Shown here: in pieces, positions 1 through 64,000 of the stretch
Position numbering within the stretch: position 1 is the stretch's first letter
How the letters are laid out: each line of letters opens with the position of its first letter
Translations under genes and position numbers: made by a program
Source: Roseobacter insulae
GTDB taxonomy: Bacteria > Pseudomonadota > Alphaproteobacteria > Rhodobacterales > Rhodobacteraceae
Length of the DNA stretch: 64,000 bases
Direction of reading: 5' to 3'
Assembly (NCBI RefSeq): GCF_019375555.1
Contig: NZ_JAHXDN010000002.1
Location: 868,001 to 932,000, forward strand
The notes under the pieces: generated by a model
Database searches by the model: none
Told to the model about the DNA's origin: nothing
The model's input: only the letters and a program-made list of their open reading frames with translations

Positions 1-866
1 TCGTCCCTGTCGGGGTCGAGCCCGGTTGTCTCGCTGTCGAACACCACGTAGGTCAGATCCCGCAGATTCGTGGCGTCGAGCTCGCCGGGCTGGTCTTTTT
101 CCAGCAGGTCAAAGTCGTATACCAGCGGTCGGGCGGCATCGGGATCGAGCGGTTCGAGCATCAGCGTGTAGCCACCACCCGCATCGAACCGCCGCAGGTG
201 GCCTGAATACATCGCACCGGACCGCCCCTTGATCGCCACGGCGCGCCGCTCGGCCCCGTCGCTGTGCATCTTGGCCAGAACGTCGCGCAGGGCGGCCTCG
301 TCGAGGTAGTCGAAGACGGAGCCGTTGAGACGCAGAGGCGCTTCCCGCGCCATCAGGTCCGCTGCCTGTCCATCGTAGAGGACGATCTGGTGATCCGGCG
401 ATGCGACAATCACCGCGACGGGAATATCAGACAGAATGCGCAATAACTGGGCGCGCTGGTGCTCCAGCCGCGCGGTTTTCTGGGCAACGGTCTCTGCTGT
501 GACCTGGGCGGCTTCGCCGAGCTTTTCCTGAATGGCGCAGGCCGCGGGCGCAAGATCGCCGAGATACTTCGCGGCCTCGGGATCAAACGCGCTCTCGACC
601 TGCGCGTGGGCGCGCACGCGGAACTGCGCCGCCAGATGTTCAATGGGTTTGCTAAGGTTCTCGTCAAACAAGCGCCACACGAAGGTGGCGAGGGCCAGCA
701 GCCCAAAGGTCGAGATGATCGCCACGGTCGAAAAGGCGGACAAAGCATCAGGATCGCCAAGCCGGCGATACCCGAACCAAAGCGCGCCCAGCACGATCGC
801 AACGCCGGCAATCGCAATCAGGCCGAAGAACAAAAATACCCGGAGCCGAAGACTGAGCGCCTTCAT
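1..866 (-). CDS. Membrane-anchored PAS/DEDDh 3'-5' exonuclease (DnaQ-like), C-terminus off the window
   Basis: Partial: 288 codons are present and the reading frame runs off the left edge. The start at 866 lies one base after the stop of the upstream gene. Residues about 9-28 form a first membrane segment and a second lies around 47-63, followed by a HAMP-like linker and a PAS-like stretch (about 135-245). The last visible residues contain F276-D-S-E-T-T-G282, which is exonuclease motif I of the DnaQ/DEDDh family (D277 and E279 would bind metal). Family knowledge: similar exonucleases sit beside SSS/DUF4212/DUF294 genes in Vibrio and roseobacters. The catalytic domain is nearly all outside the window, so activity cannot be judged here. 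The fusion of a membrane sensor to a nuclease suggests signalling or nucleotide turnover at the membrane; that is inference. Confidence 0.8.
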   Translation of the reverse strand, partial: MKALSLRLRVFLFFGLIAIAGVAIVLGALWFGYRRLGDPDALSAFSTVAIISTFGLLALATFVWRLFDENLSKPIEHLAAQFRVRAHAQVESAFDPEAAKYLGDLAPAACAIQEKLGEAAQVTAETVAQKTARLEHQRAQLLRILSDIPVAVIVASPDHQIVLYDGQAADLMAREAPLRLNGSVFDYLDEAALRDVLAKMHSDGAERRAVAIKGRSGAMYSGHLRRFDAGGGYTLMLEPLDPDAARPLVYDFDLLEKDQPGELDATNLRDLTYVVFDSETTGLDPDRD

Positions 867-867
867 G

Positions 868-1389
868 TCAGGCTCCTTCGCAGGCGGCTTTCAGCACGGG
901 ATCATTGTGCTGCAGGGACCGCCACTCCGCATTCAGCACTTCGCCGTCCGTCCCGAAGTCAATACCGTCCACCACATCGGCCCGCCGTGCGCCCGCGCAA
1001 TCGAACAGCATCGGCACCTTGGCCGTCCGCGTCCAGCGGCCATAAAAAACCAGATCGACGATCCGTTGGTCGGGTCGGGCCGGGTGGGTCCGCTGGCTGG
1101 CCCGGTCAACGGCGACAAAGCGGGACACGAAGGGCCGCGCGTAGGTCCAGGGCCGGTAGAAGGCCTGCTCTTCCATGGCTTGCGCGACAACCATCCCGTT
1201 CGGCATGTTGGCTGTCGTCCGCCCGTACCAGCCATATTCGCTGGAGATGGTGGCAAGCAGCATCGCCGCCCCGGCAGCCGCCGGTATCAGCCACTTGGGC
1301 AGGCGGCCCTTGAGCGTCCTGTTCAGAGCCCAGACGATGAGCGCCGCCGCAGCCCCTGCAACGATGGTGCCGATCAGTTCAAAGAACAT
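868..1389 (-). CDS. Small membrane protein of the acetate cluster, function unknown
   Basis: 173 residues, not recognised as a named family. Two N-terminal hydrophobic segments (about 4-22 and 33-48) are followed by a soluble, probably extracytoplasmic, domain of about 120 residues with one Cys pair (C-terminal half). The start is supported by a GGGGAGG ribosome site just upstream. It lies between the DUF294 regulator and the exonuclease gene, 21 and 1 bases away, so it is very probably cotranscribed with them. The sequence shows no catalytic motif I can name. Confidence 0.75.
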   Translation of the reverse strand: MFFELIGTIVAGAAAALIVWALNRTLKGRLPKWLIPAAAGAAMLLATISSEYGWYGRTTANMPNGMVVAQAMEEQAFYRPWTYARPFVSRFVAVDRASQRTHPARPDQRIVDLVFYGRWTRTAKVPMLFDCAGARRADVVDGIDFGTDGEVLNAEWRSLQHNDPVLKAACEGA

Positions 1390-1410
1390 GTGCCTCCCCT
1401 TCCTCTCATT

Positions 1411-3237
1411 CTAGCCCAGAACACCGCGACCCTGCATCAGGGCGGATTGCATCGTCTTGATTACCACGAAGGCATCCCGCAGATGGCTGCGCTCAAAGTC
1501 CGAAAGCGTGGCCGGTGGCAGGAAGTTGTTCGGCGGCTTGCCCTGTTTGATCCGCCTTGCCTGATGGTCCAGCCGGGTCTGGGCAACCAGATCATAGGCG
1601 TCGAGCAGGTCACGTCCACCGCTTTGGCTGAGCACATCGCTGGCCATCGCCGCTTCCAGCCGGGCGCGGGTGTTGACCACATCGAGCTTTCCCTGCAACG
1701 CATACATGCGCCCCAGATCGACAACCGGAACAACTCCGTTGAGTTTCAGATCGATAGTGTGACGATGCTCGCCCGACCGGATGGTCGCAAGACCTTTCAG
1801 AAGCCCAAGCGGCGTTGCATGGGTCAGTGCGTTGCTGGCCATGTGCGCGGTAAAGATCGAATTGGCCGCCGCCGCCTCCAGCGTTTCCATCTGCAACCCG
1901 TCAAAGAGCGTGGCATCGCCGCCGATGGGGCGCAGATCGAACATAACCGACGCCAGCATCTGGGCTTCCTTGCTGGGGCTTTTGATCCACGACTGGAAAT
2001 AGTCGCGCCAGACGGAAACCGGCTGGCACCATCGCGGGTTCGTCGCCATCATGTCGCCGGGGCAGTATACGTATCCGCAGGCATCCAGCCCGTCGCTGAC
2101 GAACTCTGCGAAGGGGCCGAAATAGGCCAGCGCGTCAGCGTCAAGACCACCCTCGAGGATCAGGCAATTGTCCTGATCGGACACGCCTGTCTGCTCCTGC
2201 CGGCCCTGCGAGCCACAGGCCAGCCAGACATAACGCCCCGGCGGCGGCCCGAATGTCTCTTCGGCCAGATGCAGCAGGCGGCGTGTGACCACATCGGCAA
2301 TATCGGTGATCAGGCGGGTCACAACGTCGTGCCGGTTGCCGGCGGCCACCAGCTGCACCAGCAGGTTGGGAATGCGTTTGGTGACGTCGCACAGGGCTTC
2401 GGCCGTCTCGGCGCGGGCTGCTTCGGCCACGAAGCCGGCGGTGTTGGCGGCCTGAAACCGGGTGAGATCGGTCTGTGTGACAATGCCGATCACCTTGTCT
2501 GCCGCGACGACCGGCAAGTGACCCAGCCGATGCTCCATCATCAGATGCAATACGTCGGACCCGATGGCGGAGGGGGGCAGCGTGCGTGGGTGCCGCGTCA
2601 TGATCGCACTGACAGGTGTGTCATGCACAAGCCCTTCCGCCAACGCCTTGCCAGAGAGATCGCGCAGGGTGAGAATGCCGACAAGGCTGCCGTTTTCGGT
2701 AACGCAAAGGCAGGAGATGTGACGGTCGCGCATCAGTTGTGCAGCCGCCTGAATCGTCAGTTGCGGCCCGCAGGTCTGAGGGTCGGGTACCATCAGCGTT
2801 TCGACCCGGACGCGGGTCAGGTCAAAGGCCCGCAGCGCATCCGCCGCCGCATCCGGGCGGGAGCGGTCAAAGAAGCCGTGAAATACTTCATGTTCGGCGC
2901 GCAGCTTGTGAAAAAGATCGCCTGGCAGGCAGATCAGCCTGCTGGGCTCGGTCGCATGGGCAGAGGTGACGGCCAGACCGTCCTGCAAGAGCCCGCGCTC
3001 TCCAAACGAGTTCTGGCGTCGCAGCAGGGAGATTTCCTTGCCATGCCCATCGCTGACCGACACCTCGCCGTCAACGATGATGTAGAGCCCGTCCATCTTT
3101 GCACCCAGGGTGTAGACAGTGCCCCCCGCGGGGAAGTCGCAGCAGGTGATCTGACCGGCGACATCCCGCAGTACGGCGTCGGGCAGCCGATTGTAGGGAT
3201 GTAGCTGTGAAAGAAAGGCGTGGGCTGTCTCGGTCAT
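1411..3237 (-). CDS. cNMP-binding / CBS pair / DUF294 nucleotidyltransferase-like regulator
   Basis: 608 residues with three recognisable parts: an N-terminal cyclic-nucleotide-binding fold (about 10-120, with G79-E80-R81 in the phosphate-cassette position), a CBS-domain pair (about 150-270), and a DUF294 nucleotidyltransferase-like domain in which G342-S-Q-G345-R and D354-Q-D356 match the GS...DxD signature of the GlnD/Pol-beta superfamily, followed by a helical DUF294 C-terminal part. Family knowledge: these proteins are thought to be signal transducers and sit beside acetate-type SSS symporters. It probably senses nucleotides and controls the neighbouring transporter; the target is unknown. 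It is separated from the symporter gene by a hairpin (3295-3328). Confidence 0.9.
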   Translation of the reverse strand: MTETAHAFLSQLHPYNRLPDAVLRDVAGQITCCDFPAGGTVYTLGAKMDGLYIIVDGEVSVSDGHGKEISLLRRQNSFGERGLLQDGLAVTSAHATEPSRLICLPGDLFHKLRAEHEVFHGFFDRSRPDAAADALRAFDLTRVRVETLMVPDPQTCGPQLTIQAAAQLMRDRHISCLCVTENGSLVGILTLRDLSGKALAEGLVHDTPVSAIMTRHPRTLPPSAIGSDVLHLMMEHRLGHLPVVAADKVIGIVTQTDLTRFQAANTAGFVAEAARAETAEALCDVTKRIPNLLVQLVAAGNRHDVVTRLITDIADVVTRRLLHLAEETFGPPPGRYVWLACGSQGRQEQTGVSDQDNCLILEGGLDADALAYFGPFAEFVSDGLDACGYVYCPGDMMATNPRWCQPVSVWRDYFQSWIKSPSKEAQMLASVMFDLRPIGGDATLFDGLQMETLEAAAANSIFTAHMASNALTHATPLGLLKGLATIRSGEHRHTIDLKLNGVVPVVDLGRMYALQGKLDVVNTRARLEAAMASDVLSQSGGRDLLDAYDLVAQTRLDHQARRIKQGKPPNNFLPPATLSDFERSHLRDAFVVIKTMQSALMQGRGVLG

Positions 3238-3294
3238 GAGCTGGTCCCGTAGGTCAGAGCGCTGTGGCAGCCGCAGGATTGCAGGGGTCGAAGA

Positions 3295-3328
3295 TCGGGG
3301 CCAGCGTTTTTTGCACCGCTGGCCCCGA
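3295..3328 (-). terminator. Strong hairpin between symporter and DUF294 genes
   Basis: A perfect 12-bp inverted repeat (3295-3306 with 3317-3328) around a 10-base loop starts six bases after the symporter stop codon. There is no U-run on the leftward transcript, so it may act as an mRNA 3' stabiliser or a partial, attenuating terminator rather than a full intrinsic terminator. Confidence 0.55.
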
Positions 3329-3333
3329 CCGGT

Positions 3334-5133
3334 TTAGTGGTCGACGGCGGCACCGGCGCCGGCTGGCACCCGCACGCTTTCGACAAGGTCCTTGATCTCC
3401 TGCGGGGTATCAGTCGTCAACACGGAGACCGTATAGGCCACTCCGAAGTTGATCAGCGCGCCCACCGCCCCGATCGCCGTTGACTGGATGCCAAAGAGCG
3501 ATCCGTCGACAGTGTCGGGGAAGGAGTTGGTGCCCGCGATGAACAGCCACCCCTTGTGCAGGAAGATATAAACCAGCGTGAAGATCAGACCGGCCAGCAT
3601 CCCCGACACGGCGCCGATGTTGTTCACCCGCTTGGAGAAGATGCCCATCATCAGTGCCGGGAAGATTGACGCAGCCGCGAGGCCAAAGGCCAGAGCAACC
3701 GTTTGCGCCGCAAAGCCCGGCGGGTTGAGGCCGAGGATCGTGGCCACCCCGATGGCAACGGCCATGGCGATCCGCGCCGACATCAGCTCGGCTTTTTCCG
3801 ACATGTTGGGTGTCAACTGGCCCTTGAGCAGGTCGTGAGACACCGCCGAGGAAATTGCCAGCAGCAGACCCGCCGCCGTGCTCAGCGCCGCCGCAAGGCC
3901 GCCCGCTGCCACCAGACCGATCACCCAGCCCGGCAGGTTGGCGATCTCCGGGTTGGCCAGCACGAGGATGTCGCGGTTGAAGTTGGTCAGCTCATTGCCT
4001 TCCCAGCCGTTTTCCGCAGCCTTGGCCGTCATCGCATCGGACTTGTCGTTATAGTACTGGATCTTGCCGTCGCCGTTCTTGTCTTCCCAGTCGAGAAGGC
4101 CGGTTTTCTGCCATGTCAGCATCCAGTCATACTCCGGCGCCGTCTCGATGGTTTCCACCGATACAGCCTCGCCGCTGGTGCCACCGGGCCACATCAGCTC
4201 GGTGATATTCAGCCGCGCCATCGCCCCCACAGCCGGTGCCGTCAGATAGAGCAGCGCAATGAAGACCAGCGCCCAGCCCGCAGACCAGCGGGCGTCGGAG
4301 ACTTTCGGCACGGTGAAGAAGCGCATGATGACATGCGGCAGACCGGCCGTGCCGATCATCAGCGACAGCGTAAAGAGCACCATGTTGAGGTTGTCCTTAT
4401 GCGCCTCTGTGTAGCTGGCAAAGCCAAGGTCCGTCACGATCTGGTCGAGCTTGCTCAACAGGTAGACAGAACCTTCACCGCCGGTGGCCGTGGTTTCAGA
4501 GAAGAGACCAAGTGCCGGGATCGGCATGCCCGTCAGTTGCAACGAGATGAACACTGCCGGGATCGTATAGGCCATGATCAGCACGACGTATTGTGCAACC
4601 TGCGTGTAGGTGACGCCCTTCATGCCGCCAAAGACCGCATAGGCGAAAACCACACAGGCCCCGATCAGCAGACCGGCGGTGTTGGAGATCTCCAGGAACC
4701 GCCCAAAAGCCACGCCCACCCCTGTCATCTGGCCGATCACATACGTCGTTGACGCAACGATAAGACAGATCACAGCGACGAGGCGTGCAGTTGGGGAGTA
4801 AAAACGGTCACCGATGAATTCGGAGACGGTGAATTTGCCGAACTTGCGCAGATAGGGCGCAAGCAGCAGGGCGAGCAGCACGTAGCCGCCGGTCCAGCCC
4901 ATCAGGAAGGAAGAGTTGTCATAGCCGGTGAAGGCGATGAGACCGGCCATCGAGATGAAGGAGGCTGCCGACATCCAGTCGGCTGCCGTGGCCATGCCGT
5001 TGGTGACGGGGTGCACCCCCCGACCGGCGGCATAGAATTCAGATGTGGAACCCGCCCGGGCCCACACCGCGATGCCGATGTAGAGCGCGAAAGACGCCCC
5101 CACAAACAGCAGGTTTAACGTAAACTGGTCCAT
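3334..5133 (-). CDS. Sodium:solute symporter, acetate permease-like (VC_2705 subfamily)
   Basis: 599 residues of the SSS family with about 13 hydrophobic helices. The N-terminal SEFYAAGRGV stretch, then NGMATAADWMSAASF, is typical of ActP-like symporters. Between helices, residues about 305-400 form a long soluble loop, unusual for ActP, containing an EF-hand-like loop D351-K-N-G-D-G-K-I (see findings). A strong AGGAGG site lies 10 bases before the start, inside the end of the DUF4212 gene (gap 4 bases), so the two are translationally linked. Family knowledge: it takes up acetate or other short carboxylates with Na+, matching acs upstream. Substrate is inferred from family and context. Confidence 0.93.
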   Translation of the reverse strand: MDQFTLNLLFVGASFALYIGIAVWARAGSTSEFYAAGRGVHPVTNGMATAADWMSAASFISMAGLIAFTGYDNSSFLMGWTGGYVLLALLLAPYLRKFGKFTVSEFIGDRFYSPTARLVAVICLIVASTTYVIGQMTGVGVAFGRFLEISNTAGLLIGACVVFAYAVFGGMKGVTYTQVAQYVVLIMAYTIPAVFISLQLTGMPIPALGLFSETTATGGEGSVYLLSKLDQIVTDLGFASYTEAHKDNLNMVLFTLSLMIGTAGLPHVIMRFFTVPKVSDARWSAGWALVFIALLYLTAPAVGAMARLNITELMWPGGTSGEAVSVETIETAPEYDWMLTWQKTGLLDWEDKNGDGKIQYYNDKSDAMTAKAAENGWEGNELTNFNRDILVLANPEIANLPGWVIGLVAAGGLAAALSTAAGLLLAISSAVSHDLLKGQLTPNMSEKAELMSARIAMAVAIGVATILGLNPPGFAAQTVALAFGLAAASIFPALMMGIFSKRVNNIGAVSGMLAGLIFTLVYIFLHKGWLFIAGTNSFPDTVDGSLFGIQSTAIGAVGALINFGVAYTVSVLTTDTPQEIKDLVESVRVPAGAGAAVDH

Positions 5134-5137
5134 CAGA

Positions 5138-5425
5138 TCAGTCCTCCTCTACGCCGTATTCACGGTCGAGTTTGTTCATCCGCCAGGCGTAGAAAAAGAT
5201 CAGCGCGAGGAAGACGAGAATGGAGCCTTGCTGGGCAAACCAGAAGCCCAGATCGGTGCCGCCAACGGCGATGCCTGCCAACAGCGGGCGCAGCAGAATG
5301 CCGAAACCGAAGGACACCAGCGCCCAGATGATCAGGCTGATGGTGATGATGCGAACGTTGGCTGCCCAGTAGCCCGCACCATCCTCCGCGGCCTTGACTT
5401 TGATATGTGTAGATTGATCCGCCAT
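5138..5425 (-). CDS. DUF4212 small subunit of sodium:solute symporter
   Basis: 95 residues with two transmembrane helices (about 24-46 and 59-81) and a charged C-terminus ending in EED. This is the usual DUF4212 (putative symporter small subunit) layout, always found just before a VC_2705-type SSS gene, as here. An AGGAGG ribosome site precedes the start. It probably forms a complex with the 599-residue symporter. Confidence 0.92.
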   Translation of the reverse strand: MADQSTHIKVKAAEDGAGYWAANVRIITISLIIWALVSFGFGILLRPLLAGIAVGGTDLGFWFAQQGSILVFLALIFFYAWRMNKLDREYGVEED

Positions 5426-5462
5426 GGTGGCGTTCCTCCTGTGATGATTGTCTTCTTCTGCG

Positions 5463-5487
5463 GCGCCGGCACCGCAGGCGCCGGCGC
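5463..5487 (-). terminator. GC-rich hairpin after adk
   Basis: An 8-bp perfect stem (5463-5470 with 5480-5487) around a 9-base loop lies just 3' of adk, before the DUF4212 gene. There is no U-run, so it is at most a weak terminator or RNA-processing/stability element separating acs-adk from the symporter genes. Confidence 0.4.
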
Positions 5488-5494
5488 GTCGTTC

Positions 5495-6181
5495 TCAGAC
5501 AGCAAGCCGTCCCGCGATCTGTGCCAACTGGCGGGCGATCACGTCGATCTCGGCCATTGCGTCGACCGATTTGAGCACCGATTTCTCGCTGTAATACTGC
5601 AACAGCGGTTCGGTCTGGGCGTGATAGGCATCCAGCCGCGACATCACCGTTTTGGCGTTGTCATCCGCCCGGCGCTTCATGTCCTGAGCCCCGCAGGCAT
5701 CGCAGGTCTCGGCCCGTCTGGGAGGCTTGAAGGTCTCGTGATAGCCCTCGCCACAAGCACCGCAGGTGAAACGCCCCGTGATGCGGACAACCATCTTGAC
5801 GTCATCCACCTCGAGGGAGACCGCGGCATTGACCCTCTGGCCACCGGAGGCGAGCAACTGATCCAGCGCCTCGGCCTGTCCTGTTGTGCGCGGGAAGCCG
5901 TCAAGCACCACACCCCGGGCGCAATCGGCTGCCGCCAGCCGGTCGCGCAGGATCGCCAGAACGATCCCGTCACTGACCAGTTCACCTGCCTCCATGACGG
6001 CCTTGGCTTCTTTGCCAGCCTCGGTGCCCGCCGCGACGGCGGCGCGCAACAGATCTCCGGTAGACAGCTGCACAAGGCCGAACTGCTCTTCCAGCATCCG
6101 CGCCTGCGTGCCCTTGCCCGCGCCCGGAGGGCCGAGCAGGATCAGAACCGGCGCGACCCGCGGCGTGATCGAGCCATCCAT
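5495..6181 (-). CDS. adk: Adenylate kinase, zinc-LID long form
   Basis: 228 residues. Catalyses ATP + AMP = 2 ADP in the cytoplasm. The P-loop GPPGAGKGT is near residue 17, and DGFPRTTGQ marks the AMP/ATP-binding core. The LID carries two CxxC pairs (CGAC and CDAC), the zinc-binding four-cysteine type. The start overlaps the acs stop by one base (TGATG), so translation is coupled. The pairing is logical: acetyl-CoA synthetase makes AMP, and adenylate kinase recycles it. Many roseobacters carry a second adk in the ribosomal protein cluster; whether this is the only copy cannot be seen here. Confidence 0.96.
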   Translation of the reverse strand: MDGSITPRVAPVLILLGPPGAGKGTQARMLEEQFGLVQLSTGDLLRAAVAAGTEAGKEAKAVMEAGELVSDGIVLAILRDRLAAADCARGVVLDGFPRTTGQAEALDQLLASGGQRVNAAVSLEVDDVKMVVRITGRFTCGACGEGYHETFKPPRRAETCDACGAQDMKRRADDNAKTVMSRLDAYHAQTEPLLQYYSEKSVLKSVDAMAEIDVIARQLAQIAGRLAV

Positions 6182-8160
6182 CAGGTGTCCCTCCGGTTCA
6201 TGCGGTTTTCGATCAGGTCATCCACCACGGCCGGTTCCGCCAAGGTCGAGGTATCGCCCAGCGAGGCATAATCATCCTCGGCGATCTTGCGCAGGATGCG
6301 CCGCATGATCTTGCCGGACCGTGTCTTCGGCAGCCCCGGGGCCCATTGAATGAGGTCCGGTTTGGCAATCGGGCCGATCTCCGTCCGGACCCAGGTTTCC
6401 AGTTCCTTGCGCAGCTCCGGAGAGGGCGTTTCGCCATTCATCAGCGTGACATAGGCGTAGATGCCCTGGCCTTTGATATCATGCGGGTAGCCCACCACGG
6501 CCGCCTCGGCGACGCGTGCGTGTGCGACAAGGGCACTTTCGACCTCCGCGGTGCCCATGCGGTGCCCGGAAACGTTGATCACGTCATCAACGCGGCCGGT
6601 GATCCAGTAATCGCCATCCGCATCCCGGCGGCAGCCGTCCCCGGTGAAGTAATAGCCCTTGTAGTCGGAGAAATACGTCTTCTCGAACCGTTCGTGATCA
6701 CCCCATACCGTGCGCATCTGGCCCGGCCAGCTGTCAGCCAGCACAAGCACGCCTTCTGCCTCGGTTGTCGTGATCTCAACACCCGACTGCGGGTCGAGCA
6801 CCTTGGGTTGGATGCCAAAGAACGGCTGCTGCGCAGAACCGGGTTTCAACTCCGTCGCACCGGGCAGAGGCGTCAACAGATGCCCCCCCGTTTCGGTCTG
6901 CCACCAGGTGTCGACAATGGGGCATTTGCCCTTGCCAACCACCGTGTTGTACCAGTTCCAGGCCTCGGGGTTGATCGGCTCCCCGACGGTTCCAAGCACT
7001 TTCAGATCGGACAGGTCATAGCGTTCCACCGGCTCGTTACCGGCCGCCATCAGAGCCCGGATCGCGGTAGGCGCGGTGTAAAACTGGTTCACTTTATGCT
7101 TTTCGCAGACGGCCCAGAAGCGGCCCGCGTCGGGGTAGGTGGGTACGCCCTCGAACATGATTGTTGTCGCGCCATTGGCCAGCGGGCCGTAGACGATATA
7201 GCTGTGGCCGGTGACCCAGCCGACATCCGCCGTGCACCAGAACACATCTCCATCGTGGTAATCGAAGGTGATTTCATGTGTCATCGCCGCATACGTCAGA
7301 TAGCCCCCCGAGGTATGCACAACCCCCTTGGGTTGGCCGGTCGACCCGGAAGTGTAGAGAATGAACAGCGGGTCCTCGGCGTTCATCGGGACAGGCGCGC
7401 AGGTATCATCCGCCTCCAGCGCCATTTCGGCGTAGTCGTAATCTCGGTCCGTCCATGTTGTCTGACCCCCAGTGCGCTTGACGACGAGGCATTTCACCGA
7501 GTCCTTGCAGTGCAGCAGCGCCGCATCGGTGTTGGATTTGAGCGCTGTCTTGCGGCCGCCGCGCGGGGCTTCATCCGCGGTGATCACCAGTTTGGCGTCA
7601 CAACCGTTGATACGTGCGCCAAGAGCATCCGAAGAGAAACCGGCAAAGACGATGGAGTGGATTGCACCAATGCGGGCGCAGGCCAGCATGGCATAGGCCG
7701 CCTCGGGGATCATCGGCAGGTACAGGATGACCCGGTCCCCCTTGCGCACACCCAGCTCTTCCAGAACGTTCGCCATTTTGCAGACGTTACGATGCAGGTC
7801 CTTGTAGGTGATGTGCAGCGCGGCCTCGGCCGGGTCGTCCGGCTCCCAGATAATTGCGGTCTGGTCCCCCCGGGTTGCAAGATGGCGGTCGATACAATTG
7901 GCCGCCACGTTCAGCACACCGTCTTCATACCACTTGATCGACACATTGCCGAGGTCAAAGCTCACGTCCTTGACCTTGGTGAACGGCGTGATCCAGTCGA
8001 GGCGTTCGCCCTGCTTGGACCAGAAGGCCTCCGGATCGCTGATCGACGCTTCGTAAAGAGAGTGGTATTGAGCTGCGTTTACATGCGGGGTGCGTGTGGT
8101 TTGCGGCCCTGTGTCTGATGTGTCTTTTGCGCGGGTGATGGTCTCTTCGACGGTGTCCAT
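6181..8160 (-). CDS. acsA: Acetyl-CoA synthetase (AMP-forming)
   Basis: 659 residues from the start at 8160. That start is preferred over an in-frame ATG 102 bases upstream because GAGGAGG lies 7 bases before it and the product then has the usual family length. It activates acetate to acetyl-CoA via acetyl-AMP. Visible motifs: [11 protein letters not shown] (ATP/AMP-binding loop), the WWQTETGG region, YFTGDG, and the C-terminal [11 protein letters not shown], whose lysine is the one acetylated by Pat-type enzymes in this family. First gene of the leftward acetate cluster, one-base overlap with adk. Confidence 0.97.
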
Positions 8161-8594
8161 AGTGGCCTCCTCTGCCTGATCGCGCGGGGAGGGCTCGGTA
8201 CTGGAAAGCGGCAATCCCCCAAAACGCGCTGTAAATTCGTTTAACGGAATTGGTGTAAACAAGTCACTATCTTATTGTTATAGAGATATTTTTTTGTAAT
8301 TATATTTTCTCCCGATAGTTGAATTTGTAAATTATTGATATTGGATTTCACTAAAAGCCAGCGGGTGCAGTGCCTTACGTGTTAACCTGTTGTTCACTGA
8401 AATTCCTGTTAGCGCCGGACAATAATTCGCGTCACGGACAGCCATCGCCGAACATTATGCGACGGAAATCGAATACGGCCCTGTGCCTGTGGCGTCGGCT
8501 CAAGAATCGCCGCTCTGAATGCGCCGGCGCGGCGTGCACAGCGGGTGTCCCCGGGGCTTGGGCAAGGGAAACCCGCACGCGCGGTCGCACCGCG
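8161..8594. promoter_or_regulatory. 434-base gene-free region with the acs promoter zone
   Basis: The half next to acs (about 8235-8355) is strikingly AT-rich for this genome, with a run of seven T on the + strand (8290-8296), and is the natural place for the acs promoter and activator sites. I could not fix a -10/-35 pair. CTAT and ATAG flank 8266-8282 as a short imperfect dyad. The half next to the GST gene (8360-8594) is GC-rich; I see no gene in it. Confidence 0.4.
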
Positions 8595-9251
8595 TCAGGG
8601 TGCCAGGTGCCCGGACCTGTCCGGGAAGCGGATTGCCGGGGCGCCCTCTTTCCATTGCGGGTATTTCTGCATCGTGCAGGCAAAAGGTTCGGAGCACAAA
8701 AACGCCTCAAGCCACTGGTGAAGATTGCGCCATGGGTGTGCGTCGAACCATGCCTTGTCAATAAATGCGAACTGCCGGAGGAAGGGCAGGATTGCGAAAT
8801 CCGCCAGTGTCGGGTGACCGAACATCCACCCGTCTATCTGATCATCCAGTTCCGAAAGGAATTGTGCCGCCAGTTTTCGGTGCGCCGCGGCATCAGACCC
8901 CGGATAGCGCGATGCATATTTGGTGCGGTCCAGAGCCTGTTTGAACGGGCCGTCGGCACGGGCGATCCACGCTTTTCCGTCGTCTGGCATGTCGAGCCAG
9001 CCTTCCGGATCATGCTGCTGCAGTGCCCATATCATGATGTCGAGGCTTTCATCGATCACACCCGTTGCCGTGGCCAGACAGGGGACAGTCTTGCTGGGCG
9101 AGGTGGCGAGAAAGGCATCCGGCTTGTCCCTCAAAATGACCTCGCGCAATTCGACCTCGATGCCACTGACGAACAATGCCAGTCGCGCCCGCATAGCATA
9201 GGGGCACCTGCGGAACGAATACAGGACCGGGGGTATTGCATGGCTGGTCAC
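8595..9251 (-). CDS. Glutathione S-transferase-like protein
   Basis: 218 residues from a GTG at 9251. No in-frame ATG starts near the conserved N-terminus, and longer versions add low-complexity arginine-rich sequence. The N-terminal thioredoxin fold begins VLYSFRRCPYAMRARLAL, a CPYA motif like that of glutaredoxin-2/GST proteins, then KTVPCL (the cis-Pro) and D-E-S-L-D-I glutathione-contact residues; the C-terminal part is the helical GST domain. Substrate is unknown. It follows the CGNR regulator gene by 67 bases on the same strand and may be cotranscribed. Confidence 0.85.
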   Translation of the reverse strand: MTSHAIPPVLYSFRRCPYAMRARLALFVSGIEVELREVILRDKPDAFLATSPSKTVPCLATATGVIDESLDIMIWALQQHDPEGWLDMPDDGKAWIARADGPFKQALDRTKYASRYPGSDAAAHRKLAAQFLSELDDQIDGWMFGHPTLADFAILPFLRQFAFIDKAWFDAHPWRNLHQWLEAFLCSEPFACTMQKYPQWKEGAPAIRFPDRSGHLAP

Positions 9252-9318
9252 AGGTCTGCGTCGCCGGTTGGGGCGCTGGGCTTTGAGGGGGCGGTGTCTG
9301 ATAGGCTTTGTCGCACGG

Positions 9319-9939
9319 TCATTGTCCCGCCGCCTTACGACGTTGGTAGTACGCGGCAGATTTTTCGCGGCTGCCACAGGTTGCCATGCTGCACCATCGG
9401 CGGCGGCGTCCGCGTCCCCGGTCGATGAACAACCATGAACACCGGTCACAGTTCCGAAGACGCGGCAGATCGCAGCTTCTGAGCAGTGCTTCGGTAGCAA
9501 GCGCGATCCGGGCTCTGGGAAGCGCTGATCCGAAGGCCTCAACACCGGCGTGCCAGCTGAACCGGGCCCCCGCTTTTTGCAGCAGGCTGCCACCCAACGA
9601 CCATCGGATCTCGCGGTGTAGCTGGTAGGCCGCTTGCGCTGGCCATGCCGTGCCAGCCTGTTCCGCCATCAGGCAGGTGTGCAGCGCCTCACGGAACTGA
9701 TGCAGGTGATCGACCTCACGGGCATGATCGCCGCCGGACCCGCGAGGACGCAGCTCGTTCCTCTCGGCCTTGCTCACTACCTGTGCCGCCGCAGACCACT
9801 TTAGCACGTCCCCAAAGTGCAAAAGGCGCTCAGTGTCCCGCAGCTTGCTGCTGCCGCCCGCGGTATTGACGAAATCAAGCGCAGGGTGGCCCCCGATGAG
9901 CATTTCCGAGGTCCATTCAGGTGGCGTGTTGTGATCCAT
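9319..9939 (-). CDS. CGNR zinc-finger (ABATE domain) putative transcription regulator
   Basis: 206 residues. The N-terminus GGHPALDFVNT is the hallmark of the ABATE domain; the C-terminus has C-x2-C (NCDRC) and C-x4-C (WCSMATC) followed by GSREK, the CGNR zinc finger with S in place of N. Family members are thought to bind stress-related ligands and DNA. The start has an AAGGTGAGG site. It diverges from the alpha/beta hydrolase gene across an 86-base AT-rich gap, which suggests it controls that gene and itself. Confidence 0.9.
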   Translation of the reverse strand: MDHNTPPEWTSEMLIGGHPALDFVNTAGGSSKLRDTERLLHFGDVLKWSAAAQVVSKAERNELRPRGSGGDHAREVDHLHQFREALHTCLMAEQAGTAWPAQAAYQLHREIRWSLGGSLLQKAGARFSWHAGVEAFGSALPRARIALATEALLRSCDLPRLRNCDRCSWLFIDRGRGRRRRWCSMATCGSREKSAAYYQRRKAAGQ

Positions 9940-9960
9940 ACCTCACCTTAAAACAAACAT

Positions 9961-9989
9961 TTGACGGTGGGAAGTATTCTTCTTACCTT
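9961..9989 (+). promoter_or_regulatory. Candidate promoter for the hydrolase gene
   Basis: TTGACG (9961-9966) and TACCTT (9984-9989) are spaced by 17 bases, in the AT-rich gap between the CGNR regulator and the hydrolase. The -10 match is poor; an alternative AT-rich block lies at about 9994-10004. Confidence 0.3.
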
Positions 9990-10025
9990 TAATGTTATAT
10001 TAAATGGTGTGATTGGAGGAATGGC

Positions 10026-10850
10026 ATGAATGTCTGGGCGCTTGACGAGACCTACAAGACCCGCGCGGGGGCTGTCGCAGCAGGGCGGTGCGGTAAAGGC
10101 CCTGCGCTGGTCCTTGCCCATGGCTGGCCATGGTCGTCATTTGCGTGGCATCGTCTGATCCCGGCGCTTTCGCGGCAGTTTCACGTGCATTGGTATGATA
10201 TGCCCGGTTATGGCCAGTCCGAGATGCGGGAAAACCAGCGCACCTCGCTTGATGTTCAGGGCGAGGTCTTTGCCGAGATGTTGAAGCACTGGGGGCTGTC
10301 GCGACCGGTCGTGCTCGCGCATGACTTTGGTGGCGCCACAACCTTGCGGGCTCATTTGCTGCACGGCTGCGCATTCGACAGATGTCTTTTGATGAATGTT
10401 GTCGCGATGCGTCCCTGGGGGTCGGGATTCTTTGATCACGTGGGCAAACACGCCGAGGTCTTTCAGGGGGTGCCCCCTCATATTCACGCGGCAATCGTTA
10501 ACGCCTATGTCCGGGGTGCGCTTGTTAACCAATTGCCGCTGGACGATTTACACAGATTAACAGCACCCTGGCTGACCGAGGATGGTGCGCTGAGTTTTTA
10601 TCGCCAGTTTGCGCAGGCGGACGAAAAATACACGGCCGAGATAGAACCGCTATTCGGGCACATCCGTTGCCCTACCCATATCCTTTGGGGCGAGGACGAT
10701 CCCTGGATCCCGCTGGAGCGGGGCAGGGCGCTGAGCGCTTTGATACCCAAGGCGTCATTCGACACGATACCGGGCGTCGGGCATTTGCCGCAGCTTGAAG
10801 CGCCCGCAAGTGTGCTCGCCAAGATCAGGGCGATGATACCCTTCCGTTGA
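10026..10850 (+). CDS. Alpha/beta hydrolase, haloacetate-dehalogenase-like
   Basis: 274 residues with the alpha/beta-hydrolase layout. The oxyanion segment is H32-G-W-P35, the nucleophile elbow is A98-H-D100-F-G-G, which places Asp rather than Ser as nucleophile, and the catalytic His is in G250-V-G-H253. D224/D225 in WGEDDPW is the likely acid. An Asp nucleophile is characteristic of haloalkane, fluoroacetate and epoxide hydrolases, although the usual HDRGAR of fluoroacetate dehalogenases is HDFGGA here. GGAGGA lies 5 bases before the start. Divergent from the CGNR regulator. Substrate unknown. Confidence 0.85.
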   Translation: MNVWALDETYKTRAGAVAAGRCGKGPALVLAHGWPWSSFAWHRLIPALSRQFHVHWYDMPGYGQSEMRENQRTSLDVQGEVFAEMLKHWGLSRPVVLAHDFGGATTLRAHLLHGCAFDRCLLMNVVAMRPWGSGFFDHVGKHAEVFQGVPPHIHAAIVNAYVRGALVNQLPLDDLHRLTAPWLTEDGALSFYRQFAQADEKYTAEIEPLFGHIRCPTHILWGEDDPWIPLERGRALSALIPKASFDTIPGVGHLPQLEAPASVLAKIRAMIPFR

Positions 10851-11039
10851 CGGCTCTTGCAGGTTTGCCGGTTTCGAAATCCGGTGCGCTGCCCCGGCGC
10901 GGCCAACCCGTTCTGACACCCGACATCCTCGCGTCGCTGTGACACGCAAGACACCCTGGGGGGCGTGATTTTCAACCGTGAAAAATTAAGAATTATTAAC
11001 GCGGAACACTGGAAAGTCGTTAATTTTCAGGAGTCTGGT

Positions 11040-11056
11040 AACCATAGTTCATGGTT
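11040..11056. promoter_or_regulatory. Short dyad upstream of ribonucleotide reductase
   Basis: AACCAT, five bases, ATGGTT forms a perfect dyad inside the AT-rich leader (about 10970-11110) of the ribonucleotide reductase gene. It could be an operator. No NrdR box or cobalamin riboswitch was recognised in this 278-base gap. Confidence 0.3.
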
Positions 11057-11128
11057 CAGATTGCCCGATTCGCACAGTGCAATTAATACTAAATTAAGGA
11101 AAATTTTTCGTAAAATCCGGGAGAGGCG

Positions 11129-12853
11129 ATGTTCGACCATTCAAAGACTGACGTGACCCATTCTTTGTTCGATCAGCCAATTGCTGAACAGATATGGCGT
11201 ACAAAATATCAGTATAAAACAGTCTCCGGTGACGTCGATCACACGGTTCAGGACACGTGGCGCCGGGTGGCCGACGGTCTTGCGGTGACCGAAGAGGCGG
11301 CACAGCGCCAAGACGTGGCCGATACATTCTATGCGGCCATGGAGGATTTCAAACTGCTGCCTGCGGGGCGAATCCTCTCGGGCTGCGGAACGCCCCGCAA
11401 TGTGACGCTCTCGAATACATTTGTCATGCGAACGCTGCCGGATTCGGTTGCCGGCATCATGGATACGGTGAAGGAAGCCGCCCTGACAATGCAGATGGGA
11501 GGCGGTATCGGGTTCGATTTTTCCACCATCCGACCGCAGGGCACATTGGTGCAGGGGCTTGACTGCCCCGCTGCGGGCCCACTTGCTGCGATGGATATCT
11601 GCGATTCCGTTTGCCGGATGCTGGTGACCGGCATGGGGCGGGGCGCGATGATGGCCACCTTGCGGTGTGACCATCCTGACATCGAGGCCTTTATCCACGC
11701 CAAATCGGCGCGCACGCGCCTGCGCAACTTCAACATGTCGGTCATGATCACGGACAGGTTCATGCAGGCCGTGGAGGCCGATGCGGAGTGGGACCTGATC
11801 TGGAACGGTCAGGTGGTTCGCCAGGTTGCGGCACGACAGCTGTGGCAAGCGATCATGCGCCAGACCTATGATGCGGCGGAACCGGGCGTGTTGTTCATTG
11901 ACCGGATCAACGCTGAAAACCCCCTGAATTACACGGAAGTGCTGTCGGCCACCAACTCCTGTGCTGAGCAGCCCCTGCCGCCAAACGGCACATGTCCTCT
12001 GGCTTCCATCAACCTCGCGCGGCTTGTACAAACCCCGTTTGAGCCGGGGGCGGAGCTTGATCTGGCGGCGTTGCGTCAGCTGACCGGGGTCGCGGTCCGC
12101 ATGTTGGATAACGTGATCGATGTCTCGCGCTTCGCGACGCGCGCGCAATTGCATGAAGCCACGCAGAAACGCCGCATCGGGCTCGGCGTGACCGGGGTTG
12201 GGGATGCGCTGGTGATGGCGGGTGCGCGATATGGCTCTCCAAGGGCCGTCCGCCTCGTGGACACATGGATGCGCACGATACAGAACGCGGCCTATCTGGC
12301 ATCCGCACAGCTTGCGAAGGAACGGGGGGCGTTCCCGCTTTACGATGCTGTGCACCACCTTGGCCAGCCTGTGTGCCAGCGTCTCGACGCGGCCGTTCAG
12401 AAGCAGGTTGCCGCACACGGGTTGCGTAACGGCGTGCTGACGACAATCGCGCCGACCGGCACGATTTCCATGCTGGCAGGCAATGTTTCGTCGGGGATCG
12501 AACCCATGTTCTCCACCGCTTACCGGCGCATGGTGACGCAGCCGGACGGCACCAAGACCGAAGAAGAGGTGCAGGATTATGCCGCATGGCTGTATCGTCA
12601 GATGCATGGTGCAGATGCGCCGCTGACCGACGCGTTTGTCACCGCGATGGATTTGCGACCCAGCGATCATGTGCGCATGCAGGCGGCGGCGCAACGCTGG
12701 GTCGACAGCGGAATATCCAAGACAGTGAACTGCCCTGAGACTATTCGGTTTGACGCTTTCGAGAACGTGTATCTGGAAGCCTATAGATCCGGATGCAAGG
12801 GTTGCACGACGTACAGGCCGAACGCGGTGACCGGGTCGGTGCTGGCAGCATGA
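11129..12853 (+). CDS. nrdJ: Short adenosylcobalamin-dependent (class II) ribonucleotide reductase
   Basis: 574 residues. Family role: reduces ribonucleotides to deoxyribonucleotides by an adenosylcobalamin-generated thiyl radical. Recognised by QMGGGIGFDFSTIRP (about 122-136), the finger loop N276-S-C278-A-E280-Q-P with radical Cys278 and Glu280, P-N-G-T-C289-P-L-A-S-I-N-L, and the C-terminal GCKGCTTYRPN segment. Odd: the position that is Cys in the usual family motif NCFV is T97 (S-N-T97-F-V), so one of the redox cysteine pair appears missing, and the protein stops at the TGSVL segment where longer relatives continue by 150 or more residues. GGGAGAGG precedes the start. It may be an accessory or altered reductase; activity is uncertain. 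Confidence 0.85.
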   Translation: MFDHSKTDVTHSLFDQPIAEQIWRTKYQYKTVSGDVDHTVQDTWRRVADGLAVTEEAAQRQDVADTFYAAMEDFKLLPAGRILSGCGTPRNVTLSNTFVMRTLPDSVAGIMDTVKEAALTMQMGGGIGFDFSTIRPQGTLVQGLDCPAAGPLAAMDICDSVCRMLVTGMGRGAMMATLRCDHPDIEAFIHAKSARTRLRNFNMSVMITDRFMQAVEADAEWDLIWNGQVVRQVAARQLWQAIMRQTYDAAEPGVLFIDRINAENPLNYTEVLSATNSCAEQPLPPNGTCPLASINLARLVQTPFEPGAELDLAALRQLTGVAVRMLDNVIDVSRFATRAQLHEATQKRRIGLGVTGVGDALVMAGARYGSPRAVRLVDTWMRTIQNAAYLASAQLAKERGAFPLYDAVHHLGQPVCQRLDAAVQKQVAAHGLRNGVLTTIAPTGTISMLAGNVSSGIEPMFSTAYRRMVTQPDGTKTEEEVQDYAAWLYRQMHGADAPLTDAFVTAMDLRPSDHVRMQAAAQRWVDSGISKTVNCPETIRFDAFENVYLEAYRSGCKGCTTYRPNAVTGSVLAA

Positions 12854-13152
12854 TGCGTGTGTCAGTCATCCACCGCCTGCTTGCGGCCCGGCGATTGTGG
12901 CGCGTGCCTTTCATGGCAGCGGGCCGCCGGACCCGGACCATGACAGGACCGGGCGGCCTTCGGGCACCGGACTGGGCCGCGACGCACCGGCATAGGAAGG
13001 GCGGGCTTTACCGCGTGCTGGCGCGGGGCATACTGGAAAGCGACCGCAGCGATGTGGTCATTTACGATGACCCGGACGGGACGGTCTGGGTGCGCTGCGC
13101 CCGTGAGTTTGAGGATGGACGATTTATCCCCGAAAAGCCCGCGTCAAACTGA
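12850..13152 (+). CDS. DUF1653-like small protein
   Basis: 100 residues from the ATG at 12850, which overlaps the reductase stop as ATGA. A later ATG at 12940 (70 residues) starts nearer the recognisable part, and the arginine-rich N-terminus may not be translated. The core, HRHRKGGLYRVLARG, then DVVIYDD and TVWVR, resembles DUF1653, a small beta-barrel family of unknown function. The overlap suggests coupling to the reductase. Confidence 0.65.
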   Translation: MMRVSVIHRLLAARRLWRVPFMAAGRRTRTMTGPGGLRAPDWAATHRHRKGGLYRVLARGILESDRSDVVIYDDPDGTVWVRCAREFEDGRFIPEKPASN

Positions 13153-13187
13153 GCCGCCCGCCCCAAGAGCCGCTGCAAGGCGCGGCA

Positions 13188-14735
13188 TCAGGGGCACACC
13201 ACCTCGATCAGCGACGGGCCGTCACTGTCCAGACCGGCTTTCAGGGCGCGCACAAAGCTGTCCATATCATCGGTGCGACTGGCGGGAACGCCGTGGCCCT
13301 TGGCCAGCGACACCCAGTCAAGCGTCGGGTTCTCCACGTCGAACATCGCCCGGGCGTTCTGGCCGTAGCTTTCGACACCCACGTTCGTCAGCTCATCGCG
13401 CAGGATCTGGTAGCCCTTGTTGGCAAAGACGATGACCGTGACATCAAGGCTCTCGCGCGCCATCGTCCACAAGGACTGCAAGGTGTACATGGCCGATCCG
13501 TCACCGACGAGCGCGATCACTTTCTGATCCGGGCAGGCGGTGGCGGCACCCGTGGCGCAGGGCATGCAAAGCCCGATCGCACCACCGGTACCACTGAGCA
13601 GGTCGTGCGGTCGCGCCGTTGCAGTGGGTGGCATCACATGAAAGCCCGACGTTACGGATTCGTTGCACAGAATTGCGTTCTCGGGCAGCAGTGCGGCCAG
13701 GGCGCGTCCGACCTTGTCCAGCGTCAGAGTACCCGTGGGGATATCGGGCAGGTCCAGCGCATACGTCCGGGGCCGGGATTGCGCGTTCACGCCCACGGCG
13801 TCAGCCAATGCCTGCAAGGTCCATTCTATGTCCATCCTGGGCGTGCACAGATCTGCGATGACACATGTAGCGGGCTCCGGCACGCTCGGCTTGCCCGGAT
13901 AGGCAAAAAAGGCGACCGGACGATCAGTGCCCACCAAGGTGATCGAAGAGGTATGCGCCAGCTGGGCGATCTTGGGATCAACCGGGTAGACCAGCTGATC
14001 GATCTTTGCCGAGCCCGCGCCCTTGGATATGCGCGGGATCAGCGTGTCCACCATCAGGCGACAGCCGGTTTCGGCGGCGATCTGACCGGCCAGCTGTCGC
14101 AGCGGTCCAAAAAGCGCCTCCCCGCCGATCATCAGGGCTGCACCTTCGGTTTTCAACCGTGCTGCGGCCGCCGCTACCTCGGCGGAGGAGGGGCGGGTCA
14201 GGGCGGCGGGGGGCAGGCTGACGGCGGGTCCGGTTGCCGGATCCCAGGCAGTATTGGCTGGCAGGATCAGGGTGGCGATCTGTCCGTTGTCCGCCCGCGC
14301 CGCGCGGATGACTTCGGCACCGTCATGGGCCACGCAGGCTGCATCCGGTGACACCCGCGTCCAGTGGCTGACCGCCTGGCTGATGCCCACGATATCCCCC
14401 TTGAGCGGGCTTTCGTAGCGCAGGTGATGGGTGGCATGGTCGCCGACGATACTGACGATGCCGGACGTGGCCTTTCGCGCGTTGTGAAGGTTGGCATAGG
14501 CATTCCCGACCCCCGGCGCGAGATGAAGCAACGTCCCCGCAACATCGCGTTTCATGCGGAAATACCCATCGGCGGCCCCGGAAGTGCCGCCTTCGAAGAG
14601 GCACAGAACACAGGTCATCTCGGGGTGGGAATCCAGCGCCGCAACAAAATGCATCTCAGAGGTGCCGGGGTTCGCAAACACGGTATCCACCCCGTTCTGC
14701 AAGAGCGTCTTTACGAGGGATTCAGCGCCGTTCAT
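13188..14735 (-). CDS. Thiamine-diphosphate enzyme, acetolactate synthase large-subunit-like
   Basis: 515 residues from 14735, the second of two adjacent ATG codons, chosen because GGAG then has a normal 5-base spacing. Three-domain ThDP fold: the pyrimidine domain with catalytic Glu in C-L-F-E-G-G, a central domain, and the PP domain with GDGSAMYTLQSLW to the N-K-G-Y end of the ThDP motif. No small subunit gene is adjacent. Family members annotated as acetolactate synthase in roseobacters are close to benzoylformate decarboxylase-type enzymes; the real substrate is uncertain. Convergent with the DUF1653 gene. Confidence 0.85.
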   Translation of the reverse strand: MNGAESLVKTLLQNGVDTVFANPGTSEMHFVAALDSHPEMTCVLCLFEGGTSGAADGYFRMKRDVAGTLLHLAPGVGNAYANLHNARKATSGIVSIVGDHATHHLRYESPLKGDIVGISQAVSHWTRVSPDAACVAHDGAEVIRAARADNGQIATLILPANTAWDPATGPAVSLPPAALTRPSSAEVAAAAARLKTEGAALMIGGEALFGPLRQLAGQIAAETGCRLMVDTLIPRISKGAGSAKIDQLVYPVDPKIAQLAHTSSITLVGTDRPVAFFAYPGKPSVPEPATCVIADLCTPRMDIEWTLQALADAVGVNAQSRPRTYALDLPDIPTGTLTLDKVGRALAALLPENAILCNESVTSGFHVMPPTATARPHDLLSGTGGAIGLCMPCATGAATACPDQKVIALVGDGSAMYTLQSLWTMARESLDVTVIVFANKGYQILRDELTNVGVESYGQNARAMFDVENPTLDWVSLAKGHGVPASRTDDMDSFVRALKAGLDSDGPSLIEVVCP

Positions 14736-14885
14736 CATGTCTCCGATACAAGTGCGTGGTGTGTTCGGGGTTGAAGATTGCATTCCGCGCGGGCAGGCAC
14801 AATCACCTGCGGCTTCGCAGATGATGGAAAACGCTCACACTGCGATGGCATAGCCTTGGCCTCCCCGTGATCCGCGCAGGGCGGG

Positions 14886-14908
14886 CAGGCGCCTCCTTCT
14901 GGCGCCTG
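14886..14908 (-). terminator. Hairpin after the MscS gene
   Basis: A perfect 8-bp stem (14886-14893 with 14901-14908) and 7-base loop lies 10 bases after the MscS stop codon. There is no U-run, like several hairpins in this window. Confidence 0.5.
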
Positions 14909-14918
14909 TCATCGCGGG

Positions 14919-17186
14919 CTACTTGCTTTCAGCCGCCGCGGCCTCGGCGCTCTTGAGGTTGGCATCCACGGCCCCGGTCACGGCCGCTTTGACGGCGGCC
15001 TTTTCGGCGTCATCCAGGTTTTCATTGTCATCGACGCCGGGCATTTCGACGCGCACCTCGCGGCGCGCAAACTCGATGCCGTTGGCTTTGAACTCGTTGC
15101 GCACGCGGTTGTAAATCTCCTTGCGGATGGTGAACTGGGTGCCCGGTTTCGCCATGAATTTCCCCCGCATGACGATGCCCACATCATCAAACTGGAACAC
15201 GCCCTGGCTTTTGAACGGCTCAAGGAAGTCGTCTTTGAACAGCGGATCTTCCATCATCTCGGCCCCGATCTTCTTGAAGATCTTCTTGACCTTGTTGGGG
15301 TCGGTTTCAAAAGGAACCGTGAACATCAGCTTCATGATCACCCAGTCGCGGCTGAAATTGGTCACCTTGTCGATGCTGCCGTAGGGGATGGTGTGAACAT
15401 TGCCGCGGTGGTGGCGCAGCTGCATGGAGCGTATCGAGATCTTTTCGACCGACCCCATCGTGCCGCCGACATCCACATATTCACCGACGCGGAACGCATC
15501 GTCTATCAGGAAGAAAATGCCCGACACGATGTCGGTCACCAGTTTTTGGGCGCCAAACCCGATGGCCAGACCAAGGATACCGGCACCGGCAAGCAGCGGG
15601 GTGATGTCGATGCCGAGACTGCCGACGGCAAGCAGGCCGAAGATGGTTGCAATGGCGACCTGAGCCGCCATCAGGATCAACGGCAGCACCGTGGCCAGAC
15701 GGGAGCCACCTGCGCCGCCGCCTTCGCCCGCGGCCTGATCGGTGGTGACCTCGGCGGTGCGCTCTCGGGTCAGCCGGCGGTTAATCCACAGCGACGTCAA
15801 TTCGTAAACAACATAGCCGACCGCGCAGATGATGATGAACTCGATGATGTTTCCGGCGACCTGTGACCCATCACCGGCAGTTGCGACCCCGCGCAGGTCA
15901 ATGTCCCAGGCATTGGCGATGATCAGAACGATGAACCCAATGGCCAGAACGCGCCCGATACGGATCAGGCTGCGCTTGTTGGACCTGTACGCCTGTTCGG
16001 CCACGGGGCCTTCGCCGATCATGGTCGGTTGCAAATGCCGCACGAGCCCCCGGATGGCGGTGTCGATCAGCGGGGTCATCAGCAGCCAGAACATGGTCTT
16101 GATGTGGGGGGCGGTCGCCAGCAGGCCGAAGTACCCGTAGCCCGCGACGATGTTGGCGACCATCCAGGTCACCGCCGCCGCCGCCATGGCGAAATACGGA
16201 TAAGACCGGGCGAGCTGTGCGTCAAAGACGGTGCGGTCCGGGTCAGTGCCAAGCATCATGTCGGTCAGACCTTCCCTGCCGAACCATGCGATCGCGATGA
16301 TGTAAATATGCAGCGCGATGCTCAGCCAGAAGCCGATACGGGTGTCAGCGAGCGGCACGTCAAAGCGGATGTTGAAACCGATGAGAAAGAAACCAACGCC
16401 GATAAACAGCGCAAGACCAACGAAATGACGGTGGAAATACGCAGCCCATGTGTCGTTGATGCTGACCAGGCGGTAGCCGGGCTGTTTCGGCGCAATGGCA
16501 AATCGAGACAGGGCGGCAGCGAGGCGAGGCAGCAATACCAGATACTTCACCGCGGGTGCTGCGACGGTGATTTGCTGGGGCGTGAGCAACAGCTGGCCAA
16601 CCGTGCGGGCGACCACGTAAAACACGATGAGCCCCAGAATTTCACGCCACAAGCGGCGGATCAGAAAGCTCAGCATGCCGGGCAATGTACCCGTGTCAGG
16701 GTCCTTCCGGTCGGCGCGGCGGTGGACAAGCGCCAGCACCAGACGTTCGGCCGCGTAGCCTGCGATCAGGGCAATCGCTGTCAATCCGACCAGCGATAAA
16801 ACTCCGCCCGGTCCGAAGGTGGCCAAGAAATTGCCGACAGCTTCGGACTGCTTTGCAACCAGCACCGGCAGATGGGTGATGGCGTCCAGGATGGGCGTGT
16901 AGAAAGCGGCCCAGGTCGCGTTGAACATCTCGGTGAGCGTGGGGCGCGCCGCCGCGGTTGCGGTCTCTGCCAATGCGACGGCGTCCAGCCGTTCCAGCAG
17001 CATGGCCCGCACCTGATCGTCGGACATGCGCGCAACCAGTTCGCGAACCGCCTCGGGGCTTTCCGGGTCGACGGTGGTTTGAGTGGCCATCGTGCCTGTC
17101 GAAGCACCGGTCACCTGTGCGTCAGAGGCAGATACAACAGTGAACGTGGTCCACAGCGCCAGCAGAAGGCAAATAACCTGTCGCAC
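14919..17186 (-). CDS. Large mechanosensitive channel of the MscS family
   Basis: 755 residues from a GTG start with a perfect AAGGAG six bases away. A signal peptide (about 1-23, ...ASDAQ) is followed by a periplasmic region, then about ten hydrophobic helices and the conserved MscS pore-helix/beta domain (about 535-700; GLAIGFGAQKLVTDIVSGIFF and the VGEYVDVGG step). Size and layout resemble the YbiO/MscM-type channels. It would release solutes on hypo-osmotic stress. The C-terminus is charged and alanine-rich. 124 bases separate it from the phospholipase-like gene upstream on the same strand. Confidence 0.93.
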   Translation of the reverse strand: MRQVICLLLALWTTFTVVSASDAQVTGASTGTMATQTTVDPESPEAVRELVARMSDDQVRAMLLERLDAVALAETATAAARPTLTEMFNATWAAFYTPILDAITHLPVLVAKQSEAVGNFLATFGPGGVLSLVGLTAIALIAGYAAERLVLALVHRRADRKDPDTGTLPGMLSFLIRRLWREILGLIVFYVVARTVGQLLLTPQQITVAAPAVKYLVLLPRLAAALSRFAIAPKQPGYRLVSINDTWAAYFHRHFVGLALFIGVGFFLIGFNIRFDVPLADTRIGFWLSIALHIYIIAIAWFGREGLTDMMLGTDPDRTVFDAQLARSYPYFAMAAAAVTWMVANIVAGYGYFGLLATAPHIKTMFWLLMTPLIDTAIRGLVRHLQPTMIGEGPVAEQAYRSNKRSLIRIGRVLAIGFIVLIIANAWDIDLRGVATAGDGSQVAGNIIEFIIICAVGYVVYELTSLWINRRLTRERTAEVTTDQAAGEGGGAGGSRLATVLPLILMAAQVAIATIFGLLAVGSLGIDITPLLAGAGILGLAIGFGAQKLVTDIVSGIFFLIDDAFRVGEYVDVGGTMGSVEKISIRSMQLRHHRGNVHTIPYGSIDKVTNFSRDWVIMKLMFTVPFETDPNKVKKIFKKIGAEMMEDPLFKDDFLEPFKSQGVFQFDDVGIVMRGKFMAKPGTQFTIRKEIYNRVRNEFKANGIEFARREVRVEMPGVDDNENLDDAEKAAVKAAVTGAVDANLKSAEAAAAESK

Positions 17187-17309
17187 AAAAATCTCCTTAA
17201 AATAAGCTTTCTAGTGTCGGAGCTTGCACGAAATCGCAATCAGGAGAAGAGCCGAAGTTGCCACCGGCGGGAAAAAGCCGCCCTGCGGGGTGAGCACGCG
17301 CGTCAGTTA

Positions 17310-17912
17310 TCAGTTATGTGTGGCAATCGGTGGTGCGGGGGCCTCGCCGAACGCGGCCGAGCAATCGGGATAGCCATACCCCCAGCGCCAGGACAGGCCG
17401 GAGCAGGGCCCACCGCCCAGCCGAACCGCGAGGAACATCGCCTGTGCAATGCCGCGATACGCGACACGCAGGGTGTTTTCGCCGATACCGTAAGCCTCGG
17501 ATTGCGTTGCCATGTCGCGGTCGCCCTGCGCCAATACGCAGCTCTTCAATGCCTGATCGGCTTTCAGACGCGCGGCGTAGCTTTCGCTGGCATCAGATGC
17601 CCCCCCTGCGATGTGATACTGCCTGTCGTGTGCCACGCAACAGTCTTCCCATGGCGGCCCGTCGCCCTGTGCCCGGGCCATTTGCGGGAACTGCCGCAGT
17701 GTCGACCGCCAGACTGTGGACATGCCCCCGCTGCATCCGTCCGACGTGAACGCGACCGGAGAGGTCTTTTTAATCTCGCGCATCAGCACACGGTGGGCCG
17801 GAAGCTCGGTCAGCTGTTCGAAGCGAGATACCTCCTGCGCATCCAGTCCGGTCGCCAGCAGCGCCACGCATACACAAAACCCGCCCCTAGGGATCAGCAT
17901 TGCGGTACTCAT
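17310..17912 (-). CDS. Secreted phospholipase A2-like protein
   Basis: 200 residues. Residues 1-25 form a signal peptide ending ...GLDAQ. The mature part has D58-G-C-S-G-G63, like a PLA2 calcium loop, and C91-C-V-A-H95-D96-R-Q-Y99, which matches the secreted PLA2 active-site helix CCxxHDxCY with the catalytic His-Asp and the Tyr, but Q98 in place of the last Cys. Six further cysteines could form disulfides. It overlaps the end of the glycerophosphodiesterase gene by 26 bases (a start at 17900 would shorten this). I infer extracytoplasmic phospholipid deacylation, feeding the phosphodiesterase; other members of this bacterial DGCSG...CCxxHD family are uncharacterised. Confidence 0.75.
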   Translation of the reverse strand: MSTAMLIPRGGFCVCVALLATGLDAQEVSRFEQLTELPAHRVLMREIKKTSPVAFTSDGCSGGMSTVWRSTLRQFPQMARAQGDGPPWEDCCVAHDRQYHIAGGASDASESYAARLKADQALKSCVLAQGDRDMATQSEAYGIGENTLRVAYRGIAQAMFLAVRLGGGPCSGLSWRWGYGYPDCSAAFGEAPAPPIATHN

Positions 17913-19716
17913 TCTCGTCGAAGGTCAACCCGGCGCGGTCCGCGAAGAGAATGAACAGGCGTTCCGCGGTGGTCAGATCGGACCGGGTCTCCATCACCTG
18001 CCGAGCCAGGGCCGGTTCATCCGTGATGATCCCATCGACGCCCAGCGACATCAGCGCGGACATCGTCAGCGGTTCATTCACTGTCCAGACGTAGAGCTTT
18101 TTGCCCTGTGCCCTTGCGCGCTGTACCAGCTGCGGCCCCGCCATCGACGTGCTGACAGCAATGAAATCCGCATCGAGCGCGGCGAGGTTGCCGACAGCCG
18201 TCGCGGCCAGAACGCCGGTTGGCCAGCCGGGCCGCAACGCGTTCATCTTCTGCACGGCGGGATATTTCAGCGACATGGTTGCAACCTGCGCCGCCATGCC
18301 CGCCGCTTCGACAATGCTGACGGTGCGCGCCTCCAAATCCTGATCGTGACCATAGTATTTCAGTTCGATCAGCAGCTTCGCCCTGTCACGGGTGACGTCC
18401 AGCACCTGTTTCAGGGTGGGAATGCGTTCTTCGGCATAAAGCGGATCGAACCAGCTGCCGATGTCGATGCCGGCGAGATCCTCTGCCGTCGCCTCCCAGA
18501 TCTTCAGATCGACACCGGCGAGTTTCATGAAGTCACTGTCGTGCATCACGACCACGTCGCCCTCCGCGGTTTCCTGCACGTCGATTTCCACCCAGTCTGC
18601 ACCGTCCTCGACCGCCTTGCGGACCGAGGCGAGGGTGTTTTCCGGCCGTGTGCCAGCGGCACCGCGGTGGGCGATGATCTCGATATTCGGCGCGCTCTGC
18701 ACCCGGTTGATCAGCAGCACCCCGCCCAGAAGCCCGAACAGGGCCAAAAGGGCGGCTGCGAAAACCATCTGCCGCGGTGCAAACAGGGACCGTGTATCCT
18801 GCGGTACAATCGGCTTTGGGTGGCATTCGTGTTCGTGCAGGTCATAAAGCAGCCGCGCCAGCGCGCCCAGCGACACAGCGCTGATGATCATGCCACACAC
18901 CCACCAGAGCGCGGCATAGCCCATGGCAAGGGTCAGCTTCCCGCGAAATGCCGTGCCGAACCCGTCAGCGGCGTGACGGATCAGCCATCCGAAGACCACG
19001 GCCAGAACAAAGGCGAGTGCCGTGCGTATTGCCAGCCATACCAGCAGCCCGCGCAACAGTCGCCACCGCTTGTGCGCCATGATGCGCGCGCTTTCGCGAA
19101 AACAATCGCGCGGCGGGACCTCGTCGAACAGCACCAGATGCAATGACACGCTCCAGTGTAAAAGCTTCATTGTCACAATCACCGTCATGAGGCCCATCAC
19201 CATGGCGATCAGCGCCAGACCCGACAGAAACTCGGGCGGGCGCGCCGTCAGGTAGTAGTTGATGTCATATGCGCCAAAATAGCTCTGCGCGATGAGCAGG
19301 CTGACCCCGGTGAAGGGCGTGGTGATCAGCACAATCCGCAGCACAAGGCGCAGTGCGTATCCGGCAACCGCGCGGAACCGCTGGCCCAGCAAGATCAGCG
19401 TTAAGCGCAGCGCGTTGAGGCTACTCTTGCTGTGGTTCTGCAATGCGACTGTCATCGCCGCCAATCCCAGAACGGATGCGATCAGAATGATCGCCGAAAT
19501 TCCCAGAAAGACCGGGAATCCAAGCGGGGAAATAAAGAAACGCGCAATATCCTGATCCGTCAGCGCGGCCTGGCCAGAGAGGGATATCGCCAGCGTGATG
19601 ACTGCGGATGTGACGGGCAAAATGACCGCAAGGCTGAGTAGCCGCACCGCCAGAAAGATCGGCACGATCACGCCGCGACGCGCCCAGGTGTCGATATAGG
19701 CCTGCGCGACGGTCAT
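17887..19716 (-). CDS. Membrane glycerophosphodiester phosphodiesterase (GPDPase_memb + GDPD)
   Basis: 609 residues from 19716; a longer in-frame start adds only arginine-rich sequence. The N-terminal 330 residues hold about eight hydrophobic helices (GPDPase membrane domain). After a last membrane helix the GDPD TIM barrel begins at about 345: A-H350-R351-G, E377-I-D379, and H392-D, the catalytic and metal residues of the family. The product would cleave glycerophosphodiesters to glycerol-3-phosphate and an alcohol. By topology the catalytic domain faces out of or lies near the membrane. First gene of a leftward run with the PLA2-like and MscS genes. Confidence 0.92.
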   Translation of the reverse strand: MTVAQAYIDTWARRGVIVPIFLAVRLLSLAVILPVTSAVITLAISLSGQAALTDQDIARFFISPLGFPVFLGISAIILIASVLGLAAMTVALQNHSKSSLNALRLTLILLGQRFRAVAGYALRLVLRIVLITTPFTGVSLLIAQSYFGAYDINYYLTARPPEFLSGLALIAMVMGLMTVIVTMKLLHWSVSLHLVLFDEVPPRDCFRESARIMAHKRWRLLRGLLVWLAIRTALAFVLAVVFGWLIRHAADGFGTAFRGKLTLAMGYAALWWVCGMIISAVSLGALARLLYDLHEHECHPKPIVPQDTRSLFAPRQMVFAAALLALFGLLGGVLLINRVQSAPNIEIIAHRGAAGTRPENTLASVRKAVEDGADWVEIDVQETAEGDVVVMHDSDFMKLAGVDLKIWEATAEDLAGIDIGSWFDPLYAEERIPTLKQVLDVTRDRAKLLIELKYYGHDQDLEARTVSIVEAAGMAAQVATMSLKYPAVQKMNALRPGWPTGVLAATAVGNLAALDADFIAVSTSMAGPQLVQRARAQGKKLYVWTVNEPLTMSALMSLGVDGIITDEPALARQVMETRSDLTTAERLFILFADRAGLTFDENEYRNADP

Positions 19717-19947
19717 GACATTCCCCGATCCCCTTAACGTATTCGCGCGGCCTGCATGGCACGGATCTGCACGCGGCCCGACCCGCAGCCTAGCCGCTCG
19801 GGTGGCGCGCGTCATGCTGAATCTGCGGTCCCTACCGGCCCGGTGGAGCGCGCGCGGACAAACCGTCGCACCGATTTATCCCAGGCCCGTTGTTGTTTTG
19901 CCACCCCGCGCTAGGTGGTCTGGCGCAGGACAAGGGGCAGGGTTGAA

Positions 19948-20952
19948 ATGTCGACGAAAAACAAGATTGCGATCATCGGTGCGGGCATTAGCGGCTTGTG
20001 TCTGGCGCATCGACTCAAGGACGTGGCGGCGGTGCGGATCTTTGAAAAATCACGCGGCATGGGCGGCCGAATGGCCACGCGCAGGGCGGGTGCCTTCCGG
20101 TTCGATCACGGCGCTCAGTATTTTGCCGCGCGGGGAGAAGCCTTCAAGACGTTTCTCGCCCCCTTCATTCGCAGCGGTGTGGTTCAGGCGTGGCAGCCGC
20201 GGCTGACGGTATTGCCGCATGACGCCGGTCGTGATCCGCAGGTCTGGACGGCACCGCGATATGTGGCGACGCCGGGCATGAATGGTCTGGCCAAACAGCT
20301 CGGCCGGGACCTTGACGTTGTGCTTGAAACGGAAATCGGCGCGGTGACTGCCGAGGACAGCAGATGGCGGCTGACAACCACCGGCGGGCATGATCTGGGC
20401 CTCTTCGACTGGGTGATCAGCACCGCGCCCGCCGCGCAGACCGACCGGTTGCTACCAGCGGATTTTTTCGGCCATGCGCCGCTGAAGGCCACGATCATGC
20501 AGGGCTGTTACAGCCTGATGCTTGCCTTTGATCATCCGCTGCCGATGTCGTGGGATGCGGCGCACGTAGCACAGGATCCGCTGGCGTGGATCGCGGTGAA
20601 TGCCACCAAACCGGGGCGCGGCGATGCGCAGTGCATCGTTGCCCAGTCTTCGAATTCATGGGCCGCGGCGCATATGGAGCGCGATCAGGGGGAGGTCCGT
20701 GCGGTGCTTGTCGCGGCCTTTGAAGAGATCACGGGCCAGAGTGTCGCGACAGCCGCCGCCGTGACGATACACCGCTGGCGTTATGCGAATGTTGTCGCGC
20801 CCGCAGGCCAGCCGTTTCTGCTGGACAAGGCCCACCGATTGGCGGCGGCAGGGGATTGGTGCGGTACCGGTAAAATCGAAGCCGCCTTCGAGAGTGCCAC
20901 GGGTTTGGCGGAGGCGCTGCTGCCGCTTCTGCACCGTCGGGTCGAGGGGTAA
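19948..20952 (+). CDS. Renalase-like FAD-dependent amine oxidase
   Basis: 334 residues from the ATG at 19948, with GGGGCAGGG upstream. The N-terminus AIIGAGISGLCLAHRL is the FAD-binding Rossmann motif, followed by E-K-S-R-G-M-G-G-R-M (the second dinucleotide contact) and FDHGAQYFAAR, typical of bacterial renalase-like flavoproteins; the C-terminal G-D-W-C-G-T-G closes the FAD site. Substrate unknown. It stands alone, divergent from the phosphodiesterase gene across 231 GC-rich bases and convergent with tauE. Confidence 0.9.
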   Translation: MSTKNKIAIIGAGISGLCLAHRLKDVAAVRIFEKSRGMGGRMATRRAGAFRFDHGAQYFAARGEAFKTFLAPFIRSGVVQAWQPRLTVLPHDAGRDPQVWTAPRYVATPGMNGLAKQLGRDLDVVLETEIGAVTAEDSRWRLTTTGGHDLGLFDWVISTAPAAQTDRLLPADFFGHAPLKATIMQGCYSLMLAFDHPLPMSWDAAHVAQDPLAWIAVNATKPGRGDAQCIVAQSSNSWAAAHMERDQGEVRAVLVAAFEEITGQSVATAAAVTIHRWRYANVVAPAGQPFLLDKAHRLAAAGDWCGTGKIEAAFESATGLAEALLPLLHRRVEG

Positions 20953-20964
20953 GACCCCCGGCTG

Positions 20965-21726
20965 TCAATCTGCTTGAAACCAAATATCGGTGGCCCCGGC
21001 ATAGATCAGCCTGAGGGCCAGAATGGTCAGGATGGTGTTGAGCAGGCGTATGAAAAATCGCTCGTTGATCCGAAAGAGCAGGTGACGCCCGGCGACGGAG
21101 CCGAGAAACCCCGAGACGATCAGCAGGACAATCAGACCCGCCCATTGTGAAAAGGCGAAACCAAGCAGGCCGAAGACGATGGTTTTCAGAAGATGCTGAA
21201 GCGTCATGCACGCCGCATGTGTCGCGACATGTGTTATCCGGTCCAGTTCAAGTGTCTTGATATAGGCTGCGACGAAGGGGCCGGTGCCCCCGAAGAACAT
21301 GGTCAGGAAGCTGGACAGCGCACCGGTCACCGCCGCGGATTTGCGCATCAGCGCCGGCGGCCTGAACAGGATTGTCCACAGGATAAACAGGCCGACCGCG
21401 ATCTGCAGCGCCCCTGCATCCAGCTGAACCACGGACAGACCTCCGACAGCGATCCCCGCGAGAGAGCCAAGCACAAAGGGCGTCATCATGCTGGTGTAGA
21501 CGTTTTTTCTGAACAGGAAAAATCGCCCGGCATTTGACCCCAGCTGCACCAGCCCGTGCACCGGCACGATTGCCGCCGGTGGAACGAAGGTTGCCAGCAC
21601 CGCCAGCATGACAGCGCCCCCGCCGATGCCGAAACCCGCCGTGATCAGCGAGCCCAGAAAGCTTGTGCCGATCAGCACAATCGCGATGGGCCAGCCAAGA
21701 CCTGCATGCAACAGCTCAGCGATCAT
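20965..21726 (-). CDS. TauE/SafE family sulfite/anion exporter
   Basis: 253 residues with about eight hydrophobic helices in two repeats. The first repeat carries the family signature around GFGIGGGAVMLAVLATFVPP; the second has FFGGTGPFVAAY. Family members export sulfite, sulfoacetate or other organic anions in Rhodobacteraceae. Substrate unknown here. 107 bases separate it from the FAH gene upstream. Confidence 0.9.
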   Translation of the reverse strand: MIAELLHAGLGWPIAIVLIGTSFLGSLITAGFGIGGGAVMLAVLATFVPPAAIVPVHGLVQLGSNAGRFFLFRKNVYTSMMTPFVLGSLAGIAVGGLSVVQLDAGALQIAVGLFILWTILFRPPALMRKSAAVTGALSSFLTMFFGGTGPFVAAYIKTLELDRITHVATHAACMTLQHLLKTIVFGLLGFAFSQWAGLIVLLIVSGFLGSVAGRHLLFRINERFFIRLLNTILTILALRLIYAGATDIWFQAD

Positions 21727-21833
21727 TCAGGCGGTCGCGCCTGGCGGGTGCGCCCTGTCGCGGGCCGCAAGCGCGCAGCGCCCGCTTGTTTGCCCTGCCG
21801 AGGGGAACGACGGGTAGCCTGCAGTCGAAACAC

Positions 21834-22520
21834 TCACACAACCGCAACCGTCATCCTGCCCAACCCTTCGATGGATACCTCCATCGTATCGCCCCTGACC
21901 ACCGGTCCCACGCCGGAGGGTGTGCCCGACAAGATCACATCGCCCGCCGCCAGTTCGAAGTACTCGGAAAGATAGGCGATCATTTCTGGCACTTTCCAGA
22001 TCAACTGGTTCAGGTCGCCTTCCTGTCGCAACGCTCCGTTCACGGTCAATGAGATGGCGCCTGTATCCAAATGGCCAACGGTAGAGGCGGGGTGCACCGG
22101 CCCCACAGGCGCGGAGCGTTCGAAGGCCTTGCCGATCTCCCAGGGCCGCCCCGCTTTCTTCATATCGCCCTGCAGATCGCGGCGCGTCATATCCAGCGCC
22201 AGCGCATATCCAAAGACATGGTCGAGCGCTGTCGACACCGGGATATTGGTGCCGCCGCTGCGCAGCATGACGGCAAGCTCGGCCTCGTGGTGCACATCGG
22301 AGGTGTGAGGCGGGTAGGGAAACGCGCCGCTGGTATCGAGGTTATCGGGGTTCTTCTGAAAGAAAAACGGCGCTTCACGGTCCGGATCGTGACCCATTTC
22401 AATGGCATGTGCTGCGTAGTTTCGACCAATACAATACACCCGGCGCACCGGGAAAAGCGCCTCCGTGCCAACAACGGGCAAGGTCACGACCGGAGGTGTT
22501 TCGATGACGAATGTCGGCAT
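21834..22520 (-). CDS. Fumarylacetoacetate hydrolase family protein (acylpyruvase-like)
   Basis: 228 residues from 22520 (AGGAAA upstream). FAH fold: CIGRNYAAHA near the N-terminus, FFQKNPDNL for substrate contact, HHEAELAVML supplying the metal-binding Glu residues, and LSGTPSGVGPV near the C-terminus. Length and motifs match the short FAHD1/fumarylpyruvate-hydrolase branch, which cleaves acylpyruvates or decarboxylates oxaloacetate. It is not next to an aromatic degradation cluster, so the substrate is open. Confidence 0.92.
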   Translation of the reverse strand: MPTFVIETPPVVTLPVVGTEALFPVRRVYCIGRNYAAHAIEMGHDPDREAPFFFQKNPDNLDTSGAFPYPPHTSDVHHEAELAVMLRSGGTNIPVSTALDHVFGYALALDMTRRDLQGDMKKAGRPWEIGKAFERSAPVGPVHPASTVGHLDTGAISLTVNGALRQEGDLNQLIWKVPEMIAYLSEYFELAAGDVILSGTPSGVGPVVRGDTMEVSIEGLGRMTVAVV

Positions 22521-23030
22521 GGTTTTTCCTGTGCGTAAGAACCTGCTGTCAAACAGCATAACTGTCTCGAGCTATCGCAACCAATCCGCTGAAACTCAAG
22601 CTTTACCCTTGATTTCGAATGGCGAGGCACGATTATTGGCGTAATCTTGTAATTGCTGAGCTGCTGTCGGAGCGTAACGCGCAGATGAAACCACCCCCCT
22701 CAGAACGTGATACGGCCCCTGACGACCTGCGGGCGGCCCTCCGTGACCTGCGCCGCTCCGGGCCGCACGACAGCTTGCTGCGTGGCGCTTCGGTGATCAC
22801 CCGGCGCAGCGGGAAAAGCCCCATCCGCACCCGGGGCTTGGTTGCGGCCCGGCTGTCACCACCGTGATAGCGCGGATCAGAAAACATCGTGCGAAACATA
22901 TCAATTCGGTCACGGCGCGATTTTTTAAAGACCGGTGAGCATTTCTCCGCGTGGCATCCGGAAGCAATTGAGTTAGCAGTGATTTCAAGCGGTCGCTGGC
23001 ATGCCATACACTCGAAGCAAGGACATCCTC
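22521..23030. other. 510-base gene-free stretch between FAH and acyl-CoA ligase genes
   Basis: Divergent promoters for both flanking genes must lie here. Open frames of 82 codons (+) and 124 codons (-) cover 22620-23007 but show no ribosome site, no recognisable motif and highly biased arginine/serine composition, so I do not call them. The 22690-22870 part is very GC-rich; the ends are more AT-rich. Confidence 0.5.
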
Positions 23031-24560
<1,530 letters not shown>

Positions 24561-24561
24561 C

Positions 24562-25539
24562 ATGAGAATTTGCATATTCGGGGCCGGGGCCATTGGTGGG
24601 TACATGGGGGTCAAGCTGGCGCAGGCCGGCGCGGACGTGAGCCTTGTCGCGCGCGGCCCGCATCTGGCCGCGATGCAGGAGAAAGGCCTCACGCTGATCG
24701 ATGCGGAAGCGGGCAGAACAACCGTTGATGTCCGCGCGCGTGAAAAGCCCGAAGATCTCGGCCCGCAGGATTACGTCATCGTGACGCTGAAAGCGCATTC
24801 CGTGCCCTCCGTCGTTCCGAAGCTTCAGCCCCTGATGCATCCCGGCACCACCATTGTCAGCGGCGTCAACGGCGTGCCCTGGTGGTATTTTTACAAAAGC
24901 GGCGGTGATCTGGAGGGCACGCGCCTGCGCAGTGTCGACCCGGATGACGTGCAGTGGAACGGATGGGGTCCGGAGCGGGTGCTGGGGTGCGTGGTCTATC
25001 CCGCCGCCGAAGTCAGCGAACCCGGTGTCATTCGCCATATTGAGGGGAACCGGTTTTCGCTGGGCGAACCGGACGGGTCGAAATCCGATCGGGCGACGGC
25101 GCTGTCGAAAGTGCTTGTTTCCGCAGGTCTGAAAGCGCCGGTGCGTCCCAGGTTGCGCGATGAAATATGGGTCAAGCTCTGGGGCAACCTGTCGTTCAAT
25201 CCGATTTCCGCGCTCACCCATGCGACGCTGGATGTGCTGTGCAACGACGCAGGCACCCGCGCGGTGGCGCGCGGCATGATGCTGGAGGCCCAGACCATTG
25301 CTGAAAAGCTCGGCGTGAAGTTTCCTGTAAGCGTCGACCGCCGGATCGACGGGGGGGCTGCGGTTGGTGCGCATCGAACATCGATGCTGCAGGATCTGGA
25401 TGCGGGACGCCCGATGGAGATCGATGCGTTGGTCACCGCCGTGCAGGAGTTGGGACAAATAACCGACACGCCGACACCGACCGTCGACACCGTGCTCGCG
25501 TTGATCCGGTTGCGCGCCCGCACCGCCGGGCTTTACTGA
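24562..25539 (+). CDS. panE: 2-dehydropantoate 2-reductase family protein
   Basis: 325 residues from the ATG right after the ligase stop; the open frame extends upstream only within the ligase gene. The N-terminus IFGAGAIGGYMGVKLAQAG is the NADP-binding motif of ketopantoate reductases; K-A-H (TLKAHS) and the C-terminal HRTSMLQDLDAGRPMEID stretch, with the family's K/S/E-type substrate residues, fit PanE/ApbA. It may be the pantoate-pathway enzyme or a paralogue serving the adjacent ligase. Confidence 0.88.
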   Translation: MRICIFGAGAIGGYMGVKLAQAGADVSLVARGPHLAAMQEKGLTLIDAEAGRTTVDVRAREKPEDLGPQDYVIVTLKAHSVPSVVPKLQPLMHPGTTIVSGVNGVPWWYFYKSGGDLEGTRLRSVDPDDVQWNGWGPERVLGCVVYPAAEVSEPGVIRHIEGNRFSLGEPDGSKSDRATALSKVLVSAGLKAPVRPRLRDEIWVKLWGNLSFNPISALTHATLDVLCNDAGTRAVARGMMLEAQTIAEKLGVKFPVSVDRRIDGGAAVGAHRTSMLQDLDAGRPMEIDALVTAVQELGQITDTPTPTVDTVLALIRLRARTAGLY

Positions 25540-25546
25540 GCGCGTT

Positions 25547-26542
25547 TTAGCGGCGGGCTGCCAGCGCTGCCGCAACCTCGTCCCATGTGCCGGTCTTTTC
25601 GATGTTGGGCGCGCCGTCCTGCTCTGTCCAGGTTACGGGCAGCGCGGCGCGCAGCCGAAGAACCCGGCGCACTTTCAACTGCCAGAACCGCGTCGCCCCG
25701 CGAAATTCCGCAATCTCTTGCGGGTCCCAGTGGATGTCGGTCGTACCGCTGACCATCAACAGGTCTCCTGTCGTGTAATCAATGAATAGCAGGCCGGCGC
25801 GCGGGTTCTCGATCATGTTTCCGAGCGTGTTGAAGAAATTGTTTCCGGAAAAGTCCGGGACGGTGAGCGTGTCGCGCTCAACCTTTACAAACCCGCGCCG
25901 ACCGCCGCGGTGAGATACATCCGCGCCATGCACGCCACCGCCGGCCGCATGAGGTTGGGTTGCTGTGGCGACAAAGAATGTTTCGGCTGCGCGGATCATC
26001 TGTCGCGCCGCATCATCCAGCGTGTCACTCGTTTCCTTGACCGGCGCGCTTCTGGCGTGGTGCGTGAGATCTGCGTCGCGGGTCTTGATGTATTGCGGGC
26101 AGTTGCCGAACGACTGATCCACCGAAACCTCGAAACCCTGGTCTCCCACCTGCGCGACGTGCCCGTTTACACGGTTGCGCCGCCGGTTGCTCAGACCCAT
26201 TCCCACGAACCCCAGGGATCTGCCCGGTGTCAGGGCGTCGTTCAGCGGGTCGCCCGCAAGCGGCTGCGCCGTGAGTGTCAGGCTGCGGCTGTCCGGAGTG
26301 GTGATAAAACCCGGACCGCCATAAAGCACCGAGGCCCATGGCCAGCCGGCGTCATCCACATGTCCGACGAAGATCATCGGGAGATCAGCGAAAAAAGCTC
26401 TGTGCTGGTCGGGCATGAAATCGCGCACCGCACGTCGGCCCAGTGTTTCCAACCTGTCGCGCACCCCGGATTTTTCCTGCGCGGCACGCTCGCCCCTGTG
26501 AAAGGGAGAGGTTTTTTGGGTCCATCCGCTGTCTGTGGGCAT
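25547..26542 (-). CDS. Pyridoxamine 5'-phosphate oxidase-family FMN protein
   Basis: 331 residues: a split-barrel flavin-binding protein of the long type, with DLPMIFVGHVDDAGWPWASVLYGGPGF in the N-terminal half and NNFFNTLGNMIENPRAG in the C-terminal half, both typical of the family. Such proteins often reduce or bind small electrophiles; no substrate can be named. 55 bases upstream of the GST gene on the same strand, so the two probably form an operon. Confidence 0.88.
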   Translation of the reverse strand: MPTDSGWTQKTSPFHRGERAAQEKSGVRDRLETLGRRAVRDFMPDQHRAFFADLPMIFVGHVDDAGWPWASVLYGGPGFITTPDSRSLTLTAQPLAGDPLNDALTPGRSLGFVGMGLSNRRRNRVNGHVAQVGDQGFEVSVDQSFGNCPQYIKTRDADLTHHARSAPVKETSDTLDDAARQMIRAAETFFVATATQPHAAGGGVHGADVSHRGGRRGFVKVERDTLTVPDFSGNNFFNTLGNMIENPRAGLLFIDYTTGDLLMVSGTTDIHWDPQEIAEFRGATRFWQLKVRRVLRLRAALPVTWTEQDGAPNIEKTGTWDEVAAALAARR

Positions 26543-26597
26543 CGATCTTCTTCCCTTCGAATAAGGCGCGCGGCACAGGTGCGCCGCGCGGCCCAGA

Positions 26598-27218
26598 TCA
26601 GGCGGCCAGACCGGCCTTGGTGGCGGGCATCGGCACGAAACCTTTCAGGTGTTCGATCCGGGTCAGCAGGGCGCGCACATTTGGATACTCCTCAAGGGAG
26701 ATGTTGCCCTCCGGCGCATGTGCTGTGTAGCTGTAGATCGCGACATCGGCGATGCTGGGGCGGGCGCCAACCAGCCACTCCCGGTTCTGCAGATGCTGTT
26801 CAAGCCGGTTCAGGGCAATTGTTGCCACCGCCTTGCAACGATCCGCATCCAGCGCAGCACCGAAGACGGTGATCAGCCGGGCGGCGGCGGGACCATTGGC
26901 AATTTCCCCCGCTGCCAGCGACAGGAAACGCTGTACTTGGGCCTCCATCACCGGTGAGGCAGGCAACCAGTCCGGCGCATACTTGCGCGCCAGATACACG
27001 AGGATCGCGTTGGAATCTGTGATCACGGTGTCGCCATCCTCCAGCACCGGCACCTGGCCTGCGGGGTTCAGCGACAGGAAGGGCTCGGCCTTGTGAGCCC
27101 CATTGGCGAGATCGACGTCGATCAACTCGTAATCGATGCCGATCAGGCTGGCAAAAAGCTCAACTCGGTGACTGTGACCGGATTTGGCAAACCGGTGAAT
27201 GCGAACGGGCGCGGGCAT
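26598..27218 (-). CDS. Glutathione S-transferase
   Basis: 206 residues. The thioredoxin-fold half starts with F-A-K-S-G-H-S-H-R (likely catalytic Ser), followed by NPAGQVPVLEDGD (cis-Pro loop) and ITDSNAILVYLARKY (glutathione contacts, Asp-Ser). The C-terminal half is helical. AAAGGA precedes the start. It diverges from the LysR gene and is probably its target. Confidence 0.93.
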   Translation of the reverse strand: MPAPVRIHRFAKSGHSHRVELFASLIGIDYELIDVDLANGAHKAEPFLSLNPAGQVPVLEDGDTVITDSNAILVYLARKYAPDWLPASPVMEAQVQRFLSLAAGEIANGPAAARLITVFGAALDADRCKAVATIALNRLEQHLQNREWLVGARPSIADVAIYSYTAHAPEGNISLEEYPNVRALLTRIEHLKGFVPMPATKAGLAA

Positions 27219-27294
27219 AAACTGTTCCTTTCGATGTCTTCAGATCAGGGAGGTCCGTATCGTGAGGGCAATCTAGGGAACGTCCGAAATGAGA

Positions 27295-27322
27295 ATAATA
27301 TATCAATTACGCGAATTATTAT
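27295..27322. promoter_or_regulatory. AT-rich dyad between GST and LysR genes, candidate LysR site
   Basis: ATAATA (27295-27300) and TATTAT (27317-27322) are perfect inverted arms 16 bases apart, with a second nested dyad AATT-ACGCG-AATT (27305-27317) between them. This stands out from the GC-rich surroundings and sits 40-67 bases before the LysR start, where LysR-type regulators usually bind. Confidence 0.5.
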
Positions 27323-27361
27323 GTACGAAAAGGACATAAATTACAGGATGTACCTTGCGCA

Positions 27362-28252
27362 ATGGACAAGATCGAAACGATGCGCGCTTTTGCCGCCGTC
27401 GCACAGGACAAAAGCTTCACGGCTGCGGCAAAAAGGCTGGGTGTCAGCACCAAGCTCGTCAGCAAATACGTGGCGCAATTGGAAAACCGTCTGGCCGTGC
27501 AATTGTTCAACCGCACGACACGCAGCGTCGCGCTGACCGATTCCGGTCAGGCCTACCTTGAGCGCTGTAAATCGCTGCTGGAACAGTTTGACGAGTTGGA
27601 TGCCCTTGTGCAGGACCGGCAAACCGCGCTGTCCGGCCCGATCCGCCTGACGGCCCCCACGGGTTTTGGCAGCACCAAGCTTATTCCGCCGCTGCGGGAC
27701 TTCATGCAGACACATCCCGGTGTCACCCTTGATCTGCGGCTGACCGACACGCGGGTTGCCCTTGTCGAAGAAGGGCTGGACCTTGCCATTCGGATCGGCG
27801 CGCTGCCGGATTCGACGCTGGTTGCGCGGAAACTATCGGACATGCCGCTGGTCATTTGCGCATCGCCTGACTATCTGGCCACACATGGTACACCCGATCA
27901 TCCCGCGGCCCTGTCAACCCACAGCTGCCTGATCAACGACGGCCGCCTTGCCCCTGAAACATGGCCGTTTTTCAAGAATGGCCGCAGTCACGCGATACAT
28001 GTGTCGGGTGGGTTTCACGCCAATGCACCGGCGGCAATCGCTGAAATGGCGATGGGCGGTCTTGGCGTGGCGATGAGCCCCATGTACGCGGTCGAAACCG
28101 CGCTGGCCACGGGGCAACTGCTGCGTCTCTTTGCGGACTACAAGACCGAGGATATGGGGCTTTATGCATTATACCCGCCGAACCGGCACCTAACATCGCG
28201 TGTTCGGGCACTGATCGATCATCTGGTGGGCAGCTATGCCGGGCGGTGGTAG
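27362..28252 (+). CDS. LysR-family transcription regulator
   Basis: 296 residues. The N-terminal winged helix (about 5-65; AFAAVAQDKSFTAAAKRLGVSTKLVSKYVAQLE) matches LysR, followed by the periplasmic-binding-like effector domain. The pattern is that of the abundant CrgA/DsdC-like group found next to GST and quinone-reductase genes. Divergent from the GST-PPOX pair, which it probably controls, likely in response to electrophiles; this is inference from arrangement. Confidence 0.93.
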   Translation: MDKIETMRAFAAVAQDKSFTAAAKRLGVSTKLVSKYVAQLENRLAVQLFNRTTRSVALTDSGQAYLERCKSLLEQFDELDALVQDRQTALSGPIRLTAPTGFGSTKLIPPLRDFMQTHPGVTLDLRLTDTRVALVEEGLDLAIRIGALPDSTLVARKLSDMPLVICASPDYLATHGTPDHPAALSTHSCLINDGRLAPETWPFFKNGRSHAIHVSGGFHANAPAAIAEMAMGGLGVAMSPMYAVETALATGQLLRLFADYKTEDMGLYALYPPNRHLTSRVRALIDHLVGSYAGRW

Positions 28253-28346
28253 CACCCGTGGTCTGATGCCACAGGTCGGCACGGATGGGCTTGCGCAATC
28301 CGTGAAATGCGCCATGTCAGTAACAACACAACTGTCAGGACAGCCC

Positions 28347-29030
28347 ATGGTGCTGAACATACAACATCTGTCGAAACGCTACGATACGGGTGCGGAACCG
28401 GTCGAGGTGCTCACGGATGTAAGCTTTGAACTCGATGGCACTGAAACGCTGGCCCTTGAAGGTGAATCCGGCAGCGGCAAAAGCACGCTGCTGCATCTGG
28501 TCGGCGGGCTGGACCGGGCGAGTGGCGGCCTGATCGAGGTTGATGGCATCGACATCACATCGCTGCCCGATGGCAGGACCGCGCAATTGCGGCGAGACAC
28601 GGTGGGGCTGATTTTTCAGCAGTTCAACCTGATCCCCAGCCTGACGGTACAAAGCAATATCGCCTTTCACGCACGGCTGGCCGGGCGGCATGATCCCGAC
28701 TGGGCGCAGTATCTGGCAACGCGGATCGGCCTGCAGGATCACCTGCAGAAATACCCCGAGGCGATTTCCGGCGGGCAGCAGCAGCGGGTGGCGATCGCAC
28801 GTGCGCTGGCGGCGCGCCCCAAGCTGCTGCTGGCGGACGAACCGACCGGCAACCTGGATGAGGCGACGGCGGATACGGTCCTGGGCCTGATGCTGGAAAG
28901 TGCGGCGGAGGCGGGCACGGCGATCCTGATGGTCACCCATTCGCCCCGGCAGGCTGCGAGAATGCAGCGGCGTCTGACGCTGTCACGCGGCAGGGTACAG
29001 CGCGCAGGTGTCGCGGTGGCCGCATCGTGA
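28347..29030 (+). CDS. ABC transporter ATP-binding protein (LolD/AttE-like)
   Basis: 227 residues from 28347 (AGGA six bases upstream; an ATG at 28314 is an alternative). Intact ATPase motifs: Walker A GESGSGKST, Q-loop IFQQFNL, signature SGGQQQR, Walker B LLLADEPTGNLD, and H-loop VTHS. Belongs to the MacB/LolD group that pairs with FtsX-type permeases. A GTGA overlap joins it to the permease gene. It is 94 bases after lysR on the same strand but has its own ribosome site. Confidence 0.93.
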   Translation: MVLNIQHLSKRYDTGAEPVEVLTDVSFELDGTETLALEGESGSGKSTLLHLVGGLDRASGGLIEVDGIDITSLPDGRTAQLRRDTVGLIFQQFNLIPSLTVQSNIAFHARLAGRHDPDWAQYLATRIGLQDHLQKYPEAISGGQQQRVAIARALAARPKLLLADEPTGNLDEATADTVLGLMLESAAEAGTAILMVTHSPRQAARMQRRLTLSRGRVQRAGVAVAAS

Positions 29031-31411
29031 CCCGCCTGGGCCTGATCGCCCTGCTGTCACACTGGCGGCGCAACCCGTGGCAGCTGTTGACCCTGATTGC
29101 CGGGCTGGCGCTTGCCACTGCCTTGTGGTGCGGTGTGCAGGCGATCAATGCCGAGGCGCGCGCAAGCTACGATAAGGCGGCAGACGTGTTGGCATCGGGC
29201 GCTTTCAATGCAATGCGCAAGGCCGACGGATCGGCGTTTTCCACGCAGGATTACGTTGCCTTGCGCCGCATGGGATGGCAGGTCAGCCCGGTCATCGAAG
29301 GCACCATTGAACGTAACGATCACGTGGTGCAGCTTGTCGGCATAGAACCGATGACGCTGCCGCAATCCCTTTTGGAGCGGGAGACCGCTGGCACGGAGGC
29401 GGCGCGCGGCAACGGCACGCTGTTGCAGGCGCGCGCGCTTTTTGTGCATCCGGATGACGCGGCGGCTTTCACAGAGGAAAACGTGACGTTGCACCTGAAT
29501 GCGCAGCGACCCGTCGGCACAGCGCTCGGGGATATCGCCACGGTGCAGGGGCTGTTGCGCAAACCGGATGAAATCACGCGCCTGATCGTGGATACCGTGC
29601 AGCCGATGGGTCTGCCGCCGATACCGGAGACCTACCGGATCGAGAGCGGCGCGGGGCAAACCGATGTGGCGCGGCTGACCCGGAGTTTTCATCTGAACCT
29701 GACCGCATTTGGGCTTTTGTCCTTCGCTGTCGGCATTTTTATCGTCTATGGCGCCGTCGGACTGGCATTCGAGCAGCGTCGCGGGGTGTTCCGGACCCTG
29801 CGCGCGCTGGGGATGCCGGTGCGGCGCCTGATGGTCTTGCTGGCGCTGGAACTTGGTGTCTTCTCGTTGATTGCGGGTGGTCTCGGGGTGGCCCTTGGGT
29901 ACCTGATCGCCGCTGCTCTGCTGCCGGATGTGGCGGCCACGCTGCGCGGTCTCTACGGGGCCGAAATCACCGGTCAGTTGCAGCTGCGCCCGGCATGGTG
30001 GCTGTCGGGCCTGGGCATGGCCTTTGCAGGCACCGGGATTGCGGCGGCGGCGGCCCTGATCAAGCTTGCCCGCCTGCCGCTCTTGTCGTTCAATCACCCG
30101 CGCGCCATGAGCATGCACGCGCTCGCGTCGGGGCGCTGGATGGCGGCGGTGGCCTGCCTGCTTTTCGTGTCGGGGTTTGCGTTTGCCCTTTGGGGAGAAG
30201 GGCTCTTTGCCGGGTTCGCCCTGCTGGCCTGCCTGCTGGTGGGGGCCGCGTTCTGCCTGCCCGCCCTGTTGGCCCTGGCGCTGCAGGCCGCCGGTCGGAT
30301 CAGCCGTGGCGCGCTGGCGGAGTGGTTCTGGGCGGACAGCAGGCAACAGCTGCCCGGGCTGTCCATGGCCCTGATGGCGTTGCTTTTGGCGATGGCGGCC
30401 AATATTGGTGTGTCGACCATGGTATCGAGTTTCCGGCTGACGTTCACCGGGTACCTCGATCAACGCCTGTCGTCAGAGCTTTACCTGCGTCTCGACACGG
30501 CGGACCAGGCGGAAATCGTTACCTCCGATCTGGTCACCCGGGGGGTGACCGTGCTGCCCATCATCTCTGAAGAGATCCGCATTGCCGGACTGCCCGCCGA
30601 GATCTACGGCGTGCGCGACCACGCGACATACCGCGAAAACTGGCCCATTCTGGCGGCCGTGCCGGACGTCTGGGACCAGCTCGCAGCGGACAGGGGCGCG
30701 TTGATCAACGAGCAACTGGCGCGGCGAAATGACCTTGGGCCGGGCGACGCGCTGCCCACCGGTGATCCTGTCCTGGGCGTATACAGCGACTATGGCAACG
30801 CGGCAGGCCAGGTCGTCATTTCCGAGGCCGAGTTCGCCCGCAGGTACCCGCAAAAGCGGGCCGTGCGCTTTGGGCTGCGCGCTGATGATCCAGAGGCTGT
30901 CGCGCAATACCTCCGGGCGACCTACGGGCTGCAGGGGGACGCGCTGATCGATCAGGCGCAACTCAAGGCATTCTCCCTGTCGGTATTCGAACGCACATTT
31001 TCCGTGACGGCGGCGTTGAACCTGCTGACGCTCTCTGTCGCCGGGCTGGCCATTCTCATCAGCCTCTTGACGCTTGCGACCCTGAGGCTGCCGCAGCTTG
31101 CACCCGTCTGGGCGCTTGGCCTGACACGGCGTCACCTTGCGCTGCTGGAACTGCTGCGCGCGCTCTGTCTGGCTGCCATCACCGGGCTTTTTGCGGTGCC
31201 GCTTGGGCTGATGCTGGCATGGGTTCTGCTGGCGGTGGTCAATGTTGAGGCCTTTGGCTGGCGTCTGCCAATGTTCCTCTTCCCGGCAGAATACCTGCAG
31301 CTGGGGATACTGACTCTGTGCGCCGCGCTGCTGGCGGCCCTGTGGCCTGCCATCCGGCTGGCGCGCACGCCGCCGGACAGGTTGTTGAGGGTGTTTAGCA
31401 ATGAACGGTAA
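29027..31411 (+). CDS. FtsX-type ABC permease, fused two-domain form
   Basis: 794 residues from a GTG overlapping the ATPase stop. An N-terminal membrane anchor (about 17-36) and periplasmic domain are followed by three helices (about 225-350), further helices (about 370-470), a second periplasmic domain and a final three-helix FtsX unit (about 660-785). Thus one chain carries two FtsX permease units, as in LolC/E-like or AttF+AttG-like transporters fused. Expected to move a lipid or lipoprotein-like substrate away from the inner membrane. Confidence 0.9.
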   Translation: MTRLGLIALLSHWRRNPWQLLTLIAGLALATALWCGVQAINAEARASYDKAADVLASGAFNAMRKADGSAFSTQDYVALRRMGWQVSPVIEGTIERNDHVVQLVGIEPMTLPQSLLERETAGTEAARGNGTLLQARALFVHPDDAAAFTEENVTLHLNAQRPVGTALGDIATVQGLLRKPDEITRLIVDTVQPMGLPPIPETYRIESGAGQTDVARLTRSFHLNLTAFGLLSFAVGIFIVYGAVGLAFEQRRGVFRTLRALGMPVRRLMVLLALELGVFSLIAGGLGVALGYLIAAALLPDVAATLRGLYGAEITGQLQLRPAWWLSGLGMAFAGTGIAAAAALIKLARLPLLSFNHPRAMSMHALASGRWMAAVACLLFVSGFAFALWGEGLFAGFALLACLLVGAAFCLPALLALALQAAGRISRGALAEWFWADSRQQLPGLSMALMALLLAMAANIGVSTMVSSFRLTFTGYLDQRLSSELYLRLDTADQAEIVTSDLVTRGVTVLPIISEEIRIAGLPAEIYGVRDHATYRENWPILAAVPDVWDQLAADRGALINEQLARRNDLGPGDALPTGDPVLGVYSDYGNAAGQVVISEAEFARRYPQKRAVRFGLRADDPEAVAQYLRATYGLQGDALIDQAQLKAFSLSVFERTFSVTAALNLLTLSVAGLAILISLLTLATLRLPQLAPVWALGLTRRHLALLELLRALCLAAITGLFAVPLGLMLAWVLLAVVNVEAFGWRLPMFLFPAEYLQLGILTLCAALLAALWPAIRLARTPPDRLLRVFSNER

Positions 31412-32450
31412 CCCGCTGGTTCTGATTGTTTTTCTGTGGATGTCGCTGGCCTGTTCGGCGTTTGCGCAGGGGTTTGCGGGTCTTGGCAGCGATGCGGAAG
31501 GCTTCGCTGTTCCGCACCGGGGTTACGCGTTTGACTTTCCCGCCGATCATGGCGCGCATCCGGCGTATCGCATCGAATGGTGGTACGTCACCGCGAACCT
31601 GCAGGATGCCGAAGGCACGCCCTACGGCCTGCAGTGGACGTTGTTCCGAAGTGCCCTTGCGCCCGAGGACACATCGGACTGGGACAGCCCGCAGCTTTGG
31701 CTGGGGCATGCGGCCGTCACCACGCCAACTCATCATCACGTCGCGGAACGGCGGGCACGGGGCGGGATCGGGCAGGCGGGCGTGACCGCGTCGCCTTTTG
31801 AAGCCTGGATCGATGACTGGCAGATGGCAGGGGCCGACATGGAGGCCGTGAGCCTGCGCGCGGCCGGGCCGACCTTTTCGTATGACATGGCTTTGACGGC
31901 ACAGGGGCCCTTGGTGTTCCATGGCGAAGATGGCTTTTCGCAGAAATCAGCCTCTGGCCGGGCAAGCTATTACTACTCGCAGCCATTCTTTGACATCGCC
32001 GGCACGTTGAAACTGCCCGACGGCGAGATCGACGTCACCGGCCAGGCCTGGATGGACCGGGAATGGGCGTCGCAACCGCTGGGCGCGTCGCAGGTCAGTT
32101 GGGACTGGTTCTCCATGTCATTCGATGACGGTGCCAAGCTGATGGGGTTCACGCTGCGCGACACCGAGGGTGATGATTATACCGCGGCCACATGGATCAG
32201 CCCGCAGGGCGAGGCCACAGCGTTTCCGGACGGCGCATTCAGCGCCCTGCCAATGGCCAAGAGCGCTGTCGCGGGGCGAATGATCCCCACGACGTGGCGG
32301 GCAATGCTGCCGCAAAAGGGTGTAAATGTCACAATCCGGGCCCTGAACCCGCAGGCGTGGATGGCGACTTCCATCCCCTATTGGGAAGGCCCAGTGACGA
32401 TCAGCGGCAGCCATTCGGGCCGGGGGTATCTGGAGATGACCGGGTATTGA
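31401..32450 (+). CDS. Secreted lipocalin-like CrtC/AttH-family protein
   Basis: 349 residues. A signal peptide (about 1-23, ...CSAFAQ) is followed by two lipocalin-like halves. RIEWWYVTANL, W-T-L-F-R, and Q-A-W-M-D-R-E-W are hallmarks of the carotenoid 1,2-hydratase/AttH fold family. It overlaps the permease end by 11 bases. Family knowledge: the AttEFGH system in rhizobia couples an ABC exporter with such a protein, which probably receives a hydrophobic cargo in the periplasm. Cargo unknown. Confidence 0.88.
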   Translation: MNGNPLVLIVFLWMSLACSAFAQGFAGLGSDAEGFAVPHRGYAFDFPADHGAHPAYRIEWWYVTANLQDAEGTPYGLQWTLFRSALAPEDTSDWDSPQLWLGHAAVTTPTHHHVAERRARGGIGQAGVTASPFEAWIDDWQMAGADMEAVSLRAAGPTFSYDMALTAQGPLVFHGEDGFSQKSASGRASYYYSQPFFDIAGTLKLPDGEIDVTGQAWMDREWASQPLGASQVSWDWFSMSFDDGAKLMGFTLRDTEGDDYTAATWISPQGEATAFPDGAFSALPMAKSAVAGRMIPTTWRAMLPQKGVNVTIRALNPQAWMATSIPYWEGPVTISGSHSGRGYLEMTGY

Positions 32451-32554
32451 GCGCGTGGGTGACGTTCGGTTATTCTGCGTACACCCGATGACCGGGTTTT
32501 CGGACGAAAAATACACCTGTAGGCGTGTGATGAACTCGCGCAATGGAGCTTTTT

Positions 32555-34795
32555 ATGTCCCGTATTGGCACAATGACACGACGCGGCTTGCTGATCGGAT
32601 CAGCGGCAATCGCCGGTGGCGTGGCATTTGGCACTTACCGTGTGATGACCCCGCATTCAAACCCTTTGCGCAGGTCGCTGGGGCCGGACGAGGCCAGTTT
32701 CAACCCCTATGTGCGGGTCACGTCGCAGGGTGTTACTCTGATCACGCCCCATGTTGATCTGGGGCAGGGGGCAGCCTCCATGCAGGCCGCGCTGATCGCC
32801 GAGGAAATGGATCTGGAGTTTGGTCAGTTCGAGACCGAGCTCGCCCAACCTGACCCTGCGTATTTCAACACGGCCCTTGCGGATGACGCGGTGCCGTTCA
32901 TGTCCACGGACACCGGAGTTCTGGCCGAAACAACGCGGGAGGCGATGGGCATGATGATGAAGCTTGCCGGGGTTCAGGTCACCGGCGGGTCAACCTCGGT
33001 GCCCGACAGCTTCGACAAGCTGCGGCGGGCGGGGGCTGTTGCCCGTGAAACGCTGAAAGCGGCGGCGGCTGAAATGACCGGTCAACCGGTCCCGGCGCTC
33101 GGCACGCGGGGCGGTACAGTTGTTCTGCCGGATGGCGTGAGCATTCCCTACACCGAGCTCGCGGAAATCGCCGCCACGCTGGATCCGGTGACAGATGTCA
33201 ACCTGCGCAGCCCCGACCAATGGCGCCTGATTGGTCAGCAGATGCAGCGGCTAGATATTGTCGCGAAGTCCACCGGTCGTCAGCCCTACGGTATTGATCT
33301 GCAACTGGACGGCATGGTGTTTGCCGCCGTCAGGTGCAATCCGCGCAAGGGCGGCGGGCTGAAGAGTTTCGAGGCCCAGGCGGCGGCCTCTCTGCGCGGC
33401 GTTCAGCGCATCCTGCGGGTGACCGGCGGGGTGGCGGTGATCGCAGAGAATACCTGGTATGCGATGCAGGCCCTTGATGCGATTGACTATGACTGGGGCG
33501 AAGCGCCTTACCCGGCCGAACAGGCGGACCATTGGGCCGCGGTAGCAGCCGCGTTTTCCCCTGACGCATTGGACAAGGTCTGGCGGGACGACGGGGATGC
33601 GCTTGCGGCACTGAAAAGCGATCCCGACATGTCGGTGACCTACAAAGCACCCTATGTGGCGCATCAACCTCTGGAGCCGCTGAACGCTACCGTGAAAGTC
33701 ACGCAGGACAGGGCGGAGGTCTGGGCATCGCACCAGATGCCTCGGTTCGTTCAGCAGCGCGTGGCAGAGCGGACCGGTCTGCGGCCGGATCAGGTCGTGT
33801 TTCACAATCAGTTTGCCGGGGGCAGTTTCGGGCATCGTCTTGAGTTCGACAATATCGACCGCGCCACCGAAATCGCCATGCAGCTGGAGGGTACGCCGGT
33901 CAAGCTGACCTTCAGCCGCGAAGAAGACTTTGCGCAAGACTACCCGCGCCAGATCGGCATGGCGCGCGCCACGGGTAAGGTGCGCGACGGGCAGGTCACC
34001 GCCCTGAACCTTGAAATCGCCACCCCCTCTGCCGTGCGCAGCCAGATGGGGCGGGTCGGTATGCCTGTTCCGGGGCCTGACACGCAGATCGCTGCGGGCG
34101 CATGGAACATGCCCTATGACATTCCCGATCTGCGCGTCGCGGCCTATGCCGCCCCGGAGTTGGCGCCAACCAGTTCGTGGCGGTCCGTTGGCGCATCGAC
34201 AGCCGGGTTCTTTGCGGAATGCGCGCTGGATGAGCTGATCCTTGCAGCCGGTGCCGATCCGATGACTGAGCGCCTGCGCCTGGTGAACGATCCGGTGGCC
34301 AGGGGCGTGCTGGAGGCCGTGGCCGACATGTCGGACTGGGGCAGCGCCATGCCAGATGGACGGGGGCGGGGCCTTGCCCTCGTCAGCTCTTTCGGCGTCC
34401 CGGTCGCCGAGGTTGTGGAGGTGGCCGAGACCACCGCCGGGATCAGGATCGACACGGTTTTTGTCGCCGCCGACGTGGGGCGGGTCATCGACCCGGACAA
34501 TTTCGAGAACCAGGTACAGGGTGGGGTGATTTGGGCACTGGGCCACGCGATCAATTCAGAGATCACATTTTCTGACGGGCAGGTGGCGCAGGCGAACTAC
34601 TATGATGCCGAAGGGATGCGGTTTTCCCAGACGCCGGAAATCAGGGTGCGCGGCCTTGAGACCGCAGCGAAAATCAGAGGTATCGGCGAACCCCCGGTGC
34701 CACCGGCAGCACCGGCGCTGGCCAATGCTATCTATGCCGCGACCGGGCAGCGCCTGCGCGAGATGCCATTCAACCGATATCTGGATTTTGTCTGA
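32555..34795 (+). CDS. Molybdopterin-binding subunit of a xanthine-dehydrogenase-family hydroxylase (IorB-like)
   Basis: 746 residues from 32555 (GGAG seven bases upstream). A Tat-type leader T-R-R-G-L-L-I-G-S begins at residue 8, so the protein is probably exported folded to the periplasm. The rest is the isoquinoline-oxidoreductase/aldehyde-oxidase large-subunit type, with the C-terminal G711-E712-P-P-V-P-P active-site Glu motif and repeated AldOx-Xan-DH domains. The small 2Fe-2S subunit that normally sits next to this gene is absent from both sides, so the electron route is open. 104 bases after the AttH-like gene. Confidence 0.9.
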   Translation: MSRIGTMTRRGLLIGSAAIAGGVAFGTYRVMTPHSNPLRRSLGPDEASFNPYVRVTSQGVTLITPHVDLGQGAASMQAALIAEEMDLEFGQFETELAQPDPAYFNTALADDAVPFMSTDTGVLAETTREAMGMMMKLAGVQVTGGSTSVPDSFDKLRRAGAVARETLKAAAAEMTGQPVPALGTRGGTVVLPDGVSIPYTELAEIAATLDPVTDVNLRSPDQWRLIGQQMQRLDIVAKSTGRQPYGIDLQLDGMVFAAVRCNPRKGGGLKSFEAQAAASLRGVQRILRVTGGVAVIAENTWYAMQALDAIDYDWGEAPYPAEQADHWAAVAAAFSPDALDKVWRDDGDALAALKSDPDMSVTYKAPYVAHQPLEPLNATVKVTQDRAEVWASHQMPRFVQQRVAERTGLRPDQVVFHNQFAGGSFGHRLEFDNIDRATEIAMQLEGTPVKLTFSREEDFAQDYPRQIGMARATGKVRDGQVTALNLEIATPSAVRSQMGRVGMPVPGPDTQIAAGAWNMPYDIPDLRVAAYAAPELAPTSSWRSVGASTAGFFAECALDELILAAGADPMTERLRLVNDPVARGVLEAVADMSDWGSAMPDGRGRGLALVSSFGVPVAEVVEVAETTAGIRIDTVFVAADVGRVIDPDNFENQVQGGVIWALGHAINSEITFSDGQVAQANYYDAEGMRFSQTPEIRVRGLETAAKIRGIGEPPVPPAAPALANAIYAATGQRLREMPFNRYLDFV

Positions 34796-34830
34796 CGCGT
34801 CAGGCTGACCTGTTGCAGCCCGGCAGATTG

Positions 34831-36045
34831 ATGATATCTCAAACTGCATCACACAACAGCCGCGCAGCAGGCGCGCCACAGGGAAAGGGCCCTCTCTTGG
34901 ATTTTGCCGCTTCAGAAGAACAGATCGCAATTTTCGATATGGCCTATGCCTTTGGGCAGGAGCATATCGCGCCCCATGCGCGCGAATGGGAGACGCAGGG
35001 CACGATCCCCAAGGACCTGTGGCCCAAAGTGGCCGAACTGGGGCTAGGCGGTATCTACGTGTCCGAGGAATACGGCGGGTCCGGGCTCAGCAGGCTGGAC
35101 GCGACCATGGTTTTCGAGGCACTGTCCATGTCCTGCCCGGCAGTGGCGTCGTTCCTGTCGATACACAACATGTGTGGCGGCATGATCGACAAGTTCGGAT
35201 CGGAAGACAGCAAGGCCAAGTGGCTGCCACAGATGTGCACGATGAAGACCGTTTTCTCCTATTGCCTGACCGAACCGGGGTCGGGCTCTGACGCTGCGGC
35301 GTTGCGCACCCGCGCGACGCGGACCAACGAAGGCTACCGTCTGAACGGCACCAAAGCTTTCATTTCCGGAGGCGGCTATTCGGATGCCTACCTGAGCATG
35401 GTGCGCACCGGCGATGAGGGTCCCAAGGGGATCTCGGCAATGGTGATCGAGGACGGGTCGGACGGGCTGTCCTTTGGTGGTCTGGAAAGCAAGATGGGCT
35501 GGCGGGCACAACCGACCGCTCAGGTGCAATTCGACGATTGCGCGGTACCGGCGGACAACCTGATCGGCGAAGAGGGGCGGGGCTTTACCTACGCCATGGC
35601 CGGGTTGGACGGTGGACGACTGAACATCGCGGCTTCGGCCCTGGGGGGCGCGCAGTCGGCCCTCGACGCAGCGCTTGCTTACGCCGGTGATCGCAAGGCT
35701 TTCGGCAAATCCATCAATCAGTTTCAGGCGTTGCAGTTCAAGCTTGCGGATATGGAAGTGAAACTTCAGGCCGCGCGCGTTTTCTTGCGACAGGCCGCGT
35801 GGAAACTGGATCAACAGGCGGTGGATGCGACAAAGTTCTGTGCAATGGCAAAAGTCTTTGTCACCGATGTCGCCTTTGACGTCGCGAATGATGCGCTGCA
35901 GATCCACGGCGGCTATGGCTACCTTTCGGACTACGGTATGGAAAAAATTGTGCGCGACCTGAGGGTTCACCAGATTCTGGAGGGCACGAACGAGATCATG
36001 CGGATGATCGTGTCACGTCAGCTGATCGCTGAGCACAGGGCCTGA
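34831..36045 (+). CDS. Acyl-CoA dehydrogenase (isobutyryl-CoA dehydrogenase-like)
   Basis: 404 residues from 34831; a TTG at 34897 giving an N-terminus M-D-F-A-A-S-E-E-Q is a good alternative because family members begin there and GGGAAAGGG lies before it. FAD enzyme of acyl-CoA beta-oxidation or branched amino-acid catabolism. Visible: FSYCLTEPGSGSDAA (FAD contact), the HGGYGYLSDY segment and I-L-E-G-T-N-E-I-M with the catalytic-type Glu. The pattern resembles ACAD8 (valine pathway). No other valine-pathway genes are next to it. Confidence 0.93.
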   Translation: MISQTASHNSRAAGAPQGKGPLLDFAASEEQIAIFDMAYAFGQEHIAPHAREWETQGTIPKDLWPKVAELGLGGIYVSEEYGGSGLSRLDATMVFEALSMSCPAVASFLSIHNMCGGMIDKFGSEDSKAKWLPQMCTMKTVFSYCLTEPGSGSDAAALRTRATRTNEGYRLNGTKAFISGGGYSDAYLSMVRTGDEGPKGISAMVIEDGSDGLSFGGLESKMGWRAQPTAQVQFDDCAVPADNLIGEEGRGFTYAMAGLDGGRLNIAASALGGAQSALDAALAYAGDRKAFGKSINQFQALQFKLADMEVKLQAARVFLRQAAWKLDQQAVDATKFCAMAKVFVTDVAFDVANDALQIHGGYGYLSDYGMEKIVRDLRVHQILEGTNEIMRMIVSRQLIAEHRA

Positions 36046-36162
36046 CGGACCCTTCGCCGGCTGCCGTTCAGATGCAGGACCAACATGGCCGCAGGGTGGA
36101 AAACGGCGGCCGTTAATGCTCGCTTCATAAGTCTTTGCCATACAAAACAGGCGTTCAGACGC

Positions 36163-36190
36163 ACGGCATTCTGCCGTTCTGATTGTTTTT
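36163..36190 (+). terminator. Candidate terminator before cheB
   Basis: A perfect 6-bp stem (36163-36168 with 36172-36177) and 3-base loop, followed a few bases later by a T-rich run at 36185-36190. It would end the acyl-CoA dehydrogenase transcript ahead of cheB. The spacer between stem and T-run weakens the case. Confidence 0.4.
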
Positions 36191-36205
36191 GTACAGGAAA
36201 TTGTC

Positions 36206-37339
36206 GTGACAGGAATACGCTCTACCGCGACGCCATTCGGAAATCCCGCGCCCAAGAAAGTCCTTGTCGTTGACGATTCCAGGGCAATGCGCGCCTGGAT
36301 ACGGGCCGTGCTCTCTGCAGACCCGCGTCTCGAAGTGGTTGCAGAAGCCAGCAATGCGGTCGAGGCCCGCGACTTTCTGCGCGCTCACAAAGCCGATGTC
36401 GTCACCTTGGATATCGAGATGCCGGGCATGAGCGGTCTGGAATTTCTGACCCGGCTGATGCGCGCGCGGCCAATGCCCGTCGTCATGATGTCCAGTCTGA
36501 CGGCAGCGGGCAGCGATGCCGCTATTCAGGCGCTCTCTCGCGGCGCAATTGACTGCATGGTCAAACCGTCAAAGCGATTTGGCGAGGAATTGACACAGGA
36601 CATCTGCGAGCGCGTGTACCAGGCAGCTTCTACCAGACCGTCCCAACTGCAGCGGCCTGCGCAGCCTGAGCAGACCGCGCAGGACATCATGCAAAACATC
36701 GCCGACAAGGGTGTTCGTCGCCCCTGTCGCCGCGGCGCGATTGTTCTGATCGGAGCCTCGACAGGCGGCGTGGCCGCGTTGGAAACTGTTCTGCCGATGT
36801 TAGATCCTGAGGGGCCTCCGGTGGTTGTCGTACAGCACATGCCTGGCAATTTTCTGCAAAGCTTTTCGGAGAGGTTGAACCGGCAATTGCCCCAGACGGT
36901 TTTTCTGGCGCAGGAAAACAAGGCCCTGCAGCGCGGCGACATCGTCCTCGCTCCGGGAAATGGTCAACATACTGAATTAAAACGGATCAACGGCAGTTGG
37001 TTTTGTCGCTTTTCTGCCAATGAACCCGTGGCCTTGCATTGCCCCTCTGTGGACGTGTTGTTCAGCTCCGCCGAAGCAGAAGCCAAACATGTTTCCGCCG
37101 CATTGCTCACCGGTTTGGGCCGCGATGGCGCTGAAGGCTTGCTCAAGCTCGCCCAGGCGGGGGCCACGACGTTCGGGCAGAACGAGGATTCCTGCGTCGT
37201 TTACGGCATGCCAAAGGCGGCCAAGGCGATCGGTGCGGTGCAACATGAGGTGGGTCTGGACCGGATCGGGCGTGCAATCTGCGACAGCCATTCGGCCAAG
37301 CGGCGGGCCGGCAACCGTGATCAGAGGGCGCGAACCTAA
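36206..37339 (+). CDS. cheB: Chemotaxis response regulator protein-glutamate methylesterase CheB
   Basis: 377 residues from a GTG with AGGAAA upstream. Receiver domain (about 17-130) with the acidic pair V21-V-D-D and phospho-acceptor D69 in V-T-L-D-I-E-M-P-G; methylesterase domain (about 185-365) with the Ser of I-G-A-S-T-G-G, the His of V-Q-H-M-P and the Asp of G-R-D-G. It removes methyl groups from and deamidates chemoreceptors when phosphorylated by CheA. The stop overlaps cheD by one base. It lies on the opposite strand to the rest of the che genes. Confidence 0.97.
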
Positions 37340-37857
37340 TGTCCGGGCCGTGGGTGCATATCACGCAGGGCGAACATGCAATCGGCACCGATCCGGAGAT
37401 GGTTATAAGCACACTGCTCGGATCATGCGTTTCATGCTGTCTCTGGGATCCTGTCGCGGGCGTAGGTGGGATGAACCATATGCTGCTGACAACAAACACC
37501 GGCGACGCGGGCGTCTGCAATCTTGCTGGCATCAATGCGATGGAAGTGTTGATCAACGACGTTCTGAAGCAGGGTGCGCGCCGAGATCGCCTCCGTGCCA
37601 AAGCCTTTGGCGGCGCACGGATGGTGTCGGGCCTGAGCGACATCGGCAAAAACAATAGTGAATTCATCTTGGCGTTTCTGGAACAGGAAGGCATTTCCTG
37701 TGACGGTCATTCGCTGGGTGGCGAGACTGCGCGGCAGCTTAAGTTCTGGCCAGCGACCGGAAAAGTCATGCAAAAAGTGCGTGGTGACGCGCCGTTGGAA
37801 GCGCTGACACATCTGCCGGAGCTTTCGGCGATCGGTAACGATCTTGAACTCTTTTAA
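37339..37857 (+). CDS. cheD: Chemoreceptor glutamine deamidase CheD
   Basis: 172 residues. The catalytic Cys is C30 in L-L-G-S-C30-V, with the His at H47 (G-G-M-N-H47-M) and the Thr of the triad further on, all in the expected places. CheD deamidates receptor glutamines and can bind phospho-CheY. Coupled to cheB by TAATG. No chemoreceptor gene is in the window. Confidence 0.96.
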   Translation: MSGPWVHITQGEHAIGTDPEMVISTLLGSCVSCCLWDPVAGVGGMNHMLLTTNTGDAGVCNLAGINAMEVLINDVLKQGARRDRLRAKAFGGARMVSGLSDIGKNNSEFILAFLEQEGISCDGHSLGGETARQLKFWPATGKVMQKVRGDAPLEALTHLPELSAIGNDLELF

Positions 37858-38287
37858 CGCCTGTGTTGGCGCAGCGATGCGTTGATATCGTGATAACATC
37901 GCGGCATGCCCCGCTGTCTCGGCAACTTGCCAGATATCCGCCTGGCTCCAACGCTTCGCAACCGCTACAAAAGCTTGACCAAGACCAGCTTTGTTGAACG
38001 TAATGCAGCTTCCCTTTGAACACCCCCGCCCGAGTCGGATTGATTGAACCATCGCGGACCTGGACGGGCACCGATATCGCAAAGCAAAGGCGGCAAGTGC
38101 CAGAGAATGTGCGTTGGTGGCGCGCGACGGCCTCATTTGATCAGGCTGTGTTCAATGATTGACTTTCGCCAGTGCTCTCGGTCGAAACCAAACCGCATTC
38201 AGCTCACTTTCCTGCTGCCAAAGGGTGGAAAGCACAGCAGAACCAAAGTGCCTCACCCGCTGATGCGGTCTACTTTTTCATCGCTTC
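37858..38287. other. 430-base gene-free stretch between cheD and the IS remnant
   Basis: No convincing gene on either strand. A minus-strand open frame runs antisense through cheD into this region but has no family signature. The region may be debris left by rearrangement at the IS site. Confidence 0.5.
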
Positions 38288-39127
38288 TGAGGTGACCAGC
38301 CCCTAGATTTTGTGATGCCTGTCTTGTTCAGTTTCTGCTGTCTGATTTCGAAGTCAACGGGCGGCAGCATGCCGTTGTTCGTATGCTTGCGCTTAGGGTT
38401 GTAGAACGTCTCGATTTGTTCGAAGACGTCTCGTCTGGCGTCTTCCCTTGTTGGATAGGTTCCGCGCCTGATCCGCTCCCGTTTCTGCAACTGAAAGAAG
38501 CTCTCCGCGACGGCGTTGTCAAAACCGTTGCCGCGTCGGCTGATGCTCGGTTCCAGGCTGTGGTTGCGCAGGAAGGATTGCCACTCACGGCTAGTGAATT
38601 AGGACCCCTGATCGGAATGCACCATGACCTTGCCGTCGGGTTTTTGCGGCCAGATGGCCATGAGCACGGCTTGCAGGGTCAGGTCAGTGGTCATGCGTGA
38701 TTGGGCAGACCAACCGACCACGCGGCGCGAGAACAGGTCGATGACCACGCACAGATATATCCAGCCCTCATGTGTCTTTATGTAGGTGATGTCGGTCGCC
38801 CGGATCTGATCGGGCTGAGAGGCCACGAACCGCTGCTCCAACCTGTGCAGCGGTCCCGGCCAACGATGCCAGGCCGGCGACGCGGTCCTCCGAAATCCGC
38901 ACGCCTTGGTCGCGCAGGTCATCCGTCAGCTTGCGGTAGCCATAGACCTTGCCGCTGTTGGCCCAGGCCTGCCGGATCAGCTCGGTCTGACGCAAACCTT
39001 CCTGCGCACGATGGCTTAACAGTTCTTTAAGCCATGCGCAGAAGCCACTGAAATGCACACTGAGCACCCGGCATATGGCCCGGATGCTGAACTCCTCGTG
39101 ATGCGCCCGGATGAAGGCGTACTTCAT
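38278..39127 (-). pseudogene. IS3-family transposase OrfB, broken by deletion/frameshift and a stop codon
   Basis: The integrase-core transposase is in three pieces: residues from MKYAFIRAHHEEFS to about L-A-S-L-A-G-T-A-A-Q (39127 to about 38845); a second frame with A-T-D-I-T-Y-I-K-T-H-E-G-W and the D of V-V-I-D-L-F-S-R-R to H-S-D-Q-G-S (to 38602); then a TAA at 38599-38601 where relatives have CAA (Gln), after which the same frame reads F-T-S-R-E-W-Q-S-F-L and the rest including the third catalytic residue region (N-A-V-A-E-S-F-F). Compared with family members about 25-30 residues are missing at the frame change. The last codons run past the proposed IS end. Confidence 0.85.
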
Positions 39128-39457
39128 TGCGACCCTCGCGCGAAGTACACCGTTGCCTTTCTTAGGATGTCGCGCTCCTCGGTGACCCGTGCCAGTTCCC
39201 GCTTCAACCGGCGGTTCTCGGCCTCGTGATCCTCGCCGCCCGCTTTTGAAACCAGTTCAGCGAACGGCTTCATCCACGTGTAAAGAGAATGGGTGCTTGC
39301 GCCCAAACGCTGGGAAACCTCCCGAACCGGATATCCCCGCACCGTGATCTGATGTACCGCATCGCGCTCAAAATCGTCGCTGCAATTGATTGTCCCCATG
39401 TCGGCCTACCTGCCTCACAGTTGGGCGCAAAGCGTCTGAAATTCCAGAGGCACATCA
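38288..39457 (-). mobile_element. Decayed IS3-family insertion sequence
   Basis: About 1170 bases holding orfA and a broken orfB of an IS3-family transposase. Proposed ends: TGAGGTGAC at 38288-38296 and its imperfect inverted partner TGATGTGCC, read from 39457 leftwards (7 of 9 bases). Flanking target duplications are not evident, as expected for an old copy. The element is shorter than an intact one because orfB carries an internal deletion. Ends are tentative. Confidence 0.6.
39124..39399 (-). CDS. IS3-family transposase OrfA
   Basis: 91 residues, intact. An N-terminal helix-turn-helix (VREVSQRLGASTHSLYTWMK) is followed by a leucine-zipper-like coiled coil (AENRRLKRELARVTEERDIL). OrfA binds the IS ends and normally fuses with OrfB by a -1 frameshift. 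It ends four bases into the OrfB start, as in intact IS3 elements. Confidence 0.92.
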   Translation of the reverse strand: MGTINCSDDFERDAVHQITVRGYPVREVSQRLGASTHSLYTWMKPFAELVSKAGGEDHEAENRRLKRELARVTEERDILRKATVYFARGSQ

Positions 39458-39560
39458 TATGAGCCGCGCCGGCGCTTCTGATTTGAGGGACTGTTAACCG
39501 CGAAGGGATGCGTGCCAGTTCGCTAGTCTACAAAAGACTCCGGGTGCCGGTCAAAGACCT

Positions 39561-39935
39561 TTAGAAAAGATCTAGGTCCCCCAGCGTGTCTTCCTCGGCA
39601 CCAAAAAATCCAGGCTCTTTACCTTCCAGCAGCGAACGCGTGGTCTTTAACTTAAGCTTGTCACTGACTCCGTGGAGGCATTTGGCGTTTAGTTCTTTCC
39701 CATTACGATCGCTCAAGAGAAGTGTCATGAGCGCCAAATCTTCCAAGGACTGCCGCAGAAAGTCCAAGGCTTGAAGATCGGTGATCGTGTTTTTGCTGGA
39801 CTCAGTGCTATGCGTTAATGCCTGACCAATGGTTTCTTCTATGTCGAAAACCTGGCCAGCCAGCTTGTCCAAGTAACATGAAAGGCGCCCAACAATGGCC
39901 GGCAAAGGATTAACCTCAGAAGCTTCGCTTGTCAT
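39561..39935 (-). CDS. Small helical protein of the che operon, possible CheZ-like CheY phosphatase
   Basis: 124 residues, predicted almost entirely helical. Residues 58-62 read D-F-L-R-Q, which has the D-x-x-x-Q spacing of the CheZ catalytic motif (D143...Q147 in E. coli), inside a long amphipathic helix. The C-terminus E-E-D-T-L-G-D-L-D-L-F is an acidic-hydrophobic tail ending in Phe, like the CheY-binding tail of CheZ. It directly follows cheY with no gap and is the last gene of the operon. Sequence length (124) is much less than CheZ (about 214). Function is inferred, not established; it could also be an unrelated adaptor. Confidence 0.6.
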   Translation of the reverse strand: MTSEASEVNPLPAIVGRLSCYLDKLAGQVFDIEETIGQALTHSTESSKNTITDLQALDFLRQSLEDLALMTLLLSDRNGKELNAKCLHGVSDKLKLKTTRSLLEGKEPGFFGAEEDTLGDLDLF

Positions 39936-40322
39936 TCAAAGGCGCCCTACAACGGCTTCAATGCAGTTTCGCAAACTGGCTTGCTCAAACGGCTTCTTCA
40001 AATAATTATTCATCCCCAGTTTCTTGCCATGATCAACGATTTGCTGTTCTGCTCTGCCCGTAATCAGAATAAAGCCAACACCCTTGGTTTTTGGCGATGA
40101 TCGCAGGTGATGGAGCAGCTTCAATCCATCCATTTGGGGCATATTGTAGTCGGAAATCACCAGGTGTACCGGATGTGTTGCCAGAGATTTCAGTGCGTCA
40201 ACACCATTTTCCGCAGTTGAAACATTGCGAATTCCAAACGCGTCCAGAGCTTGCGTGATCAGGCCGCGACTTGTGGACATGTCATCCACCACCATTATTC
40301 GTATTTGGTCACGCAGGGACAT
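39936..40322 (-). CDS. cheY: Chemotaxis response regulator CheY (second copy)
   Basis: 128 residues, single receiver domain. Acidic pair D13-D14, phospho-acceptor D58 in V-I-S-D-Y-N-M-P, Thr in I-L-I-T-G, and Lys in L-K-K-P-F. The canonical motor-binding type (compare E. coli CheY). Lies one base after cheR and abuts the small helical protein gene, suggesting the two act together. Confidence 0.95.
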   Translation of the reverse strand: MSLRDQIRIMVVDDMSTSRGLITQALDAFGIRNVSTAENGVDALKSLATHPVHLVISDYNMPQMDGLKLLHHLRSSPKTKGVGFILITGRAEQQIVDHGKKLGMNNYLKKPFEQASLRNCIEAVVGRL

Positions 40323-40323
40323 T

Positions 40324-41205
40324 TTAGTTTTCCTTTCTCAAGGGCGAAGAGCCGTCGCTGGCAGTGGATGGCAGGTAGGTTGTTGGACCATCGGAAATGA
40401 AACCAAATGTCGCTGGATCGGATATCCTTTCAGAATGTCCAAGAAAGAGAATGCCATTGGGTGACAAAACGTCGCGAAATCGTGGCCACAACCGATTTTG
40501 CGTGTCCAAGTCAAAATAGATCACCACATTCCTGCAGAAAATGACGTCCATTTTTTGCTGCATCGGCCATTTCGCGAGAAGATTCAGTTCTCTGAAACTT
40601 ATGATTTTCAAAAGCTGACCACCAGCTTGGTATATTTTCTCGTCATTCTGTTTCACGCACTGAAAATATTTGTGCAGCAATTCCGGGGGAATGCCTCCAA
40701 CCAGCCGTTCATGGTAGGATGACTGCTTGGCAAAATTAACAACTTCGGGATCAATGTCGGTCGCCAAGATGCGAAGGTCCAGTTTTGCTACGTCAGGGGC
40801 AACTTCAAGCAACACCATTGCAATCGAGAGCGCTTCCTGACCGTTGGAACACCCTGCTGACCAAATCCGAACCCGGCCACCCGCTTTCAGTTTCGGCAGC
40901 AGTACTGTTTCGAACTGCTTTTTCAACACGTCGAAGTGATGCTTTTCCCTAAAAAAATGGGATACATTTGTCGTGAGCGCGGAAATCATGTGCCGACGTT
41001 CATCGCGCCCGTCGTCGGAACAAACAAAGGCACTGTAATTGGCAAAGTCCTGAAGACCGAGGGCTCTCAGGCGATGCCTCAGTCGAGACTGGATCATAGA
41101 CGTCTTTTCGGCGGCGAGCTGCAACCCGCTTTCGCGATATGCCAACTCCGCAATCGCGTTGAAGCTGTCGGTGTCGATCGTCATTTCGAGGGCGGCCTTG
41201 CTCAT
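40324..41205 (-). CDS. cheR: Chemoreceptor methyltransferase CheR
   Basis: 293 residues. An N-terminal helical domain (to about 95) is followed by the SAM-dependent methyltransferase domain: the segment TTNVSHFFRE, then R-I-W-S-A-G-C-S-N-G-Q-E (SAM-binding; usual G-E is G-Q here, as seen in some alphaproteobacteria), and D-V-I-F-C-R-N-V-V-I-Y-F. Methylates receptor glutamates. One-base overlap (TGATG) with cheW. Confidence 0.96.
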   Translation of the reverse strand: MSKAALEMTIDTDSFNAIAELAYRESGLQLAAEKTSMIQSRLRHRLRALGLQDFANYSAFVCSDDGRDERRHMISALTTNVSHFFREKHHFDVLKKQFETVLLPKLKAGGRVRIWSAGCSNGQEALSIAMVLLEVAPDVAKLDLRILATDIDPEVVNFAKQSSYHERLVGGIPPELLHKYFQCVKQNDEKIYQAGGQLLKIISFRELNLLAKWPMQQKMDVIFCRNVVIYFDLDTQNRLWPRFRDVLSPNGILFLGHSERISDPATFGFISDGPTTYLPSTASDGSSPLRKEN

Positions 41206-41663
41206 CAGGCTGCATTGCTTTGTGCGGATGTGACGATTGAGCTTAAATCAAGAACTCTGATCATCCGCTCGTCTATAAGTGTCAGCGCACTAACGACGCT
41301 TGCGCTGTCCGCGGATTGCATTTCTGGGGGTGGCTGCAAGTCTTCAGAAGTCAAGGCGATTATATCGGACACGGCGTCTACCAGAAGACCCGTCATGGTA
41401 TCTTCGTGTTTAACGACGATTATCACGTTCCTTTCGGTCTGTTTTTGAGGTTTGAGACCGAGTCTTTCCGACAGATCCATCACCGGCAGGACAGTGCCCC
41501 TCAGATTGATGACGCCTTTCATATAGCTCGGCGCGTGAGGCAATGGTGTCGTGCGTGTCCAGCCGCGAATTTCGCGGACAGACATGATATCAAGCGAGTA
41601 TTCCTGGTCAGCCAATTGAAAAGTCAGCAATTCAATTGTGTTGGAGGTTTCCTTGTCACTCAT
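41205..41663 (-). CDS. cheW: Chemotaxis coupling protein CheW
   Basis: 152 residues of a single CheW domain: L-T-F-Q-L-A-D-Q-E-Y-S at the start, VREIRGW, and GVINLRGTVLPVMDLSERLG in the receptor/CheA contact region. Links receptors to CheA. Its start overlaps the cheA stop by four bases (ATGA). Confidence 0.97.
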   Translation of the reverse strand: MSDKETSNTIELLTFQLADQEYSLDIMSVREIRGWTRTTPLPHAPSYMKGVINLRGTVLPVMDLSERLGLKPQKQTERNVIIVVKHEDTMTGLLVDAVSDIIALTSEDLQPPPEMQSADSASVVSALTLIDERMIRVLDLSSIVTSAQSNAA

Positions 41664-43936
41664 GCTGAAAGTCCTGTTAGGTTTTGTGCCGAAGGGGATC
41701 CGGCCGCGCCGATTGCGTTGGTGATGATGTCCGAAGTATCTAAGATGAGCGCGATTTGCCCGTCACCCAGAATGGTAGCCGCCGCAATGCCCGGGGCTCG
41801 ATAGAAACTGTCGTCCAGGCCCTTTATGACCACTTGTCTTTGATCTTGAATGCTGTCGATGATCAGGGCCGCACGGGACCCGTCTTCATGCGCGATCAGC
41901 AAGACAACCGACCCTTCGTAATCCTCGACGGGCGCACGGTATCCTAGCTCCTGACCCAGATCGAACAGCGGCACGAACCCGCTTCGCACCCGCACGACAT
42001 TCGCGCCGGGTCGCACCATTTCCACGTCCTCATTCGTCAACGTCAACGTCTCGATGACCACGTTCAAGGGCAGGACCAGAGTTTCGTCGGCTACCTGAAC
42101 GACCATGCCATCGAGGACTGCCAGTGTCAGCGGTAGCGAAATTGAGAAAGTTGTGCCAACACCCGGGGTGGAGGTAATGGTGATCCGACCGCCCAAAGCC
42201 TGGATAGAGGTCCGAACGACGTCCATACCGACACCGCGCCCGGACAAATCTGAAACCACGGTAGCGGTGGAAAAGCCCGGCAAGAATAGAAGGTTGTCAA
42301 TCTCCGAATCCGACAAGTTGGCGTCTTCAGGGATCAACCCCTTATCGATCGCGATCTGCAACACCTTCGGACGGTTGATGCCACCACCGTCATCGGAAAC
42401 CTCGATCACCACCCGACCAGATCGATGTGCAGCAGTGAGGTTGACGCGCCCCTCTTCAGGCTTGCCCGCCGCGATCCGGTCCGCTGAGCTTTCCAGCCCG
42501 TGATCAACCGCGTTCCTGATCATATGGGTGAGCGGGTCGGCAAGCCGTTCGATGACGGTCTTGTCGACTTCGGTGCTTTCACCCTCTGTGTGGAGACGAA
42601 CGTCTTTTCCCACGGCCGCGGAGGCTTCCCGAACGATGCGAGACATTCGTTGGAACAGCGATTTGACGGGTTGCGCGCGGATCATCATGACACTGTCCTG
42701 AATGTCACGCGTCAAACGCTGGAACTCTTCCAGCCCGTTCATCGCATCGGAGTGGGGCGACAAGCCTGAACTCTCAAGGCTTTGCGACAGCATCGCCTGA
42801 TTGATGACAAGCTCGCCGACAAGATTGACCAATCGTTCGATGCGGTCGAGATCCACGCGCACAACGGATTTGGCCGCTGCGGCTGGAGACGGTGATTTTG
42901 GCGTTGCCGGTGACGCCGGTTTTTCCGCGGCGGTGGGGGTGACCTGATCTTCCTTCTGCGAACCGTCGCTTTCAGCGATATCCGGAACCTCGGATACCGC
43001 CGGAGCTTCGCTTATTTCGGGCAAGGATGGCATGGCCGCGTCCGTCTGGTCCATCTCTGGCGTCCCGGCGTCTGCGTCGACGTCGGTCGCAGCGTCATCT
43101 GGCAGTTCGTACTCCGTGACAGCATCACTCGCTTGTTTCGAGATTTCCAACGTACAAAGGCCTTCCACGAATTCGAAAGCGGCTGAAATCTCGGCCTCGT
43201 CGACATCCGATTGAAGCTCGACGGTCCAATACAGATACGATTGCTCCGGGATCAGGTCTGCAAATTCGGGCAGGCTGTCCATGTGACACGTGACCTTGCA
43301 CTCTCCCATCTCATCCAAAGATCTGAGCATGTGAAAGGGTTCATTGCCGGTGTCAAAAAGATCGTTTTCGGGGCGGAACTTGATCGTGAACGTGTTTGTC
43401 AATGGTGACGGCAACTCATCCAGAGACGGAAGCTCCGCCACATCGCCGTCGTCTTCGGCGTCACCGAAGTCCAGATCGAGCGACAGCACCGCGGGTTGAA
43501 AATCGATTTCTTCTTCTGCTTCTTCTTCGGGTGCGCCGGTTTCCCCCAGAAGGTCGTCCAGATGCTGCAACAACTCGGCCGTCTTGTCGTCCGGCAAGTC
43601 GCCGTCATCGCGGCTGACCCGAACAAGGTCTGAGAGATGATCGGCACATTGAAAAAAGATTTTCAGCGCGTCCGCGTCGGGGGTCATCCGCCCGGCGCGT
43701 ACCTCGTCCAGAACGGTTTCGAACCGATGCGCAAAACGCACGAGAGCTTCGAGACCAAACGCCCCGGCACCGCCCTTGATGGAGTGAACAGCGCGGAAAA
43801 CCACGTTGATGGTTTCAGTATCTTCGTCACCATCGTCAAGCGATTGCAAACCATCCTGCAAAGCTTCAAGCAATTCTTCGCATTCGATGAAAAACGACGC
43901 GCGAATTTCCGCCATTGGGTCATTTGGATCAGACAT
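41660..43936 (-). CDS. cheA: Chemotaxis histidine kinase CheA
   Basis: 758 residues. P1 Hpt domain with phospho-His H51 (A-V-H51-S-I-K-G-G-A); a middle segment (about 190-270) in the P2 position; a proline/alanine-rich linker (about 320-365); P3 dimerisation helices (about 365-430); P4 ATPase with the N-box H-M-I-R-N-A-V-D-H-G and D-D-G-G-G-I; and a C-terminal P5 CheW-like domain. Phosphorylates CheB and the CheY proteins. Nine bases after cheY. Confidence 0.97.
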   Translation of the reverse strand: MSDPNDPMAEIRASFFIECEELLEALQDGLQSLDDGDEDTETINVVFRAVHSIKGGAGAFGLEALVRFAHRFETVLDEVRAGRMTPDADALKIFFQCADHLSDLVRVSRDDGDLPDDKTAELLQHLDDLLGETGAPEEEAEEEIDFQPAVLSLDLDFGDAEDDGDVAELPSLDELPSPLTNTFTIKFRPENDLFDTGNEPFHMLRSLDEMGECKVTCHMDSLPEFADLIPEQSYLYWTVELQSDVDEAEISAAFEFVEGLCTLEISKQASDAVTEYELPDDAATDVDADAGTPEMDQTDAAMPSLPEISEAPAVSEVPDIAESDGSQKEDQVTPTAAEKPASPATPKSPSPAAAAKSVVRVDLDRIERLVNLVGELVINQAMLSQSLESSGLSPHSDAMNGLEEFQRLTRDIQDSVMMIRAQPVKSLFQRMSRIVREASAAVGKDVRLHTEGESTEVDKTVIERLADPLTHMIRNAVDHGLESSADRIAAGKPEEGRVNLTAAHRSGRVVIEVSDDGGGINRPKVLQIAIDKGLIPEDANLSDSEIDNLLFLPGFSTATVVSDLSGRGVGMDVVRTSIQALGGRITITSTPGVGTTFSISLPLTLAVLDGMVVQVADETLVLPLNVVIETLTLTNEDVEMVRPGANVVRVRSGFVPLFDLGQELGYRAPVEDYEGSVVLLIAHEDGSRAALIIDSIQDQRQVVIKGLDDSFYRAPGIAAATILGDGQIALILDTSDIITNAIGAAGSPSAQNLTGLSA

Positions 43937-43945
43937 TGTACCCTC

Positions 43946-44311
43946 TTACCCGGCGACCATTTGCAGCGCTTTGATGAGCTTTGACGGATCGAAAGGTTTT
44001 ACGATCCAGCCAGTCGCGCCAGCGCCCCGCGCGCGGGCTTTCAGTTCCGGAGCTGCTTCCGTCGTCAGAACCAAAATGGGAGTGGCACGGTGTTTCTCCT
44101 GCCCCCTGACAGCGTCGATGAAGCCGAAGCCATCCAGCCGCGGCATGTTGATGTCGGTGATAATCGCGTCGGGCTCAATCCCTTCGAGAACCTCGATGCC
44201 ATGCATCCCGTCATCTGCTGTGTGAACGTTGAACCCGGCGGGCAGAAGCGCCAGCCGGATCATGTCCCGCATTGTGCGGCTGTCGTCTACGGCTAGGATT
44301 TCGAGTGTCAT
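43946..44311 (-). CDS. cheY: Chemotaxis response regulator CheY (first copy)
   Basis: 121 residues. D9-D10, phospho-acceptor D53 in I-I-T-D-I-N-M-P, T-T in V-L-T-T-E and K in V-K-P-F are all present. The sequence differs clearly from the second copy; in alphaproteobacteria with two CheY proteins, one is often a phosphate sink and the other acts on the motor. Overlaps the STAS gene end by four bases. Confidence 0.95.
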   Translation of the reverse strand: MTLEILAVDDSRTMRDMIRLALLPAGFNVHTADDGMHGIEVLEGIEPDAIITDINMPRLDGFGFIDAVRGQEKHRATPILVLTTEAAPELKARARGAGATGWIVKPFDPSKLIKALQMVAG

Positions 44312-44583
44312 TGACGCCCCCTGGAAATGGCTTCAGGTGTCATCCCCATGACACGCAGTTGATCGATCACGCGGTCGGACGCGTTGACAAGTGAGAGGGA
44401 CCGCCCCTGTGCAACCGCGCTGGTTGCGGCCGACAACATGACCTGAAGACAAAGAGCACCGAGATGTTTGACCTCGGCCAGATCCAGAATCAGATCAGCG
44501 TCGCCGTGGTCCTTGATTGTTGCCATCAAGGCCGATGCTGCCGGCAAATCGAGGCGGGCAGACAATGCAATAGGGTCGCTCAT
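44308..44583 (-). CDS. STAS-domain protein at the head of the che operon
   Basis: 91 residues from 44583 (AGGAGGG five bases upstream). STAS fold of the anti-sigma-antagonist type. At the place of the phosphorylated Ser the sequence is H-L-G-A43-L-C-L-Q, where SpoIIAA-like proteins have D-S-S/T-G, so it cannot be switched by Ser phosphorylation. Its position before cheY and cheA is shared by many roseobacter che operons; role unknown. Confidence 0.88.
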   Translation of the reverse strand: MSDPIALSARLDLPAASALMATIKDHGDADLILDLAEVKHLGALCLQVMLSAATSAVAQGRSLSLVNASDRVIDQLRVMGMTPEAISRGRQ

Positions 44584-44637
44584 GAAGCCCTCCTGAAGGT
44601 GCAAGAATATTGCAGGTGCATCGCTCTCTCCACATCG

Positions 44638-44658
44638 GCTGACTAACTGGTTGTCAGC
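44638..44658. promoter_or_regulatory. Dyad upstream of the che operon
   Basis: GCTGAC and GTCAGC form perfect 6-bp arms around 9 bases, 55-75 bases before the STAS start. A second dyad TGCAA-GAATA-TTGCA lies at 44600-44614. Either could be a regulatory site; I could not place promoter elements. Confidence 0.35.
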
Positions 44659-44764
44659 GGTTGTAGAGCGCAGTCCGTTAAGACCGGGTTACTCCCTTTG
44701 AAACTTTTCACCGAATTCATAAGCACCGTCACCGGAGGCCTGCGCGGACAGGGGTCACGCAATG

Positions 44765-44792
44765 AAAAAACCCCGGTATTTCCACACCGGGG
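44765..44792 (-). terminator. Intrinsic terminator of the one-carbon operon
   Basis: A perfect 7-bp GC stem (44771-44777 with 44786-44792) and 8-base loop, followed on the leftward transcript by six U (44770-44765). This is the clearest intrinsic terminator in the window, 30 bases after the stop of the methyltransferase gene. Confidence 0.9.
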
Positions 44793-44821
44793 CCCTGCAT
44801 TGAAGTCGGTTTTTTGCGCTG

Positions 44822-45904
44822 CTATGCGCGCCGCCGCCGTCCACCGCTGCGACCGGCGCGCCCTCTGCCTTCATGCCCGGGCTTGGGCGCTTCCTTGTTG
44901 AACGCGATCCACGCGCCGCCATGCGGATCGTTGTTGGTCAGAAAGTTGGCAGCACGAATCGCTTCCATTTCCTTGCCGGGCCGGGGTTTGGTCGATCCAA
45001 GTCCGGTCAGCTGGCAGAAGAGCTCAAGGTCCATATCCTCCGGGAAGATCACGCCGGCCTCGGCCAGTTCCAGCTTCTTGGCTTCGATCCTGGCGGCCGG
45101 AACAGGCAGTGCAACCGGGTTCATGATCGCGGACGTCATGCCGGCCTCCATCGCCATCGGCAGGAAGGCGTTGTTGATGCCGTGACGGTTGGGAAGGCCA
45201 AAGGAAATGTTGGAGGCACCGCAGGTCGTGTTCACGCCCAATTCCTCCCGCAGGCGGCGGACCAGCGTGAAAACCTGATGTCCGGCGGTGGCCATGGCGC
45301 CGATTGGCATGACCAGCGGATCCACCACGATATCATTCGCCGGTATGCCAAAATCGGCTGCCCGTTCGACGATTTTCTTCGCGACGGCAAACCGCACGTC
45401 GGGATCTTCTGAAATGCCGGTATCATCGTTCGAAATCGCCACGACCGGCACGTTGTATTTTTTCACCAGCGGCAGAACGATCTCCAGCCGCTCTTCCTCA
45501 CCGGTGACCGAATTCAGCAGCGGGCGGCCTTCGCAGGCTGCCAGCCCGGATTCCAGAGCACCGGGGACCGAGCTGTCGATGCAGAGCGGCACATCGACGA
45601 TCGCCTGAACCCGCGCGACCAGTTCCTTCATCAGCGGTGGTTCGACGAAATTGTTGTCCGCGTAGCGCGTATCTTCCGCCATCTTGTTGGTGAAGACGGC
45701 GCCGGAGTTGATATCGAGCACCGTGGCGCCTGCTGCGACCTGCGCAACCGCGTCCGCTTCGACCGTGGAGAAATCCCCCGCTTCCAGTTCCAGCGCGAGT
45801 TTCTTTCGGCCCGTGGGGTTGATCCGTTCACCGATCACGCAGAAGGGCTGGTCAAAGCCGATGATTGCGGTCTTGGTTTTGGATTCGACGATTGTGCGAG
45901 TCAT
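44822..45904 (-). CDS. Methyltetrahydrofolate:corrinoid methyltransferase-like protein (pterin-binding domain)
   Basis: 360 residues. The DHPS-like TIM barrel begins F-C-V-I-G-E-R-I-N-P-T-G-R, with G-A-T-V-L-D-I-N-S-G and GASNISFGLPNR typical of AcsE/MeTr and the pterin domain of MetH. It would move methyl groups between tetrahydrofolate and a cobalamin protein. Odd: an arginine/glycine-rich basic tail (about 343-360) absent from short family members. AAGGAC precedes the start; it follows the reductase gene by 15 bases. No corrinoid protein gene lies nearby. Confidence 0.88.
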   Translation of the reverse strand: MTRTIVESKTKTAIIGFDQPFCVIGERINPTGRKKLALELEAGDFSTVEADAVAQVAAGATVLDINSGAVFTNKMAEDTRYADNNFVEPPLMKELVARVQAIVDVPLCIDSSVPGALESGLAACEGRPLLNSVTGEEERLEIVLPLVKKYNVPVVAISNDDTGISEDPDVRFAVAKKIVERAADFGIPANDIVVDPLVMPIGAMATAGHQVFTLVRRLREELGVNTTCGASNISFGLPNRHGINNAFLPMAMEAGMTSAIMNPVALPVPAARIEAKKLELAEAGVIFPEDMDLELFCQLTGLGSTKPRPGKEMEAIRAANFLTNNDPHGGAWIAFNKEAPKPGHEGRGRAGRSGGRRRRA

Positions 45905-45919
45905 TAAGCTGTCCTTGGA

Positions 45920-46846
45920 TCAGGCGTTTGCAGGGGCGGCAGCGGGGCCGCCATTGTGGATGGCCCACGTGGCGTTGGTCTTAATGCCGCCGAGCGGGAA
46001 GAAATGCACATGGGAGATGTTGAAGTCCGGGTTGGCGGCTTTATGCGCGGCCAGTTCGGTAACGACGTCGGTGGGTTCATAGGGCAGCAGCAGCTTGGTG
46101 ACATCCATCGCCCGCTTTTGCAGCACTTTGAGTGAGGGACCGACCCCGCAGGCAATGGCGAATTTGATCAGCGTTTGCAGCTTGGCCGGACCGGCAATGC
46201 CGATGTGCACGGGCAGGGTGATGCCCTGCGCCGCCAAATCGTCGGCCCATCTGATGATCGGCTTGGCGTCAAAGGCGAATTGCGTGGCCAGTGCCATTTG
46301 TGCATCCGTGCGGCTTTGGAAATCGTTCTTCCAGTGCAACGCCGCCGTCACGTTGGTCATCGACCCATCCGCGTCGATGTCGCGGTTGCCTTCGGGGTGG
46401 CCGGCCACATGCAGCCGCTCGAACCCGGCGTCATCGAAGAGGCCTGTTTCCATCAGCTGCATGGAGCTGTCGAATTCGCCGTGCGGCGTGGCAACGCCCC
46501 CCGCCAACAGCAACGCCTGCTTCACATCCGCCTCACCCTGATAGCGCGCAATCCAGTCGGCAAGAGTGGCCTTGTCCCTGATGATGCGGGCCGGGAAGTG
46601 CGGCATCACCGGGAAGCCATCGTCGTGCAACCTTTTGGCCGTCGCCACCATATCCTCGATGGGCGTTCCCTCGATATGGGCGATGTAAACACGTGTGCCT
46701 TCGGGCAGCAGATCTCGGAAGTTCTCCACCTTCTCGGCCGTGCGCGGCATTACTTCGATGGAGTAATCCTGCAGAAAGGCTTCGACCTGCGGATTTGAGG
46801 CATCGGTCGCAGGGGCCTCTTTCTTTTTGAAGTTCAACAATGCCAT
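45920..46846 (-). CDS. Methylenetetrahydrofolate reductase-family protein
   Basis: 308 residues from 46846 (AAAGGA upstream). MetF-like TIM barrel: P-E-G-T-R-V-Y-I-A-H-I-E-G near the start, H-F-P-A-R (the folate-site segment), the V-A-G-H-P-E-G segment and P-V-H-I-G-I-A-G. It reduces methylene-THF to methyl-THF, or runs in reverse in demethylating pathways. It is a divergent MetF group usually found beside corrinoid methyltransferases, so it probably oxidises methyl groups released by demethylation rather than serving methionine synthesis. This is inference from context. Confidence 0.85.
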   Translation of the reverse strand: MALLNFKKKEAPATDASNPQVEAFLQDYSIEVMPRTAEKVENFRDLLPEGTRVYIAHIEGTPIEDMVATAKRLHDDGFPVMPHFPARIIRDKATLADWIARYQGEADVKQALLLAGGVATPHGEFDSSMQLMETGLFDDAGFERLHVAGHPEGNRDIDADGSMTNVTAALHWKNDFQSRTDAQMALATQFAFDAKPIIRWADDLAAQGITLPVHIGIAGPAKLQTLIKFAIACGVGPSLKVLQKRAMDVTKLLLPYEPTDVVTELAAHKAANPDFNISHVHFFPLGGIKTNATWAIHNGGPAAAPANA

Positions 46847-46893
46847 CAGGCGGTCCTTTCGGGAAAGAAGGGTGTCGAAAAATCCGGTCAGGG

Positions 46894-47190
46894 TCAGGCC
46901 CATCCGTCGTTGTTGATCAGCGCCTTGATGCGCGCTTTGTCGTACTCGGCCTCGAGCCGCGCTGCCTCGGCATCTGCAACCGCTTCGGGATCGCCATCAA
47001 CTTCGAAGGGATCCGCCTTGCGCCACTCTGCCAGATAAGCATCCGTGTCCTCAGCGCCAACCTTCATGGCGGCACGGTCGATCGCCTGCTCGAAACGTTC
47101 GGGCAGCTGACGCTTGGACCCACGGCGCCCCTTGCCCACAATCACCTGGGCCGGGATATCGCGCCAATAAACAATCGTGACGTCAGGCAT
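46894..47190 (-). CDS. PF13769-type 'virulence factor' small protein of the one-carbon operon
   Basis: 98 residues from 47190 (AGGAAT upstream). Starts V-T-I-V-Y-W-R-D-I-P-A-Q-V-I-V and is mostly helical and charged after that. Recognised as the small 'virulence factor' family that recurs next to MetF-like and corrinoid methyltransferase genes in alphaproteobacteria. The family name is historical and does not imply virulence. First gene of the leftward trio. Confidence 0.82.
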   Translation of the reverse strand: MPDVTIVYWRDIPAQVIVGKGRRGSKRQLPERFEQAIDRAAMKVGAEDTDAYLAEWRKADPFEVDGDPEAVADAEAARLEAEYDKARIKALINNDGWA

Positions 47191-47511
47191 GTGCTGATTC
47201 CTCCCAAACTCTTCCCGCCTGTCTAATCGCACTCAGACTTTCACCAATGCCGTTTTTCGACAGAACAACATCTTTCCGCGACGTGACATGGTCTAACGCA
47301 ATCCCATAAAAACCGCGAGATCAGCGCATCCCCATAATCTTGATAATGATGCTGAGCGCGGGTGATATTGGGATCCGCCCGTCTGCGTACATCATGGCCA
47401 TGTCGCGGTGCCGATGCCGATGTCGGCACGCACCGCGCCCCGTCACGACCGCTTGCGCCGAAACGCCAGAGCCGTTAGCGTAAAGCCAACTCGAATTGAA
47501 AGGCGCGAAAG
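47191..47511. promoter_or_regulatory. 321-base divergent promoter region
   Basis: Separates the one-carbon operon from ppx/gppA. A 7-bp perfect hairpin, 47408-47414 with 47423-47429, extends outward with CGCG arms after a bulge. No gene and no riboswitch I recognise. Confidence 0.4.
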
Positions 47512-48627
47512 ATGGCGCCACAGCGTCCCAAAGGTGCGGGCGCGCTCGAACAGAAGACGGCTCTGAGCCCCGCGCCAGTTCCGCCCCGGTCAGGAGAGCT
47601 ATATGCCGCCCTTGATCTGGGCACAAATAGCTGCCGCATGTTGATTGCCCAGCCTCGCGGCAATGGTTTTCATGTGGTGGACAGCTTCTCGAAGTCCGTC
47701 CAACTGGGGGCAGGGCTTGAGAAAACCGGGCGCTTGTCGCGCGGGTCGATGACACGCACCATTCAGGCCTTGCGGATTTGCCAGCAGAAACTGCGGCGCA
47801 ACAAAGTGCGCAGGATGCGTCTGGTCGCGACCGAAGCCTGCCGCCGCGCGCTGAACGCCCAAGAATTCATCAGGCGCGCACATCGCGAAACCGGCCTCAC
47901 GCTGGATATCATCAAGCCACAGGAAGAGGCGCAGCTTGCGGTGATTTCCTGCGCCCCGCTTGTCGGGCGGTCCACAGAGAACCTGCTGGTCGTCGATATT
48001 GGCGGCGGGTCCACCGAACTGGTATGGATCGATCTGAAAGACGTGCCCAAACACGACAGGCCACAGTCGATCATGCGCCTGCACAGCGGGTTCAAGCAAA
48101 CCCTCTCCGATCTGCCGGCCGCGCGGGTGGTCGATTGGATCTCGGTTCCCCTGGGGGTCGCGACGCTGCGTGATCAGTTCAACGATGTCGAGGATGATGC
48201 GGCCCGTTTTGCCCTGATGAGCTGGTTTTTCGAGGAAAACCTGGCTGATTTCACCCCCTATCACGACACCCAGCCGCATGAGAAATTCCAGATCGTCGGC
48301 ACATCGGGGACGGTTACGACCGTGGCGGCCAGCCATCTGGGCCTCAAGCGATACGACCGTACCAAGGTCGACGGGCTGCACATGACCACCGAGCAGATCG
48401 ACCGGGTGATCCGGTCTTATCTGGCACTGGGACCAGCGGGGCGCCGGGCGGACCCGCGCATAGGTCAGGACCGTCAGGCGCTGATCATGTCGGGCGCGGC
48501 GATCCTCCAGGCGCTGATGCGCTGCTGGCCGACCGACCGTCTGTCGGTTGCGGATCGCGGTTTGCGAGAGGGCCTGCTATACGCCCAGATGAGCGCGGAC
48601 GGCGTGCTGGAAGACGGAGACTTCTGA
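47512..48627 (+). CDS. Ppx/GppA phosphatase family exopolyphosphatase
   Basis: 371 residues. ASKHA-fold: phosphate-1 motif [11 protein letters not shown] (about 33-43) and phosphate-2 motif [11 protein letters not shown] (about 162-172). The single-domain length (no C-terminal HD-like half of E. coli Ppx) is common in alphaproteobacteria. It degrades polyphosphate and/or pppGpp. The stop overlaps rlmE by one base. Confidence 0.94.
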
Positions 48628-49349
48628 TGGCCAAGACACCCAGCGGGAAAAATACCTCCGGTCGCGGGCAGCGCGAGCTCAAGGTCAAGGTGAAATCCGC
48701 ACGTGGGCGCAAGCTCAGCTCTACCAGGTGGCTGCAGCGGCAGTTGAACGATCCTTACGTCAAGCGCGCCAAGGCCGAGGGCTACCGGGGCAGGGCTGCG
48801 TTCAAGATCATGGAACTGGACGACAAGTACCGTTTCCTCGTGCCGGGTGCACGGGTTGTGGATCTCGGCGCTGCACCGGGGGGGTGGTGCCAGGTGGCCG
48901 TGAAACGCGTGAATGCGCTGGGAGAGAAATCCGGCAAGGCGGTCGGCACGATACTGGGCATTGATCTGCAGGAGATGGAGCCGATCGCCGGGTGCGAACT
49001 GTATCAGCTGGATTTCATGGCGGATGACGCCGACCTGAAGGTCAAGGAATGGCTGGGCGGGCGTGCCGATGTTGTGATGTCCGACATGGCGGCAAGCAGT
49101 TCGGGGCACAAGCAGACCGATCATTTGCGCATTATCGCGCTCTGCGAGGCTGCGGCCTATTTCGCCTTTGATGTGCTGGATGAGGGGGGGACGTTCGTTG
49201 CCAAGGTGCTGGCCGGGGGCGCCGAGGGGGAACTGCAGAAACTCCTCAAGCAGCGATTCTCAAGGGTTGCGAACATCAAACCACCGTCATCACGGGCGGA
49301 CAGTTCGGAAAAATTCGTTGTGGCAACAGGCTTTCGCGCCGAAGCCTGA
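48627..49349 (+). CDS. rlmE: 23S rRNA (uridine-2'-O)-methyltransferase RlmE
   Basis: 240 residues. FtsJ fold with the K-D-K-E tetrad: K in R-A-A-F-K-I, D in V-M-S-D-M-A, K in F-V-A-K-V, and E in S-S-E-K-F. SAM motif [11 protein letters not shown]. Methylates U2552 of 23S rRNA in the A loop. A basic N-terminal extension (about 1-30) is common in alphaproteobacterial RlmE. Coupled to ppx/gppA. Confidence 0.96.
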
Positions 49350-49441
49350 GGCTTTTACCTGTCGTTAAAAGTGTTCTGGGTAGCGTGCAGGCATCGGCGA
49401 CACCGGTTTGGTGCGCCCTCGCTATAAAAGGAACCCCCGCC

Positions 49442-50014
49442 ATGATCCGTACCTTCCTTCTCTCTTCGCCGCTGATGATCGCGGCCAGTGTCGCATATGC
49501 TGTCGACGCCCCGCCCGCGATGAAGGCCTTTGTCGAAACCGACATCATGAACTGGGCGCAATCGGCCGAAGTGACGAATGCGATCATTGCTCAGAATGCC
49601 GAAACGGCTGGCGCATCGATCACCCAGATTGAAGAGTGGGACACCGCGTGGCGCGCGCAGGTCGGGCAGGCGACACAACCGCTGATTGATGAAGTGATGG
49701 GCAGGCCGCTCTCTGCTACCCTGAAAGAGCAGGTGGCCGAGTCCGGTGGGCGCATCACGGAGATTTTTGTCATGGATGCGCTGGGGTTGAACGTGGCGGC
49801 CAGTGGCGTGACGTCTGATTACTGGCAGGGTGACGAAGACAAATACGCCAAATCCTACGGCGTGGGCGCAGGCGCTGTCTTCGTGGATGAAGTGGAGTTC
49901 GACGAAAGCTCCCAGACCTATCAGGGGCAGGTGTCTTTCACGATCACCGACCCCAGCAGCGGGGAGATCATCGGCGCCATGACAGTGGGTCTGAACGCCG
50001 AGGCCTTTTTCTAG
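49442..50014 (+). CDS. Secreted Cache/PDC-like small sensor-domain protein
   Basis: 190 residues from 49442 (AAAGGA nine bases upstream). Residues 1-20 are a signal peptide ending in ...AYAVDA. The rest resembles a free periplasmic PAS-like (Cache) domain: a long N-terminal helix, then I-F-V-M-D-A-L-G-L-N-V-A-A-S, the usual 'D-x-x-G-x-x-x-A' strand-turn of Cache domains, S-D-Y-W-Q-G-D-E-D-K and a final F-T-I-T-D-P. It has no membrane or output domain, so it may be a soluble ligand-binding partner for another sensor, perhaps the PAS-GGDEF-EAL protein 5 kb on; that link is inference. Confidence 0.75.
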   Translation: MIRTFLLSSPLMIAASVAYAVDAPPAMKAFVETDIMNWAQSAEVTNAIIAQNAETAGASITQIEEWDTAWRAQVGQATQPLIDEVMGRPLSATLKEQVAESGGRITEIFVMDALGLNVAASGVTSDYWQGDEDKYAKSYGVGAGAVFVDEVEFDESSQTYQGQVSFTITDPSSGEIIGAMTVGLNAEAFF

Positions 50015-50026
50015 GAGACGCTGTCG

Positions 50027-50050
50027 CAGGCGCGCTCAGTGGCGCGCCTG
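50027..50050. terminator. Bidirectional hairpin between converging genes
   Basis: A perfect 9-bp stem (50027-50035 with 50042-50050) and 6-base loop that contains the stop codon of the leftward 60-residue gene, 13 bases after the stop of the rightward sensor gene. Without U-runs. Confidence 0.5.
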
Positions 50051-50218
50051 AAGCGACCGTGTTGCGGCCAGTTGCAGCTGTGCGACTTCGTCGGCACTGA
50101 CCTGTCGCAGGGTGAATCCCTTCACGCGCGCCACGGTCGTGTCGGCCTGGTTCTTCTGTCTGATAAGCTCAAAGAGCCGGGTGTGACGAGGATCGCTTTC
50201 GGTGTGCAATTGGGTCAT
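50036..50218 (-). CDS. Small hypothetical protein
   Basis: 60 residues from the ATG at 50218 with GGAAG six bases upstream; the open frame continues upstream only as arginine-rich sequence. The product is soluble, mainly helical, rich in Arg/Gln (RHTRLFELIRQKNQ, then D-E-V-A-Q-L-Q-L-A-A-T-R). Not recognised. Converges with the sensor-protein gene. Confidence 0.55.
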   Translation of the reverse strand: MTQLHTESDPRHTRLFELIRQKNQADTTVARVKGFTLRQVSADEVAQLQLAATRSLQARH

Positions 50219-50530
50219 GTGAACTTCCGTTTTGTCGCGGACGTATCCGCACTCTAAAACCCAACTGGGACCGTGATGGGGCAGGATCGGGGCGTAAGAG
50301 CGACGAGGCCACGGGCCCCGCACGGTCACTCCCGGCGAATGTCGCGAGGGTCGTGATTTTTTCCGCCATCCTGTGCGGATTACCATGCCCTGCCATCCGC
50401 TCAGCACCTTCGGGCCCCGCCGACATGGGGACCAGAATGCACGTTAAAGTTCGGATTTCGCAAAAGATATTACTTAGGTTATGCTGCCTCAACATCATAA
50501 GGCGCGGATGCATTCGCTTCGACGTCTCGC
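50219..50530. promoter_or_regulatory. 312-base promoter region of the ABC-cNBD gene
   Basis: GC-rich up to about 50430, then AT-rich (about 50445-50480, with ATATTACTTAGGTTATGC) before the ABC-like gene, which is the likely promoter place. No confident -35/-10 pair. Confidence 0.35.
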
Positions 50531-53500
50531 ATGGGGGTGCGGCAAATCGAAAAGACGATCTTTCAATTCATTTGGAGGTATTCGAAGCGTGACCAACTGA
50601 TCCTTTTGGTCTTCACCTGTGCTTTGTTTCCATTTCTGTATCTGACGCTGGAATTGCCCAAGCGGATCATCAACGACGCGATCGGCGCGGCAACAGGGCA
50701 GGTCGATGTCTTCGGCGTGACGTTCAGCCAGGTCGGTCTTCTGGCGCTTTTATGCGCCGCCTTCCTGACGTCCGTGCTGGTGCATGGCCTGCTGAAAATG
50801 CGGATCAACACCATGAAGGGTATCCTGTCCGAACGGATGCTGCGACGGCTGCGCTATACCCTGATCTCGCGCATGCTGCGGTTTCCCAAACCGTATTTTC
50901 GCAGGACCTCACAGGGCGAACTCGTCGCCATGATCACCGGAGAGACCGAGCCCATGGGCGGGTTGATGGGGGATGCGCTGACGCAGCCGGTGCTGCAGGC
51001 GGGCCAGATGATCACCATACTGGTGTTTCTTTTCTTGCAAAGCCTGTGGTTCGGGCTTGCCGCCATTGCATTGATCCCGTTGCAGGCGTGGTTGATCCCC
51101 AAGCTCCAGCGACAGATCAACCTCATGAACAAGGAGCGGATCAAGGAGGTCCGGCGACTGGCAGCGCTCATCGGCGAAAGCGCGCAAGGTGCAAGCGATC
51201 TGCGCATCCATGGCGGATGGCGCTACCGCCTGTCGATGATCAGCGCACGGCTCGGCGTGGTCTTCGGCATCCGGCTGAAAATCTACAAGAAGAAATTCTT
51301 CATGAAGTTCATCAATAACTTCATCACCCAGCTTACGCCATTTTTCTTCTTTTCCGTAGGGGGTTATCTGGTGATCCAGGGGGCGGTCTCGCTGGGCGCC
51401 CTGGTGGCGGCGCTCGCGGCCTACAAGGATCTCAGCTCACCCTGGAAGGAGTTACTGGCCTATTACAACCAATCGCAGGACATGAGCCTGCGTTGGGAAA
51501 CAGTGGTCGAAAAATTCTCTCCCGGCAATGTGATCGATGCGCGGTTGATGGACGGCGCGCCGGCGGAAGTGCCAAGCCTTGCCGGCACGGTGGAGTTGCA
51601 GGACATTACGGTCACCGACAGCGATGGCAACCCGGTGCTAGAAAACATCTCTGCCCAGTTTGGCAAGGGGAGCGTGGTGGCGGTGGACGCGCCCAGCGAA
51701 GAGGACCGGCAGGCACTGGCTGACGTGCTGACCCGCGAGGTCATGCCCTCCAGCGGCCAGGTCGTGATCGCGGGGCATGCCCTGGCCGGCCTGCATCAGT
51801 CGGTTATTGCGTCGCGCATCGGACACGCCGACACCCGCCCCATGTTGTTTCAGGGCACTTTCGGCGACAACACGATGATGCCGCTCAAGCAAAACCCGCA
51901 GGGAGATGTCACGCCAGAAGTGCAGGCCGCGGCGCAGGAGGCCGCGGCGGCTGGCAACAGTGCCGACCCGGTCGAGGCGGAGTGGCTCGATCCGGCCTTG
52001 GCCGGGGTGCAGGACAGGGCGGAGGTTCAGGCGTGGTGGCTGAGCCTGCTCGACACGATGGGCACGGGAGGGGCGTTGTATCGCCGGTCGCTGGACCAGA
52101 AAATCGACCTGGAAACACGGCCCGACCTTGCCAGGCGCCTGATCGCCGCGCGGCCCAAGGTCTGGGAGGCCGTGGTGGCGGCAGATCTTGCACGCCACGT
52201 CCACCGGTTTGACCCGGCGCTCTACAATCCGGCGCTGCCGGTGATCGGCAACCTGTTTTTCGCGACGATGCGCCGCCCTGTGACGCAACAGGAGTTGGCG
52301 ACACAGACCGATCTCTTCGACCTGATGCGGAATCTCGGTCTGGAGGCGGGGTTACTGGAGCTGTCGCGCGATGTGATCGAGCTGTTGAACCAGATTTTCG
52401 GCACCGATGGCACGGAGCATCCGCTGTTTCGGAAACTGGGCCTTGATCCGGCGGTGTTCGAACGGTCGGTCCAGCTTCTTACCTCTCGCACTGGCACCCT
52501 GAGCGATGCCGACAAGGCGATGCTGATGACCGTGCCGTTGCGCATTTCGGCAGAGCAAATCGGCCCGGCCTTTTCCAACGAGATGCGCGAAACGATCCTC
52601 GGTCTGCGGGCGGCAAACGGGTTGCAATTCCGCGAAGGGCTCAACGATCTCTATGCGCCGCTCGATGCGGGGGAAATTGCGCCGGGCCTCTCGGTTCTCG
52701 AAAACGCGCTCTTTGGCAAGATTTCCGACAGTGCGGGTGCGCGCGCCGACGATCTGCGCAAGCTTGTGTCCGAGGTTCTGGAGCGTGAAGGGTTAAAGCC
52801 CGAGGTTATGGCGTTGATGTATGACTTTGCCCTCGCGTCGGGCGGCAGCAATCTGCCAGCGGTTTTCACCGAACCCCTCGCGATCAGTCGCGCGATCATC
52901 AAACAGCCGGATGTGCTGATCCTCGATCAGGTGCTGTCCGGTTACGATCCGAAAATCTGGCGGGAAGTGAATGCCAGGCTCCGGGCGCTGTTGCCGCAGA
53001 CCACGATGATCTATCTGGGTGACGGTTTCGACAACCCCGATCAGTTCGATGCTTTCCTGGAGATCAGGCAGGGGCGCATGGTATCCGCCGACAAGGCCGC
53101 CGAGGATGCTGATGACAGTGCCGCGAGTGCAGATTTACTGCGCAAAGTCAGGGCGTTGGAGTCAACAACTCTTTTCTCCGGCATGGGCCGGAAACAGCTC
53201 CGGCTGCTCGCTTTCGGGGCGAAATGGTTTTCTGCACAGGCCGGAGACGTCATCTTTAACAAGGATGATGATCCGCGCGATGGTGCATATATGATCCTGT
53301 CCGGAGCTGCCGAGTTGTTTGATCCCGGAGACGGGCAGGAAGAAAAGCACATCGCGATGGTCGGACCCGGTACGCTGGTGGGCGAGTTGGGCCTGATCCG
53401 GAATGTGCCGCGCGCTCTGACCATGCGGGCCGAAACAGATGTGGAGGCCCTGCGTCTTGGTGCGGACGAATTTCTGGCGGTTGTCGAGAACGATGCGGCC

Positions 53501-53545
53501 ACGTCCTTCAAACTGTTGCAGGTGGTTGCCGGGTACACCGCATAA
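50531..53545 (+). CDS. ABC-exporter homologue with degenerate ATPase, large NBD insertion and C-terminal cNMP-binding domain
   Basis: 1004 residues. A six-helix ABC exporter membrane domain (about 20-310) is followed by an NBD-like domain whose motifs are all altered: the Walker A place reads A387-P-S-E-E-D-R-Q394 (usual GPSGxGKS), the Q-loop Gln is T435, the signature is A769-S-G-G-S-N774, Walker B ends I-L-D-Q800 (catalytic Glu changed to Gln), and the H-loop His is missing (Y-L-G-D-G-F). Between Q-loop (about 440) and signature (769) about 270 residues exceed the normal helical subdomain. Residues about 880-1000 form a cyclic-nucleotide-binding domain with G951-E-L-G-L and P960-R961-A. ATP hydrolysis is unlikely; a sensor or receptor role is inferred. 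Start could be the GTG at 50537. Confidence 0.85.
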   Translation: MGVRQIEKTIFQFIWRYSKRDQLILLVFTCALFPFLYLTLELPKRIINDAIGAATGQVDVFGVTFSQVGLLALLCAAFLTSVLVHGLLKMRINTMKGILSERMLRRLRYTLISRMLRFPKPYFRRTSQGELVAMITGETEPMGGLMGDALTQPVLQAGQMITILVFLFLQSLWFGLAAIALIPLQAWLIPKLQRQINLMNKERIKEVRRLAALIGESAQGASDLRIHGGWRYRLSMISARLGVVFGIRLKIYKKKFFMKFINNFITQLTPFFFFSVGGYLVIQGAVSLGALVAALAAYKDLSSPWKELLAYYNQSQDMSLRWETVVEKFSPGNVIDARLMDGAPAEVPSLAGTVELQDITVTDSDGNPVLENISAQFGKGSVVAVDAPSEEDRQALADVLTREVMPSSGQVVIAGHALAGLHQSVIASRIGHADTRPMLFQGTFGDNTMMPLKQNPQGDVTPEVQAAAQEAAAAGNSADPVEAEWLDPALAGVQDRAEVQAWWLSLLDTMGTGGALYRRSLDQKIDLETRPDLARRLIAARPKVWEAVVAADLARHVHRFDPALYNPALPVIGNLFFATMRRPVTQQELATQTDLFDLMRNLGLEAGLLELSRDVIELLNQIFGTDGTEHPLFRKLGLDPAVFERSVQLLTSRTGTLSDADKAMLMTVPLRISAEQIGPAFSNEMRETILGLRAANGLQFREGLNDLYAPLDAGEIAPGLSVLENALFGKISDSAGARADDLRKLVSEVLEREGLKPEVMALMYDFALASGGSNLPAVFTEPLAISRAIIKQPDVLILDQVLSGYDPKIWREVNARLRALLPQTTMIYLGDGFDNPDQFDAFLEIRQGRMVSADKAAEDADDSAASADLLRKVRALESTTLFSGMGRKQLRLLAFGAKWFSAQAGDVIFNKDDDPRDGAYMILSGAAELFDPGDGQEEKHIAMVGPGTLVGELGLIRNVPRALTMRAETDVEALRLGADEFLAVVENDAATSFKLLQVVAGYTA

Positions 53546-53768
53546 ACCCGAACGGGGCAGGCCGCTCACCTGACCGGTCCCGGTGCCCTCGCGATACGCT
53601 TTGGCGCCGTGATCAGGTGCAGTCGGGGGAACCGCGACAAATTGAAGAAAACGGTCCGCATATTACGGCTCTTGGCACCATAATGCATGCCCGGTCTTTA
53701 ACCAAATAATGAGCGTCTTCTTGGTAATCCTTCTCAGAGCTTAACAAGCTGCACCGAGGGAGACGAAG

Positions 53769-55013
53769 ATGCACAAACCATTGCATATTTTAGCCTGGAC
53801 CATGCTTTGCTGCAGTTTTGGCCAGTCCGCCGTCGCAGAACGGCTGCGCCTATACATTGACGCCGATTACTCCATTGCACGACCCGCGGCAGATGCAATC
53901 GAGCTTGGTGTGAGATCAGCCTTGTCAGAGGTTGATTATGCGATTGGTGACATCGAGCTGGAAGTGGTGCCGATGGATCACCGTGCCAACTCGAAACGCT
54001 CCATGGCGAACCTGCGCGCGTTCGAAAACGATCCGCAGGCGCTGGCCGTGATCGGGGGGGTGCATTCCCCTCCCTATCTGACCAACCGGGAACACATAAA
54101 CGACCGTGGGCTCCTGTTGCTTTTGCCGTGGTCCGCAGCGGGGCCGATTACCCGCCCGGAAGCAGGCCAGGTGAACTGGATTTTCAGGCTGTCTGTGGAC
54201 GACACCAAGGCCGGGCCCTTTCTCGTAAACCACGTCCTGAACAACAGGCGGTGCCAGCGCACGGCGCTTTTACTGGTGGATACCGGGTGGGGGCGTGCCA
54301 ATCGCGTGACGATGCTCGAAGCTTTCCGGGAGGCCAAGGCGAACGAACCGGTTGTGTTCACGTTTCCCACCGCCCTTGGCAGCGCCAGCGCGCGGACGCT
54401 GGCGGAAAACGTGGCGGGCATGGACGTTGATTGCGCGATCATGTTGTCAAACGCACAGGAGGGGGCTCTCTTGGTCAACGAGCTTCACGAGCTTGCCCCG
54501 CACATCAGGCTGGTGAGCCATTGGGGAATCGTGTCGGGCGATTTCCGGGATATGGTGTCGCACACCGTCCGGTCTGATCTTCAAATCGAAGTCTTGCAGA
54601 CATGCGGTCTGAAGGTTGAACGCGACGGAAGTACGGTTCTCGCGCAAGCCCTGCGCAGCGCCAGCACGCAGGCGCATCCGTTTGAGCGGTTGTCGGACGT
54701 CCATGCCTCCACCGGCTTTGTTCACAGCTATGATCTTGTAAAGATCCTTTTGGCCGCAATCGCTCAGACTTCCGGGTCGGATGCGTGGAAGCACGGCTCC
54801 ATCTCGGAACGCCGCAACCTGCTGCGCGTCGCGCTGGAGGATCTTGCGCGCCCCGTTGAAGGCATTCTCAAGACATATAACCGTCCGTTTGGTCCTTTTT
54901 CAGACTCCGCACCCGACGCGCATGAGGCGCTGAACGGTCAGGATCTGTGTGTTGCCTCGTTTGCGGAGTCCGGGCGATTGGTCTTGTCGGAGATGGCGGA
55001 TCACGATTCCTGA
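53769..55013 (+). CDS. Periplasmic ligand-binding protein, type I (branched-chain amino-acid receptor family)
   Basis: 414 residues with a signal peptide (about 1-23, ...QSAVA) and the Peripla_BP_6 fold: early beta-strand L-R-L-Y-I-D-A-D-Y-S, A-I-E-L-G-V-R-S-A-L, V-I-G-G-V-H-S, and the second-lobe segment A-L-L-L-V-D-T-G-W-G. GGGAG precedes the start. No canonical permease or ATPase genes of the LIV type are near. Its stop is followed immediately by the start of the PAS-GGDEF-EAL gene, so I infer it is a periplasmic sensor partner for that protein (compare other binding-protein-controlled GGDEF/EAL systems). Confidence 0.85.
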   Translation: MHKPLHILAWTMLCCSFGQSAVAERLRLYIDADYSIARPAADAIELGVRSALSEVDYAIGDIELEVVPMDHRANSKRSMANLRAFENDPQALAVIGGVHSPPYLTNREHINDRGLLLLLPWSAAGPITRPEAGQVNWIFRLSVDDTKAGPFLVNHVLNNRRCQRTALLLVDTGWGRANRVTMLEAFREAKANEPVVFTFPTALGSASARTLAENVAGMDVDCAIMLSNAQEGALLVNELHELAPHIRLVSHWGIVSGDFRDMVSHTVRSDLQIEVLQTCGLKVERDGSTVLAQALRSASTQAHPFERLSDVHASTGFVHSYDLVKILLAAIAQTSGSDAWKHGSISERRNLLRVALEDLARPVEGILKTYNRPFGPFSDSAPDAHEALNGQDLCVASFAESGRLVLSEMADHDS

Positions 55014-57599
55014 ATGCGTCACGCCGTTTCCATAAACAAGGTTTTCTGGTTGCTGCTCGCCTGCAGCTTTGCCTTAGCGCTGACCACTGCGGCGACCGCC
55101 GTGTGGGTGACCGCCAAACCCTTTCTGATGGAGACCCACAAGCGTGCCGTGATCAGCCGCGCCAAACAGGAGGCCGCGCGGGTGTATTCCATTCTCGATC
55201 CCAGCGCGTCCCTCACTGTCTTTCTGGCGTCAGAACCTTCTCTGGTCTCTTACGTCATAGGCGATGTCCATCACGATGATGGTTTCATTGACAGGCTTGA
55301 GGGCGTGGTTGTGCCCGAGAATGTCTCGGAGTTCTTCATTTTTGACTTTGAAGGCACGCCCATGAGTTTTCACCGGGTGTCATCGCGAACCCATTCACTG
55401 GAGACAACCAGCGCCGTGCGCGATCTCGCGGCAGAAGTCCTGCTGACCCAGCAGGTGACCACGCGCACCGTAGACAGATTTCGAGATGCCGCAACCCGGT
55501 CACAGGACATTCTGATCGCGGCGCCAATCCTGAACAGGGGGTTTGTCGAAGGTGTTCTGACGTCTGTTCTCAGTGTCGACCTCGGGCAGGAACGCACCGC
55601 ACGGGGGCAGATAGAAACGCTCGCGCGTATCGTGAATGTGAATGACGCGTGGTCGCAACACACCGCTGGCGAAAGCGCCATAACCGTGCCGATCGGATCG
55701 ACCGGGCTGTCCCTGGTTCTGAACTCGCAGTCAAGCCTGTTCCAGACGATCGGGCAGGAACTGGTGACCAAGGCAATCCTGGCCGTATCTGCCGCGCTGT
55801 TGCTGCCCTTTGGGATTTTCGGGTGGCTTGGTCGTCAGACAATTCTGCGCCCTCACGCCGAAGTCGAAAGATCGCGCAACAAACTCAGGGAACAACAAAA
55901 AGAACTGAGCGAACTGGCCGCCATCGCGCGCAAGGCGGAGGAAGCCATCGTCATCACCGATCTCGACACGCGGATTGTCTGGCATAACCCGGCTTTCGAA
56001 CGCATATCCGGCCATTCGGCGGACGCCATCAAGGGGAGACTGCCAGCTGACCTGCTGCAAGGTCCGGACACGGACCCACAAACCCGCGCGGACATTCGGG
56101 CGGCCTTGGCAGCGCGTGAGCCGATTTCAGTTGAACTGATCAATTACCGTTCCGACGAGGAGGAATATTGGGTCAGGCTCAGTATTTCGACCTTGTTCGA
56201 CGATCAGGGGCAGGCCTATGGGTTCATGGCCATTTCAAGCGACGTCTCCGAGCAGAAGCACAATGAAAAGAACCTGATTGCAACAACCTCGGCGATGGAA
56301 TGGCAGGCGCTGCACGATGAGCTGACCGGGTTGCCGAACCGTCGCTGTTTCAATGGCACCTTCGATAAACTCTGCGCGGAATATGACGCAAGCTCACCCC
56401 TTGCGATCATCCGTATCGATCTTGATCACTTCAAGAATGTCAATGACACGATGGGTCATGAAGCGGGTGACAAAGTGTTGTGTCAGGTATCTCAGGTTCT
56501 GCGGGACGAAATTTCCCAGGACGACATTCCGGTGCGGATCGGGGGCGATGAATTCATTGTCCTGCTTGGGAAAAACGGGACCCTGAAAAACGCCCAGAAA
56601 CTGGCGCAAAACATGTTGAGGCGTGTGTCAGAACCCATTGAATACGAGGGAAAATCTCTGCGGGTAGGGGCAAGCTTCGGTATCGCGTCGTCGGAGTGCA
56701 ATCTGGTGGCGACCGAAGAACTGGTGCGGGCGGCGGACGCGGCGCTTTACATCGCCAAGGAGCGGGGCCGGAACCAGGTGATCACCTACGGCGCTGAAGA
56801 GCATAAAAAGGTCGTCGCGGTCCGCGATACCGCCGAACTCATTCGGCTTGGCCTTGAGCGCGGGGAATTCGTGCCCTTCTACCAACCGCAAATTGACGCG
56901 AAGACGCATGATGTTGTGGGCGTCGAAGTCCTCGCCCGCTGGGTACAGCCGGACAAGGCGGTTATTCCGCCCTCGGGCTTTCTGGAGGTGGCGGAACAGC
57001 TGTCGATGCTGACCCTGCTTGACAGAATGGTAATGAAAAAGGCGCTGGACAACGTGGCGGAACTGGAGCGGGCGGGGACACCCCTGCCGAAAGTCTCCTT
57101 CAACGTCACCGCGGGGCGCCTCTCCGATCCCGATCTGCTTGTCGCCATTGACGAGAGAGATTTCACGAAAACCAAAGTCTCCTTCGAAATTCTCGAGTCG
57201 GTCTTTCTGGATGATCAGCCGGAATATCTGGATTTCACGCTGGATCTGCTGCGGGAAAAAGGTCTGCTGATCGAGATCGACGATTTCGGCTCCGGCCATG
57301 CCTCCATGATCAGCCTCATGCGGGTGCGGCCCGATGTGCTCAAGATCGATCAGCGGCTGGTCTACGGTGCGCCGCAAACTCAGGTGTGTCAGAACATGGT
57401 GCGTTCGATCATCGGCATCGCTGAATCCTTGCAGATTTCGGTCACCGCCGAAGGGGTCGAAACCTATATGCATGCTGACATGATGCAGTCGATGGGGTGC
57501 GCCACCCTGCAGGGCTTCCATTTTGCCGAACCGATGTCTTTTGAGGATCTGAAGCACTACATTGCCGGCACCCACCGGGCGCAACGGCAGGAAGTATAG
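55014..57599 (+). CDS. Membrane PAS-GGDEF-EAL protein (cyclic-di-GMP turnover)
   Basis: 861 residues. Membrane helix about 11-33, periplasmic domain about 35-250 (Cache-like), second helix about 253-272, PAS about 300-415, diguanylate cyclase about 430-590 with intact G510-G-D-E-F514, and EAL phosphodiesterase about 610-850. The EAL motif reads E638-V-L; other catalytic residues are present: N697, E725, D756-D757 and K777. The I-site RxxD five residues before GGDEF is absent. It may make, break or both. Translation starts directly after the binding-protein stop (TGAATG), so the pair is coupled. Confidence 0.93.
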   Translation: MRHAVSINKVFWLLLACSFALALTTAATAVWVTAKPFLMETHKRAVISRAKQEAARVYSILDPSASLTVFLASEPSLVSYVIGDVHHDDGFIDRLEGVVVPENVSEFFIFDFEGTPMSFHRVSSRTHSLETTSAVRDLAAEVLLTQQVTTRTVDRFRDAATRSQDILIAAPILNRGFVEGVLTSVLSVDLGQERTARGQIETLARIVNVNDAWSQHTAGESAITVPIGSTGLSLVLNSQSSLFQTIGQELVTKAILAVSAALLLPFGIFGWLGRQTILRPHAEVERSRNKLREQQKELSELAAIARKAEEAIVITDLDTRIVWHNPAFERISGHSADAIKGRLPADLLQGPDTDPQTRADIRAALAAREPISVELINYRSDEEEYWVRLSISTLFDDQGQAYGFMAISSDVSEQKHNEKNLIATTSAMEWQALHDELTGLPNRRCFNGTFDKLCAEYDASSPLAIIRIDLDHFKNVNDTMGHEAGDKVLCQVSQVLRDEISQDDIPVRIGGDEFIVLLGKNGTLKNAQKLAQNMLRRVSEPIEYEGKSLRVGASFGIASSECNLVATEELVRAADAALYIAKERGRNQVITYGAEEHKKVVAVRDTAELIRLGLERGEFVPFYQPQIDAKTHDVVGVEVLARWVQPDKAVIPPSGFLEVAEQLSMLTLLDRMVMKKALDNVAELERAGTPLPKVSFNVTAGRLSDPDLLVAIDERDFTKTKVSFEILESVFLDDQPEYLDFTLDLLREKGLLIEIDDFGSGHASMISLMRVRPDVLKIDQRLVYGAPQTQVCQNMVRSIIGIAESLQISVTAEGVETYMHADMMQSMGCATLQGFHFAEPMSFEDLKHYIAGTHRAQRQEV

Positions 57600-57609
57600 A
57601 GGCAAAGCG

Positions 57610-57626
57610 CCGCCCGTCATGGGCGG
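57610..57626. terminator. Short hairpin between converging genes
   Basis: A perfect 6-bp stem (57610-57615 with 57621-57626) and 5-base loop, 10 bases after the PAS-GGDEF-EAL stop, before the AGCS gene end on the other strand. No U-run. Confidence 0.4.
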
Positions 57627-57683
57627 GACAACCCGCTCTGAAGGGGGAGGTCCCGAGGCGACAAGGGCCGCCCCGGGGATGTG

Positions 57684-59234
57684 TCAATGTGCGAACTTCT
57701 TGATTTCGCCGGACTGCAAACGCTCCGAGTATGATCGCAGTTCTTCACGGACGATGGACATCAGGAAGTACAGGGCGGTGATGTTCACCACGGCCATTGC
57801 AAAGATCGCCGCATCGGAGAAGTCGATAACCGGGCCAAGACTGGCGGCGGCACCGATCACGATGAAGATGCAGAAAATGATCTTGAACGTCAGCTCGGAT
57901 GTCTTGCCTTCCCCGAAAAGATAGGTCCAGCTTTTCAGCCCGTAGTAAGACCAAGAGATCATCGTGGAGAACGCGAAGAGCACCACGGCAACTGCCAGCA
58001 CATACGGGAACCAGCTGATCGAGGACCCGAATGCCGCGGAGGTCAGCGCAACGCCGCCAACGCCGCCTTCGGTTGCAATCGCAGTGCCCGCTTCGTTGAG
58101 TATGTAGACGCCCGCTTCGGCATCGAAGATCAACTGACCGGAGATGGTGATCACAAGGGCTGTCATCGTGCAGATCACGACCGTATCGATCAGCGGCTCC
58201 AGCAAGGACACGAAGCCTTCGGTGATCGGCTCCTTGGTCCGCACGGCAGAGTGCGCAATCGCGGCAGATCCGACGCCCGCTTCATTGGAGAAGGCGGCGC
58301 GCTTGAACCCCTGGATCAGGGCGCCGACAAAACCACCGGCAACGCCAAGACCGGTGAAGGCCCCCGCAAATATCTGGCCGAAGGCCCAGCCGACCTTGTC
58401 GTAGTTCACCAGCAGGATGACCAACGCGGCACCGACATAGAGAATGCCCATGAACGGCACCACTTTTTCGGTCACATTGGCAATGGACTTGATGCCGCCG
58501 ACGATGACGGCAAACACCACACCGGCAAATACAAGCCCGGTGATCCAGCCCGGATAATCGCCCAGGATGCCGGAAATCTGCGCATGTGCCTGATTGGCCT
58601 GGAACATGTTACCACCGCCAAGCGCGCCGAGAATGCAAAAGACGGAGAAGAGGATCGCCAGGGCACCGCCACCGGGAAGGCCGCGTTCCTTAAACCCCTT
58701 TGAGATGTAATACATCGGGCCGCCGGATACGGTTCCGTCCGGATATTCGTTGCGGTATTTCACCCCCAGCGTACATTCCGTGAACTTGGAGGCCATGCCC
58801 AGCAGGCCCGCAAGGATCATCCAGAAAGTTGCCCCCGGACCGCCGATGCCGACCGCAACGGCCACACCCGCGATGTTCCCCAGGCCGACCGTGCCGGATA
58901 GGGCCGTGGCAAGTGCCTGAAAGTGGCTGACCTCGCCCGCGTCCTCCGGGTCTGAATAATCCCCTTTGACCAGCGAGACCGCGTGACCGAAGAACCGCAG
59001 TTGCACGAAGGCGAAATAGAAGGTGAAGACCGACGCGGCGACAACCAGCCACAACACGATCCATGGAAAGCTGGTGCCCGGCAGGGGCGCAAAGATCAGG
59101 CTCACGAAAGGCCCGGTGAATTGCGCAAAGATGCTGTTCACTTTTTCGTCGAGTGTCATGGCTTCCTGCGCATAGGCGGGCAGTGCCGTGCCGGTCGCTG
59201 CCGCTGCAAGCAGGGCTTTGTTGATAATTTTCAT
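57684..59234 (-). CDS. Alanine/glycine:cation symporter (AGCS family)
   Basis: 516 residues from 59234; GAGGA lies at the proper distance, and an ATG six codons earlier overlaps this site. Signal-like N-terminus (A-L-P-A-Y-A) precedes about ten membrane helices. Family signatures: [15 protein letters not shown] (sodium/substrate site) and [14 protein letters not shown]. It imports alanine or glycine with Na+. It follows a universal stress protein gene by 14 bases. Confidence 0.95.
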
Positions 59235-59248
59235 TGTCGTCGTCCTCT

Positions 59249-59686
59249 TCATCCAATGACCGTGACGGGCACGGAGGCGCTCATGACGAGGTTCGCCGTG
59301 GAGCTGCCGAAAATGCGTTGGGTCAGGCCGCCTTCCGAAGACCGGCAGACGATGATCTGGTGTCCGCCTTCCTTTTCGCAGATGCTGTTGAGCGTGTGCG
59401 CGACATCTCCGTGCCGGACGATGCCGGTGGCGTTCATCCCGGCCTTCTTCAGCGCGTCAACAGCGGGCGTGACAACCCGTTCCATCGCGGTAGAGATTTC
59501 CTCCTCGCGACGTTTGTGGCGTTGGGCATTTTCTTCTGCCGTCTGGAAGGAGTACGGCGACCATTCGATCACATATGCGACCAATAGCTCACAGTCTCCG
59601 ATCCGTTTCGCCAGATCCGTGGCAAATGACAAAGCCCGGTCTCCCGACCCCGCTCCGTCCAAGCCAATCACCAGTTTTGTGGTCAT
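59249..59686 (-). CDS. Universal stress protein A family
   Basis: 145 residues from 59686 (AAAGGGA upstream). Single Usp domain: [13 protein letters not shown] at the start and the ATP-type site with [12 protein letters not shown]. Pairing of a Usp with a symporter gene downstream is frequent in marine alphaproteobacteria, where it may gate transport; that role is unproven. Confidence 0.93.
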
Positions 59687-60409
59687 TTTCTGTCCCTTTG
59701 TTCCCAAGTTGGATGGCTCTTTCCGTGCGAACCAGTTGCAACGCATACGTGTGTTTTGGCAAACCCTGGTTACTGCTGATTGGGCAGCCGTTGTCCGTAG
59801 CGTGACCTCTGATACTAGGGAATTTAAATAGGATTTGGGCCTTTTTTTCGATGATTTGCGGATAATCGCTCTTTATTGCGCGGATTTTCAGGAAAAGTGA
59901 CAAGTTGACCGGCGCGCGGTATTGGCGGCTTCACACAGCAGGGGTGCACTATAGTGCGTTTGACCGGACCGCGTGCGGCACCTGTTCTACAGCAGGTTTT
60001 GGCCTGCCGGTTGATGTGCGTAAGATGCAACACGATGGGCCCGACCCATGATAAACCGACACCTGATACCTGGATAATGGCCGGCTATTGGAGCTCCGGC
60101 GAACGACTGGACGCGCAGTACTTCGCGGGTTGATCGGTAGTCCTGGGGGCAGTGTGGCGGAGCGACAGTCCGAAAAGTGGCTTTTGTTAATGCCATAAGT
60201 TGTTGATTTGGCTTAGAAGAGCGTTTTATTGCGCTGCAGATTGTGTAGCAAAATGTGCAGCACGTATCGCCTTCGACCCAACCTGGTTGGAAGAAGACCA
60301 CAAATTACTCGGTTTCCAACGACGCTACATGCTTCCCTGTCTCTCTTGTCGCCGAGCGCTCGCATGGCAGCCGCAGCTGGCCGCCGCGTTGAATGACCGT
60401 TGCTTTCCC
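59687..60409. other. 723-base gene-free stretch
   Basis: The longest non-coding stretch in the window. The Usp promoter lies at its left end. It holds the palindrome at 59946-59957, a near-palindrome with core GCCGGC around 60078-60091 and several short AT-rich blocks (59815-59890 and 60180-60260). I see no protein with a motif and no tRNA-like fold. It marks the boundary to the accessory region on the right. Confidence 0.5.
59946..59957. promoter_or_regulatory. Perfect 12-bp palindrome
   Basis: GCACTATAGTGC reads the same on both strands, alone in the gene-free stretch upstream of the Usp gene (about 260 bases before its start). Could be an operator half or a recognition site; the factor is unknown. 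Confidence 0.3.
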
Positions 60410-61078
60410 TTATAGCGCTGCACGAACGGCATCGCGGAATTCGGGGTGGAGTATCCAGTTTCCGGGATCCTTGTCATCTTGGGGCTCACCGCGAAAACCG
60501 AGAAGCGTGCTGCCCTCCAGATCGGTCGAGGGACCATCCGCGATTGTCTTCAACGAGAGATAGGCCGCGATCAACTGGCCTGCTTTTGCGAGCGACCTGT
60601 TCGCCGATAGCGTTGATTTGTAGCCCGCACCGTTCGCCGTTCGGGCCTCTGTCAGGCCGTCCGCATCCGCCAAGGACAGCGCCTTCAGCATCGCACTTTG
60701 TGGGCGCGTCAGCGCGACATGGTTGAGTGCTTCGATATATTCTTCCGTGCTCGCCACGACTTTGCCGGTACCCGGGTCCGTTCTGCGGTTCTCGACCATT
60801 TGGCTTTCGCGGGTGTCGATGACGTCGCGCAATGCGGTGATCGCTGCCTCTTCGGTCGCGCCGCTCGCTTCGGCGATCAGGCCGCGTGCCTTCGACGGCG
60901 GTTTTGGGAATGCGCGCGCGACGAATTTGCCCGTAAGGAGACCCGACTTTATCTGGTATCTGCCGTATTCGCCCTCATGTATCGGGGGTGGCGCCTTCTT
61001 CTTCTTGCTGTCTTTGGTTTTGGGTTTTGTGGCCAGTGTCCTGAAAGGGTCTCGGCTTGCGGCATCGGAACGTAGCAT
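60410..61078 (-). CDS. Hypothetical protein with lysine-rich N-terminus
   Basis: 222 residues. A lysine-rich stretch (about 18-30, K-P-K-T-K-D-S-K-K-K-K) is followed by Y-G-R-Y-Q-I-K-S-G, then a helical body with L-R-D-V-I-D-T-R-E and S-A-M-L-K-A-L-S-L-A-D-A-D-G. The ribosome site GAGGA fits the start. The body resembles helical HTH-like regions without a firm match; DNA or RNA binding is possible given the basic N-terminus. I do not recognise it. Confidence 0.65.
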   Translation of the reverse strand: MLRSDAASRDPFRTLATKPKTKDSKKKKAPPPIHEGEYGRYQIKSGLLTGKFVARAFPKPPSKARGLIAEASGATEEAAITALRDVIDTRESQMVENRRTDPGTGKVVASTEEYIEALNHVALTRPQSAMLKALSLADADGLTEARTANGAGYKSTLSANRSLAKAGQLIAAYLSLKTIADGPSTDLEGSTLLGFRGEPQDDKDPGNWILHPEFRDAVRAAL

Positions 61079-61279
61079 TGAAAATCCTCGCCCTTGTTAT
61101 GGAGTTGCGTGTTTCGCTGTGACCACCTTGCGCTGCAAGCCGCCGCTCTCGCTGGTTGAGCGAGATCTCTGGCCATCGGCAAGCCATCTCTACTGCGAGG
61201 CATTGCCCACTGATCGGGTCATGCTGACAGGCGTGGGCGTGGCGCTGGGGCGCCCCGTAGGAGCGCCCGCTTGCGATGT

Positions 61280-61486
61280 TCAGGCGAGCGCGATGTTGAT
61301 CGCGCTTTCACGACCGTCACGGCCAGCCTCGACTTCGAATGTCACCTTCTGATCGTCGTTCACGGTCGTCATGCCCGCCTTCTCGAGGGAGGAGATGTGA
61401 AGAAACACATCCTTCCCACCCGTCTCCGGTGCAATAAAGCCGAAGCCTTTGGTGGCGTTGAACCATTTCACTGTGCCATTGGCCAT
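61280..61486 (-). CDS. Cold-shock protein (CspA family)
   Basis: 68 residues from 61486 (AAGGAAAA upstream). The single cold-shock domain shows RNP1 K-G-F-G-F-I and RNP2 D-V-F-L-H-I, as in all Csp proteins. Binds single-stranded RNA/DNA. Family members in roseobacters answer to cold or other stress. A long untranslated leader (usual for CspA) could lie in the 262 bases upstream (61487-61748), which hold no gene. Confidence 0.95.
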   Translation of the reverse strand: MANGTVKWFNATKGFGFIAPETGGKDVFLHISSLEKAGMTTVNDDQKVTFEVEAGRDGRESAINIALA

Positions 61487-61748
61487 GTGAATTTTCCTTG
61501 TTTGATTGCCGCCCACGACAAGTAGCGGCCCGGCTTCTCACGACAGTGTCGAGCGCTGTGAGCCTGCGAAGGAAAACAGAAGGTCGAATGGAAGTCAGTA
61601 GCAGTTCATACATGGTGGCTGCCCGGGAGCGTTGCAAGGTTCAGGCCGTCAGCGTCCGATTGTCGATGTTTTCTTTGCCAAAGGTGCGTCGATCCAGTAT
61701 GGCTCGCAAGTTGCTGGATACCCTGGCAGCCAGAAAAGGAAAGCCTGC

Positions 61749-61883
61749 ATGTCGTTTAACGACCTGGCGAAAAAAGAGGCCGCCGACAAGAAGGCCTCGC
61801 AAGAAGAAGATCCGAAATCGCAAACCGGAACCGATGAAGCCCCTGAGTCGGAGTCCGAATTGGGTGATCCGTCAATCAGCTGA
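61749..61883 (+). CDS. Small acidic hypothetical protein
   Basis: 44 residues from the ATG at 61749, with AAGGAAAG upstream. The sequence starts M-S-F-N-D-L-A-K-K-E-A and is mostly charged, with a disordered acidic C-terminus (E-A-P-E-S-E-S-E-L-G-D-P). Too short for a firm family call; its good ribosome site and composition speak for a real small gene. Confidence 0.5.
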   Translation: MSFNDLAKKEAADKKASQEEDPKSQTGTDEAPESESELGDPSIS

Positions 61884-61937
61884 GATGCGCGTCTGAGCAT
61901 ACAGGTTGGGCCCGTATTTGGCAGGCGCGGGTTGGCG

Positions 61938-62174
61938 CTATGAGCGTCGCACAAGAATGCCGCCAAGAATGATGTCGTTGATGAGTTTGGCGGTTTCAGT
62001 ATGCAATTGCCGTTCGGATTCAGGCCCGTGGGCGTTTTCATGGGTCGCCGCGGCATCGCGGAGGACACCGACGATCTCGCGTTCAGGCAGCAGGTCGCTG
62101 TCGTGCAAGGCAAGCAGGAGGGCCTCGCAAATCGAAAGGGCGGCCATGCCTGCAGGATCTCGTTGAACTGACAT
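61938..62174 (-). CDS. Small hypothetical helical protein
   Basis: 78 residues from 62174 (AAGGA nine bases upstream; an ATG three codons earlier is too close to the site). Helical, with S-I-C-E-A-L-L-L-A-L-H-D-S-D-L-L and T-H-E-N-A-H. I recall similar uncharacterised proteins in alphaproteobacteria but no function. Divergent from the Crp/Fnr gene, with an FNR-like box between them. Confidence 0.65.
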   Translation of the reverse strand: MSVQRDPAGMAALSICEALLLALHDSDLLPEREIVGVLRDAAATHENAHGPESERQLHTETAKLINDIILGGILVRRS

Positions 62175-62229
62175 CGCGGCCATTCCTTGTGCGTTTGTTG
62201 CATTGTGACCTGGCGAGGTCATGACGGTC

Positions 62230-62243
62230 TTGACAAACATCAC
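62230..62243. promoter_or_regulatory. FNR-like box between divergent genes
   Basis: TTGAC-AAAC-ATCAC differs at one half-site base from the TTGAY-N4-RTCAA FNR/FnrL consensus. It is 84 bases before the Crp/Fnr start and 56 bases before the leftward small gene. Confidence 0.45.
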
Positions 62244-62326
62244 AAGGAATTCGGTACCACGTACTAATCGAAATCAGTCGCAGTGCCGAACTCTTCCTGG
62301 AGTGTTCGCCGGTTCGGGAGGGACCG

Positions 62327-63061
62327 ATGATGAACATCGCAGCCAGTCCGCTCACCAAAAAGCTCTCTGCGTTCGTCGCACTGTCGGAGACGGAACTGGC
62401 CGTTCTGGAGCGTTTGCACCAGCGGCGGAAATCCTTCTCTGCAGGGCGCGACCTGGTTCACCAGGGCCAATCCGAACAGGCGGCATACATCCTGGCATCG
62501 GGCTGGGTCGTCTCCTACAAGATTCAGGCCGACGGATCGCGGCAAATCGTTGATTTTCAGATACCGGGGGATTTTCTGGGGCTTCGAAGCGTTCTGCTCC
62601 ACACGTCGGATCATGGCATCGAACCGCTTGTCGATATCGAAGCCGCGGAAGTCATGGCAAGCGATCTTCTTCAAGCCTTCGCTGAGACGCCGCGGCTCGC
62701 CACCGCCATTCTGTGGGCCGTGTCGCGCGACGAGGCGATGGTTGTCGAGCATCTCGTTGGGCTGGGGCGGCGCGATGCGGACGCGCGAATGGCGCATTTC
62801 CTGCTGGAACTTGGTGCGAGGCTGTCGCTCGTCGGGATGGGCAGCAAAGCCGGATATGCCTGTCCGCTTACGCAGTACCATCTGGCCGACGCATTGGGAC
62901 TAAGCGCTATCCACGTCAACCGCGTTCTGCGTAAGCTCAGAGAAGACGCGTTGGTCACCTTCCGAGACGGATTGGTGACATTTGACGATTATGGCCGCCT
63001 CATTGAACTGGCAGATTTTGATCCGGCCTATTTGGATCAGGCACGCCCCTTATTGCCTTGA
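62327..63061 (+). CDS. Crp/Fnr-family transcription regulator (HVNR type)
   Basis: 244 residues; two adjacent ATG codons follow GGGAGGGA. The cNMP-binding-like fold (about 15-130) lacks the four Fe-S cysteines of FNR (only one Cys), so it is not an oxygen-sensing FNR. The C-terminal HTH is T-Q-Y-H-L-A-D-A-L-G-L-S-A-I-H-V-N-R, the H-V-N-R recognition-helix variant common in rhizobia and methylotrophs rather than the FNR E-x-x-S-R. Its DNA target may therefore differ from a classical FNR box. Likely governs the surrounding stress genes. Confidence 0.92.
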   Translation: MMNIAASPLTKKLSAFVALSETELAVLERLHQRRKSFSAGRDLVHQGQSEQAAYILASGWVVSYKIQADGSRQIVDFQIPGDFLGLRSVLLHTSDHGIEPLVDIEAAEVMASDLLQAFAETPRLATAILWAVSRDEAMVVEHLVGLGRRDADARMAHFLLELGARLSLVGMGSKAGYACPLTQYHLADALGLSAIHVNRVLRKLREDALVTFRDGLVTFDDYGRLIELADFDPAYLDQARPLLP

Positions 63062-63123
63062 ATGGTCCGCCCTCAGACTGGCTGAGGGCGGATCTACACC
63101 TCATAGATTTGGCAATTGCAACG

Positions 63124-63324
63124 TCACGCCAGTGCGCGGCCAGCCTCCTTGAGCTCTTTGTGCGCTTCTTCATCGTTGTCAGCTGCATGCGCCTTTTCGG
63201 CGGCCTGATAATGCTTCAGGGCTGTGGCCTTTTTGGGCCCCTCGGGTGCTTTGTCCCAGGCTGTTTTTACAGAGGCCATGTGTTTAACTGTGTGGTTTTC
63301 TTCGCTTTGATCTTCTTCATTCAT
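63124..63324 (-). CDS. Small helical hypothetical protein
   Basis: 66 residues (AAAGGA nine bases upstream). Charged and helical, with A-L-K-H-Y-Q-A-A-E-K-A-H-A-A and K-E-L-K-E-A-G-R-A-L-A, like short uncharacterised Rhodobacterales proteins often seen near stress genes. An alternative start is the Met 15 codons in (M-A-S-V-K-T-A-W-D-K), where relatives begin. Confidence 0.65.
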   Translation of the reverse strand: MNEEDQSEENHTVKHMASVKTAWDKAPEGPKKATALKHYQAAEKAHAADNDEEAHKELKEAGRALA

Positions 63325-63352
63325 GGAAATGTCCTTTCATGGACGGTCCGAG

Positions 63353-63396
63353 AACAAGAAGCGTGCCGACTTGCCGATCTTCTGGGATCGGCACGC
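63353..63396 (-). terminator. Hairpin with alternative fold, followed by U-rich sequence
   Basis: A 9-bp perfect stem (63361-63369 with 63388-63396) and, sharing its right arm, a nested 7-bp stem (63373-63379 with 63386-63392). On the leftward transcript the structure is followed by UUCUUGUU. It would end the transcript of the tail-anchored protein gene or regulate the 66-residue gene 37 bases further on. Confidence 0.55.
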
Positions 63397-63494
63397 CTGC
63401 ACGCTTCCCCGGTACTCGAAACACACTCTCCACCAAACATTCGGCGGACACAGATCACCTATCCGATGCGGGCACCTCTCCGTACTGATCGAGG

Positions 63495-63911
63495 TTAGCC
63501 CGTCTGGGCCAGATAGAGGATCAATGCCAGAACCGCGACGCCAACAAGAGCTAACTGTGTCCAGTTGATCCAACCTTGCGGAACCATTTTCGTGTCCACT
63601 TCAAGCGGTCTTGAAGTCAGAAGCGGCGTACGCTTTGGCAGCAATGCAATCAGCTTTGCCGCTCTTCCCTCGCTTGCAAGCGCAAGCGTCGGAATGTCGG
63701 TGATCGCTTCAAGATGCGCTGTCAGTCGAACTTGTGCTGCCTCTCGAGCAAGACGCGAAAGTTCACGCGCCTCGGTCCAAGGTTCGAGATCGAGGCGCGC
63801 AAACGCCGACAATACTGTCACGGCGGCACCGGTTCTGTCCTCGCCCACTTCCGCGAACAGGAAGGGATCGTAATCGGTGCCATCCGGGTGGAGGACGTCT
63901 GAGGCGGACAT
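63495..63911 (-). CDS. Tail-anchored hypothetical membrane protein
   Basis: 138 residues from 63911 (AAAGG upstream). The soluble N-terminal part (about 1-110) begins D-V-L-H-P-D-G-T-D-Y-D-P-F-L-F-A, and one C-terminal membrane helix (about 115-135, L-A-L-V-G-V-A-V-L-A-L-I-L-Y-L) leaves only three residues outside. Not recognised. Confidence 0.72.
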   Translation of the reverse strand: MSASDVLHPDGTDYDPFLFAEVGEDRTGAAVTVLSAFARLDLEPWTEARELSRLAREAAQVRLTAHLEAITDIPTLALASEGRAAKLIALLPKRTPLLTSRPLEVDTKMVPQGWINWTQLALVGVAVLALILYLAQTG

Positions 63912-64000
63912 GGGGTGCCTTTCGGTTGGTGTTTGAAACCGCAGAACGGCATTCCCTTTCATCCTGACAGCAAAAAACCTGAAAAGGGCTAACCTCGATC

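Follow-up and report, generated by a model that had tools for sequence, protein, structure and literature searches.

What would drive an ABC-exporter fold that no longer used ATP? This testable question is raised by a gene of Roseobacter insulae, located in the 64,000-nucleotide stretch of DNA analyzed here (the window). Its open reading frame (ORF) encodes three parts: the membrane domain of an ABC exporter, a nucleotide-binding domain (NBD) that lacks the canonical motifs of an ATPase, and, at the C terminus, a cyclic-nucleotide-binding domain (cNBD). The gene belongs to a family in which the exporter fold is strictly kept and which annotation calls “ABC transporter”, though canonical ATPase motifs are missing from its aligned members.

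Domain layout and state of the nucleotide-binding site

An ORF check confirmed the coordinates and frame assigned to the gene in an earlier, sequence-only reading of the window. The features of the gene, in window coordinates, are as follows.

50531..53545, + strand: whole gene, pseudo-ABC exporter with C-terminal cNBD, 1,004 aa (ORF; full length in 17 of 18 other Roseobacter genomes)
50558..51520, + strand: exporter transmembrane domain, residues ~10-330 (Pfam ABC_membrane; AlphaFold model; column conservation)
51689..51712, + strand: degenerate Walker A APSEEDRQ, residues 387-394 (alignment)
51833..51835, + strand: Q-loop position, Gln replaced by Thr435 (alignment)
51896..52657, + strand: helical insert inside the NBD, residues ~456-709 (Q-loop to signature distance; model)
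52124..52369, + strand: internal repeat copy 1, approximate, mapped from the family profile (hhalign)
52577..52822, + strand: internal repeat copy 2, approximate, from the insert to just short of the signature (hhalign)
52853..52867, + strand: signature position, LPAVF for LSGGQ, residues 775-779 (alignment)
52913..52930, + strand: Walker B VLILDQ, residues 795-800, with the Asp retained and Gln for the catalytic Glu (alignment)
53021..53023, + strand: H-loop position, His replaced by Asp831 (alignment)
53144..53530, + strand: cNBD, residues ~872-1000 (Pfam cNMP_binding; PDB sequence matches)
53381..53419, + strand: phosphate-binding cassette GELGLIRNVPRAL, residues 951-963, with Glu952 and Arg961 (family alignment)

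The membrane domain and the C-terminal cNMP-binding fold had been described as looking intact, and the HMM search proposed for checking this matched both above cut-off: ABC_membrane at residues 44-295 (E 3.4e-18) and cNMP_binding at residues 902-988 (E 3.7e-17; 62.5 bits versus a cut-off of 27.5). In the AlphaFold model, residues ~10-330 formed long helices, as in an exporter membrane domain. The Pfam model ABC_tran remained below threshold (16.1 versus 25 bits; E 0.018), and the top NCBIfam model, MsbA TIGR02203, scored 133 bits, far under its cut-off of 602. Foldseek searches with the window protein retrieved exporters, including P-glycoprotein, TAP, TmrAB, and MsbA, with E values down to 2.4e-15.

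Motif positions in the NBD were set by alignment to three ordinary exporters of the same class (Alphaproteobacteria). Because the core spacings of the family are those of ordinary exporters (medians of 42 from Walker A to Q-loop and 24 from signature to Walker B), these positions are secure. Walker A reads VDAPSEEDRQAL in the window protein versus LVGPTGAGKSTI in ordinary exporters, and Walker B reads LILDQ versus LLLDE, with Asp799 retained and Gln800 in place of the Glu. Thus, the degraded motifs reported earlier were borne out at Walker A, the Q-loop, Walker B, and the H-loop, while the signature had been misplaced at ASGGSN. The patterns GxxGxGK[ST] and [LFY]SGGQ were absent from all six frames across the ORF, which, together with the full-length orthologues in the genus, rules out a frame error hiding canonical motifs, an outcome that would have overturned the sequence-only reading. 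Aligning homologues, as had also been suggested, gave GxxGxGK[ST] or LSGGQ in 0 of 163 relatives, and the existence of relatives with normal Walker motifs was rejected on this basis. The loss of ATPase motifs is an old property of the whole alphaproteobacterial family. Judged by its motifs, the window protein very probably no longer hydrolyses ATP.

Elsewhere in the genus, 17 of 18 further genomes had the gene at full length and free of inner stops; the one exception (G009) contained a paralogue and lacked the orthologue. R. insulae itself carries both the gene and the paralogue, which is likewise degenerate. Values of dN/dS against five genus orthologues were 0.02 to 0.19 per computable domain, with synonymous sites near saturation. 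A pseudogene is ruled out by dN/dS below 0.2 and by the full-length orthologues, and the core of the earlier claim, a pseudo-transporter, stands in the sense of a pseudo-ATPase that, by sequence, is maintained.

The sequence-only reading had overlooked an insert of ~290 aa, helical and partly duplicated, between the Q-loop and the signature. These two motifs lay a median of 346 aa apart in the 117 fused members, compared with 56 aa in the three ordinary exporters. The predicted model of residues 436-775 had a pLDDT of 90.4 and gave zero PDB matches at an E value of ≤0.001 (best Foldseek E 0.64). Comparison of the family segments r2 and r3 by hhalign yielded a probability of 98.5 and an E value of 2.1e-15 over 82 columns.

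Family spread and inverted conservation

Of the 385 genomes sampled from the class, 131, or about a third, carried a relative. A minimum length of 850 aa left 164 of the 175 distinct matches, excluding membrane-only relatives, the fragment L003, and the split L093; alignments A3 and A6 comprised 67 and 57 of 77 loci, respectively. Among the 163 aligned relatives, 117 were fused to a cNBD and 46 were not, and each of the 46 unfused genes was followed, on its own strand and within 900 nt, by a cNBD ORF. The cNBD is therefore linked, by fusion or as an adjacent gene, in all members examined.

The unfused rows kept a partial P-loop (first Gly, 45/47; last Gly, 45/47; Lys or Arg, 47/47), together with the Walker B Glu in 28/47 and the signature Gln in 43/47. 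The 47 rows of the motif and cassette tables include L002, a cut copy of the genome's own paralogue, which was removed to leave 46 unfused rows in the conservation counts and the tree. Given these partial motifs, the unfused relatives may have kept ATP binding and a slow turnover; the nucleotide site of the fused members has decayed beyond that of the unfused ones. The series from a partial P-loop with a separate sensor to no P-loop with a fused sensor suggests, at the level of sequence, a stepwise abandonment of ATP. In a tree built by a quick method with 40 of the 117 fused rows, many forks were open and the outgroup branches were long, so that a single origin of the fusion is likely but unproven.

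As a yardstick, we used 30 exporters from 30 genomes that also carry the pseudo-exporter family. Only 6 of the 30 genomes exceeded the cut-off of the MsbA model, and the set is therefore termed MsbA-type rather than proven MsbA. Since its ORFs were chosen by a Walker A match, their 30/30 Walker A is uninformative; LSGGQ was present in 27/30, the Walker B pattern in 26/30, and the H-loop pattern in 25/30. In the pseudo-exporter family, identity was higher across the membrane domain than across the NBD core for 1,003 of 1,035 unfused pairs and for all 6,786 fused pairs. The reverse was seen among the MsbA-type exporters, whose NBD was the more identical domain in 434 of 435 pairs. Likewise, columns conserved in at least 95% of sequences made up 75/323 of the membrane domain and 10/257 of the NBD core across the 163 family members, compared with 13/320 and 73/230, respectively, in the MsbA-type set. 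Conservation is thus inverted relative to MsbA-type exporters, with a strict membrane domain and a loose NBD.

The cyclic-nucleotide-binding domain and the glycan neighborhood

PDB sequence matches of the window cNBD were 5d1i and PKA regulatory subunits, and by sequence the domain is close to those of PKA and PKG. Two sequence hallmarks of a cNMP-binding domain, the Pfam domain and the Glu and Arg of the cassette, were found. Among the members with 56% identity or more to the window protein (itself counted), 51 of 51 had both cassette residues, as did all 6 fused members from beyond the Roseobacter group, and the stand-alone cNBD partners, with GEIAILCDVPRTATV-like cassettes, had the Glu in 44/46 and the Arg in 46/46. 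The Glu was replaced by Asp, however, in 47 of 60 fused members at 42 to 56% identity, mostly of the paralogue clade, and the cNBD of those members may consequently have lost its ligand. These two groups are identity bands and not tree clades; at least 4 of the 13 Glu-bearing rows in the 42 to 56% band (L116, L119, L124, and L125) fall in the clade of the window protein. The substitution would suit a cNBD that serves as a structural or protein-docking domain instead of a nucleotide sensor, and many bacterial cNBDs have no known ligand. Against this stand the intact Glu and Arg of the nearest members and of the fused members outside the Roseobacter group, and their near-complete retention in the PKA-close stand-alone partners, and we consider a docking role rather improbable. 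The window cNBD probably binds a cyclic nucleotide, to judge from its cassette, and cAMP is the most likely ligand. The earlier suggestion of a ligand- or second-messenger-responsive membrane protein is plausible insofar as it is backed by the cassette and by seven class III cyclase matches in the R. insulae genome.

The neighborhood sample comprised 40 stretches from the class, where 131 genomes had a match, plus four more. Of 38 unfused loci, 32 had glycosyltransferase genes at a distance of 8 kb or less and 6 had none in that range; the genes linked to the unfused loci encoded GT4 and GT28 glycosyltransferases, a histidine phosphatase, and a deacetylase-like protein. In a count across the 385 genomes that ignores phylogeny, the family and the deacetylase-like marker occurred together in 112, the family alone in 19, the marker alone in 4, and neither in 250. 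In the Roseobacter group, a glycan-cluster gene was near the pseudo-exporter gene in 0 of 92 loci among the matches listed, which came mostly from the best 80 of the list and of which 18 had one flank shorter than 5 kb; the Roseobacter genome retains the glycan cluster elsewhere. On this gene linkage, a functional connection of the family to the glycan cluster is slightly favored, making the family a candidate bridge between cyclic-nucleotide signaling and envelope-glycan synthesis.

Two genes downstream of the window gene, encoding a Peripla_BP_6 protein and a PAS-GGDEF-EAL protein, were rejected as parts of the system, as each cluster was confined to the window and its nearest Roseobacter relative (L085). 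A defense system was also rejected. In the window protein, PADLOC gave a single weak match, to PycTIR in the cNBD region (E 6e-4), and one relative had two matches in its NBD region (mad3, E 8.5e-15; mad8, E 1e-5). We took these to reflect shared domain types.

Proposed function and relation to known systems

The best explanation that we can offer, tentatively and with somewhat less than even confidence, is an exporter-fold protein that does not hydrolyse ATP, is gated by a cyclic nucleotide, and has a link to the synthesis of envelope glycan. The protein would adopt the type IV ABC exporter fold, probably as a dimer like other half-exporters, with the NBD and its partly duplicated helical insert acting as a cytoplasmic scaffold. 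The conformation of the membrane domain would be set by a cyclic nucleotide on the C-terminal cNBD and not by cycles of ATP; whether the cNBD gates the membrane domain in this way is close to an even call, leaning slightly against. Because the two parts are neighboring genes beside an envelope-glycan cluster in most unfused loci fetched, the likeliest job would be to pass, flip, or license a glycan or glycolipid intermediate under control of the signal. In the Roseobacter branch, both parts sit in a single chain apart from the cluster, and what was left of the nucleotide site is gone. Together, the data suggest a pump converted to a signal-controlled membrane device. The most specific version, in which an ABC exporter became an ATP-independent, cyclic-nucleotide-gated gate or flippase for envelope glycan, a bacterial counterpart of CFTR and SUR whose NBD scaffold was enlarged by internal duplication and whose PKA-like sensor was at first a partner gene and was then fused, is doubtful as a whole.

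The fold might instead be driven by a proton gradient, as in an ATP-independent secondary transporter whose NBD-like and cNBD parts are regulatory only. Passages of PMC13316013 describe SbmA as proton driven and structurally related to ABC membrane domains, the membrane domain also has relatives without an NBD, including one in the R. insulae genome, and the very strong conservation of the membrane domain includes the polar residues N262, N263, E138, and E140, each at 95% or more. However, the full NBD-like domain has been kept, with exact core spacing and under purifying selection, and we regard such a transporter as unlikely. The same applies to a SUR-like regulator or scaffold without transport, in which the cyclic-nucleotide level would decide how the protein holds or switches the glycosyltransferases or some other partner in the membrane: the loss of energy-coupling motifs and the linkage and co-occurrence with the glycan genes would fit, but the membrane domain is stricter than that of the MsbA-type set, and stricter than expected of a scaffold. 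An unconventional working ABC transporter, with slow hydrolysis at an altered P-loop (K/R-D/E in unfused members) or paired with an active half-transporter, appears more unlikely still. It could draw on the partial motifs of the unfused members and on exporters with a single degenerate site (e.g., in passages of PMC12038006), but the window protein has lost the motifs of both half-sites, its NBD is far looser than its membrane domain, and no recurring exporter half-gene was noticed among the annotated subset of neighbor clusters. As the paralogue is degenerate too, pairing with it would restore no site, though an exporter half encoded elsewhere might serve as a partner.

In the open-access literature, judged by titles and abstract openings of part of the matches, we found no description of the pseudo-exporter family, in agreement with the earlier statement that no such family was described. 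Databases do already name the proteins, at the domain level only (“ABC transporter transmembrane domain-containing protein” or “cyclic nucleotide-binding domain-containing protein”). Going by gene order, the match in Sinorhizobium may carry a tag such as SMb20813 or SMb20811. Passages of PMC10945364 call SMb20813 a homologue of msbA, and neither these nor passages of PMC6180224 on SMb20811 give a function.

SUR and CFTR are examples of an ABC exporter fold repurposed for regulation or gating; they are eukaryotic, still bind ATP, and are not known to carry a cNBD. SbmA is not known to have an NBD or a cNBD. The window protein resembles the MsbA-type (type IV) exporters in its membrane domain, in the order and spacing of the NBD core, and in its Foldseek matches; it has the ABC_membrane domain and the fold of a type IV exporter but not the canonical NBD motif set, and it differs further in the ~290-aa insert, the cNBD, and the inverted conservation. 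With SbmA/BacA (SLiPT), it shares an ABC-exporter-like membrane fold, which in SbmA works without ATP, as described in passages of PMC13316013, but the window protein carries an NBD-like domain where SLiPT proteins are NBD-less, and the SbmA/BacA-type Pfam model found no match in it. Heterodimeric exporters with one degenerate site (passages of PMC12038006) likewise combine an exporter fold with a degenerate nucleotide site, yet they keep one working site per dimer, whereas the window protein and its paralogue both lack canonical motifs. Finally, the cyclic-nucleotide-gated bacterial channels SthK and mll3241 are, as indicated by PDB sequence matches of the stand-alone partner, also membrane proteins with a cNBD, but theirs is attached to a channel membrane domain and that of the window protein to one of the exporter type.

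Domain architecture and ATPase motifs of the window protein

The ORF at 50531-53545 (+) encodes 1004 amino acids. An HMM search placed Pfam ABC_membrane at residues 44-295 and cNMP_binding at residues 902-988, as the sequence-only reading had proposed; ABC_tran stayed under the Pfam cut-off, and the closest NCBIfam model was MsbA, with a score far under its cut-off. An AlphaFold model built from 68 sequences (mean pLDDT 84.0, pTM 0.71) contained an NBD-like domain, a cyclic-nucleotide-binding domain (cNBD) and long membrane helices of exporter type, and Foldseek matched it to chains of P-glycoprotein, TAP, TmrAB and MsbA (lowest E 2.4e-15). The window protein is an ABC exporter by descent that fails the catalytic definition. 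Motif positions were taken from an alignment of 164 relatives (window protein included) with three ordinary exporters.

Motifs of the window protein
Walker A, residues 387-394: APSEEDRQ
Q-loop Gln position: Thr435
Signature (LSGGQ) position, residues 775-779: LPAVF
Walker B: LILDQ, with Asp799 and Gln800
H-loop His position: Asp831
Phosphate-binding cassette of the cNBD: GELGLIRNVPRAL, Glu and Arg present

The degraded Walker A, the Q-loop Thr, the Walker B Gln and the missing H-loop His had all been read correctly from the sequence; the signature had been misplaced at ASGGSN, and it is LPAVF that aligns with LSGGQ. The spacings from Walker A to the Q-loop (42) and from the signature to Walker B (24) are identical to those of ordinary exporters, so the motif loss is not an alignment slip. 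A frame error hiding intact motifs had been raised as an alternative, and neither a canonical Walker A nor a canonical signature occurs in the six-frame translation of the ORF. It is very probable that the window protein has lost ATP hydrolysis.

Between the Q-loop and the signature, the 117 members carrying the cNBD in the same chain (fused) have a median of 346 aa, compared with 56 in ordinary exporters; since the other spacings are equal, an insert of about 290 aa splits the NBD. Two segments match each other over 82 columns (hhalign probability 98.5, E 2.1e-15; profiles of unfused rows), so one internal duplication is clear, and its second copy extends as far as the signature. The similarity of these two to the segment that follows the Q-loop is limited to a short ENLLFG-like motif (probability 71 over 20 columns and 66 over 22). 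Residues 436-775 were modeled at pLDDT 90.4, and Foldseek found no PDB match to this part at E <= 0.001 (best E 0.64).

Motif decay and inverted conservation across the family

Homologues with normal motifs, named by the earlier reading as counterevidence, were not found: GxxGxGK[ST] and LSGGQ each occurred in 0 of 163 members. From the alignment, decay of the ATPase motifs looks like a process of two steps. Among the 47 rows counted as unfused (including L002, a cut fused copy), the first and last Gly of Walker A are each kept in 45, the Lys position holds Lys in 30 and Arg in 17, and the Ser/Thr position is Asp or Glu in 41. These rows retain the Q-loop Gln in 12 cases, the signature Gln in 43 (the signature Gly pair is mostly gone), and the Walker B Glu in 28; 22 still have the H-loop His. 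The fused rows (117) have nearly lost the three Walker A Gly residues, which survive in 5, 5 and 3; the Lys position is Lys in 4 and Arg in 106, and Ser or Thr follows it in 28; Walker B keeps Asp in 73 and the Glu after it in 3, the Q-loop Gln is found once and the H-loop His never. Both unfused members tested passed the Pfam ABC_tran cut-off (70.6 and 63.6 bits), which the window protein fails.

For comparison, we chose an MsbA-type set of 30 exporters by Walker A match, one from each of 30 genomes also holding the family. In this set, identity was higher in the NBD than in the membrane domain in 434/435 pairs (means 64.7 vs 41.4%). The order was reversed in all 6786 fused pairs (membrane domain 70.5%, NBD core 47.7%), a set heavy in close relatives, and the same inversion was seen, more weakly, in 1003/1035 unfused pairs (56.2 vs 45.0%). 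Columns at least 95% conserved numbered 75/323 in the family membrane domain, 10/257 in the NBD core and 11/254 in the insert, compared with 13/320 (membrane domain) and 73/230 (NBD) in the MsbA-type set. Against five genus orthologues, dN/dS was 0.05-0.09 for the membrane domain, 0.02-0.12 for the cNBD and 0.10-0.19 for the NBD plus insert, two values being not computable because of saturation; the last range indicates that the NBD is constrained and does not drift freely. Judged from these comparisons, the family membrane domain is strongly constrained.

The cyclic-nucleotide-binding domain and family distribution

In 51/51 members that share 56% identity or more with the window protein, a count that includes the window protein, the cassette Glu and Arg are present, as they are in 6/6 fused members outside the Roseobacter group. 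In the 60 fused members in between, mostly of the paralogue clade, Arg is kept in 60 and Glu is replaced by Asp in 47; the own-genome paralogue (L004:7974-11099, 51% to the window gene) also has Asp. By sequence search, the window cNBD lies nearest to 5d1i, a solved "cyclic nucleotide-binding protein," with PKA regulatory subunits near. The 163 distinct members in the alignment divide into 117 with the cNBD fused into one polypeptide and 46 without it; for every one of these 46, a same-strand cNBD ORF lies no more than 900 nt downstream (phmmer E < 1e-3), with gaps of -141 to 616 nt. These stand-alone partners keep the cassette Glu in 44/46 and Arg in 46/46; the best matches of one were 9ya0, 5d1i and PKA chains. 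On sequence grounds, the sensor domain is a constant companion of the family membrane domain. A membrane-domain tree with 86 rows from the family accounts for the label "fused" by two changes, so the fusion likely arose once; L042, on a long branch, is the lone unfused row within the fused group.

The own genome has 7 class III cyclase matches and 14 cNBD matches, counting the window gene and paralogue. The window contains two more cNBD matches, one at about 2890-3135 (-) in a 640-aa open frame and one at 62429-62683 (+) in a 275-aa open frame; some 4.4 kb ahead of the window start there is a class III cyclase match.

The window gene's clade occurs in 17/18 other genomes of the genus (66-80% identity) and the paralogue in 18/18 (50-52%), with an in-frame TAG inside the match of one genome (G010). 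Relatives at E <= 1e-60 were found in 131/385 sampled genomes of the class. In the phylum sample they were found in 32/398, 31 of these within the class; the remaining match (G524) covers the membrane domain only. Four named loci come from gammaproteobacterial metagenome bins (L152, L155, L156 and L158) and may be mis-binned. There are also NBD-less membrane-domain relatives of 334-412 aa: L053:5891-6895, the own-genome copy (G000:C17:70953-71816), presumably beside ATP-synthase subunits, and L047:1547-2785, L050:6371-7609 and L048:6100-7284, near what we take, from the look of the ORFs, to be a multicopper oxidase and a TolC-like gene.

Genomic neighborhood and proposed mechanism

GT4 or GT28 glycosyltransferases lie within 8 kb in 32/38 unfused loci fetched with flanks, in 0/6 fused loci outside the Roseobacter group and in 0/92 Roseobacter-group loci, of which 18 have one flank under 5 kb. 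A frequent upstream block on the opposite strand encodes DUF6585-like, deacetylase-like, GT28, histidine phosphatase, GT4, GT4 and GT28 proteins; it is followed by the pseudo-ABC gene and then the cNBD gene, with a methyltransferase after them in 12/38 loci. The deacetylase-like protein matched no Pfam or NCBIfam model, and its name is our assumption from the resemblance of its invariant residues RDDD, HGxxH and PPWNR. With its gene as marker (E <= 1e-25), 112 of 385 genomes had both marker and family, 19 the family only, 4 the marker only and 250 neither (Fisher p 6e-71, uncorrected for relatedness). The own genome carries a GT28-GT4-GT4-GT28-deacetylase-like cluster (L266:9020-15041, contig C1) on a different stretch from both pseudo-ABC genes. 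Cluster glycosyltransferases were also present in seven other fused-form genomes examined, apart from the fused gene, the smallest separation being about 22 kb (G365); for L270, the marker itself was picked up in the marker search of the 385 genomes.

Named records with the family gene include Azospirillum and Sinorhizobium medicae; in the latter, the gene is called "ABC transporter ATP-binding protein," beside three glycosyltransferases, and the cNBD gene "Crp/Fnr family transcriptional regulator." In Azospirillum, S. medicae and some other genomes (L207, L208, L270-L273), the family gene or glycan cluster has alongside it a dipeptide-type ABC importer, with ATPase, binding protein and permeases. 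Paralogue-clade genes in related genomes can adjoin CAAX protease, accD and folC. Directly downstream of the window gene, a Peripla_BP_6 protein (53769-55013) and a PAS-GGDEF-EAL protein (55014-57599) stand in tandem and may form a sensing pair; of the loci compared, L085, from the nearest Roseobacter, is the only other one to have them.

Database records name family proteins by domain only, and among the open-access matches listed, no title or start of abstract described the family. In the simplest mechanism, ligand binding by the cNBD would set the states of the exporter fold, and the glycan cluster is the best lead to what may pass or which partner may be switched. The full mechanism, a non-hydrolysing, glycan-linked exporter fold under cyclic-nucleotide control, is the best reading but a tentative one, somewhat less likely than not. 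SbmA offers a precedent: it has an exporter-like fold used without ATP (PMC13316013).
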